Positions 1-64,000 of a stretch of DNA of 64,000 nt are shown one piece after another (the first letter of the stretch is position 1; the number at the start of each line of letters is the position of its first letter). The position numbers and the translations under genes are program-made. The notes under the pieces are model-generated. The model ran no database searches. It saw only the letters and a program-made list of their open reading frames with translations, and had not been told where the DNA came from. The DNA comes from Paratrimastix pyriformis (taxonomy: Eukaryota; Preaxostyla; Paratrimastigidae), in contig JAPMOS010000007.1 in NCBI GenBank assembly GCA_027972325.1, forward strand, positions 372,501 to 436,500, written 5' to 3'.

Positions 1-1890
1 CGCTGCTGCTGGGTTGGTGCCGGTCGGGGTGAGGGCCGCCTGGCGCAGCTGCTGGGTCGAGAGGAGCGGCGGGGGGATGCAGACTTGCCCATAGATGGGC
101 GTCGGGGCGGCGGGTACCCCGGGGGCAGCATGCCGGAGGGGGGTCCCCGTCGGTCCCGTGGGTGGTGGTGGTGGTGGCGGTGGGGCCGGGGGCGGAGACG
201 GGGGCGTTGCAGGTGGAGCGCGCAGCGGGCCCCGGGGGGCTGTCCCCAGGGAGATTGCCACCATCCGGCCCGAGGCGTGACGGGCCAGGACGGTGGGGCT
301 GCTCCCCTCGCGGTGCAGCTGGGCCGGGACGGCGCTGGCGGGGGACGGCGGGGGGAGGCCCGGAGGACCGCCCCAGGGAGATCGTCCCAGGGGTGGGGGC
401 CGGGAAGAGCAGGTCCTCCTCGCGTTCCGAGGTGTCCACCCGGAGGCGTCGCCCGGGGGAGGCGGCGGGGGTCGCCGGGGTGGTGGAGCCGATGGAGGTG
501 GGGGTGGCGGCGAGGAGCGGGGTGGAGAGGGGCGACGCCACCTGGGCCGTGGGCGCCGGGCCCACGGGCGGTGGGGTTGGTGGTGGTGGGGTTGGTGGTG
601 GTGGTGGCGGGGCGGCGGGGGTTCGGTGGCGGCGGGACGGGGATGACGGCGAGGCGGATGCGGGGCGGAGTGGGGCCGCGGCCGCCGGGGAGGCGGGGGT
701 GACCAGGGTCCGGTACAGGGCCAGACACGAGCTCACCGGGGCTGCGGGTGGGTGGGCGGGCGGGGAAGAATGATGCGTCAGGGCCAATCGAAGACCGGAG
801 CACGCGGGGCAGGGAGGGGCGCGGGGCAGGGAGGGGCGCGGGGAGCGCCGGGCGGACCGTCAGGCAGTTCGAAAGGCAGGGCCGACAGGAGCGCAATGAC
901 CCCGGGCTGCACGTCCCCCACCCGGGCCAACAAGCAGCCCCAAACCGTGCGAATATGTGCATGGGTGTGTGCGTGTGGTGTGCGGTGGCGTGTGCGGTGG
1001 TGTGTATGGGTGTGTGCAGGTGGCGTGTCCAGGGGTGGGCGCGTGTGGTGTGCTTACGGACGGCGGCCTCGCGGATGGCCAGGCCCACCATGACCCGGTC
1101 GGCTCGGTGGACCAGCTGCAGCCCGCAGCGGCCGGCCACCAGCAGGCACTGCACCGCCCCGTTGGCGTCCTGCAGAAGAAGAGGGGCCGGGATGGCGACG
1201 GCAGCGGCATGAGTCAGCGGGGAAACGCGAAGGTGGGAGGCAGCTGACAAGGGCAGGAGGCAGGAGACGACAGGGGGCAGGGTGGGGCAGGGGAGGTGCT
1301 GCCGGACGGAGGCCTGCAGGAGGGGCGCCGGCATGATGGGCACCTTGAGGGCCGTCTGCTGCTGGCGCCGGAGGTTATGCAGATGGGCCAGGTTGCGGAT
1401 CCACCGAACGGCGTGCCGAATGGAGCCCTGCAGCTCGCTGTCGGCGAGGGGAGGGACCAAAGGGGCAGCTCCGGCCAGGCAGGCCGCGCAGAGGCGCTCC
1501 AGGCAGTGGCAGAGGGGCAGAAAGACGGCCCCGGAAAGGACGATGCCGGAACCTCCGGGGGGATTGGGGGTCAGAATGCAACAAAACACGTAATGAAAGC
1601 AGACTGAAAAGCTTCAGTAGCCTGAAAAGGGCATCGGAGATGAGGGCCTGCTGCGGGGTCGCTTTCAGGAGGCTATCGGAGAAGAGTGATGATCAGAAAA
1701 AAGAAGGGATTGTGATGATGGAACGACTTTACAAGCCATAGGGAGAGCTTTTCCTGTTCAGGCTTCCGCTTGGACTGCGAGAGAAGCTGGAAAATAGCCG
1801 AGAGATTGTCAGCGGTCGGGGCGACTGCAGGAGCGCATAATAATTCAAGTGAAAAGCAGGAGCTATTGAGACAAACCGTGGGGGTCGGTG
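1..1890 (-). CDS. Hypothetical helical protein, 3' end outside window
   Basis: I do not recognise this protein. On the minus strand several exons join in consistent phase: a segment around SPYGF (near 1740), LLKATPQQALISDALFRLL (1610-1680), SSGIVLSGAVFLPLCHCLER running to KVPIMPAPLLQAS (1310-1545), DANGAVQCLLVAGRCGLQLV (1060-1175), PGVIALLSALPFELPD (860-915) and APVSSCLALYRTLVTP followed by a Ser/Pro/His-rich stretch to position 1. Donors are GTAAAG, GTCTGC, GTCCGG, GTCCGT and GTCCGC. The first part looks like packed amphipathic helices (HEAT- or TPR-like); the tail is low-complexity. No ATG opens the first recognised exon and an in-frame stop lies near 1940, so the true 5' exon is unresolved and may reach towards the divergent PP2A gene at 2002. 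Exon joining is inference from phase and splice sites. Confidence 0.45.
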
Positions 1891-2001
1891 CCCGACTCGA
1901 GCGCAGCCCTGATTTGCTCGGCCACAAGGGTTTCTGATTCAACTGACGGGAGAGACGGTCTGTCCAGGGAGCTGTAGGCTACAGCGAAGAAGGAACAAAA
2001 G

Positions 2002-3869
2002 ATGAATCCCTCGATGGAATGTGTCCTGGACTGGTTTGCCTTGTTGAATTCACTTGGATCCTATTCTTCGTCTCCCGTACAGGAAATTCTGCCAGGTTTT
2101 TGGTGATCGGAATCCACCCGAAGAAATCGCTCCGGGTCAGGAGCTTTGCTTTCTTCTCGGATTTTCCTGAATTTTTCTCTCTTGCTTCTCCCAGCCGATA
2201 TTATTTCGGCCATTAAGTTCGATGACACGGGGAACTTTATTGCCGCCGGCGATAAAGGTGGACGTGTTGTGATTTTTGAGCGTGTCAGCCCTACTGGAGT
2301 CTGTTCTTTCACCTTTTGGTGCCGTTCCTTTGTACACCACTTCGTTTCCGCTTCCCTTTCCATCATCAAAGTCCACTCCTCGGACCCGCATGCCCGTTTC
2401 GGCCCGGCATGTTGAGTACCAATTTCTGACTGAATTCCAGTCCCACGAGAGTGAGTTCGATTATTTGCGTTCGCTGGAAATCGACGAGAAGATCAACACT
2501 ATCAAGTGGCTCAAACGCATCAACAATTCGCACATGCTCATCACCACCAATGGTTTGTCCAGACAGTCCCTTGTCTAGAATATTTTTGCTGATTCCTTGG
2601 GCGCTTTCTCGTTTTTCCCCTCCGGTCCATTCTCTTCTCAGATAAAACCATCAAGCTCTGGAAGGTCTACGAGAAGAAAGTGAAGCAAGTCAGCAACACC
2701 AACCTCGATGGCAAGGCCTACCGTCCCGGCCAATGCCCCATCCGCGCCCTCCGCATCCCCACTCTCACCACCTCCGAAACTCTGATCGCCGCCACCCCGC
2801 CGTATTTATGCCAACGCACATGCCTACCACATCAACCAAATCGCCGTGAACACTGATGGTGAGTCGTTCATTTCTTCCGACGATCTTCGGATTAACCTCT
2901 GGAATCTTGAGATCACCAATCAGTCTTTCAGTCTGCTTTGCTCTTCCTCCGCGGCATCTGATTTTGGTTTCACCTTCTTTTTTTCCTCCCCAGACATTGT
3001 TGATATCAAGCCCGAAAACATGGATGACCTGAACGAGGTGATCACCACCTGCGAGATGCACCCATCCCACTGCCACCACTTCATCTACAGCACCAGCCGA
3101 GGCCAAATCCGTCTTGCGGATATGCGTGCCGCAGCTCTCTGCGACAAGCAGGCCAAGAGTCTGTCCAGTATCACTATCCCCGGCTCCCGTCTGACTTTCT
3201 GCCCGGCAACCAGCCTTCTACGAGGAGGAGGATCCCTCCCAGCGGACCTTCTTCAGTGACATTCTGGCCCAGATTTCTGACGTGCGCTTCTCGCCTTGTG
3301 GCCGGTACATCCTCTCCCGCGACTACCTCACCCTCAAGGTGTGGGACATCAACATGGAGAACCGGCCCCTGAAGACCATCCCCGTCCACGAGCACCTCCG
3401 CTCCAAGCTGGTGCACCTCTACGAGAAGGACTTCATCTTCGACAAGTTTGAGTGCTGCTTCTCTCCCGACAGCCAGTCCGTCGACCGTAGTCGCCCCCTT
3501 CCCTCCGCCTCCTGGGGGTCCACGGCCAGGTGTCTCACTTGCCTTCCCCCTTCCTTTCCGTCCTACAGGTTCCTGCTCACGGGATCCTATGGCAACAACT
3601 TCCACATCTTCGACAACGCCGGCCGGGTGGACACGTGCATCGAGGCCTCGCGGGTCATGCCCAAGAAGCGCACCACCAAGGGCACCGCCAAGGCGGCCGT
3701 CCCGACCCGGCCCGGGGTGGCGCCCCTCAAGGCGGGCCTCAAGAAGCCCCACGAGGAGGAGAACAACATGGACTTCGCCAAGAAGGTGCTCCACCTCAGC
3801 TGGCACCCCCACCAGAACATCATCGCCGTGGGCGCCCTCAGCAACCTCTTCATCTACGCCTCCATATGA
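2002..3869 (+). CDS. PPP2R2: Protein phosphatase 2A regulatory subunit B (B55/PR55), WD40
   Basis: Regulatory B subunit of the PP2A holoenzyme; it chooses substrates for the phosphatase core in cytoplasm and nucleus, including mitotic exit. Eight exons fit: 2002-2033, 2083-2135, 2195-2283, 2372-2552, 2642-2930, 2994-3158, 3214-3475 and 3569-3869. Visible family motifs are [125 protein letters not shown] and the C-terminal [18 protein letters not shown]. Length and order match human PPP2R2A. The ATG at 2002 was chosen because splicing out 2034-2082 gives [10 protein letters not shown], matching the family's WCFSQVKG. Oddity: in exon 5 the frame shifts near 2796, between LIAAT and [12 protein letters not shown], as if two bases were missing; the protein is conserved on both sides. 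Confidence 0.95.
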
Positions 3870-4715
3870 GCGGGCCCTCCCCCTCCCCCCGCCGCCCCAC
3901 CGATCGCCCTTTTTCCTCTTCTGCTTCCTCTTCGCATCATCCTCATTCCCACCGCTGTTGCCTCCTCCTTCCGCCCTTCCCCGCATCCCATGGGCTGTGC
4001 TTTTGCGAGCTTCTTTGCCAGATCCCTCCTCTCCCCTGTGTTGCGCTTGTGAGGCGCCGCCCATTCCGGCTGGATCCTCCGCCCTTCCCGCCCCCATCCC
4101 TGCGTGCATCTCCCCCTGAGATGTGTCCCCCACCCTTACGTACCCTCTCCCCCGGGCTTGACGGACAACGTTTCTGTCAATAGCACTCCACTCCTTCCCT
4201 CATTATCATCACCACCACCACCACCACCGCCTATGTTTCTCTGAGATGGTTCTCCTTCCGCCGCCGATCGGCGCCTTATCCCACCCCCCATCCCTCATGC
4301 GGGAAGAACGCTCCACTTTGCCTGTCGCTCTGATGATGATGATGATGGGGGGAACCGCCAAAATGCCTGTCCGGGCCATGGCGAAATAAAATACGACAGG
4401 GAGAGGGGGTGAGGGGATGGGGTGCGACAAGCAGGCGGGGAAACACGAACGATCGCTCACTGGGGGGGGATTGGGGGGGGGGGGGGGGGGGGGGGCGAGG
4501 AGCAGAAACGACACACCGTTGACCGTGGAGGGGCCATTCCCAAGGATCGAAGGAGTGGCAGGGGAAAGGGGACGGAACTATACACGCCGGCAGCATCACC
4601 ATCCCCAAGTCAATACTACAACAACAGCGGAGGCGGTCATCCTGACCCCACGAACATCTCGGGGGCAAATGACCCGGGGGGGGGGGGGGGGGGGGGGGCG
4701 ATGGGTGATAGCCGC
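3870..4715. other. Convergent intergenic region with simple repeats
   Basis: About 850 bp between two converging genes. It holds CAT/CAC triplet repeats (4203-4228), a GAT repeat (4330-4346) and two 23-nt G runs (4473-4495 and 4676-4698). I see no gene; open frames here are short and low-complexity. Confidence 0.7.
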
Positions 4716-7700
4716 CTACTGGGCCAGTTCGGGGCAGTAGCTGGTCGCCCGGCGGCGCTTGTCGAAGCAGGCGTGGGACAGCTCGCACAGGGTCCGGGCG
4801 ATGGCGTGGCACGTCAGCGGACCTGCAACAACAACAGCGCCCATCCATCCCCCGGACCAGAGTGGGTTGGGCCCTCCAGCGACAGCGCACAGCCCACAGC
4901 GCCCATCCCGTACCACCGGGGGGGGGGGGGGGGGGGAGGGGAGGATGGCAGTGCGAGGCGGACCGGGCTCGCCCCAGCAGTGGATGTTCTGCACGTTGCC
5001 CTCGGAGGTGCCCACCCGGGGCACGATGTCCGCCTCGGGGATGACCGTGAACATGTTGGTCTGGAGCCGGGTGTGGTTCAGCTGCAGCTTGTACTCCAGG
5101 TCGATGACCCCCGGCCCGCTGAAGGTCACCGCGGCGAGGTCCTCCTCGGCCGCCACGATCTTGGCCAGCCCGGCCCCTGTGCCCCGTCCAGCGGCATCAT
5201 CAACACCAACATCAACAACATCCACATCCACATCCACATCATCATCATCCAGACATCAACATCCAGGCATCAACAACATCCACATCCACATCCACATCAT
5301 CCAGACATCAACATCCAGGGATCAACATCATCAACATCCAGGTATCAACATCAACATCCAGGTATCAACATCATCAACAGCAGCAACATCATCAACATCA
5401 TCAACATCATCAACATATCAACATCATCAACATCAGCATGCAGCAGCACGGAGGAGCATTTGAGGGGTGATGGGAGGAAGCAGGGGCGGTGTGGGGGGCG
5501 GAACAGGCAGGGTGGGAGCGGACCGAGGGAATGGCCCGTCATGATGACCTGCGTGCGGTAGGGCATGATGCTCTTGACGTACTCTTGCACGTCCGTATAG
5601 TATCTGCACCGCATCAGGGGGGAGGCGGGATGGTCGGCATCGGGCAAGGTGAGCTCGGAGAAGACGAACAAAGTCACAACCCGCGCCCCCGCCCGCCCGC
5701 CCGCCCGCCGGCACGGGACAACACCAACGCCCGCCCCCCTGTGGGAGAGAAGGAGAAGCCCCAGGGCCGGGGCGCAGACTGGAAGGAGACGGTGAACCAC
5801 TGGGAGATGAGCGAGATGATGTTGACGATGCGCGAGTTGAGGTCGCCCGGCCAGATGCCCAGGATGGGGCCGCCCGCCCAGGCGCCCGCCTGCAGGAGGC
5901 CCACCTCGCCCCACACGGTCAGGTCCTGCACCCAGTCGTAGAGCTCCTGGGTGCCCCTGGGGACACGGACGGACCGATATCACCCCGGGGGAACGCAAGA
6001 CCACAGACAGGGGAAGGTGAGGTGAACAACCCTCCTCGTGATGGTACATCGGTCCCACCCCTTGAACACGGTCGACGTCCCCCCCCCCCCCCCCCCCTTC
6101 CCCGGGGGATAACACCCGCCCAATGTGATGATCAACCCTCCTCGCATGGTCGACATCCCCCCGGGGGGGTAACACCCGCCCAATGTGGTGATCAACCCTC
6201 CTCACATGGTCGACATCCCCCCGGGAGAACATCCGCCCGTTGCAGTTGCGGTTGGTTACCCTTGGGGGGCCGGCCGCCGCCGCACGGACCGAATGCTGAC
6301 GACGCTGACGTCATCCAGGGGGCTGTAGAGGTCCATGAAACACACTCGGTGGTCGGGGCACGAGTAGTGCACGATCTCGTAGCTCGAGTGGTTGAACCCC
6401 TGCGCCCCCCCCCCCCCCCCCCCCCCCAGCGCCACCACCACCACCCGCACGCAGGATACCACCATCAGCATCGTCGTGGAGGAGAGTACCTCCGGGGGCA
6501 TGGTGCGCTCCAGGTGAGGGGGGATGCCGGCCGGACCGTCTCCATGGCCGCGTCTTGGACGGAGGGGTCGACGTAGGCCAGGGCGGCCATGGCGGCGAAG
6601 TCGACCAGGGTCAGCGGCTCCCCGGGACCCGCCCAGGTGCGGGTGCAGGAGGAGTAGATGACCCCCGTCGGGACGGGCTCCGGGAAGGCGTACCCCGGCA
6701 CCAGGAAGGGGTTCTCCCGGGCAGCTGTGTCACAAGGCAATGGTCGGCGGGGTGGTGAGCATGGCCGGCGGGGATGGGTGAGCATGGCCGGTGAGGTGAG
6801 CATGACCGGCGGGGTGAGCATGGCCGGCGGGGATGGGTGAGCATGGCCGACAGCGTGGTGGAGATCACCCCCGCACCCCTGATCCACCGCCACACTCCCT
6901 CGCTGCCCAAACAACCGTTCATGCGAGGGCGGGTGGGGAGGGGGAGGCGGACCGGGCAGGGGCAGCGAGCCGCCGAGGGCGAAGAGGACGCATCCGATGA
7001 CGGAGAAGACGGTCATGATGATGAGCAGGACGGCCGTCGAGCCCTCGTCGGGCGACTCGGTCAGCAGCACCGGGATGGGCAGCTTGGCCGCCGCGGCCGC
7101 CTCGGCCCCGTCCGCGTCGACGCTCCGGCGCACCTCGTTCATCTCCACCTCCTCCTCCTCGAAGGCCTGCATCACCCCGCATCCGGCGCATCATCACCCC
7201 CCCGGGAGGGATCATCGGCGAATGCACCTCACCCACCACCCAGCACCCACCACCCACCACCCAGCACCCTCACCCATCACCCATCACCCATCACCCATCA
7301 CCACCGGAGGGGGGCAACAGCCACATGCCGCAGACATCGCGTGCCGGGGCGGGCCGGTCGGGGGACGGGGCGGCCCTGCTGCGCTTGGCCTCCTTCTCAA
7401 TGACCCGCAGGCTGGGGCGCCTGTTGACGTCGGACAGGATGCCCCGGCTGGTGTTGTCGAAGAAGTAGCCCAGCGAGAGCACCACCAGCACGATGGCGCT
7501 GATGCCCATCTTCCACGAGGCCACGAAGCCCAGGGTGATAGCCACAATGTTGATGGCGGCCAGGAAGCCGATCCAGGTGGTCAGGTAGATGACCACGATG
7601 ACCCGGGTCCCGGTGGCGGCCGCCCGGATGATGGCCTGCCTGTCGGCCGTGGCCCGGCGGCAGCAGTGGCAGCACCGGGCGAAGAAGCGGATCAGGGTGA

Positions 7701-8951
7701 GGAAGTGCAGCGGGTAGTGGCCCAGCAGGGTGATCAGGATCAGCCCCGCGTAGAGCCCGGTCATGATGCCGAAGATGGTCTGCAGGGGTCCGTTCTGGAA
7801 CCACCCGAAGAGGGCCAGCCCGAAGATATGCATGGCCAGGAAGCAGAGGGCCCACTTGAGCCGGTAGCCGGGCTGCAGTCCGAGCAGGTTGACCACGTCC
7901 GAGAGGGTGGCCTGGGAGTGGGCCGGCCGGCAGCAGCGGCACAGCCGGAAGAGCTTGCAGCACTCCTTGACGGTCAGCACCAGGAAGAGCAGCGCCATCA
8001 GCAGGAAGACAATCACCACCGCCACCAGCAGCGAGGCCTGCCACCGCCACCGCCACCATCCCCCGTTGGTCGGGAGCATCGGGTTACGTCGGGAAATGTG
8101 TGATCCTCCCTCAGGATGGCTATATCCCCCCCCCCCCCCCCCCCCCCCTCCTCCTCCTCGATGGCAGTCCTCCACCCCCTCGGGCGGACCTGGGCGTACG
8201 GCGAGGCCAAGAAGAGAATGACATGCACCACGGGGAAGACGCAGAACAGGGCGTAGATGCCCCGGACCCACCAGTGGTCGTGCAGCTTCTGGCAGAGGAA
8301 CCGCAGCATGCTCACGTGCAGCGAGATGCCCAGCGAGGCCAGGTAGCACACGTAGAAGAGCAGCATGACCATGGCCCACAGGGAGGCTCCGCCCCCGGTC
8401 GCGTGGGTGGAGCTGACGTTGATCGAGGAGTAGTAGACGGCCATCACGAACTCGATGCCCAGGATCAGCGAGAACCAGGCGCTCACGGCCAGCAGGTACA
8501 CCAAGTAGACTCGCCCGATTCGGGAGAGCCACAGGACCAGGGTCATCCACCCCGGTCGGTCGGTCCGGTCGGAAGCATGCACAGGCGCTTCCACCTCGAG
8601 GAAGCCGATGGGCTGCTTATCGAGTTCGGGTGTGTGCGTGGTGTGGCGAGGCTACGTTGGAGTTGGCAACCAGGAGACTTGAAGCACGGGGGAAGAAATA
8701 ACGCGACAGACCATCTCTGGGGAATCGGGTGACAGATTTGGACCCGGAGTGCCCGCGACTTCTGCCACCATTGGCACAGGCGGATTTTCATGTGTGACCG
8801 CCGGCGAAGAGGGAGTCTCATCCACCACCGAGACAGGTCGCATGTCGGAGTCTTGCGGGGTCGCGGGTCGGTCATCAGGCTGTTGTGGCTTTGGGTGAAC
8901 TGTAGGAGACGGGGGAGACGGGGCTGGAGACGAAACCTCGGGCGAGGACAT
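4716..8951 (-). CDS. Multi-membrane class 3 lipase (DAG-lipase-like)
   Basis: Predicted membrane-anchored serine lipase acting on glycerolipids at the membrane. Exons read right to left: 8951-8679 encodes a Ser/Pro-rich cytosolic N-terminus (MSSPEVSS); 8615-8190 and 8037-7336 carry about nine hydrophobic segments such as GRVYLVYLLAVSAWFSLILG and LLVAVVIVFLLMALLFLVL; 7166-6953 holds an acidic loop and one more hydrophobic segment; 6724 onward starts the lipase domain. Its parts are VVSIRGTQELYDWVQDL (oxyanion-side strand), the nucleophile elbow MTGHSLGG (serine near 5530), AAVTFSGPG, the likely catalytic Asp in IPEADIVPR, and a candidate His in the final exon (TCHAIARTL). Introns begin mostly GTCCG and contain satellites and homopolymers. 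DAG lipases share the layout of membrane helices before a lipase domain, but with only four helices, so orthology is unproven. Substrate is not determinable. Confidence 0.85.
5195..5440. repeat. CATCAA/CATCCA microsatellite in lipase intron
   Basis: Degenerate array of ATCAACATCC-like units, about 245 bp, inside the intron just 3' of the GHSLG exon. It explains several low-complexity open frames here. Confidence 0.85.
6050..6236. repeat. About 60-bp tandem repeat with C-run in lipase intron
   Basis: Two and a half to three copies of a roughly 60-bp unit containing CGCCCAATGTG, TGATCAACCCTCCT and a CATGGTCGACATC core ending in CCCCCCGGGG. The first copy is interrupted by a 19-nt C run (6079-6097). 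It lies in an intron between two lipase-domain exons. Confidence 0.8.
6750..6846. repeat. About 20-bp minisatellite in lipase intron
   Basis: Four to five copies of a unit close to GGTGAGCATGGCCGGCGGGG with variable GATGG spacers, inside the intron upstream of the AARENPFLVPGY exon. Confidence 0.8.
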
Positions 8952-9621
8952 GCCGGAAAAAAAAATGGGGATGGGCGATTTGAATTCTGATGATATACAG
9001 GTCTCCCCGGGGCAGTATTCCTGAGGTGACAGGGCGCCGTCCAATCTTCTCCCCTTACCACTTACTTTACTTGGGTGCGTTATCAAACGCGCATTTCACA
9101 AGACCGGTTGACAATATGCGAACGATGGCCGCATTGCGCAGATGAGATATACGGGGATGGCCCTGTTTCAGCAGCCCACAGCCCCGCATCACATCGACAT
9201 AGATTTCGGACCCCTTTCGGCACGTCGGTGCTAACTGCCCCCGATATGATGACTTCCTTTCGTCCTTTCGTCCTTTCAATTTCGTATCGTTCTCCTCTTT
9301 CTTTTCGCATGTTTTCCCTTCTTCCTTCACCTCCTCGTTCTTCTCCAGCAATTGCCCCATCGTCCCCGGGGCCAACACCTTTTTCCCCCTATATAAAAAT
9401 AACTCTGCGAGCAATTCTCGACGATCTCCCGATCGATCGTTCCATTGCACGATCAGTCAGCGCCCTGATTTTCCCTGCCACTAGCGAATTCGAATCCATG
9501 CCCTCGCCACAGCCGACCTTTCAAATCTTGTCAACTTTGCTCTTTCTTCCCCGGAGAAACAGGTCCGGCCTTTCTCTTCACTTTGTGACCTTCATGCCGC
9601 CCCAACCCAACAGTTCTTGGA
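8952..9621. promoter_or_regulatory. Divergent intergenic region: lipase / FolD
   Basis: Head-to-head spacer of 670 bp. It contains TATATAAAAA-type sequence near 9389-9398 and, just upstream at 9335-9371, a 36-bp element nearly identical to one at 22256-22291. Pyrimidine-rich stretches (TTTCGTCCTTTCG) surround them. I see no gene. The promoter role is inferred from position and the TATA-like word; the distance to the chosen FolD ATG (about 225 bp) implies a long 5' UTR or an unseen 5' exon. Confidence 0.5.
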
Positions 9622-10720
9622 ATGTCCACCCCCGCTGCCCCCGCCCCCGCCCCCGCCCCCGCGACCGCTGAGTGCCAACTGATCCAGGGTCGGCCCATTG
9701 CTCAGCGCATCCAGGCCGATCTCAAGACTGAGATCGAACAGCTGCGCGCTCAAAATGTCGCACTGAAACTGGTGGCTGTCATGGTTGGTGAGAACGCCGG
9801 CTCCACTGTCTATGTGAACCAGCAGCGTAAGTTGGCCGATTCGATGGGCATCGCCTACGAGCTCATGCAGCTCCCCGGCACCAGCACTGAGGCCGACGTT
9901 ATTCAGGTCGTTGAACGGCTGAATGCAGATCCCGCTGTCACCGGCGTCATTCTTCAGCAGCCCATGTCTGCATGCACTTTCTCTCCACTCCGGAACATTT
10001 TTCCTTCAGGCCTCAACAGATTGCCATTCGGAACATTATTGAGAAGCTGAACCCCGCGAAGGATGCTGAGGGGATGCACCCGAACAGCCTGGGGCACGTT
10101 CTCATGGGTGATGCCCATGTTGCCCCTTGCACCGCCTCCGCGGTGATGGAGATCCTGGCCGCCCAGGGGATGAACCTGTACGGTAAGGAGGTTGTCATTG
10201 TGGGCCACTCGGATATTGTTGGGTCTGCTTGTTGTGATCCCCCCCTTTTTTTTTCACGTGTCTCCCTTCCCCCCGGTCAGCAAGCCCCTGACCCTGATGA
10301 TGCTGAACAAGTTCGGCACCACCACCACCTGCCACATCGCCACCAGCCAGGCCCACAAGCTCCAGGACCACCTGGCCACGGCCGAGGTCGTCGTCGTCGC
10401 CGTCGGTGTGGCCCGCCTCATCAAGGGCGAGTGGCTCCGCCCCGGTCTGCACCCACCCCCGCGCCTCCGTCAGCCCTTTCCGCCATCTCCGCCACTTCTC
10501 TCCACACATGCTTCCTTTTTTGTTCCTTCTCGTGATAGGCACCGTTCTGATCGACGTCGGCATCAACAAGGTTGGCGACCAGATCGTTGGCGACGCCGAT
10601 TTCGAGTCCTGCAAGCTGAAGTGCGCCGCTATTACCCCTGTCCCTGGCGGCGTCGGCCCCCTGACCAACACCATGCTGATGAAGAACCTGGTTGCTCTCG
10701 CCCGCGCTGCCCACCACTAA
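9622..10720 (+). CDS. folD: Bifunctional methylene-THF dehydrogenase/cyclohydrolase (FolD)
   Basis: Interconverts 5,10-methylene-, methenyl- and 10-formyl-tetrahydrofolate, supplying one-carbon units. Four exons fit: 9622-9965, 10010-10222, 10281-10444 and 10539-10720, with donors GTCTGC, GGTCTGC and GTCTGC. Visible motifs: [16 protein letters not shown], which holds the family Tyr and the Lys of the catalytic YxxxK region, [51 protein letters not shown] (nucleotide-binding loop), [18 protein letters not shown] and the C-terminal [19 protein letters not shown]. About 300 residues, the usual size of bifunctional forms; there is no formyl-THF synthetase domain. It starts [13 protein letters not shown], low-complexity and without a clear targeting peptide, so a cytosolic site is likely but organellar import cannot be excluded. 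Confidence 0.96.
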
Positions 10721-10911
10721 ACAACTCTTCTTGTGTTAAGCGTGACGGCATAATGATCGACACATTGTCATCTTCCACAAAACCGTTTTCCTGTCCAAAA
10801 GCTTTCCGATGTCTCAAAAGAGGTGGTCGTCGTGGTCCGGCGGACCGGAGCAGCAGCCGACTCGACTCGAGAGAAAGGAATTCTCGCCCCTGGGGCGGAC
10901 GGCATCATCAT

Positions 10912-11888
10912 GAGCCAGACTCTCATCGCTCTTCTCCAGACCGAGTTTACTCGGGTCAATATCCACCGTCTCCCCTACATAACACTTGCACAAGTACTGC
11001 AATTTAAGTTCCCCAGCTACGCTGTAGACTTTTTCCATTTCGGAACACTTTTCGTCCTTGATGATGGGCATACTGGGCGGTCTGTCACCGCTCTCCGAGC
11101 GAAAGTGTGACAAAATCTCGTTTAGATTTTACCCAGACAATTTTTCTCGGTTCGCTGTGCTCTGCCAAGGTGTACAAGATCGGCTCCGCATCAATCAAGA
11201 GAATTTTCTTTCGCACTTCCAAGGATACTGTACAACAGTGCTTTGGACTGAGCTTTCCTGTTCCGATGGTATCGAACATTGGGTCCAGTGGATTACGCGA
11301 TTGATGTGTGAATGTGAGCTGCAGAGGCGCCATCCCCGTGTTCAGCAACCACCCGCCACGGTGACCTTCCTCAGCCGCGACACTCTCATGCTTTTGTATG
11401 AGATCTTGCACATCCACCGCTCTTTTGGGTACGACTTTCAGGTCTGTCTCCTTCCTCTCTCCTCCAATCCATCCCCCCCAGTCCTTCTTCGACCTGGTCC
11501 AGCGGGCCGGGGAAGAGATGGGCCTGCTCGACCTGCGTCGCGAGGAACTCGACGAGGTGGCTCCTCTGGTAGTGGTCATGCAGTTTGCCAAACGATTCGC
11601 CGAGGGGTTCACCTCGATGATGCAGAAGCTGGACATTCCCTTCCTGACCGCTCCTCAGCAACTTTCGCTCCTTCAAGACGAGCTGGACGAGGCAGAAGAG
11701 TTTCAGAGGCAGGACGGTACATGAAATGGCCTGCGTGCTCCAAAAGTTCAAGAGTTGCACACGTCCTACTGACGACTCTCTCTCTCGGGGCATTCGTGCG
11801 CGTGCGAGGGCGGCAAGCTCTCCTCGGCATTCTCGAGAGATTTGAGCAGATGACTCTTCCAGATGTGCATCTGCCTCAACGACCCTGA
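10912..11888 (+). CDS. Hypothetical protein
   Basis: I do not recognise this gene. The best supported part is an exon ending SRDTLMLLYEILHIHRSFG (to 11442) joined in phase across a GTCTGT...CCCAG intron to SFFDLVQRAGEEMGLLDLRR (11482 onward), an acidic amphipathic helical region ending LLQDELDEAEEFQRQD. A further intron (GTACAT to CCAG) would add a short tail stopping at 11888. Upstream, MSQTLIALLQTEFTRVNIH from 10912 is a plausible start, but the link between 11090 and 11150 is uncertain. A minus-strand open frame covers much of the same region (11085-11636). I prefer the plus strand because the intron is canonical for this window and both sides are helical. Confidence 0.45.
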
Positions 11889-12073
11889 CCTGGCTTACGA
11901 CCCTGACCTGGCTGTGTTGTTATGGGCTGAATGCTCTCCGGATGAACGTGGATAATTCATCTTTTGTATGATAACGCTTACACCTGCATCATGAGGGACG
12001 GTGATATTGCCTCGTTTTTGGCCTTTGCACGAGGCAGGCTTTCCGGCGGAAGGGGGGGTTTCATCCCACGGGT

Positions 12074-13784
12074 GAATCAGGCTGGCGACCGAAGAAAATT
12101 TCTTTGCTTTCAATTCTCAGCTTGTCGAGTCTCTCCAGGAGCAATCGTCCCGCATTCACCAGGACATTGTTTCACATGAGAATACACTCCGCGAGCTCGA
12201 GCAACAAATACACCAGTTGCGGGCCATTCGCAGCAAAATTCCCTTCCAGCCGCTGTCACCCGAGACCAACCCCGACGATACCATTTTAGATCGGCACCAT
12301 CCCAACTTTTTCCCGCAACTTGTTGCCCGATACCATCCCCCCACTAAAAAATCCGCCCGGCCTCCTCCGCCCACGGGCGGCGCTGTCGCGACCGCAACCA
12401 CTGCTCCGGCGGTCTTGCCTCCAGGTCCTACTGCGGCCCCAGTACCCCCGGGTATGGTTGCTTTGCACCCGATCGGGCTTATCCGGACGGCGTTCCTGAA
12501 GCGTTCCGAGGCCCCTCGCCAGCCCTTCATGGGCAGCACCTCCGATGGGCAGGTGCAGCTCTTCAACCCCAGGTCCGGCCCTCTCTACGCCCCGATCCAT
12601 TTTCTTTTCGGTGAGTTTTGTGCGGCTTTCGGTTTCCCACCCAACCCCCCTCTCCGCCTGCCGCTTCCTCATCTCGCGCCTCCCCCCGCAGCCACTTCGG
12701 GCTGCTGAACGCCCTGCACCCGCCCTCGCTCTGCTGGGTCCTCTATGTGTTCGACCGGAACCTGACTGCCCAGGGCCAGTGGAACGCCTTCATCCAGCCG
12801 CCCCGATGCCGGGCCCAGAAGCGGGTCTGACATCATGCCCACACATCGCCTCTCCGGCTCATCATCATCTGCCCTCTTCACCCATCCCTCCAGGGGCTCT
12901 TTTCGACTCGATCGCCGCACCGTCCCAACGCGATCGGACTGACCCTGGTCAAGGTGATCGCCTGCGACCCTGCCCGGGGTACGCTGACCGTGTCAGGGAC
13001 GGACATCCTCGACCAGACCCCGCTGCTCAACCTGCGCCCGTACCGGCACCCGTCTGTTGGCCTCTCCCGGGAGAACATCCCCTCACCCACCCACCTACCA
13101 CCCGCTCGCAGAGAGGACTGCGACCCGAATGCCCCCGCGGGGTGGCTGGATCAGCCCGACCTCATCGCGCCCCTCTTCTACGACCCCGCCGCGACGGCGA
13201 GTGACGGGGCGCCCATACACGTTGAGACACCGGGCGGGGTCCCGTCCGGGGGCAGGGAGGAAGAGGTCGATGAAGCCAGCGACGAGGATGGCCCTCAAGT
13301 CTCCACTGCCTGCGGTGCGGGGGCGGGAGCCGATGCGGGCCCATTGTACAAGGTGCTGCCCCTGTCGGGCCAGGTGCACCGGAAGCTGGAGTGGATCCGG
13401 GCGCACGGGTCGGCCGTGGTCGATGTCTTCGATGTGGTGCAGAAGAGCCTCGAACGTGATCCGCTTCTGACCAGGGTCCGTGGGCTCTTCTGACACGGAC
13501 CCCGTTTTTACACCGTCCCATCTGTGCAGGCACACCGAAGACGGCGGAAGAGCCGCAAACCACAACCACGGTGGCCTGGCAAGAACATACTGGCTCTTGG
13601 TGCATACCGAGTACTTTTCACGGTGGATGAAGCAGCCCAGGAAGTGACCGTCCACGATGTGGTGTCTGGATTCCGTCCCGATGTGATGGCCACAGACAAG
13701 GATACAGACCCAGAGGTTCAGGAGCACCTCAATTTCGCTCAAAACTTTGAAGGCAATACCCTTGCGCCCCTTCCACCGCAGTAA
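12074..13784 (+). CDS. TRMO: tRNA N6-methyltransferase TrmO (TsaA/UPF0066 family)
   Basis: SAM-dependent enzyme that methylates N6-threonylcarbamoyladenosine at position 37 of tRNAs decoding ANN. Order: a coiled-coil start (VESLQEQSSRIHQDIVSHEN), a Pro/Ala-rich linker, then the TsaA beta-barrel core. Core motifs are PIGLIRTAFLKRSEAPRQP, HFGLLNALHPPSLCWVLYVF, GLFSTRSPHRPNAIGLTLVK, GTLTVSGTDILDQTPLLNL and RPY, then GWLDQPDL. The C-terminal domain includes VHRKLEWIRAHGSAVVDVF and ILALGAYRVLFTVDE. Exon ends with good support: 12572, 12692-12824, 12894-13051, 13112-13475 and 13530-13784; donors GTCCGG, GTCTGA, GTCTGT and GTCCGT. The start is uncertain: an in-frame stop precedes 12074 and the coiled coil is joined to a preceding exon I cannot place. 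Human TRMO has the same SxHRPNxIGLTL signature. Confidence 0.92.
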
Positions 13785-13829
13785 TGTCGTAATTGTTGCT
13801 CTGTCAAGTCAAGTCGAGGACATCAAAAG

Positions 13830-16760
<2,931 letters not shown>

Positions 16761-16814
16761 TGAAGGGAAGAGACCAGCATAAAAAAATCAAGGAACGGGA
16801 AGCGTGTAACCTCG

Positions 16815-19747
16815 TTACACTTCCGCGTTGATGGAGGCAGGCGGGGCGCCGGCGGCGGTCAGCAGTGGGGCCGTCTCGCTGCCGATGGGCGCGTAGCCTT
16901 CGTGGGAGGCCTGGATCGGGTGGGCTCGGTCGGTCATGGTCAGGGGGGCCACCTCGAAGTAGGTCCGGTCCAGGGCCACCTCGACCTCCCCGGGGACAGG
17001 GGGCTCGCCGCTCTCGGTGATGGTGGCGTGTGGCCACTGCCCAGGGGGAGGGAGCTCATGATGCGGGCGGACCGGCATGAAGGGCGGGACGGACCTTGAA
17101 GATGCGGACCAGGGCGCCCACCAGAATGCCCCCGGACAGGGCGATGGCCATCGTCAGACCCATGCCCAAGAATTGGAAGGCCCTGCGCCCACACAAAACA
17201 CACAGAGCCCCATTGGCGGGAGAAAACATGTGATGACCGGTCGGCCTGTGGGCGGTGGGGTGGCGGACCACTGGAGGGAGAGCCCGTGGGGGAAGATGGT
17301 CTCGAGCTCCTCGGCCGTGTAGCGGGTGTACGGGGCGGCCACCGCGGCCACCACCGAGACCAGCCCGCCCAGCAGCCCGGGCATCCCTGTGGGGAGCCGA
17401 GAATGCCGGGGTGAGGAAGAGGCCGCCAAGGATGCGGGGAGGGGGATGCGGGGAGGGGGATGCGGGGAGGGGGATGCGGGGAGGGGGATGCGGGGAGGAG
17501 GAGGCGTGGAGGAGGCTGGAGGCAGGAGCATGGGCCGGAACGGACCGTGGAGGTTATGGACGCCGCACGTGTCGTGGAGTCCTGCCCAGCCCCCCCGAGA
17601 TCGTCCCCCCATGATGAAGTGTGAGGTCCATGCGGTTCCATCGATCGAACACGCCAAGCGCGGCCTGATTCCCATTGGGCCCATCCCCCCGAGAGGGTCA
17701 GGCGGGGTCCCTTTCTCCAACACGCCCGACAGACATGGACGAATCGGGAGAATTATCGAGGGGGTCTTGTTGGCGCGTCAGGTTTGGAGGGCCTTCACTC
17801 CTTGCCTTTTCATTCCGAGCTTCACGTGGTCCACCCGTCAAACACAAGTCCGAACCATATAAAAATGTATGTCCTCGCCAAGCCGTTATAGCATCACGAA
17901 CTGGGATGCGTCCGGTTGAAAGAGGGCAGTCCTCTCGCGCCGGGTTAGTACCTTCGTGCAGTGAAAAACCCCACCCGAAGGCTATTGATTGACGCTGTTT
18001 TTTTAATAAAATTGTTCAACCCGACATTGCGTGGGGGCGCCTCATCAAGGTGGTAATTCACCACATAAGTTATGGGATAGCAAAAAAAAAATTTAACAGA
18101 CCAAGAGTGCGCTCGAGGAAGGGCTGCAGCCAGCGGTACCCGCAGCAGCTGAGCAAGCCAGCCAAGATGCCCACGGCGATCGCCCCCACGGGGAACAGCC
18201 GCATCTCGGCGGCGCTCCCTGCCGCCGCACCCCCCAAATCCCATCCGTGGGTTCGAGGGAGGCGGAGGGTGGGGTGGGGAGGAGGAGGAGTGGGGGTGTC
18301 GCGACAGACCGATAGCCACGCCGCCGGCCAGGGTGGCGTTCTGGATGTCGACCATATCGAAAATGCCTGCATCACCCCCCCCCCCCCCCCACGCGCACAT
18401 CACACGCATCACACCAGCGTGAGCTGCTTGCAGCCCCGAGGTCTCATATCGCCGGGGTGTTTGGGGGCGCGGGTTGGCACCAACATGATCCCCGCGGTGA
18501 CGTCAGATGGGGCGGTGCTGCCCACAGCGGACGGACGGTGCCCTCATCAGGACGCCCGCCCCGGGAATGGAGGGCCCGAGGAGGGTGCGGACCGTGGCGG
18601 AAGAGGGCCGAGTAGACGAAGACCGACCCGCCCGAGGCTGCCAGGGCCAGGAAGGTGTTCACCACCGAGCGGGCGAAGTGGGTCGGCGGGCACATGGCCG
18701 CCACAAAGGAGGGCCAGTACACCCACAGCCACAGGGTCCTGCGGGGGGGGGGGGGGGTGGAGGCATGGCCGGGGAGGGGGTGGCTCAGGGCATGGTTCAA
18801 ACCAGGGCGGGATATGCGAGCCGGGGTGGGTGGCGCGTCGGGACCGACCCGCTCATGGCGCTGACGTCGCTGTCGTAGCGGGCCTTCCAGGCGGACCCAT
18901 CCAGGGCGATGGCGTTCCGGAGGGGCTTGGCCTGTCCCGGACCCACCAAGGAGGGGGGGTGGGGGTGGGGGGGGGGGGGGGGGGGGGGCGACAGTAAATC
19001 AGCAGGCGTCCTCGTGGGGGTCGGCCCCGAGCGGGGGGGGGGGGGGTCGGGGGCGGACCGAGGCGCCTTTGGTCTGCATCCACATCACGGCCAGCCCGAA
19101 GTAGGCCCCGAAGGTGTGCACTCCCATACTGCCCCCAATGTCGGACACATCGAGCCTAGAAGAAAAGTCCCCCTGGGTCAGGGGTGGTCCGCCGGGGCGG
19201 GGGAGACAGACCGCTCGAGAAGGCCGAGAACAACGGAGAACAGGGGCACCTCGATGGCGGTCATCAGGAGCAGCTGAACCGGGGAGAGCTTCCCCAGGAC
19301 TGCCCCCAGGGAGATCATCACCGCGCCGCTGCAGAAGGCCGCTTCCAGGAGAGCCACAAAGGAGACCGGGACCAGCATGAAGATCGGGCCCCGTTCGTCG
19401 AACTGAGCCAAAGAAGTGTAAATAATCAGGCACAACAATTAAAAAGACCAGACCATGCACCTGAAAAAGTGGTTCGTCAAAACTGCCCACTGCAGAGTGA
19501 AGCAGGCGAGCAAATAGGTGTACGAAAGGGCCGAGTACCCGTAGCGCGACAGGAAGGTCATCAAGAAACCAAAGCCAATAAAAATCATCACCACAACATT
19601 CAGAAGGGGTTGATAGAACTTGGTGTCTTGTTCGAGGGAGGTACTCTCAGCATACTGAGTAAAAAACCCGAACAGAACCGCCAAGATCACTTGGAAAAAA
19701 AGGTATAGGAGAGCAAAAGAACGCAAGGAAGTGCTTGAGTGTCCCAT
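16815..19747 (-). CDS. Rh-type ammonium/ammonia channel (SLC42)
   Basis: Trimeric membrane channel that moves NH3 or NH4+ and possibly CO2. Rh rather than Amt type by motif: SLRSFALLYLFFQVILAVLF, IGFGFLMTFLSRYGYSAL, QWAVLTNHFF, AVLGKLSPVQLLLM, DIGGSMGVHTFGAYFGLAVM, LWVYWPSFVAA, NTFLALAASG, FDMVDIQNATLAGGVAIG, FPVGAIAVGILAGL, DTCGVHNLHGMPGLLGGL and MGLTMAIALSGGILVGALV. The conserved pore histidine lies in VHTFGAYFG and another in the CGVHNLHG region. The cytosolic tail ends in ASINAEV with stop at 16815-16817. Start set at MGHSSTSLRSF (19747); an in-frame Met at about 19837 would add an N-terminal extension. Exon 1 ends 19454 and exon 2 starts 19402, with GTCTGG donor. One intron (about 17588-18105) is some 515 bp, far longer than its neighbours, and holds a candidate RNA gene. 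Confidence 0.94.
17430..17499. repeat. 14-bp minisatellite in Rh intron
   Basis: Five copies of ATGCGGGGAGGGGG, the last one imperfect, inside an Rh-channel intron. Confidence 0.9.
17856..18004 (+). ncRNA. Candidate Pol III RNA inside long Rh intron
   Basis: On the strand opposite the host gene: a TATA-like word CATATAAAAA (17856-17865), then about 130 bp able to form stable hairpins (AGAGG 17921-17925 with CCTCT 17931-17935; CCTTCG 17951-17956 with CGAAGG 17976-17981), then a run of seven T (17998-18004) that could end Pol III transcription. GGTTAGTA at 17943 recalls 5S rRNA box sequence, but the flanks do not match 5S. I cannot assign a family. The AT-rich composition contrasts with surrounding introns. 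It could simply be unusual intron sequence. Confidence 0.25.
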
Positions 19748-19980
19748 CCGTGACTTGAGCAACTCTGGGCAGAAGAAAGCCTGGCCGAAGAGAGCCCTGC
19801 TGACCGCGGAGATCTTTTCGGAAAGTCTGCGTTGATGCATACGATGCCCAGCCTCCCTATTGTCCTGCACCGCACAAATCAAAACACACAACCGGCAATC
19901 CTATTGGGTGCTTTCACACCTCCTCAGATGGAATAACTCACCCTCAGACTGTGGAATTCGGTTGTCTTTCTTGTTGCAGG

Positions 19981-21812
19981 ATGTCGAAGCGCATGAGCCT
20001 TGCCGATTTCCAGCAAACAAGCGGCAGCTGGGCCGATGAGGACCCCGATCAACAGCGTCTGCCCCTTTTTGATCACATCCACATGTCTGATCTTTCCCAT
20101 AGCTGCCCGCCAGCAGGCTCCCCCCAGCCATGATGATTTCCCTCCTCTGGGTTCCAAGCCCGCCCCGCGCGCTGCTGCTCCTGAGGCCGCCCCTCGCGGT
20201 GAGCGTGACTATCCCACCCGGCCCGAGCGTCGTGAGGAGCCCCGTCGCGACTATGGCGAACGCCGTGAGGGTGGCGAGCGCCGCGACTATGGCGAGCGCC
20301 GCGACTATGGCGAGCGTCGTGAGGGTGGTGAGCGCCGCGACTACGGCGAGCGTCGTGAGGGCGGTGAGCGCCGCGACTATGGCGAGCGCCGCGAGGGCGG
20401 GTTCCGGGACCGCGATCGGGAGTTCGCCCGCCGGGATGACCGCCCCCGCTACTCCTCCGATGAGCGCCCCCGGGAGCCCCGCGAACACCGGGAGCCCGAG
20501 CCCATGCCCGAGACCCCCCCATGGAAGGCCTTCGTCGGCAACCTGCCCTTCAGCGCCTCCGACCGCGATCTGGGCGAGTTCTTCGAGGATGCCGGCTGCG
20601 AGGTCCGGGGCTGTGTGCGGTGGCCAGCGGCGGGGTGTGTGCGGTGGCCTGGGGCGGGATGTGCGGAGGGGTGGAGGGCGGGGAGGGAGGCGGCGAAGGC
20701 GTCCGTGGTCCCCAGGATCGTTCCTGCTGCCTTTTGCCCTCTCTTGCCCCGCCATGCCCACTTTCACGCGCACACGGCGGCTTTGCACATGGGCCCGCAC
20801 AGGTCAAGGACGTCAACTGCCTCATCGGGACGGACGACCGCCCCCGTGGCATGGCCCGGGTCGAGTTCACCACCCGTGAGGGCCTCGAGAACGCTCTGAA
20901 GCAGTCCGGCCGCGTCTGTGTCCCCCCCAGGGGTCACGCAGCAACTGAAAGTATGGTTCTCCCCCCCCACCACCCCCCCCACTGCCCCACCGCGACTGTC
21001 TGCTCCCTTCCCTTCCTCCCTCCTTTTCCTCCTTCCTCCTCTTCCCTTTCCTCCCCCTCCTCCTTCTCCTGCTCACCGCTTCCGTCCCCCCTGCGCAGTT
21101 GTTCCCCGCGATCGGATGGCCCGCGACCGCACTGATGCCCCGCCCGCTGCCCGGCGCGCCTCAAGGTGGCCATCACCAAGAACCGCACCAACCCCTTCGG
21201 TCCGCCTGCCCTCCCCCCCCCCCCCCCCGATCATCCGTCTCTGACTCGGGTTTTCCGGATTTGCTGCCGACAGGCGATGCCAAGCCCGTCCAGACCCCCA
21301 TCCCCGATGCCCCCGTCCAGGCCGCCCGCGCCCCCCGCGATGGCCCCCGCGATGGCCCCCGCGATGGCCCCGCGATGGCCCCGTGACGCTCCCCGTGATG
21401 CCCCCGTGATGACCGGCGCCCCCACCCCGAGGAGCGGGTCTGCGCCCTTGCTGCCCAGCAGCGCCTTTTTTTTGGGGGGGGGGGGGGAGGGAGGGAGGGA
21501 GGCTGCCTGCGCGCGTGATGCATTTTCCACTGATGGCCCGATGTTCCGTGGGGGCATCAAATCCATTCAACTGAAGCGCATTTTCCCGCCACCTTCCTCG
21601 GCCCCTTGTCCTCCTGGTGACCCCGGACCCCGACCACCATCCGCTCATCGCACGCACATGCTTCTTTTTTTTCCAACCGCAGCGCGAGCCCGAGGCCCCT
21701 CGTCGTGAGGAGAAGCCTGCTCCTTCGACCCAGGTCTGCATTCATGGCCTCACTTGACGGCTCACACGAATCCTTCTAGGAAAACCGTTTCGCTGCCCTC
21801 CAGGACTCGTAA
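19981..21812 (+). CDS. eIF4B-like RNA-binding protein with one RRM and RDYGER repeats
   Basis: Probable translation-initiation cofactor or general RNA-binding protein. Exon 1 (19981-20056) gives MSKRMSLADFQQTSGSWADE, like the SLxDF start of eIF4B. Exon 2 (20103-20602) continues SHDDFPPLGSKPAP, then about five RDYGERREGGE repeats like the DRYG region of eIF4B, then RRM strands KAFVGNLPFSASDRDLGEFF. Exon 3 (20803 onward) gives VKDVNCLIGTDDRPRGMARV and EFTTREGLENALKQSG. RLKVAITKNRTNPFG (about 21160-21210) looks like the end of the RRM. Later exons carry Asp/Gly/Pro/Arg repeats, REPEAPRREEKPAPSTQ (21683-21733) and the typical ENRFAALQDS terminus (21780-21812). Frame is lost at C-runs near 20925 and 21340-21400, so the middle of the model is provisional. 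Confidence 0.7.
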
Positions 21813-22391
21813 ATTCTGGCAAAGTTCCCTCCGAGCTCATCGCGGCCGAGAAACATGATCATTGCCCACCCTCCGCACTAAGTCCCACAGAATGCGCGAA
21901 GTAAGATTCTACACGCTAGCCGGCATTCTCTTTGCGTAGAGGGCGGGTGGGAGAGTGGGTGGGAGAGTGGGTGGGAGAGGGCCGCTGGTGGTGCTTTTGG
22001 AGGCGCTTGCTCGGGCTCGTGGGCCGGTCGCCACCTACCCGTGCCCCCCCGTGCCTAACGACGCAAACCTTCTCGTGCGCGCCCGTTAAGGGGCGTGCAG
22101 GAGTGGGTCCTCACTCTTGATTTCCCCTTTTTGTGTCTTGGGCGGTTTCGGTCTTTCTCGCGTTTCCTTCTCCGGGCCCCAGTGGAATACGGGGGGGGGG
22201 GGGGGGGGGGGGTCGCGAGATTCGCCAATTGGTCTAAAGGACCTCGCCTCCTTCTTCGTTCTTCTCCGGCAATTGCCCCATCGTCCCCGGGCCGTCTTCC
22301 AGGTGGGGATGCCACGTCGGAGCGGACTGATTTGATCTCCATAACCTCAGGGTCAGAGTAGCAGTTTGATCGGGCTCTCGAATCCCACACA
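21813..22391. promoter_or_regulatory. Intergenic region upstream of cyclin gene
   Basis: Contains a 12-bp minisatellite GAGAGTGGGTGG (21946-21981), a 22-nt G run (22191-22212) and a 36-bp element (22256-22291) that differs by one base from 9335-9371 upstream of FolD. No gene seen. Regulatory function is inferred only from the shared element in two unrelated 5' regions. Confidence 0.5.
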
Positions 22392-23515
22392 ATGGCGCGA
22401 AATTCTATGCGCAAACAATCTTCCCCACACTCATCCTCGCCCTCATCTCCAAGATGCCGCAAGCCGGGTTTTTCTCCGCTCATCTCCCGAGTCGCCCACT
22501 TTTTATGCGTTCCCTTCAACTTTGATTCGCATTCGTTCGCAATCAACATGGATCAAATCATCAGAACCATGAGACTCGATTCGACTGATTTACTCCTGGC
22601 TCTGGCATTTTTCCTGCGCTATCAAATACGTCTTGAGCCCGGAAGCCTGTCCCTCAACCAATCTTCGGAGCTCCTCTATCTTTTGTTGGTCCTTTTTGAG
22701 GTGGCACTCAAAGTGACCTCAGATTCCCCGTTCGCTTGCTCGCAAGTGGCCCGGTCCGTCGAATGAGCCCAATTGTCCCTCTCCAAAGTTGCCCTTTTCG
22801 TCTCACCTCGGCATCACCTCACCTGTTTTCCTTGTTGGTGCTTCCATTTTGATGTTCTAGAGCATTTCAATTGAGCCCCGATCGACTCATGCAAAACGAG
22901 CTCCAGCTTCTTTCCATGTTGGACTGGCGCCTTACCGTCCACCCCGACGAGTGCCTCATGGTCGCCAAGGCGGCCGGGCTTCCCGTTGAAGAGGTGGAGG
23001 TTCTCCTTTCCTCGCTGGTCTTTCCGCGGAACCCCCTTCCCAAAGAAGACTGCTCCTGCCCCTTGATGGCCACATCCACCGATCCAAACCCAAACCACAC
23101 CACTACACCCGTTCCCGTTCCCGCCACCTCTGTTCCTGGGAACTCCCTCGTTCCGACTCCATTGCCTCCTCATCCCGGCTGCCTGCCCCACATCATCTCG
23201 GCCTCGGCGACCGAGCGCCTCAGCGGCTACGACCCGCTGTCCACTCCTCCACCAACCCATACCTGCTGTAACGTTGCTCTCCCTCTCGATACCACTCCGC
23301 CTCCCACCATTCCGGTGCCAATTCCTGCCGCCGACCAGCAATCTCAACCCGCTGAGGGATCCTTCTTTCATCGTGTCGTGGCCGCCATGATGACATCCCC
23401 TGTACCGATGGGCCGTCCCTCTGGCGCGACACCACTCCGTATTTCCCAACCCGATGAGAATAATAGCACTCCCTCCAAGAACGCATCCGGTGCCCAGTCC
23501 GGTGCTCCTTTGTGA
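22392..23515 (+). CDS. PHO80-like (P/U-type) cyclin
   Basis: Predicted regulatory partner of a cyclin-dependent kinase of the Pho85/CDK5 class. Two exons, 22392-22753 and 22861-23515, joined in phase across a GTCCGT...CTAG intron. The cyclin fold shows as DSTDLLLALAFFLRYQIRL, SSELLYLLLVLFEVALKV, then AFQLSPDRLMQNELQLLSML and DWRLTVHPDECLMVAK; the NELQLLSMLDWRLTVHPDE stretch matches the family signature in which NxLExxFLxxLxFxLxVxPEE is typical. The C-terminal 200 residues are Pro/Thr/Ser-rich and probably disordered. MARNSMRK at 22392 is the first Met; a start at MDQIIRTMRLD is also possible. Confidence 0.8.
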
Positions 23516-23756
23516 TGCCGTTCTGGTTCTTTTTTGCCCGTGTGCCTTCCTCATTTTTGCGACCGCTCTTGATTCCGTGATTGTGAATCTGAATCTCTTC
23601 TCCACCGAGAGTGTGCACAGGATTTCATTCTTCGTTTGTGTTTTTGGATCTGTGTGACTCTCATCGGCTCTCTTTTTGTGCAATAACAAGGACCATATTC
23701 AAACATAGCGGTTAGGTAGGATCACCCCGGTGCAAATCACCACACCTTTTTCGCGA

Positions 23757-25133
23757 TGAGTGCTGCCGCTATCGGGAAGCTTGATGATGTCAAGACCCAG
23801 GCCGTCCAGAAGACGACGGCCGCCTACAATTGGACTCGCGTTTTCATGCGCAAGTATTTCATTTCCGTTCGTGCCGTCCTGGGCGAACTCCTGGTGACTT
23901 TCCTTTTCATTTACGTTGCTGCCTCTTGCAGTGCCAACCTGCAGGTATGCTCGTTTTTGTTGCGCTATGGTCGGCTCATCCTGTTTTCGTGGGGCGTTAG
24001 CGTGCTGGTGTGAAAGATCCCAACTCGCCTGCCCTTTGCGTCGCTTTTGCTGCTGTTGCTCTGATCTATTCGTTTGCCGATATCTCCGGTCCGCCCTTTC
24101 AAAATCATCCTGCCTCATCAAAGATGATCTTCGATCCCTTTTCCCTCTGACCTTCCCTAAGGCGCCCATTTCAACCCTGCTGTGGTTTGTCACGCACTGT
24201 TCGTTCTTGGTCATCTCATGTTTTTTCTGTCTCCAGACTGTTGCCACCATGCTCCGTGGCCTGACTCACTGGGTTCGCGGTCTTTTTTATATTGGTCTGT
24301 CGTCGTTCCCCCTGTTTTTTTTAACTCTTTCTTGCTTGGGGGATCACAGCTGCTCAGCTGACCGGTGCCACCCTGGCCATCCTCATTCTGGATTCTGAGC
24401 TCTATCCTGGTGTCTCGGCCGCCGACCTTGTCTGTACGACAGACGGCGATCATTCACACTTCACCACTTCTCCTTTTCACTTTTGCCGGCTTCAGATTGT
24501 CATGTACCCCTCTGATGCCTATGACTTTGCCGCTTACACCGTTGAGGCTCTGATGACTTTCATCCTTGTCTTCGTTATCTTCGCCACTGCCTTTGATACC
24601 GTCGATGAGAACAAGGTTGTTGAGGAGGCTCCGGCCGTGGCCATGGATGGTGCCGCCCCCATGCCCCTGGGCAGCTCCGGCCTTCCTCCTCCCCCCAACC
24701 CGATCAAGTCCCGTCCTCGCCTGACCGTCTACACGGCCAACGCTGCCTCCAAGGCCGGTACTGCTCCCCTTTCGATCGGCCTGACCCTCGGCGTGCTCTG
24801 CTACGTCGGCTCGACCGTGTCCGGCGGTGCTTTCAACCCCGCCCGTGTGGTCTGTCCCCGTCTTCCCCTGCGGACTGTTTTTTCATCCTCTTTCCGCCTC
24901 TCCTTTAGTTTGGCGCTGCTCTGGTTGCCGGCGATTTCTCTGAGCACTGGATCTACTGGATGGGCGACCTCTCCGGGGCCGCCCTGGCTGCCCTTGTGCA
25001 GCTCTTCTTCGCCACCAAGCGCACCCAACAGCAGGCCACCCCCACCGAGGTTTGATTGTCCCCTCCCTCTTCTTCCATTCCCGGACTGACCCCATTTTTG
25101 CAGCTGACCAACCTGCTCCCCGAGAGGGTGTAA
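23757..25133 (+). CDS. Aquaporin (MIP family)
   Basis: Six-helix water or glycerol channel. Eight exons: 23757-23944, 24001-24088, 24162-24184, 24237-24294, 24351-24429, 24496-24849, 24909-25049 and 25104-25133. Motifs: [20 protein letters not shown] (helix 1), [19 protein letters not shown] with the first NPA box split onto exon 3 (HFNPAV), [74 protein letters not shown] (second NPA) and [21 protein letters not shown] loop of about 60 residues ([19 protein letters not shown] to NAASKAG) separates helices 4 and 5 and is longer than usual. Both NPA boxes are intact, so the channel should be functional. Selectivity cannot be settled by reading alone. Confidence 0.95.
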
Positions 25134-25754
25134 TCCCCTGCCGCGTCCACCTACTTCTGTGTGTGACTAGGATTTGGGATTGTGGTAGTAGAACGGAATC
25201 CGTAGTCATAGTGACTCTTAAGACGGATTTCCGCTCGTTTCTAACCCCTCCCCCTCCCTCCCTGCCTCTATTTTCTCTGTTACCTCCTCCTCCTCCATCT
25301 TCCCGTTGTCGTCCCTTCCGCACGGACCCACCCTTGTTCTTGATATTCGGCCCCTCCTCTTTCTTGTATCCCGCGCAGGCGCGGTTTCTCTCCCCGCTTT
25401 CCACATTAAGTCCCGGAATCATCGATCATCCTCTTCCGTCTTCGCCAGGGTTCGGCCAAACGGACTCCTTTTCACTTTCATTGCGCATTCACGGATACTC
25501 ACCCGAGGACTCGCATATATGCTAGACTCCTCCATCCATGAATAAAGATTATGTGGGGGGAACCCGAGAGTTGAACGTATCCAGGTCGCTGCTTTTCCGC
25601 GTCGCGGCCTCGATCGGCACGGCACAGTCATCCTCCCCGCAGAGGTCCTCACGACCCATTTCATCCTGTAAATGATAATTTTGCCGCGCCGCTTTGGGAC
25701 CTATATAAGCAGGGCAATCGGGACACAAGCCAACAAAGAGCGAAAACCTGCAAA
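25134..25754. promoter_or_regulatory. Intergenic region with TATA box for the Gly-rich gene
   Basis: 620 bp. The distal part is pyrimidine-rich. TATATAAG lies at 25703-25710, about 45 bp before the ATG at 25755, in a short AT-rich interval; this is the clearest TATA box in the window and suggests a strongly or conditionally expressed gene. No gene seen in the region. Confidence 0.6.
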
Positions 25755-27558
25755 ATGAGGCTCAGAAGAGTACTCGTCTTGCTGGCCCTCTTGTCATTGG
25801 TCTGTGCTATTGTGTCTAACCACCAACGATCACAACAACTCTTTTTGCAGACTGTCGGCCAGACATGGTCCGGCGTTCAGTGCACAGTGGGCCCTGATGG
25901 CAAGCAGCATTGCATGCGGTGCAAGGATGGCGTCTGCGAAGAAATGACGTTGGACGATCAAGACCAGGCGCTCTTCGACGTGCTGGTGACACCCCGCGGG
26001 CGTGGGCGTGGGCCCCAACGGAGCTACAAATACGTCCCTGGTGGTAGCTTTGGCCCTAGTGGTGGCGGTGGTCCGTCGCTCGCTTTGAACGTCTCGTGTC
26101 TCATGCGCATCCGCACCGCTTAGGGTCGGGCGCCGGTTCTGGCTTCGGCGGCGGCGGGCCCGGTGGAGGGTTCGGCGGTGGTCTGTGCAACACATTTGCG
26201 GCGAATTGCCTCAACACATTGATAAATAGGCTCGGGCGCCGGCTCTGGTTTCGGTGGCGGGCCTGGCGGCGGGTTCGGTGGCGGTCCGTTCCTGCATCTC
26301 CCCGGACGCCATCATTCATCATTTTTCCCCTTTCACGCAGGTTCGGGCGCCGGCTCCGGCTTCGGTGGCGGCGGGCCTGGCGGTGGGTTCGGTGGCGGTC
26401 TGACCGTTTCCCCTTCGCGCCTTCGATCCGATCTTCCCTCTCCAGGTTCGGGTGCCGGCTCTGGCTTCGGCGGCGGGCCCGGTGGCGGGTTCGGCGGCGG
26501 TCTGCTCGCAGCCATTTGGCAGGTTTCTCTGACCTTTGGCGGCTTTAGGCTCGGGCGCCGGCTCCGGCTTCGGTGGTGGCGGGCCCGGGGGCGGGTTCGG
26601 CGGCGGTTCGGGCGCCGGCTCGGGCTTCGGCGGCGGCCCCGGGGGCGGGTTCGGCGGCGGTCCGCAGCACGTTTTCTCCTCTTCTGCTGACCGCTCCTTT
26701 CGCCCAGGTTCGGGTGCCGGCTCGGGCTTCGGTGGTGGCGGGCCCGGTGGCGGGTTCGGTGGCGGTCCGTCTCTTCCCACCCGTCTCATCTCAACTCACA
26801 ACCTCTCCCGCAGGCTCTGGCGCCGGCTCCGGCTTCGGCGGTGGGCCCGGTGGCGGGTTCGGTGGCGGTCCGCCTGCCCCCCCCATTTGATCCCGTGATC
26901 ATTTTTTGGACCATCTGTTCATTCGCTCGCCATCAGGTTCGGGTGCCGGCTCGGGCTTTGGCGGCGGCGGGCCCGGCGGCGGGTTCGGTGGCGGTCCGCC
27001 TTGCGCTCTTCACACCGTCACTCACGATTCATGATGTCCTTGGATCCCCCCGCTCCTGTTCGTGCCAGGCTCGGGCGCCGGCTCCGGCTTCGGCGGTGGG
27101 CCCGGTGGCGGGTTCGGTGGCGGTCCGTTCTCCCCCTGCCCCTGCCCTGCGCCATCGCCCTCATTGGACCGCCTTCATTTTCTCTTTCTCCGCTCAGGGT
27201 CGGGTGCCGGCTCGGGCTTCGGCGGCGGCGGGCCTGGCGGCGGGTTCGGTGGCGGTCCGTCCGGCGACTGTTCCGATGGCTGTCATGCATACTCATCACT
27301 CCCCTCCCACCTCAGGTTCCGGTGCCGGCTCTGGCTTCGGCGGCGGGCCCGGTGGCGGGTTCGGTGGCGGTCTGCATCTCCTCCGTTCTGCCGCCACTAT
27401 GGCTGACGATGCCTTTGCCCGTTGCCTCTTTCTTGGTCGCAGGCTCCGGTGCAGGCTCGGGCTTCGGCGGCGGCGGGCCCGGCGGCGGGTTCGGTGGCGG
27501 CAGCGGTGCCGGCTCGGGCTTCGGCGGCGGCTACCTGAGCGACGAGGAGGAGTACTAA
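25755..27558 (+). CDS. Secreted Gly-rich repeat protein on a symmetric mini-exon array
   Basis: I do not recognise a family. Exon 1 (25755-26070) gives a signal peptide (MRLRRVLVLLALLSLVCA), a small Cys module (C-x9-C-x2-C-x4-C around VQCTVGPDGKQHCMRCKDGV), a basic stretch and the first Gly-rich residues. A 39-nt in-frame segment inside it (starting GTGTCT, ending TTGCAG at 25849) may be an optional intron. Then come 13 copies of GSGAGSGFGGG(G)PGGGFGG on phase 1-1 exons: 26124-26180, 26230-26283, 26341-26397, 26446-26499, 26549-26659 (two copies fused), 26708-26764, 26814-26867, 26937-26993, 27069-27122, 27198-27254, 27316-27369 and 27443-27558. Unit length alternates 57, 54, 57, 54 throughout. 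The last exon ends GGYLSDEEEY. Likely an extracellular structural, adhesive or silk-like protein; that role is inference from composition and signal peptide. Confidence 0.85.
26124..27500 (+). repeat. Exonic 57/54-nt repeat array with unrelated introns
   Basis: Thirteen coding units, nearly identical, separated by introns of 48-75 bp (48, 49, 49, 49, 48, 57, 61, 69, 73, 75, 75) whose sequences show no similarity to one another. Every intron starts GTCCG or GTCTG and ends AG. The alternation 57/54 (GGGGP versus GGGP) implies that a two-exon unit was the duplicating module. Confidence 0.9.
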
Positions 27559-27765
27559 ACCAACGATCGCGCCCCCCTCGATCCAACACTCCTTCACTCG
27601 ATGATCCAAAACTCGGTCGATTCATCAATGACGTCTCTCGGGGGGGGGGGGGGGGGGGGGGGGGTCGGGAGCAATAGTGCCGTCGAACAAAAATCGATGA
27701 CGGTGGGGGAGGGGACGGGCACGCTGGCTCCTCCTCCTCCGGGGGGGTAGCGGTAGCCGCCGTTT
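27559..27765. other. Convergent spacer with 25-nt G run
   Basis: Short spacer between the Gly-rich gene and the F-box gene, dominated by a 25-nt G run (27640-27664). No gene seen. Confidence 0.7.
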
Positions 27766-30700
27766 TTATTCCTGCGGAGGGGGGGTCTTTCTCGGCCGGG
27801 GCTCCTTTTCCTTGGGGGTCGGAGGCTCGGCGACCAAGGCGACATCCTTGGGGGCGGCGGGGCCCTTGTGTGCCTGGACCAGCCGCCTGGCGATGGTCCG
27901 GAGGGGAGCCGGGCAGCCCACCATCGAGAGGCTCTCCAGGGCCGGGGTCGTGGCCCCATCGGCGAGCAGCCGGGCCAGGTGGGGCCCGAGGGCAGGCCCC
28001 GCCCACCGGTCCAGCCGGATGGCCTTCAGATGGGTCAGGGCGGGCAGCCCGCCCTCGGAGCCCCCGCTGACCGCGAGGCCGTCGTCCTCCCCCCCGGCCG
28101 GCGCCTCACCAGCCGCGGGGGGATGCTGCCCACCCTCGGGGGTGACGGCCGGCGTCATGGCGGCCATGTCCAGCTGCTCCAGCGGGGCCTTGACCTCGAC
28201 CCCGCCGCCCCAGGGGTGCAGCCCCACGGCCCGCCAGAGCCGCTCGGGGTCGGCACCGCGCCAGCGCAGCTCCACCAGCCGGCCAGCGTGGGCCAGCAGA
28301 TGGACCAGGATATCGCCCCCCAGGGTGCCACACCCCGACAGGTCGATGGCGCTCAGGGCCGGGCAGGCGGCCACCACGGCCCGCACCAGGGCGGGCGTGA
28401 CGTGGGTCCCGGCCAGGAAGGTGGGCCGGGCCAGGGAGAGCCGCTTGAGCGCCGGGTACCGCAGGCCGGCCGGGAAGAAGGACTGCAGGAGGGCATCGCC
28501 GGGGGGCAGCAGGGCCGAGGTCGGGCTCAGGTGCAGCACGGCCAGGGAGGGCGCCCGGGTGGGGACGGGGCCTGGCTGCGGAGGGCCGGGGGGCGAGGGC
28601 TGCGCGGCGGCCCCGGCCGCCGGGGCTGGGGCGGACGGCGGCGGTGGGGGCGGAAGGGGCGGCAGGCGAGGGAGCCGCTGCAGGAAGAGACCCTCGAAGC
28701 GGATGGCAGCCTGCGATGCCCCAGGGGGGGAAGCCCCCCAACCCCCCGCGAGGCAAGCGAACCCAAGAGGCGGCCCGAGTGAGGCAAACCCCACTTCTCC
28801 CACCTACCCACGGACCCGCACCCGCCCACCCCCACTTACCCTCGCCTTGACACCATCTACCGACCGCATGGGGGAAGACCGCGTAGGGCGCGACGGTTTC
28901 CATCCCGGGCGCGGCCCGGATCCGGTGCCACTCGGCGGTGAGATGTCCCAGCACGGCCGCCCCCACGGCGTACCAGCGGAAGGGCAGGTGCCACCCGGGG
29001 AGCTGCACCTGGTACGGGGGCATGGGCAGGCCCGGGGCCGGGGCCTCCAGGGGCCGGGCCGCCAGGGCGGCCAGGGCGTAGGTGGGCAGGGCCCGGGCGG
29101 CGGCGGGGGGCGGGGGACCCGAGGGCCGCAGGTGCGAGCCGCCGGCCGACTTCGTGGGGGTCGGGATGGCCACGGGAACGGCCGGCGGGATGGCCCCGGC
29201 TGTGGCGCCGGGCAGGGCGGATGGGAAGGCCAGCGCCCGCTTGGCCCCGGCGTGGGTGGCGAGGGCGGTGGTCAGGACGGGTTTCCGGGGCCCGGCGGCG
29301 GCCGGCCGGGGGGCGGCGGCGGCCTGCCGCTTGGTGGCGGGCGAGCCGGCTGCCCCGGGGCGCGGCTGGGGCTCCTTCTTGGACCCTGCCCCGGCCGGGC
29401 TCTCGTCGTCGTCGTCCTGGACGACCGTCAGCGGCTTGCGGGGTGAGAGGCCTGCCGCCGTCGTCGTTGCCGCCGCGGGCACGGGGGATGGCCGGCCGTC
29501 ATCATCCAGCAGCACGACCCGCTTCTTCTTCTCGGGCGATCCGGTCGTGGCCGCGGCCGCGGCCGCGGACGGCTTGGCGGCGGCATCGGGCGGGGTCTGG
29601 TCGTCGTCGTCCATCACGATGCGCGGCTTCTTCGGGGTGGCCCCCTCGGGGGCGGCGGCGGTGACGACCCCCTCGAGATGGTGGGGGTGCTTGACGCCTG
29701 CTGCCGTGGGCGGGGCGGGTGCCGCCGCCCGGGGGCGCCGGGCCGCGGCCGGGGCCGGCTCCCACCGGCCCATGTCGAGGCAGTGGGCCCACAGGGGGCC
29801 CAGCCGGTCGAGCAGGCTGTGGGTGACGGTGACCGTGAACGGGGTCCGCTCGCTGGCCGCGTAGGTGGGCCGGCAGATGGCTGCCCAGGCCACGATGCTG
29901 CACCCGCCGGGGAGATGCGCCATGAGATTGAGTCGTTGGGGGAGGGGGGGAAGGGAGAGGGGGAGGGGAGAGGGGAGGGAGAGAGGGAGAGGGCGCCAGC
30001 CAGGGGTTCGGGGCAACATGTACCCCCACCCCACCCCAGCCCCGCACCCGTTCCGCCATTCCCCAGCAGCGGCGCGCCTGCAGACCTGTGGAGGTTGGGC
30101 TGCATGTACGCTGCGATGGTGGCCATGGCCCGGGGGTCCAACCGGTCCAGGGGGAATGTCGACCCCGGGTCTGTCTGCTCCTCCTCGGCGGCAAGCTTCC
30201 CCCGGGAGGCGGTGCGGCCCCCGTGCCACTCGCGCATCCGCTCGACAAACTGCACAGCAGCGCTGGGGGCCGTGCGGCCCGGGGGGCCGTGGTGGGGAGG
30301 ATGGGCGGCGGTGGCGGCGGCGGCAGGCCCGGTCTCCGGATGGGGCTGGGGCTTGGTGGGTGTGCCGGCGGGCGGGGGGAGGGGCTTGGTGGGTGTGCCG
30401 GGCGGGAAGAGGGACGGGGCGGCCACCGTGGGTGGGGGCGAGATGGGCGGGCTGAAGGGTCGCTCGGGGAGCATCATCAGAGGCGGGGTGGTCGTCGTGG
30501 GCGGGCTTGCCTCGAGCTCCATGGCGAATGTCGACGGTGCCGACGGGGGGGTCGAGGGGCCGGGCGGAGGAGGAGGTGGAGGGGGAGGGGCCGGGGAGGC
30601 CGCCTTGGGGATGGGAGACGGGGTCCGGAGACCCGTACGGGAGGGGATGGGCAAGGGGGTCTGGCGCCGGGGGGGCGCCGCCGGAGGGTCTGCGACCGGT

Positions 30701-31322
30701 GGTGGCCGAGCCGCTGCTGCGGCCGCTGCGGCCGGGGGGGTATCCAGGGCCGCCGGCAGGACCGTGGGCTGCTCCGGCTGGGGTGAATCAGGCGTGGTCG
30801 GGCCCTTCAGGAGGGCATGCAAAAGGTCATTGTTGGGCGTGCCGCCTCTTGTTGGGCCCTGCGCGCCAACCACAAAAAGGGGATGATGCATGAGCGGCGA
30901 CCGCGATGATGAAACCGGGGGGCGAGCTCTGGGAGCGCATGACGACAGACGTGGTTCGAGGGTCGAGTGGGGAGAAACCGTTTCTGGGATGTCGATGAGT
31001 TTGGCCGAGTGGCAATCGGGTAATGCGGAGCAGAGGAGAAGGCACTTGCGGAGACGAAGTGGCGCAAGAGATCCACGCTGGTGCTGTGCGTGCGCGGCTC
31101 TGGGGCCTCGGTAGAAGTGGGGGCAAATTCATTGTGATCATCGTCTTCGTCTTCGTCAAAATCGTCTTCGTCTTCCTCTCCGTTCATCGGTGGTGAGGGT
31201 GATCTGACTGGAGGGGCAAGCGGCCATTCTTTCACCCCTTCGACCTCCACGTCCCCATAACGTTCATCTGCCTGTATTTGCTGGTCTTCTTCTTCGCCAA
31301 CGCTGGCCCGCCTGCGTGGCAT
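27766..31322 (-). CDS. F-box-like / leucine-rich repeat protein
   Basis: Probable substrate receptor of an SCF ubiquitin ligase. The first exon (from 31322) is acidic: MPRRRASVGEEEDQQIQADE, then NGEEDEDDFDEDEDDDHNEF to SVDLLRHF, joined in phase to GPTRGGTPNNDLLHALLKGP. A Pro-rich stretch follows, then an F-box-like segment: LDRLDPRAMATIAAYMQPN spliced to SIVAWAAICRPTYAASER. Next is a basic/acidic linker with repeated DDDD patches (RIVMDDDDQ, RVVLLDDDGR, TVVQDDDDES), and finally LRRs: LRYPALKRLSLARPTFLAG, CPALSAIDLSGCGTLGGD, GRLVELRWRGAD, LTHLKAIRLDRW and TPALESLSMVGCPAPL. Stop at 27766. The F-box match is weak; the LRRs are clear. Paralogy with the F-box/LRR gene at 48249-55349 is likely only at family level. 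Confidence 0.7.
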
Positions 31323-32089
31323 TCAAACGATTGGCAGATCAGCAACGAGTGAGCCGGTTTGTACGACGAACGCGCCGGTTTTCGGAGTTCTTCCTCTCAC
31401 GATGACAGAAGACAGCGTGAGAAACTCTTCCCTCTTTCCCTAACCCCAACGACCAACAGTCGTTTGGAAAGAACGCAAACATCCATTTCCTCCCTCAATT
31501 TCAAATCAGAACGAACGATCGCGTCGGAAACTGAAGACAAGACCTCTTTCTGAGAGTTCCCAAAACTATGACCGAACAACAACTCGCCGACCTCTTCGCT
31601 CCTTGGGGGTAGTTTGAAAGTGTTCGAATCATCCTCGCACTCCACTGGCCAGAGCAAGGGGAAAGGGGATCGCATATTTCGTTTCTCCTCCACCCCACCG
31701 ATGCGTCCTTCTTTTGTTTTGTACGGTGCTCTCCGTTGGTTGAGGGCCCGACGTACGAGGGGCAACCCCCCGAGGCGTTAAGTCTTCAGTAAGAGGAAGC
31801 AATCAACAGAACAAACGAACGGATAATATTTGAGGCGCTTCCGAAAAAATGCGAGGGATTCAGCACGCAGGCGGCGTGAAGATCAGATTCATGTAGGTAA
31901 CTATGTGCCGATTTTGGGAAGCAGGGAAGCCTCTGCCTAGCAAATGTCTGTCGCATTCATCTCACTGTGGAAGATTCCTTTGTGCTTCCAGCGGCGACTC
32001 ACGCATTTCGGTTTCCAAAATCGGGTCTGACTGGGACATGGGACACACTCGACCCGGTCACGCACACAATCCACATTCGTTTCGGCGTC
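31323..32089. promoter_or_regulatory. Divergent intergenic region: F-box gene / GPI
   Basis: About 770 bp, less GC-rich than coding sequence. Only short open frames without family resemblance. Presumed to hold both promoters; I see no clear TATA box within 60 bp of the GPI start. Confidence 0.5.
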
Positions 32090-34040
<1,951 letters not shown>

Positions 34041-34180
34041 ACGGCTTGGCGTCGATGGAGGTTCCTCTTTCTCTTGTCGGATTGTCCTTCTTGCCTTTCT
34101 TGTGTGTGGTTGTCTTGTGTGTTTTTCCCCGATCAAAGCCATCACAAAGAATGCAATGAGAGGACCAATCAGCAGATATT

Positions 34181-37100
34181 TTAGAGGGCGGCCATAATTT
34201 TTGTCAACTTCTGGAGTGCGGCTGCGGAAAGATAACTGTGAGCGGGGACGTCCTGGGGATGTCGACGCGGACCTTTGTCTTTTTCGCCATTTTTGAGGCG
34301 TTTTTCCATCTCTTGGATCCGCTGATTGATGGTGCGAAGAAGTTCCTGCCCTTGAGTTTCGTGTCGCTCCCCTATTGGATTGGGAGGGTGCGGCTTAAGC
34401 AGGAGGAGGGGGAGATTGACAGACTCAGTGTGTCAATATCCCGGTCGACTTTGTCGATTGCTGTTGCGAGTTTCTTTTTTGTCACTTGGTGGCTCTTCAA
34501 GAGTTCTTGAGTTTGCTTTTGAACTGCCTCAAAAGCTTCTTTGAGCCGCTGCTCCAGCGCTAGAAGAAGGGGTGTGGGGGAGAGCACGAAAGGGATCAAA
34601 CCTGTGTTGTGTCGCCTCATCTCGGCGTCCAATCGTTGGCGCTCCCGCTGGAAGGCCTCCCTAGAAAACCCCAGATGAAGTCCGCCACCGCTTGATCAAC
34701 AGACAGTTCAGCATTGTGCCTTTGCTGGAGTTGTGCGACCTCCTGCCGGAGTTGGGCCTGCAGAGTTTCTTTTGCCTGTACAATCTGCTTCTCTCGCGCC
34801 ACTGCTTTTCGTTGGGCCATACGACTGAGTGAAGCCATCACCATTTTCATCTCACTGAACAACCGGCGTGAGCGTCCGAAGGCAGAATGGGCAACAGACT
34901 CGTCCACGTCAAGTTCCTCGCCTGACACGGGAGATTCTTCCTCAGCCTCTTCAGCCTCGATGAGGCGCCTCTTCACAGCCGGGTATTCCTTCTCTTGGGG
35001 TCGCTTGAGGGGCTGAGGTTTGACTCTGTCTGTCTCTGCCTCCGCCGCTGCCTCGACCTCAATCGTTGAGGGTTGGATCTGTTCCCACGTCTGTCACCAT
35101 AGAGAACATCAGGAAAACTCTTGGAGAAGTTGCGTACAGACGGGCACAGTGGAAATGAGAGTCGACTCGTCCGCTCCCTCTTCTTCCTCTGTTATTATCC
35201 GAGTCTTGGCGGGTGAGACAGTGGCAGGAGTCGGAGCAGGAGCGGGAGCGGGAGCAGGAGCAGGAGCGGGAGTACGAACGGGAGCAAGTTCTTCGGCGGG
35301 AGGGGCCCTGGGTGGGGAGACTTCACGACTTCGAGCTCGAGTCCTGGGTTTGGCGGCTGGTTTGGCAGGGGTGGGCTTGGTGGCCTTCGCGCGTGGTGCA
35401 CGTACGGCGGGCTTGACAGTGGGCACAGGTGAAATGCCTTCGGTGTCCATCACCTGGTCGAGTTTTGTCGGGGAGGCACCACTGACGACAGATTCTGGCG
35501 TACGAAGAATGCGTACTGTGGAGTCTGTGGAAGGCGTGGTGCGCTCTGGAGAGACCGCACCGGCAGGAGGTCGGATGGGGGTTGTGGGTTGTGGGGTGGG
35601 ATTCGGGGTCTCTCGGGCTTGCGGTTGTGGCGACCGCGGCTGTGGCGACCGCGGCTGTGGTGACTCGCTCCGTGCTGGCGGGACAGAAACAGCTTCAGAA
35701 ATCTGTCCAGGGGATGATAACATGTCATCCTGACCCATAAAAACGACTAGACCTTGGGATGAGGGCGTGCCGCCCCGGATTCTACAGTGGAAGAAACAAG
35801 TGTGCCAACGACGGGGGCGATTCGAGGGAGAACCGTCTCGAGCCAGAGGGTAAAGTTCTCGCGGGACAGTTCAATCGAGATCCATTCTGATGGGTCGGAG
35901 AAGTTGTACTCCTTGGTGAGAATCGATTGTGGGAGGGCTGCCAGTTGGAACCGGATCACTCTCGTCCCAGAATCGTGCGAGAGATTTCTCATCGAACTGT
36001 AGGCGATCGGGTACAGGGTTGGAGCCTCCTCGGGAAGGTCGGCTGTCGGGTCGCGGGATGTCTGGAACCGTGTGTGTCAGCACGCCGAAGGAGGGAGAAA
36101 GACCATTTGGGAGAGTGAGACCCAGACGCACAGATAGTCAGTTCCCCAATCGACCCACTGTCCAAAGAACTCGTTGTGGTGGAGAACGAGCCGAGAGGCA
36201 ACCATTGAGTAGATCCTTTTGATTGGTCAGGCAAGGGCCGAATCCGAGAGAAACAGACTTCCGGCTGGGACCGAGGGATTCGTTAAACCAGACTAAAAAG
36301 CCACGAATCTCCCCAATAAAGCCACGGGCGCGAATTTTGAGAAATCGTTGGTGCGCTTCTGCGATTGACGGGACCACATCACGAAAGACCTCCGCAAGTT
36401 TCCCAGAGACGGGCGGGTTCGCACGAGTCGCTCGGAAGAGAATCTCGGCAACGTTCGCTTGGATCGGATAATCTGCAACAAGTCAGATGAGAGTTTGCAA
36501 TGTAGTTGCGAGAGAAGCGTGCTATGTGTTTTGTGTGTTGTGGCTCGATCTTGTGGGGGGGGGGGGGGGGGGGGGAAGAGACCACTGCTGTCGACAAGCT
36601 CGCGAACAAGGTCGTATCTACAGAAATGTCGAATCGATGCGAGAACTGGAACGGGGCAGACAAAAAAGGACCCTCGGACAATAGGGCCTTGTTTGTCGAA
36701 GATCCTGCGATCATCAAATTCGCTGTTTCAGCGCAGAGTCTGCGCAAGGGTGTTGACAAAGAGTGGTCAAGTATTTTTTGAATGATCAGAGCGAGGAGCT
36801 TAATGCCCATAGCGTCGCGGCCTGAAACAGGTTGTTAGTGGTGGACGATTGGAAAGGATGAATGGACCATTGGGGGCGTCGATGAACCACTGAATTGCCA
36901 GAATGAGCTCAGTGATCGCCTTCTCGAACCCCGTGTTGTCTTTGCGCGCATTGATTTTGGACCAGGCCAGATGAAAAGAGTGGGCAATGTTCGCCTGGAG
37001 GAGCATGTCGACGTTCGAATCGTGATCGAGGATGAGCTGGAATTTTTTGAGGAAAGCGGCAACGTCTTCGAGACTCGAGCTTTCAGCAACCTCCAGCGAA

Positions 37101-37355
37101 TCAACATGACGCTTGTGCAAGGAAAGCCCGTGTCAGACCTGATCAAGATAGGCACCAATACGAAGCGCAGTTTCTTTATATATCTGCCGGTGATAGAAGT
37201 GATGAGGCAGAAAAAAGGAGGGCCAACCAGACTCTTTCTCTTTCTGCATCTTTCGAGGGCGCCCATTGTTTCAGAGCGTCGAGCGCTTCGTCACGAGGTC
37301 GGGAAAATATTTCAACAAGGGTGGTCGTGATGGTAGAGGTGCCTGCGGATGTACT
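34181..37355 (-). CDS. SYCP2/Red1-family meiotic axis-like protein
   Basis: Candidate chromosome-axis protein of meiosis. Joined exons read: LVEIFSRPRDEALDALKQWA (to 37233), IYKETALRIGAYLDQ (37183-37139), VAESSSLEDVAAFLKKFQLI to FILSN (37090-36847), RRDAMGIKLLALIIQKILDH (from 36821), YPIQANVAEILFRATRANPP to HQRFLKIRARGFI, then GEIRGFLVWFNESLG, EFFGQWVDWGTDYLCVWVSL and SDPSEWISIELSRENFTLWL (35750-35900). This order matches the armadillo-like domain and the Spt16M-like domain of SYCP2 (YPVQE..., FExDCRxFLNxxN, EEFWIDFNxGS...). Next comes a Ser/Pro/Thr-rich linker (35109-35738), then coiled coil: SRRLFSEMKMVMASLSRMAQ, AKETLQAQLRQEVAQL and ERHETQGQELLRTINQR, ending at TAA 34181-34183. The start is not located and may overlap the PLK4 start. 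The family call rests on remembered motifs; pinin-like coiled coil was considered for the C-terminus. Confidence 0.6.
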
Positions 37356-40300
37356 CTGGGAAAACGAAGAGAATTTTTACATGCCGGCGGTGGATAACTC
37401 CTGGTTTAATACCCAAAATCGGCGATTTAAATTTAGCGTTCAAAAAATTGAGCGCGGAGCCGGGAACAGGCAAGGCTTCTCTGGCTCACTATCGCCTCAG
37501 TGGCCTCTTGGGAAAGGGAGGGTTCAGTAGGGTCTACGAGGCCGAAGATGTTCGCACCGGTCAGAGATGTGCCATCAAAAAGGTCTGCTCTCTTCTCGAT
37601 GCTCACGAACCACATCGGAGATGACTTTGTTCGCCCACAGATCGACAAGTCCCTCATTTTAGCCAAGAAATGCATCGAGTATGTGCATCGGGAAATTGAG
37701 ATTCAGGGACAACTCAACCATCCAAATCTTGTCCGGCTCCAGGAAAGTTTCGAGGAAGCAGATTCTATTTGCTTGGTGATGGAGCTCTGCTCGCGGGGTA
37801 AGGTTTACCACCACCTGAAATCGAAGGGTCGCTTCCTCGATCCCGAAGCTCGCTTCTTTTTTCGGCAATTGTGCCATGGATTGGCCTACCTCCATCATCG
37901 TGACATCATCCACCGCGACCTGAAACTCAGCAACCTCCTTTTGACGGAAGACTACACCCTGGTCTGACCACCCTCACCCCCAGACCGGATCTTCACCCTG
38001 TCCCTGTCCCCCTCAGAAAATCTCCGACTTTGGGCTGGCCGCGTATGGGTCCCTCGAGCATCACACCATATGCGGGACATTGCCTTATCTCTCCCCGTCT
38101 GCTGGTTTCTCGTCCCGCCCGACTCACCCCACCGCCTCCCCAGGGAGATTGTCAACGGCGAGGGCCACGGCATGGCCACCGATATGTGGTCTCTGGGCAT
38201 CGTGCTCTTCCAGTTCCTGACCGGGTCCCCGCCATTTCCGGTCGGTTGGCGTACATCCCCCCGGGTCAGCCCTCACACATCTCCACGCGCATGCACGCAG
38301 GACCAATCCGAGCAGGCCACTCGGTCGCTGATCTCCGAGGGCCACGCGCCGCTCCCTCCCCTGCCGACCGACATCACCCCCCTGGCACGAAACCTCCTGG
38401 GCCGGCTCCTCGAGCGAGACCCCGAGCGCCGGATCACCATCGACGAGGTGCAGAGCCACCCCTGGGTGAACGCCACCGACCTGGCCATGCCGGGGGAGTA
38501 TCTTCCCCCACCGGTCGCGCCGCGGCCACGGACCCAGAGCGCTCCTCCAGTCGGCTGGCGCCCGTCGTACGAAGGAGGGGCTCTCCCTGTCGGTGAGGAG
38601 AACAGGGTGGCCGCCGTCCCCGCCGGGGTTGGGCAGACCAAGACCCCAGTCCGGGGGGAGGCCGTCCGGGAACCGTTGGTCAACATCACCCCGCCCAGTG
38701 CCCTCGACTCACCCGCCCCTCCTGCGGGCAACGGCGACAGCCGCTCTCCCCAGGGCGGTGGGTCGCACCACAGGACCGCGGGTGAGTCACCGCGGGGGCA
38801 GCAAGCGGGGGGTCAGGGCGGCACCCCTGTCACCTTGTTTTCGGGGACCCGTTTCCAGTTGTCCCCGGCGGCACCCCACCAGCGTGGCGGCTCGCCTGCA
38901 GGGTCGCCTCTGGCCTCGCCATCCCCCCGGCGCACGGGCGCGGCCGCCGGGACGTCCCCACTGGGCAGCGGCTTGGGCCACCACCAACCCGCAGTCGCCG
39001 CCCGGCCATCGCCGCAAGCCCCCCCGAATCGCCGCTCGCCCTCGCCCTCCTCCGGCTCTCCGTCCACACACGCTTCTGCTGCGGCCTCCCCGCGCCAGCC
39101 CGCCGCTGCCTCCCCAATCGCCCAGCCGCGATTGCCGTCGCCCCTCGGACCGCGCCTTCCCTCCTCGGCCCAGCTGCGCACCTTGCCACGCCAGGCCCGA
39201 CCTGCGCCGTCCCCGCCTGCTCCCCGCCAGCCTTCCGGTGCTGATGCTGCCGAGGCCGAGGCGGGCAACCTCTTCTCACCCACCCGGCAGTGGCCCAGCA
39301 CGATGGCCAGCCCCGCCCGCCCTTCCCCCCGCTCGCCGCCGTCCCCCCCGCGGCAGCCGCCACCCCCCGGCCGTGTGTCCCAGTACCCCCCGTCGCCATC
39401 CCCCCACAACCCGCTTGCCACCCCGCGGGTGGCGGTGGAGACCCCGTCGGTCTCCCAGACCCGGCAGGCTGCTCCTCCCCCCGTCCCCTCCCCCGTCACG
39501 GGGTACCTGCCGTCCCCCAGTACCATCCACCTGGCCCGTCGCCCCGCCCCCGTCCCCGCCCCAGGAGCGGTCGCCACCACCCCTCCGGAGATGTCGCCCT
39601 CTCCCACCCGGGGTGGCTACTCGCTGGCCGGGCCTGCCGAGCCCAGCTTCGCCATGGTCGGGGCAACCCCGCCGAGCCCGGCCGCCCCGGCCCTGATCAG
39701 CCAGCGCCCCTGGAGCACCCCGCCCGGCAGGCGCCCCCGGATCACCTCCCCGCCGACGAGCCAGCCCCCGCCCCGGCCCCGGAACCGCACCACCCATCCC
39801 CGAGCGGCAAGGGCCCCACGCCCGTGCGGACCTCGCCCCCCGGCCCGCAGCAGCAGCAGCAGCAGCAGCGCACCTCACCCCGGCCGCCCTTGCACCCGCC
39901 TCCTTCTCCCCTCCCGCCTACCCCCCGCGGCCCGGCCCCGGTCGACCCCTCGGCCACCTCAACCCCACGTGCCGCCCCGGCTGGACCCCATGCGGCTTCA
40001 ACCGGCGGCAGGCCGGCGGCACCCCCCACGCCCGGCTCCCCGCCCCCGTCATGCACCCCCCAAGCCACGACACCCACCCAGATCTTCATCATCACCCCGG
40101 ACAGCCTCGGGCGCCCGGCCGTGCCCCTGGGGCCGCCCGCCACCAGCCCCGCGGGAATATCGACGCCCGCCTTAGCCCTCGGGGTCCTCTCGCCCGCCAG
40201 CCCGCCAGCCCTGCCCTCGTGGAGCCTCCCGACCTGCACCAACCTGGCCGCCTCTCCCGCCCCCGCCCCCGCCCCTGCCCCCCGCCCCCCGCCCCTGCTC

Positions 40301-43300
40301 CCGTCCCGCTTGCTCCTGACGACGGCGCCCACCCCGCCAGCCGGTTCCCCTTCCCCGCCTCGCCGCCCTCGATCGCGGGGAAGCCGACCAGCAGGCCACC
40401 CGCGCCCAGCCCCGAGCAGCAAGCGGCTGCGTTCCCCCCGCCGCCCTGTCTACCTCACCCGGCCGTCCTTGTCTCATCGCCCCCGTCGCCCCCCCGGACC
40501 GCCCCCGAAGTGCCGGGGCCGAGTCGACCGATGGCCGACCAACGGCCCGCCTGGCTGGCGTCCCCCGTCTGGGAGCTGCCACCCCCGCAGCCTCAGTCCC
40601 CCCGCGCTCCTCACCCGCCGCCGGCCAGGCGGCTATCCCCCCGGCCATGCAGGCGTCCCTAGCGACCCAGTCGCCGCCCCAGCCACGCGGCCCCGCGGAC
40701 CCGCCGTCTTCACCGCGCGTCTCTCAGCCCCCCGCCCAGTCCGCTTCTCCGCGCCCCATCACGCCCCCTGCCTCGTCCGCAACTGTACGCCCGCAGCCGC
40801 CGCCGCCCACCCCCGGGACGCCTCCGCCCACCCCCGGGACGCCTCCGCCGCTGGCCCCGCGCCCCCGCGGCCAGCCGGTGGCTCCACCCCTGGGGTCGGA
40901 ATCGCCCTTCGCCGACATCCCCCGGGCCCTATCCGACGAGGACACGACCACCCGGCTGTCCCCCGCCGCCCGGGGACCCACCAGGGCCCTGGCCCCCGAT
41001 GCGGCTACCCCCCCGGAGGCCGCCCCTCTCTCGGCCCTGCAGACTCCGCCCTCCGCGGCGGCGGCGCTGCTTCCGCTGCGCCTGCGGGCCCTCGAGTCGC
41101 CCACTGCCTCGCCCCCGCCCCTGCTGCCCAGCCGCCGGGGGGCCACCGCATGGCCGCCACCACACACTCGGCGGCTCCCGACGACGTGCCCCCAAGTCGA
41201 CGATGATCTGGAGGGCGACGGCGGCCCCCCCCAGGGGGACAGCCCCACTGAGGCCCCCGAAGCGCCGCCGCCCGTGCCCATCCCCGAGCCGGCCCACCCC
41301 GCCCTGCCCACCCCGCTCACGCCCCCGTCTCCCGCACCCGCCCCCGCGCCGGTGGACTCGCTGACCCCCCGCCAGCAGCAGACCCCACATGGAGACGGGG
41401 GGCGCCACCGACCCCGGGCCAAGTCGACCCCGCCGCCAATGTCCCGGTTCTGTCCGCCCCCCGAGGCGGACCTTCCCCCGCCGCCCTCACCCGAGGACGA
41501 GGAGGACGAGGCCATCCCCCGAGAGACACCCACCACCACCACCACCACCACCCATCCCCCCCTGGGGTCTACCCACCCCCCACCCCCCCATGGGTCGACC
41601 TTCCCCATGCTGCCCGCCGACCTGCCCACCGGCTTCCCGCTGGCCGAGGACGAGTCCACCCTGCCGGCCCTGCCGTCCCGCTCGATGGGCGTCATGGCCG
41701 CCGCTGCCGCCTGGCGCCTCCAGCAGGGCGCCGACCCGGAACGGGACGACGGAGGGTCCGAGGGGGACGGGGACAGCTCGACCGTCTCGGGGCTCCAGGC
41801 GGCTCGGCTGGCTCCCGGCAGGGGAGCCGCCCGGCCGCACCGCCCGCCGGGCGCCACCAGCCCGCCCCGCCCTCACCGCGTGCTGCAGCAGGGCAGGGGC
41901 GGAGACGACACGGACGTGAAGAGGAGCCGCTCGCCGCCCGCCGCCGCCGCCGCCGCCGCCGCCGCCCCTCCCCCCTCTGGGGATGGGGCCTCCACCGACG
42001 GGGCATGGTCCCCGCCACGTACCCCCCCGGGGGCGGCCAACCCGTCCACCACAGGGCCTTCCACCCCCTCCGACCTCCCCCCACCCGACGGGCAGGCGCC
42101 ACCTGAAGGTCCGGGTCCGGTTCCCCCGGCGGCTCCCTCCGATGCGGAGTCTGCCCGGGGGCAGCAGCCGCATGCGCAACCCGACCAGCCCCACACCGCC
42201 AGCCGCAGCAACCCGTCAGCATCCGACAGTCCGCTGGCTGGCGCAATGACCCCGACCGGACCCCCCCGCGCCGCCGCCTCCCCCCGGGTTCCAGCCGCCG
42301 ATCCCAACAACCCGGCCGCCTCCTGCTCCCTGTCGCCGCTCATCTGCCCGGGGGCCTCCCCGCCCGGAGAGCCGGGCGACCGGCTGCGGCCCCAGCCACC
42401 TTCCGCCCTCCTCGCAGCGGGCGCCTCCGAGACGGCGCTGTGGAGTAGCATGGCCTCCTCGGCCTGGCCCACCCTGGGCGGCTCCCTCCGGAGCAGCGCA
42501 CTCATGGAGCTCTCGGCTGCCGCCTCGCCACCCTCGCCCCCCGGCGGCGCGGGTGGTGTGGTGGTCGAACCCGAGCCGCCCCTGGGCCCGTCGGCATCAC
42601 CCCCCGTGGGTCGACACGCCCCCGGGCTGGCCGCCGGCACCACCGGGGGGAGAGCCACCACCGCCCCCACCGCCCCCCCCACGGCCATGAGCTCCTCCCT
42701 GATCACATCCAGCTGCTTCTCGCGCCCGTCGTCCTTCCTGCCCTCGCCCTCCCGGGGCCCCGCCGCCGCCCCCGCCGCCCCCGCCGCCGCCTCGCCGGCG
42801 ACCCCTGTTGCACGCCCGTCCCCCGAGCGGCCCCCCAGCGGTCCGGCCGGGCCCCTCCTCACCCGACCGCCCCCGCAGCAGCAGCGGCGCAGCCCGCCGG
42901 GGCCCCTCAGGGGCGTACCCATCCCGGGCCTGGCTGCGCCACCCGCACCCGCACCCACTCCCGCCCACACGCCACCTCCGGCCCCGGCCCCGGCCCCGAC
43001 CCCGGCCTGCTCCGCCACACCGCCGGGGCGCCGAGCCGGGGATGCTCAGGATGGCGACCAGCGGGGCGAGGGGCCATGGACGACAACGGGTCAGCAGCCC
43101 CAGGGTGATGATAACCACGACGAAGAGGCGGCCGGCTTGCCAACCCGGCGGCAGCAGCAGCAGCAGCCCCCGCAGAGGGCTGCCCTGCCCGCTCTCGCCC
43201 AGGAAGGTCTGGCCCCACCGACCCATCCCGCCGCCTCCTCCTCCTCCTCCTTGGATGTGGGTTGTTTGTTGCCCCTGCGCCACACCTGATTCGTCCGGGT

Positions 43301-44353
43301 GGGCGCCTCTCGTCACACGCGCACACACACTCTCTCTCCAGTTTTGCGTCCGATCGACACGGCCGGCCTGCCGGCCTTCAGCCACCAGGGGGCCCGGTGC
43401 CTGTTCACCCTGAAGCCCTCCGGGAGCCTCGTCATGCGGGTGGCCCCCAACCGGCACGTCATGGCCATCGCCCCCGGGGGAACAAAGGTCCCCCTCCCCC
43501 CCCCCCCCCCCCCCCCCCCGTCCCATCCCGCCCTTCCTGTTGTGTGATGAGAGCGCGGCGCGAGTCGACTTTCCCGTGGGGTATGCTGACTCACCCTTGT
43601 CTCCCTCTCCCTGGTGGCGGGGCGATGGCGGCGCGCGGGGAACAGGTCCAATTCCGGCGGGGCCAAACCCGGACCATCCACACCTTCCCGCTGGCCGCCC
43701 TGCCTGCCTGCCTGCACCCCTGGTACCGCCAGGCCTCACGCTTCGTGGAGCACCTGCGGTCGCTGGTCCCCCGGGTCATCTACCACTCCGACCAGGCCAC
43801 CAGCATGCTCATGTCCAACCCGCCCCACCCGGACTTCCTGGTGCGCTGGTACGCACCCGGCTCCGAGGGCTGCTACGTCACGACCCGCTACCGACACCAC
43901 ACCCAGTACCTGCACATCACCGTCCCCGGGCAGGCCACCACGGTCCTGCGCAACCGGCCCGGGCAGCCCGCCCCGCACGCCTCGACCCTGCCCGAGCCCC
44001 AGCGGACCCTGGCCCTCCACGCGGCCCAGTGCAAATGCCGCTGCGTGGAGATCGAGCGCCGCGTGAACGTCCGCATGCAGCAGCTGCAAGCACAGCAGTC
44101 GCAGTCACCGAGCAGCCCCATGGGCGCCCCGACACAGTCAGCATCGCCCTCCCGGCAATCCCCGCGCTTCCCCGTGGAGGTGGACGGGCGCGAGGGCCGC
44201 TGTCTGGCCCGATCGATCGAACCCCGGGTGGTGGAGACAGTCGAGGCCATTGGGATGGTGGTGCCTTCGCCACCCAGAAGGCAGAGTTCGCCAACGCGAC
44301 GCTCCGAACAACGGGCCCGTTCGGCTCCGCCAGCCGAGAGGAACGGAAGCTGA
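37349..44353 (+). CDS. PLK4: Polo-like kinase 4 with very long Pro-rich linker
   Basis: Kinase that starts centriole/basal-body duplication. Kinase exons: 37349-37582, 37641-37961, 38017-38096, 38144-38240 and 38301 onward. Kinase motifs: YRLSGLLGKGGFSRVYEAED, CAIKK, the HREIEIQGQLNHPN helix, HRDLKLSNLLLT, KISDFGLA, HTICGTLPYLSPEI, ATDMWSLGIVLFQFLTGSPP and LLERDPERRITIDEVQSHPW. The C-terminal exons (43342-43487 and 43646-44353) carry PLK4-type polo-box sequence: VLRPIDTAGLPAF, YRQASRFVEHLRSLVPRVIY, ATSMLMSNPPHPDFLVRWYA and YLHITVPG. Exon 5 (38301-43206) encodes about 1,550 residues of Pro/Ser/Ala-rich linker, far longer than in animal PLK4. Along it the plausible coding frame moves back by one base three times (near 39725, 40350 and 40650), returning to the original frame; missing C bases are the simplest reason. 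The ATG at 37349 is the first in frame. Confidence 0.88.
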
Positions 44354-44451
44354 ACAATCAATCTCCTTTTCCGGAAGGAAAAACAGAAAAACGATCGCAC
44401 ACGAATGCCCTCCTGATAGTTTGGTCGCACCAAAAAAAAAGGAGCTGTTAT

Positions 44452-44779
44452 TTACAGCGAAGGCTCGTAGGTGCCATCCACCTTCTGCCAGATCTTGACC
44501 TCGCGGGTGCCAGCACCAGTATCGACCTGCACGAAGTACTTGAGACCAGCGACAACCTGGACCTGATAGGAGACAGGTTCGAACTGGGCGAAGTTTTGAC
44601 CGGCCAGAGCCTCGACTTGAGGACGCTGCATGCGAAACATGTCAATACAATGGAAAGAATGGGGGAAAGTGACAAACCACGCGTGCGCAAATCTGGCGAA
44701 CATTGTCATCGACGGGGCGGGCAGGGGCCTTCCCACCGCAGCAGCAGCCGTGCGCATGATGAGGACCGTGTTCCATCAT
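44452..44779 (-). CDS. Type 1 cystatin (stefin), cysteine protease inhibitor
   Basis: Small cytosolic inhibitor of papain-like cysteine proteases. Two exons: 44779-44681 and 44625-44452, with a 55-nt intron (GTGGTT to ATGCAG). The protein is about 90 residues: MMEHGPHHAHGCCCGGKAPA, then VDDNVRQICARRPQVEALAG, NFAQFEPVSYQVQVVAGLKY, FVQVDTG and EVKIWQKVDGTYEPSL. The QVVAG loop, the core inhibitory motif, is exact. The N-terminal His/Cys stretch (HGPHHAHGCCCGG) is unusual: stefins normally start with a short peptide ending in Gly, and a Gly-Gly pair is present here. There is no signal peptide, as expected for stefins. Tail-to-tail with PLK4 (100 bp gap) and head-to-head with WDR18 (70 bp), so it probably shares a bidirectional promoter with the latter. 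Confidence 0.9.
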
Positions 44780-44848
44780 TTTTTGAATCGGTTGAATTGA
44801 GAGCTTCACCCAGTTTCTGGTCGCTGTTCTCGAGTTCGTCCCGGCGGG

Positions 44849-47768
44849 ATGCTTGCGCTCTCCTATTCATCGGGCGACGAGAAGCTCATCAACATATGGC
44901 ATACCACCAATGGATCTCTCATGACTCAATACAAGGACAATGCGTGTCTTCCTCAATGCCTCGAGGCAACGGGCGACTTTCTCTTGGGGTTGCAAATGGT
45001 CGAGCGACACGGGCAGCATGGCTTTCGTCAGACTTTTCACGTATGGAACTATGAGCAGGTCTGTCCCCCATGATTTTCCTTCACCAACATTCATCATCCC
45101 CCCCCCCCCCCCACACACACACACAGAATTTGCCCCAGCTCAAATTCTTCACGCCCATCGACGAGCCATCGCAGCCTCTGAGCTGCATTGCATTGTCACT
45201 TTCCGGGCAGTTTTGCGCCGGCGGAGGCTCCAAGGGCAACGTCTACCTTTGGGAGGTCTGGCTGCCTCCCCGACCCCCCCCCCCCCCCCCCCCCCCGACC
45301 CAACCTGATTGGCGCCTCCCGCCCGGCAGGTTGCCACCGGCCACCTGCTCCGGATTGTGCACGCCCACCAAGGGCCCGTCAACACGATCAAGTTCAGCGA
45401 GGACGGGGTCTTTCTGGTGAGCGGCGGTGACGATGCCACGCTGCGCATCTACCGGCTGGAGCGGTCTGCCGCCGCCGCCGCCGCCGCCGCCGCCCCCGAT
45501 CCCGTCCTCCCAGGTCACATCAACCCCCATGGGGGTTCCTCTCGCGCAGGATCCTCGCGGCGGCGGCCCAGGAGCGCATCCAGGCGAGCAGCGCCGAGGT
45601 CCTGGCCACCACCGCGGCCCAGGTGGAGGAGGAGGGCGGCCACGTCCTGCCGGCCCACGCCCAGCCCATCACCGCCCTGGCCGTGGCATCCATCGGAGGC
45701 GGCGGGGCCTGGGCCTTCTCGGGGTCCCTCGACCGGAGCGTCAAGGTCCCCGACCCAGCCAGCCAGCATCCCCATCTCCATCCCGCCCCGGGCACTGTCA
45801 CCTCCTCCGTGAGTGGCCCGTGTCTCGCTGCCGGGCGTTCATCGTGTGTGCGGCGGGGTTGTGGCGGTGGCGGCGCGGGGTTGTGGCGGTGGGCAGATCT
45901 GGGACTGCACGACGGGCCGGCTGCTGCACAGCGTGACCCTGCCGAACCCCGTGACGGCCCTCTGCGTGGCGGCCTCGATGGAGACCATGTACGCGGGCAC
46001 CGCCACGGGCACCATCCACGTGACACCCCTCACCCGGGCCAGGTCCGCTGCCATCCATCCCCCGAACTCCCCCGAACTCCCCCAAACCCCCCAAACTCCC
46101 ACGCTCCACTCCCGCGGCTCTGATCCGACTCTCCTCTCCCCGGGTCCTGGCCCTCCCACCGTACCTTTGCAGGGACGTCCTCGCGGGCCCGGCACCGACC
46201 CAACTCCTCGAGGGGCACACGTCTGGACCCACCCCTCATGCTGTCTCCACTCCACTCCACTCCACTCCACTCCCCTCCCCTCCACTCCCCTCCACTCCAC
46301 TACTCTCCGCCTTCACATCAACTCCCTCCCTCCCCGCTGCCATGCTGGCTGCTGTTGGCTGCTGGTGGACACATGGGCACAGGATGGACGTGACGGGCCT
46401 GACGGTGGACCCGAGTGACCAGCAGCTCGTCTCGGCCTCCCGGGACGGCACCTGCCGCGTGTGGGCCCAGGGCCAGTGCGTCCGCACGGTGGTCCTCCAC
46501 AACCACAGTCCGTCGTCCGCCCCTCAGGCCATGGTCCCACTATGGTCCCACTATGTCCCACTATGGTCCCACTATGGCCCCACTATGGCCCCACTATGGT
46601 CCATGCCTTCATAACCCCAACCAAGGGACACACACGTCCAAAAAGCGGCGCCCGGCTCATGTATGCGTATGTGTGTGTCGTCCGTCCGTGTGTGTCGTCC
46701 GTCCGTGTGTGCGTCTGTGTTGGGCCTGTGCAGAGCCGGTCAGCGGGGTGCTGCTGCTGACCCACCCGCAGATCATCCGCAGGCTGCGCGCCTGTGGGCG
46801 CCTCTCCGGTCCGCAGACCCCCCCCCCCCCCCCCCCCCCTATTGTGCCTCCATCTCCCCCGGCATGCTCACTGGTTTGGCTGGCGCTGGGGTATGGGGGG
46901 GGGGGGATGACGGTACAGAGGCGGGCACGATGAAGGCGGCCTCGGCCAAGGCGCGCCAGCTGCCCCTGATGCCCTTCCAGAAGACGTCCGTGCCACCCCC
47001 ACCCTGCCTTCCCCCCCCCCCCCCCCCATCCTTCCTCCATCTTCCGCTCGCGGTCCTGCCGCCTGACCCTCGATGACAAGATCCCCTCCCCTCGCTGTGT
47101 GCCGCCACAGGTGCCGCGACCCGCCCGCGGTGGTGGCCCTGCGCCGGTCGCCCTTCGGCCATCCGCCGCCCCCCGTCTGCGGCCGGCCGGCCCCGGGCAA
47201 CCCGCTGGACATGCTCCTGCGGGCCGCCGACCTCTCCCCGGCCCTGGCAGTGGGGGATTGCGGCTCCAACCCGGAGGAGGACGAGGCCCGGGCCGAGCTG
47301 GACGCCATCGCAGCCGAGGCCGCCTTGTGGGTCCGGGGCCTGCATACATCACCCCCCACGGGCCATCCTCACCCCACGGGCCATCCTCACCCCACGGGCC
47401 ATCCTCACCCCACGGGCCATCCTCACCCCCACGGGCCATCCCCACCCATCCGTCTGCCCCCAGTCGGCCAGCGCTGCCCCTGCGACCCCCCTGGCCCCGT
47501 CGGCACCCGCCCCGGGGTATATCGGCGGGGCACCTCCCTGGCGGGCGTCAGCCAGAGCCTGACCCAGACCCAGGCCGCCCTGGCCGCGGCCCAGGCCGAC
47601 CTGCAGCGGGCCCAGCTCGAGGCGGCCGCCTGGAAGGGGGTCGCCACCCGGCTGCAGGCCCATTTTATGGGGACCGACCTGCTTGGCCAGGGGCCCGCGG
47701 CCCCGCAGCCGGCTGCTGAGCCACCAGTGCAGTGCTGCAGCGGGGCCGAGGGGGGCGGGGCGGCGTGA
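44849..47768 (+). CDS. WDR18: WD40 protein, WDR18/Ipi3-like (Rix1 complex)
   Basis: Probable subunit of the Rix1/PELP1 complex that matures 60S pre-ribosomes. Exons: 44849-45058, 45127-45255, 45330 onward, then several more to 47768. Repeats seen: INIWHTTNGSLMTQYKD; FHVWNYEQ; PLSCIALSLSGQFCAGGGSK with NVYLWEVATGHLLRIVHAHQ; PVNTIKFSEDGVFLVSGGDD with TLRIYRLE; HAQPITALAVASIGGGGAWA with FSGSLDRSVK; IWDCTTGRLLHSVTLPNPVT; METMYAGTATGTIHVTPL; and VTGLTVDPSDQQLVSASRDG with TCRVWAQGQCVRTV. Human WDR18 has the same SLDQTVKLWE, CGGSEGSIF and QCIRTV elements. The C-terminus is coiled coil (VSQSLTQTQAALAAAQADLQ) as in Ipi3 and WDR18. Introns carry C runs and minisatellites. A missing short 5' exon is possible because the first blade starts abruptly. 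Confidence 0.82.
46530..46602. repeat. CCCACTATGGT minisatellite in WDR18 intron
   Basis: Six to seven copies of an 11-12 bp unit close to TGGTCCCACTA, within a WDR18 intron. Confidence 0.85.
47350..47440. repeat. 18-bp minisatellite in WDR18 intron
   Basis: About five copies of CACGGGCCATCCTCACCC inside the intron before the VGQRCPCDPPGP-like exon. Confidence 0.9.
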
Positions 47769-48248
47769 ACCCAGGGGGGGGGAGAGACCATCCCGCGATC
47801 CGGAATGGCGTGACGGGAGCGGAGGGGGAAGGGCCTGCCGAGGGCCTGGCGGCGTGCGGCGGCATGCACGCTCGTAGTGGGAGGGCCCCGGGCGCTGCCT
47901 TCACTTCAATTCGTGATCCTTCTGGGGGGGCAGCCCGGTGCGGGCGCGGGGCGCGACGGGTGGGTGGGTGGGGTGGGTCGTCGTGATGCCAAGATGAGGG
48001 GGAGTTTCACAAAAGCACCCGCCGAGCTGGTCTTGGAGTCTCGCTTTTTCAATGGCGCATCAAGTTACGGGAGGTCATTCAGATGAAGCGACAAAGCGGG
48101 AGGGGGGGGGGCTGGGGTACACGCACATGTTATTATTTGCACCACCCAGGAGCCCTGGGCGGGGCATGATGGAGTGGGTTGGGGGAGGGGGAGGGGGGAG
48201 GGGGAGGGGGGAGGGGAAGGGAACAGCGCGAGGTGGGGTCCGTCGCAT
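47769..48248. other. Convergent intergenic region
   Basis: 480 bp between the ends of WDR18 and the large F-box gene; G-rich with GGGGGA repeats at 48180-48220. No gene seen. Confidence 0.65.
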
Positions 48249-55349
<7,101 letters not shown>

Positions 55350-56930
55350 GGGCGCCGGCGTTCCGGTTGTTGCGGTGTCGTCAGGCCTGACTGCGGAACA
55401 GCGATTGGAACCAATGGGGAGAAGGAGACGAACGGCTCAACAGAATTTGAATCCCCACCCTTCTGGATTGAAAAAAGGAAGGAGAGTTTGACTAATAAGT
55501 GGTTCTGTTGGTTTGTGATGCCCGGGCCGAAAGTGGGGAGGGCGCACAAAATACAAGGATTCCAGGCGCAAAAACGCCCTCCGGGGGGGGGTCGAGGGAC
55601 CAGGGAGGAGGATGGGGAGGGGGAATGCGGGTGGTTGTTTTCGGTTCCAGGCACACAGCGTGCGAGAGATCGAAATCGAGAGGAACGATGCTGGGTGGGG
55701 GTGGGGGTGGTGGGTGGTGGGAGGGAGGGACAGAAGGCACATGAAAAAGAAGCAGTCAAACCAGAGACAGAGAACAGGAGCGGAAAGGGATCCCATTTGG
55801 ATCGATCGAAGCATCGGAGAAAAACCCCAAGAAAGAGAACACGCTTGGAACGGGGAAAAGGGGGGTGGCTTGCAGAGGTCGAGCAAGCGGGGCGTCGGGG
55901 GAGGGGCAGTCGGAACGTGGGGGGCGGCACAAGCGCGAGAAGGCTGTGGGCGGGGTGAACAAGAATTGGGGGCGATATGTGCGAGGAGAGGAGCCTGAGG
56001 GACGGCGGGTGCCACATGACGACGACGAACAAGCTCACAGGCGGCAAATCCGTCCGCTGCGCTCCGACAAGCGCGGACGTGCGAGGGGTGGAGAGAGGTG
56101 AGAGGCGAGAGCAGGAATGACGCGAGGGAGTGAGCAGGGGGCAGAGGAGACATGCAAAAAATGGGAAGGCGTGATAGAGACCGCCCCGAAGAGGGGAGCC
56201 GATTGATGAGGGGGGGGACGTACGAGCGAACCTCCGTCTCTCCCCTTCGAGGAACAGTCAGGCAGGGCCAGCGGGAGGGGGGGCCGGGGGGCACGCGACA
56301 ACGCACAGGCGGAAGCGGACGGGAAACACCAACGAGGTGGCGGACAAAGCAAGCCGCGGGAGGAAGGAGAAGCAGAAGCAGGAAAAAACCAACAACAACA
56401 ACAAGCAAACAACGAGAAACAAGGAGCGCAAAGGTTGAAACGGAGTGCAAAGCAGAGGGAGGGAGGGAAGGAGGGAGGTTAGTGAGTGGAAAGGCCATAT
56501 TTGGGGGTGAGGATTTGAGGAAGGAGGGGGGGTTGAGGAGGGCGAGTGCGCTGGAGGAAGGGGCAGAACAGGAGGAGGGCAGAAGAGGGCGGGGGGAGGA
56601 AGCGGGAAGCGGGAAACCTTCGGATGCCAGGAGGAAAGGGAGGCGAAAAAAAGCCACCACCTGCCTTGCCCCCCGACAGCCGAACGTGAGGGGGGGAGGG
56701 GGGGGGGGGTGTAGAGGGACGCGCGGTGGAGCGAGGGAGGAGGAACAACCAAAGAGGATGAGGGAGGGGGGGCGAGCGGGCAATCATGACCCGCCAAGAG
56801 CATAAGAAAACTCAATACACGACCCGACGCGCGCGCGCGCGCGCCGAGAGCGAACGGGACGAGAGAGCGGACGCTGCCAGGATCGCGGTGACGACCCAAC
56901 CATCGGGGCAATGGGGGGAACCCGGTGTTT
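55350..56930. other. Purine-skewed intergenic region upstream of the F-box gene
   Basis: 1.58 kb between the F-box start (minus strand) and the end of the ELAV-like gene (same strand). The plus strand is strongly purine-rich (GA, GGA, GAAG words), hence stop-poor pyrimidine frames on the minus strand, including one of 448 codons (55437-56783) and several of over 200. Their composition (Pro/Ser/Leu/Cys from CT-rich triplets) and lack of any motif suggest no gene. It also holds (CG)8 alternation near 56826-56843. Probably the 5' regulatory and untranslated region of the F-box gene plus the 3' UTR of the ELAV-like gene. Confidence 0.55.
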
Positions 56931-58419
56931 TTAGGACTGGGGCCCTGTGGCAAGGGCCCTCGGGGGCGCGGCGACGACCATGGGGATGGGCTGCATGCCC
57001 ATGCCGGGCGGGGCCGAGGCGGCCATCACTTGGCCCCCCTGGGGCATGACCATCCCCTGCTGGGCCGCCAGGTAGGCGGCCGCGGCCTGCTGCTGGATGA
57101 GCTGCTGGGTGGCCAGCGGGAAGGGCGACAGCAGCATGGGGGCCATGACCGGGGCCGCGATGGCCTGGGTGGCCATGGGCATGGCCATGGGCGGGGGGCT
57201 CAGGCCCGTGGGGACGGGCGACGTGGACTGGGCCAGCCCGCCGGGTGTGGCGGGCATGTGGGGCCGCTCCGACTTGAAGCTGACTTGGAGCTGGCGGTTC
57301 TTCAGGATGAACCCGTTCAGGTTGAGGACGGCGTTCTGGGCCTCGGTCGCGTGCAGCATGTTGACAAAGGCGTAACCCTGCCAGTCCCCAAAGAATGGAT
57401 CAGTCGGGGGTCGGTTGGGGGGCAGGCACACAGACTCGGCACTGTTGGGTGGCCTGGTCACGAATAATTTTGATGTTGCCAATGGCACCGAAGGGGGCGA
57501 ACATCCGATAAATGGTGGCCTCGTCGCAATCTGGGGGGCAGGAGTGGGTTGGAAATGGAGAAGGGTGAACAGACCACCAGAGAGGCCATAGACGAACAGG
57601 CAGCAGGCATCGCCGCCGCCTGAACCTTGCTGCTGCTGGAAGTACCCCGTCGGGGGAACGGGGGATGCAGACTGCTGGCCGCCAGCGGGGGCAGCAGTAG
57701 AGAAGAGGCCGCCACGCATGAGGACCCGCCGTTGCTTTTCGTGAAAACTCTCGGCGGGCTTCACCTGAATGGGCTTCGTCAGCCCTTGAGGAACGGTGTT
57801 GTTGAGCATCTGAATGGCGAGCTGGGCCTCAGTTTGAGTGCTGAACCGGACAAAACCAACGCCTGCGCGAGAGGGGGGGAAAAAATGTAATTCTAGGCAC
57901 TCAAAAAGCAGACCACGACCCTGGCCAGTGGCAGGATCAACGAGAACCTTCGAATCAATGATCTGGCCATACGGCGAAAAGAGAGACTCGAAGTTTTCCT
58001 TAACAAAATAAGGTGGGGCAAGGCCAGAAACGTAAAGGTTAGAGTTCTGGAGGAAAAAAATGTGACATAGGAATCGAATGGTCAAAAAAGGACCCACCTG
58101 AATTTCGGGAGACGATGGCCGGGCATACGAAAGCTTCAAACGTTTGTTGCCCAGGGGCTTCCCGTTCAGCTCAGCGATAGCCTTGGCAGCCTCTTCAGGG
58201 TGAGAATACTCAATAAATCCGTATCCCATTGCCGTACCCAAACGGCGATCCACCATCAGCTTAGCTGAGACAATTTCCCCGAAAGGGACAAAGAGGTTGC
58301 GGAATTCAGATTCAACGATCTTGAGATCAAAAAAGAGGAGATAAAATTATGACCACTTTCCTACACACCGTTGAAGGCAGATAGTTGATGATCAGCTTCG
58401 TCCCGGATTCTTGCTCCAT
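56931..58419 (-). CDS. ELAV/Hu-like RNA-binding protein, three RRMs
   Basis: Binds U- or AU-rich RNA to control stability or splicing. Exon 1 (58419-58369) gives MEQESGTKLIINYLPST, the ELAV-type TNLIVNYLPQ start. Exon 2 from 58319 gives IVESEFRNLFVPFGEIVSAK, then GYGFIEYSHPEEAAKAI and KRLKLSYARPSSPEIQ, the Hu-type end of RRM1. RRM2: NSNLYVSGLAPPYFVKENFE and GVGFVRFSTQTEAQLAI. A spacer rich in Gln/Gly/Ser follows. RRM3: CLFVYGL region, ATIYRMFAPFGAIGNIKII and GYAFVNMLHATEAQNAVLNL with NRQLQVSF. The C-terminus is Met/Gln/Pro/Ala-rich (LLSPFPLATQQLIQQQAAAA). RNP1 octamers GYGFIEY, GVGFVRF and GYAFVNM are intact. The long tail after RRM3 is unusual for ELAV and more CELF-like; the RRM1-RRM2 junction favours ELAV. 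Confidence 0.9.
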
Positions 58420-59047
58420 TCGATTTGGTCTGACCCCTAGAGAGAAACGCGTTCGTTTCGCCTCGGTTAGCGTGGCTGTCCGCTCCGCTTTCGGAAATCG
58501 TGGACAGATGGCCAGAGGTTAAATTGCCTTCGTCTCGGTGCCAACACGTTGTTCCACACGCCATCAGTCATGGGCTGAAATCATTGAGAACCTCTTTGCG
58601 AACCTCTTTGCGAACCTCTTGGACAGAGAACAGAATCTTGTTTCCGGCACAATTCCACCAATCCACAAACCCCATGAGAATCCCGTTAAAAGCCGATTGC
58701 GACCTCCTTCTCCAAAAGGACGGACATTTTTAAAAGTCCATACACACATCCACCACCAAACTTCTCCATGTGCCTTCCCTTCTGAGGTCGACTACACCAG
58801 AAAGGCAGTGGCCAGAAACCCTGCCACCACAGCTACACCGCTTGCAGACGGAGGAGATGGGCGATGTCGCTCGGATTCTCCATTTATTCTCTCCTTGTGA
58901 TTCTGCTCCATCGAAAGTGTAATGAAGCATCGCAGCCCGGTTTTTCGGCGCCCCCCTGCCCTCCCGGAATTGGGATCGGAATGTTTTCCCTGAGGCGGTA
59001 GAACCTCCGGAGTAGCTCGCTTACTGTCACCCGGCGAGACCTCAATA
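58420..59047. promoter_or_regulatory. Divergent intergenic region: ELAV-like / MMPL
   Basis: 630 bp head-to-head spacer of moderate GC. It contains nearly three copies of GAACCTCTTTGC (58587-58620). No TATA box or gene seen. Confidence 0.5.
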
Positions 59048-60986
59048 ATGGGCACCCCCTTGACGTTGTATGCGACCGATGCGCTCTTTCACTTCGTCAA
59101 AAGAAAGCCCGTTGCATGGACCATTTTCATCTTCTGGCTGATCGCCGGCAGCGTCTCGGGTTACTTTGGCCCACAATTTCTCGGGTACACCACCATGAGT
59201 ACGGATACGCACGCACCCGATGGCTCTCCTGGTCAACTTTCGGAGTTAATTTTGAAGGAAGAGTTCGGGAAGGTCGATCAAGGCGTTTTGCTGGTGATGA
59301 TCACACGGGACGATCACGAAGATGTGATCAACAATGCGACTCGCGACTTCACGCTGACCTTGAATACCACTTTCGCTGGTGAACGAACGGTGCTCGCTCC
59401 CATGGACGCCTACTTTGCGTACGAGTCGATGCCTCTCGTTGCCCAACAGTTTGTCTCCGCGAACCACACCGCCACCATCATCAGCCTTCACATCAACTCG
59501 ACCGATCTCGACTCGCTCTTCATTTTCAACGACAAACTGCAGGCATTCATCAACCACTGGGTTGACCACGAGCCGTTCGGGCAGGTGGAACACCAGCAGG
59601 CGGTCATCCTGGGCTTGCCGGCGATGGTGGAGGCAGCCAAGGATGAGGGCATGGCGGTCTGTGTATTCCCCACCTTCGGAAACCGAGTCGACCTAACCAC
59701 CACTGTCTCCAGAACCTCACCATGACCGACGCCATCGTTCTGCCGCTTTCGGTGCTGCTGCTTGCGCTCGTGCTGCGCAACCTGGCGGTGGTCATCATCT
59801 CCCTGTGCAACCTGGCCTGCAGCATCATGGTCTCCTGGACGATCATGATCCCCGTGGCCATTGCCACCCCCGTCGAGACGTTCACATGCAGGTCTGCCGT
59901 CATCCCCCTCCCCCCTCCCCCCGGTCCCCTCCCGTTGTCTGATGCTCACCCGTATCTCCCTCCTGGGGGGGATATCCACCCCGCAGCCTGATGGCCTCGC
60001 TGACGATCGGCATCTCGATCGACTACTCGCTCTTCATGCTGCTCCGCTACCGGCAGGAGATCTGCGAGAACCGGGCCGCCAACCTGGACGCCGTCCGGGT
60101 CATGCTCTACCGGGCCGGGACCACCGTCTTCATGTCGGGCTTCACCCTGGCCCTGACCTTCGTCGGGCTGCTCTTCTTCAAGTTCGACTTCATGCAGAAC
60201 ATGGTCCGGCCCCGCGCCCCTCCCCCGCCCCCCTCCCCGTCCTCGGGTCGGGGCTCTCATCCGGGGGGTGGGGGTGATGACGCTGGGGCGAGAGCCACCT
60301 AGAGTGGATGGAGGGTGGGTGGGGGTGGGTGGCGGCACCCACCAGGCATGGAGACAGCCCTGGCCAATGTGCCTCCGCGGCTGAGGACGGCGGACGCTCA
60401 GCATCAACCCCCTTCTTGCAGGGCATGGGCTGCATGTGCGCGATGGGCCTGTCGCTGCTGAGCAACCTGACCCTGACCCCGGCCCTGCTGGTGCTCTTCG
60501 GGGACCGGGTCTTCTCGCGGTGCTTCTTCGAGTGGGGGCCCCTGCTGCGCCGCTGCTGCCCCTGCTGCTGCCGCCCGTCCGCCCCCGCCGCCACCCCGGA
60601 GGACCCCGTGAAGGCGGCCGCCCAGGCCGAGGCCCCCGAGGACGGCCCGGCGGCCGAGGTGCGGGCCCTGATGGCGCGCCGCCAGCAGGAGCAGCGGCGG
60701 TCGTGTTGGTTCCGGTGTTCGCTGTGCTCGACCCGGCCCTGGGTGGCCGCCCTGATGGTCGTCGGGCTCCTGGCCGCCTGCGCACCGCTGGGCCTGCAGG
60801 TCATGGTCCGCCGGCCGGTGGGGCTGACTGGGCGCCTCGGGCGCGTGTGGTGCGTGGGTGTGTGGGTGCAGGAGGGGCGGTCGGGGGGGGTCGCTCTCCT
60901 CCCGTCCCCGTCAACCCATCCCATTGCCGACCCCCTGGCAATGTCCCTGCTTGCTCGGACCCTCATCCCCATTCTCGTCGTCGTCC

Positions 60987-61037
<51 letters not shown>

Positions 61038-64000
61038 GGACCTTGACCTGACCAGCGACGAGTCACAGACCCTGTCGGACGACTCGTACTTCGCCCAGGC
61101 CATGGCCCGCCTCAAGGCCGAGCTCTCCCCGGGGGCCACGTGCCCCTTCTACATGATCATGTCCGGCTGGACCCAGGACGGCCTCACCCGGGCCAGCATC
61201 CTGGGGGACGACCCCTTCGGGGCCCTGCAGGCCCTGGCCCCTGTGCTCGTCGACCGGTGCGGCCTGGCCGCCAGCGGAATCAGCAGCATCGCCGTGACGG
61301 GCGACCAGCAGATCCCGTGGGAGTTCGCCCAGGTGCTGCTCGACCCCGAGTCGGGCTTCATGCCCGAGTATGCCGAGGCCTACCGGTTCGGGTACAACCA
61401 GTTCACCAACCCCGGTCCGTGTCCCTGTGGACGAGTGATGACGACTGGATGATGACTGGATGTTGTTGGTTGCTGCTGATCCACCCCCCATCCCCACCCC
61501 CCGGTGCCCGCCCCACCTGAGCGTCCTCCCTCCCTCTCCTCCCCCTCCCCCAGTGAACACATCGACCCTGATGATGATCGAGACGCCCTTCGACCCGCTG
61601 GGCGAGCGGAAGGAGGCGCTGGTCGAGTGCATGCGCCAGGTGGCCGCCGATTTCAACCAGACCTACGACACGCCCCTCAACCAGACCCGGTCCGCACCCC
61701 CCTCCCCTCCCCTCCCCTCCCTCCCCCATACACCAACCTCTGCCACCGTCCCAGAGTTCCTCATTCGCACGTCTTTCCCCTCCGCCCGCCCGCCCGCCCG
61801 CCCGCCCGCCCGCCCGCCCGCCCGCCCGCCCGCCCGCTCGCCCGCCCGCTCGCCCGCTCGCCTGCCCATTGTCCCGTTGTCCCGTTGACCCGTTGACCCC
61901 CCCCCCCCCCCCCCCCGTGGGCCCCCCCCACAGGCTGACCTTCTACGCGGCCGGCCTTGGGGCCTCGCTGTACGACACGGAGAAGTGGTGCGTGTCCTTC
62001 TTCCCCTACATGATGCTCATCACGGGGGCCGTGATGCTGGTCCTGACGGCCTTCATGTTCCGCTCGGTGCTGGTGCCGCTCCGGGTGCTGCTCTCGATGG
62101 GGGTCACCCTGGTCATGTGCTACGGGCTCACCGTGCTCACCTTCCAGAAGGGTCTGCTCGACCCCGGCATCATCATCCCATCACCATCATCATCATCGCC
62201 ATCACCATCACCATCATCACCATCGTCCCATGTTTCAAGCATCATCACCATCATCACCATCATCACCATCATCATCCCCCCTGATCTCGTGGAAGACAGC
62301 TCTCATTCACCGATTGGATCAGTCCTTTGCTTCACACAGCTCTCATTCACGAGATTGTGCGGGTGGGATGGGATGGGATGGGATGGGATGGTGGGGAATT
62401 GGGGGCAGGCATCCTGAACTGGCTGGTGCCCCACTTCGCCTCGTCGGACAAGATCTTCTGGATGGTGCCCCTGGTGACCTTCTCCATCCAGATGGGCCTG
62501 GCCCTGGTCCGGCCACCACCCAACCACCCACCCCACCCACCAAACCACCCAACCACCCCTCGCACCTGCCTTGGTGTCGGGATCCGCGCTGCCTTCGGCT
62601 GGCTCTTCTCTCCCTCGGGTGGCTCTTCTCTTCCTCGGCTGGCTCTTCTCCCTCTTGCCTCTCGGCTGGCTCTTCTCCCTCTTGCCTCTCGGCTGGCTCT
62701 TCTCCCTCTTGCCTCTCGGCTGGCTCTTCTCTTCCTCGGCTGGCTCTTCTCCCCTCGGGTGCTCACTTCGTTTGGGGGGGGTGGTGTTGGTGGGGGGTCA
62801 TGCGGGGGGTCATGCGGGGGGGGCCGGTTCAGGATTACGATCTCTTCCTGTCGTTCCGCATCATGGAGTACCGCGAGAAGGGTCCGTTCCCCCCCCCCCC
62901 CCCCCCCCCCCCCCCCTGGCATGGCCCCCCACCCTCCCCCACCGCAGCCGCCAGACTGTCTGTCTGTCTGTCTGTTGCCTGGTGCGGCTGTGGGTGGGTG
63001 GGCGGGTGGGCGGGCAGGGTACACCAACCGGGCCGCGATCGTGAAGGGGGTCTACAACACGGGCTCGGTCATCACCGCCGCCGGCACCATCCAGGCCGTG
63101 GCCTTCTCAGGGTCTGCAGCCAGCCGCGACCCTCTCGCGCCTCCTGTGGCGGCGTGGCGGATGGCATGTGTATGTGTCTGTGTGTGTGCGTCTGTGTGTC
63201 TTACCCAACAGGCTCAAAGATCATCATGTCTGCGTGTGTCTGTGTGGGTGTCTGTCTGTGTCTGTGTCTGTGTCTGTGTCTGTGTGTCCGATCAGTGGCC
63301 CCCGTGTCCAGCAGCTGATCTCACATCGACCGCTCCTTCGTTCGCACGCACGCGCTTACCCTCCCGTCGATTGTTGCGCCCCCTCTTGCGCCTCTTGCGT
63401 CCCGCTGTGGCTGTCTGTAGGCGATGCTGTGTGCCGTGCGCCAGGATGATCCTGTCGAAGGCGGTCATGCTGAACTCGTTCTGTGGTGTGGCTGGGGTGC
63501 CGTGTGGCAGGATGATCCTGTCGAAGGCGGTCATGCTGAACTCGTTCGGCTTCATGCTGGCCGTGGCCGTCCTGCTGGACACCTTCGTCACCCGGACCAT
63601 CCTCGTGCCCGCCCTCTACGCCCTTCTCGGGCCCGCCGCCTGGTCTGGCCGTCCACCCATCCATCCGCCCATCCCATCTGCCACAGCCACCGGCACGCGA
63701 GACCCCCAGCCACCACAAGCCCCAAACGCCCCGCCCCGCCCCGCCCCGCCCCGCCCCGCCCCGCCCCGCCCCGCCCCGCCCCGCCCCGCCCCGCCCCTGG
63801 CCGGCCAGCATCCCCGTTTTCCCCCCCCCCCCCCCCCCCCCCCGGCGCGCTTTCATTTTCCGATCTGTGGCTGTTGCCTCTGCCGGTCCGTGCGTGCCCC
63901 TGGGGGCCGTGGCCGTGGCCGTGGTGCTGTGGCGGCTGTGGCGTCTGTGCTGCTCCGCGCCCTGCCCCCCCGCAGGTGGCCCAACCGGATGCCGCGCCCG
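59048..64000 (+). CDS. MMPL/RND-family transporter (runs to window edge)
   Basis: Large proton-driven exporter-type membrane protein, as in bacterial MmpL; substrate probably lipid or amphiphile. Start at 59048: MGTPLTLYATDALFHFVKRK, first helix VAWTIFIFWLIAGSVSGYF, then an extracytoplasmic domain (STDTHAPDGSPGQLSELILK). First transmembrane bundle: NLTMTDAIVLPLSVLLLALV, RNLAVVIISLCNLACSIMVS, SLMASLTIGISIDYSLFML with LRYRQE (the RND/MMPL Asp-Tyr motif), AGTTVFMSGFTLALTFVGLL and CAMGLSLLSNLTLTPALLVL. A Cys-rich cytosolic loop (RCCPCCCRPS) and a second domain (SDESQTLSDDSYFAQAMARL) follow. Second bundle: FFPYMMLITGAVMLVLTAFM, LVPLRVLLSMGVTLVMCYGL, NWLVPHFASSDKIFWMVPLV, QDYDLFLSFRIMEYRE, YTNRAAIVKGVYNTGSVITA, SKAVMLNSFGFMLAVAVLLD and TFVTRTILVPALYALLG, then WWPNRMP at the edge. 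Both halves are present, so it is nearly complete. Introns are rich in C runs and minisatellites. Confidence 0.9.
60988..61035. repeat. 48-nt C homopolymer at an MMPL 3' splice site
   Basis: Uninterrupted C from 60988 to 61035, ending in AAG directly before the exon DLDLTSDESQT. Longest homopolymer in the window, about twice the common length of the others. Confidence 0.97.
61786..61862. repeat. CCCG tetranucleotide array in MMPL intron
   Basis: About 18 units of CCGC/CCCG with occasional CTCG variants, followed by TTGTCCCG/TTGACCCG repeats and a 20-nt C run (61897-61916), all within one intron. Confidence 0.9.
62640..62760. repeat. 27-bp minisatellite in MMPL intron
   Basis: Three near-perfect copies of a unit combining GGCTGGCTCTTCTCCC and TCTTGCCTCTC, flanked by diverged partial copies. 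Confidence 0.88.
63727..63797. repeat. CCCCG pentanucleotide array in last MMPL intron
   Basis: About 13 copies of CCCCG within the 333-bp intron 63643-63975, followed by a 23-nt C run (63821-63843). Confidence 0.93.

Follow-up and report, generated by a model that had tools for sequence, protein, structure and literature searches.

The 5' end of the U1 snRNA and the 5' splice sites of Paratrimastix pyriformis, an anaerobic flagellate, appear, on sequence grounds, to have changed together, because the GTCYG donors of its introns and the 5' ends of its U1 genes match each other. The window analysed here is the whole stretch of 64,000 nucleotides from contig JAPMOS010000007.1, and it carries a gene for a Gly-rich repeat protein in which such donors are the rule. 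The explanation as a whole, in which old duplicate units are selected at the protein level, lie on phase-1 mini-exons, and are joined through an altered U1 matched to GTCYG donors, is given a probability of about 0.86. The wider claim that P. pyriformis has wholly replaced the ancestral U1/donor pairing, with a two-letter change in all U1 genes and GTCYG donors genome-wide, is considered likely.

The donors of the Gly-rich gene are GTCCG in 8/12 introns and GTCTG in 4/12, a feature that the earlier note on this stretch did not mention (Table 1). Across the 12 aligned junctions, donor conservation ends abruptly at +5/+6, and the acceptor side keeps YAG alone. The neighbouring gene codes for glucose-6-phosphate isomerase (PGI; 32090..34040, + strand), and its five introns were placed by homology. 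A 531-residue EukProt protein has the entry name GAFH01001260.1, and GAFH01000000 is the 454 transcriptome of Trimastix (now Paratrimastix) pyriformis (PMC3596361). The spliced PGI product contains this cDNA-derived protein exactly, at 531/531 residues and across all five junctions, and four of the five cDNA-proven donors are GTCYG, the exception being GTTGC. The EF2 gene has the donors GTTTG, GTTTG, GTCTG, GTCAT, GTCCG, and GTCTG (3/6 GTCYG), and its spliced product of 833 amino acids aligns without gaps to the EF2 of a relative, with 751/833 residues identical. Taken together, PGI and EF2 show GTCYG in 7/11 donors and other letters in 4/11. By eye, the LUC7 gene has three GTCTG introns and one uncertain GTCTC, and a WBP4-like gene has one GTCCG intron; both genes stand outside the donor counts, which were also made without the CCT chaperonin genes located in the genome. 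Two traits of U2-type introns are present, namely GT-AG ends (12/12 in the Gly-rich gene) and removal from the mRNA (the PGI introns are absent from the cDNA-derived protein), and a third, a donor complementary to the canonical U1 (GTRAG or GTATG type), is absent. Separately, proteins from public assemblies that are 90% and 88% (EF2) and 78% (PGI) identical point to unsequenced close relatives.

Table 1. Gene-model features of the Gly-rich gene and introns of the PGI gene (window coordinates)
Feature	Position	Strand	Details
TATA-like box (candidate)	25702..25709	+	TATATAAG; 53 bp before ATG; seen in sequence
Exon 1a	25755..25799	+	start codon, hydrophobic putative signal-peptide core; from translation, signal peptide by eye
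Probable intron	25800..25850	+	GTCTGT donor, CTAAC branch-like motif, TTTTTGCAG acceptor
Exon 1b	25851..26070	+	four-Cys module, RGRGRG stretch, SYKYVPGG
Intron 1	26071..26123	+	GTCCG donor, 53 bp
Unit 1	26124..26180	+	57 nt
Intron 2	26181..26229	+	GTCTG donor, 49 bp
Unit 2	26230..26283	+	54 nt
Intron 3	26284..26340	+	GTCCG donor, 57 bp
Unit 3	26341..26397	+	57 nt
Intron 4	26398..26445	+	GTCTG donor, 48 bp
Unit 4	26446..26499	+	54 nt
Intron 5	26500..26548	+	GTCTG donor, 49 bp
Units 5 and 6, fused in one exon	26549..26659	+	unit 5 26549-26605, 57 nt; unit 6 26606-26659, 54 nt
Intron 6	26660..26707	+	GTCCG donor, 48 bp
Unit 7	26708..26764	+	57 nt
Intron 7	26765..26813	+	GTCCG donor, 49 bp
Unit 8	26814..26867	+	54 nt
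Intron 8	26868..26936	+	GTCCG donor, 69 bp
Unit 9	26937..26993	+	57 nt
Intron 9	26994..27068	+	GTCCG donor, 75 bp
Unit 10	27069..27122	+	54 nt
Intron 10	27123..27197	+	GTCCG donor, 75 bp
Unit 11	27198..27254	+	57 nt
Intron 11	27255..27315	+	GTCCG donor, 61 bp
Unit 12	27316..27369	+	54 nt
Intron 12	27370..27442	+	GTCTG donor, 73 bp
Terminal exon	27443..27558	+	unit 13 (27443-27499, 57 nt) fused to partial unit 14 and C-terminus
PGI intron	32429..32478	+	GTCCG donor
PGI intron	32552..32603	+	GTCTG donor
PGI intron	32813..32868	+	GTTGC donor
PGI intron	33230..33313	+	GTCCG donor
PGI intron	33601..33662	+	GTCTG donor

Held-out introns were drawn from the window and 21 stretches of 10 kb after removal of PGI, EF2, and the Gly-rich gene. 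The EM donor model had a flat start, and candidate introns were scored by coding potential only, to avoid circularity, with a codon model built from PGI and EF2 codons only; a self-trained codon model drifted toward GC-rich repeats and was discarded. In 43 held-out candidate introns, all of them predicted and some of them low in score and probably false, the model arrived at C at +3 (0.81) and G at +5 (0.81), with +4 divided between T (0.54) and C (0.38). GTCYG accounts for 24/43 of these donors, or 20/43 when donors are picked by coding score alone, compared with a background of 5.3% of GT 5-mers, and GTAAG, GTGAG, and GTATG are found in 0/43 under either way of picking. Decoy dinucleotides put in place of GT reached 1.28-2.73 bits (GC 2.73, TT 2.31) versus 3.43 for GT; since the decoys gained information too, the EM result alone is not decisive. 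A scan without a coding model over 264 kb (the window and 20 of the stretches) placed GTCTG at the top, with 51 occurrences versus 20.5 expected (z 6.6), and gave no enrichment of GTCCG (25 versus 21.2 expected). The minority donor GTTGC of the third PGI intron came second in the 264-kb scan (z 2.4).

The 56.06-Mb genome assembly was searched with the Rfam U1 model (RF00003), which gave 8 full-length matches (positions 1-166) on 8 contigs. Their scores of 50.8-60.2 bits (E 3.7e-13 to 2.0e-10) lie below the gathering score of 69.5 bits, and the same search gives weak sub-threshold matches in 9/14 prokaryote control genomes. The 5' end is AUACAGACC, not AUACUUACC, in 8/8 of the U1 genes found, and the first 45 nt, common to all 8, start AUACAGACCUUG, compared with AUACUUACCUGG in the Rfam consensus. 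Three aligned copies keep GAUCA in stem-loop I, the AUAAU...UGG Sm-type site, the 3' stem-loop, and the cloverleaf. The upstream regions contain CCCATAA at -59/-60 (8/8 genes), CTCAA at -31/-32 (7/8), and AAATTC directly before the RNA (7/8), which are presumably snRNA promoter elements. The exact canonical pattern ATACTTACCT-N8..35-GATCA occurs 0 times in the assembly, and the altered pattern ATACAGACCT-N8..35-GATCA occurs in 10 places, 8 of which are the U1 genes. In U6, ACAGAGA is kept in all four copies found. The best zf-U1 match in the genome (contig C86:24809-24916) looks like WBP4 and not like U1-C, and so was set aside as evidence of U1-C. U1-associated proteins are reported to be almost missing from the metamonads studied (PMC6679479).

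Of the two changed letters of U1, position 5 lies opposite +4 of the donor and position 6 opposite +3, as A5-U(+4) and G6-C(+3). AAGGUCUGUAU is the reverse complement of AUACAGACCUU, and thus GTCTGT pairs perfectly with the altered U1; GTTTG forms a G-U wobble, and GTCCG leaves one A-C mismatch at A5, which is a counterpoint because GTCCG is the commoner donor of the Gly-rich gene. Predicted pairing is stronger with the altered than with the canonical U1 for 23 of 24 donors (the 12 of the Gly-rich gene and those of its probable extra intron, PGI, and EF2), with means of -8.4 and -3.6 kcal/mol, respectively, and the exception, GTTGC, is slightly better paired with the canonical U1. This complementarity suggests that the altered U1 would pair with the donors in vivo. 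In the mechanism proposed, the introns would be removed by a major-type spliceosome that carries the altered instead of the canonical U1, with G6 pairing with C, or in wobble with U, at +3, and A5 with U at +4. As these letters face +3 and +4, the donor rule would be G|GTCYG, not GTRAG or GTATG, and every repeat unit would end in such a signal. The two changed positions are those that are pseudouridylated in humans and yeast; here they are A and G.

A different account holds the altered U1 genes to be irrelevant: a canonical U1 would be missing from the assembly, or U6 or proteins alone would define the donors, and GTCYG would have come from GC pressure or from something else. In favour of this account, the assembly may not be complete, and GTCYG keeps the +5 G, so that with U at +4 the letters UGU (+4 to +6) could pair with ACA of U6. 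Against it, the change is present in all 8 U1 genes together with the identical first 45 nt and the common upstream elements, and the exact canonical pattern is missing throughout the assembly. Moreover, the changed letters face just +3 and +4, where the donors depart from GTAAG, and GC pressure predicts no such match. This account is regarded as highly improbable, and the matched change of U1 and donors is preferred.

The preferred reading has likenesses to several known systems. In U1 snRNA suppressor experiments, engineered U1 is matched to altered 5' splice sites, and in Paratrimastix, too, U1 changes that face the donor would compensate for donor changes. In contrast to these experiments, the change in Paratrimastix appears natural and extends to each of the 8 U1 genes found, as well as to the donors of many genes, with no engineered extra copy. 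Among metamonads, two reports give A, U, and G at +3 to +5 (GTATG) for donors of the oxymonad Streblomastix, a member of Preaxostyla (PMC1501061), and ACUUAC as the start of Giardia U1 (PMC3510501). Paratrimastix resembles both in being a metamonad with U2-type introns and a +5 G, and resembles Streblomastix in the +4 U, whereas C at +3 and the altered U1 5' end set it apart. In the light of these two reports, the Paratrimastix state looks derived, and it probably arose from GTATG by an A-to-C change at +3. The diplonemid S. specki is described as having an alternative U1 with a 5' C stretch complementary to unusual donors, beside a conventional U1 (PMC12621601). In both organisms a naturally occurring U1 has an unusual 5' end that matches unusual donors, whereas in Paratrimastix the searches turned up no conventional U1 and the consensus of the donors has itself shifted. 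In Fritillaria borealis introns break the GT/AG rules, and a duplication of U2AF together with m6A is proposed (PMC13326754). In both cases intron ends have changed across a lineage along with the spliceosome, whereas Paratrimastix keeps GT-AG and has changed U1 letters. No prior report of the altered U1 or of GTCYG donors was found in the literature covered, which was mostly without subscription papers and without preprints, and 'snRNA' and 'spliceosom' are both absent from the main text of the P. pyriformis genome paper (PMC10703272).

The repeat array of the Gly-rich gene (26124-27499) consists of 13 units that alternate strictly between 57 and 54 nt, and the unit coordinates bear out the earlier note's claim of alternation without exception. 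If lengths were independent and equally likely, the chance of this order would be 2/2^13 = 0.0002. The unit peptide is GSGAGSGFGGG(G)PGGGFGG, in which one Gly codon is the sole length difference. The internal repeat exons are all phase 1-1 with lengths in multiples of 3, and the 12 introns are phase 1 and 48-75 bp long, in agreement with the symmetric phase-1 mini-exons and short introns first described. The fused exon 26549-26659 is as intron loss predicts, and a second one, 27443-27558, had been overlooked; the fused-unit junctions read GGCG|GTTCGG. The terminal exon ends in acidic YLSDEEEY, with the stop codon at 27556-27558. What had been taken for a single first exon (25755-26070) is probably two exons, since 25800-25850, previously missed, is probably a further intron: it has 51 bp with a GC content of 0.43, is AT-richer than its flanks, and has a T-rich CAG end. 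Its removal leaves the reading frame open, but as it is itself open in frame, retention is likewise possible. The splicing of the Gly-rich gene as laid out in Table 1 is predicted from these signals. A run of 25 G lies shortly 3' of the gene (27640-27664), and a 107-bp GT repeat (54355-54461) is one of many simple repeats in the window.

Exons and introns of the array have diverged in different ways. Compared with shuffles, the intron bodies (intron 1 entered one base too long) have a mean local z of 0.08 over 66 pairs, i.e., no excess likeness, so the stated lack of common sequence holds beyond the single most alike pair, introns 3 and 10 (z 4.2). The exons, reported as almost identical, are identical as protein; as DNA they have a mean identity of 89.3% (range 82.5-98.1%). 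Between unit pairs, codon positions 1 and 2 each differ at 0/1425 sites and position 3 at 459/1425 (32%). The mean pairwise codon identity is 0.682 versus 0.508 for synonymous shuffles within units; the third positions have diverged and are not fully randomised. Comparing exon with intron divergence, which had been advised, therefore yields protein-identical exons with synonymous drift beside unrelated introns. Because the differences between units are purely synonymous, the exons are best seen as held alike by selection on the protein, one of the two causes offered earlier; gene conversion as the sole cause is ruled out by the same fact. With third positions so far diverged, unrelated introns are no surprise. 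The units would thus be old duplicates in which purifying selection keeps the protein identical, and third positions and intron bodies would have drifted.

Homogenisation of the exons by gene conversion or recent unequal crossing-over, with the introns escaping, would account for the codon identity above that of shuffles and for units 8 and 10, which match at 17/18 codons compared. However, such a process would wipe out synonymous differences too, and 32% of third positions differ. In repeat codon columns 12 and 16, GGG is used in 12/13 and 13/13 units, although both GGC and GGT are in use at the other Gly columns. A GGG column in 13/13 units beside fully mixed columns would fit a site-specific constraint better than conversion, which on balance is unlikely. 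GGG in these columns may avoid cryptic GTCYG or GTTTG donors inside the exons. Alternatively, an intronless array might have acquired its introns in separate events at one and the same G|GT point, instead of duplicating them along with the exons, as the intron bodies have no common sequence and the junctions in the fused exons offer a ready insertion point. This would demand some twelve parallel gains, all in a single phase and at a single position, with no recognisable donor element, and drift following old duplication is the simpler account of unrelated introns; independent gain is thus improbable.

Under old duplication with drift, the ancestor of the array may have had two exons, as the earlier note proposed with its paired-exon module. 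The codons lend no support to this module: identity is 0.664 and 0.696 within the odd and even classes and 0.685 between them (permutation p 0.68). As odd and even units have no separate codon history, nothing but the extra Gly codon, and hence length parity, points to such an ancestor. The earlier idea that the symmetric exons serve regulated skipping, giving a ladder of repeat lengths, accords with the phase (1-1) of every internal repeat exon and with its length, which is divisible by 3. The donors, on the other hand, are all GTCYG, with no graded strength besides C or T at +4, and the shortness of the introns (48-75 bp) suggests that splice sites are recognised across the intron, a mode that would favour retention over skipping. 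If retained, 9/12 introns have no in-frame stop, and 4 of these 9 are also a multiple of 3. A skipping ladder is unlikely.

The spliced protein consists of a hydrophobic N-terminus, the four-Cys module, an Arg/Gly stretch, the Gly-rich repeat, and the acidic end. It is probably a small, secreted Gly/Ser/Pro-rich repeat protein, as first thought, the hydrophobic N-terminus having been judged by eye. Pfam gave no match even at E<=10 for the spliced form with the repeat shortened, and two sub-threshold matches (PF22859, E 0.016; PF06123, E 0.081) for the unspliced N-terminus. Residues 1-105 found none at E<=10 among 418 candidates, transcript-derived homologues included, which is consistent with the view of a low-complexity protein of no known family. 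The proposed search for paralogues, with the N-terminal module as query, found no second copy in the genome (best other match E 0.54), and Rfam and tRNA scans of the 64-kb window found nothing. Elastin and fibrillar collagen genes have many short symmetric exons of one phase, Gly/Pro-rich repeats, and fused exons from intron loss, and the Gly-rich gene is alike in these respects. It is unlike them in its strict 57/54 alternation, in phase or unit sizes, and in coding for what would be a secreted protein of a single cell, and neither Pfam nor the search with residues 1-105 gave homology to a known matrix family (collagen- or elastin-like). The spider flagelliform silk gene has Gly-rich repeats on near-identical exons with introns homogenised too; the Gly-rich gene has similar repeats and exons, whereas its introns are unrelated and its exons differ synonymously. 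The best guess, with about even odds, is that the protein would be secreted and serve in a matrix, a coat, or adhesion.

Few stretches of RNA in eukaryotes are as constant as the 5' end of U1, and altering it should break all introns simultaneously. Where U1 and donors have apparently moved together, as in this lineage, the route of such a change becomes open to testing, and possible traces of this route are intermediate donors in oxymonads or Trimastix relatives, or a period with two U1 types. If the reading is true, the U1 uridine pair that is made pseudouridine elsewhere is dispensable, and the compensatory-mutation experiment has been done naturally. Gene predictors gain the right donor model for the clade, GTCYG. 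The mini-exon gene, with 12 near-identical exons that each end in the new donor, would be a convenient reporter.
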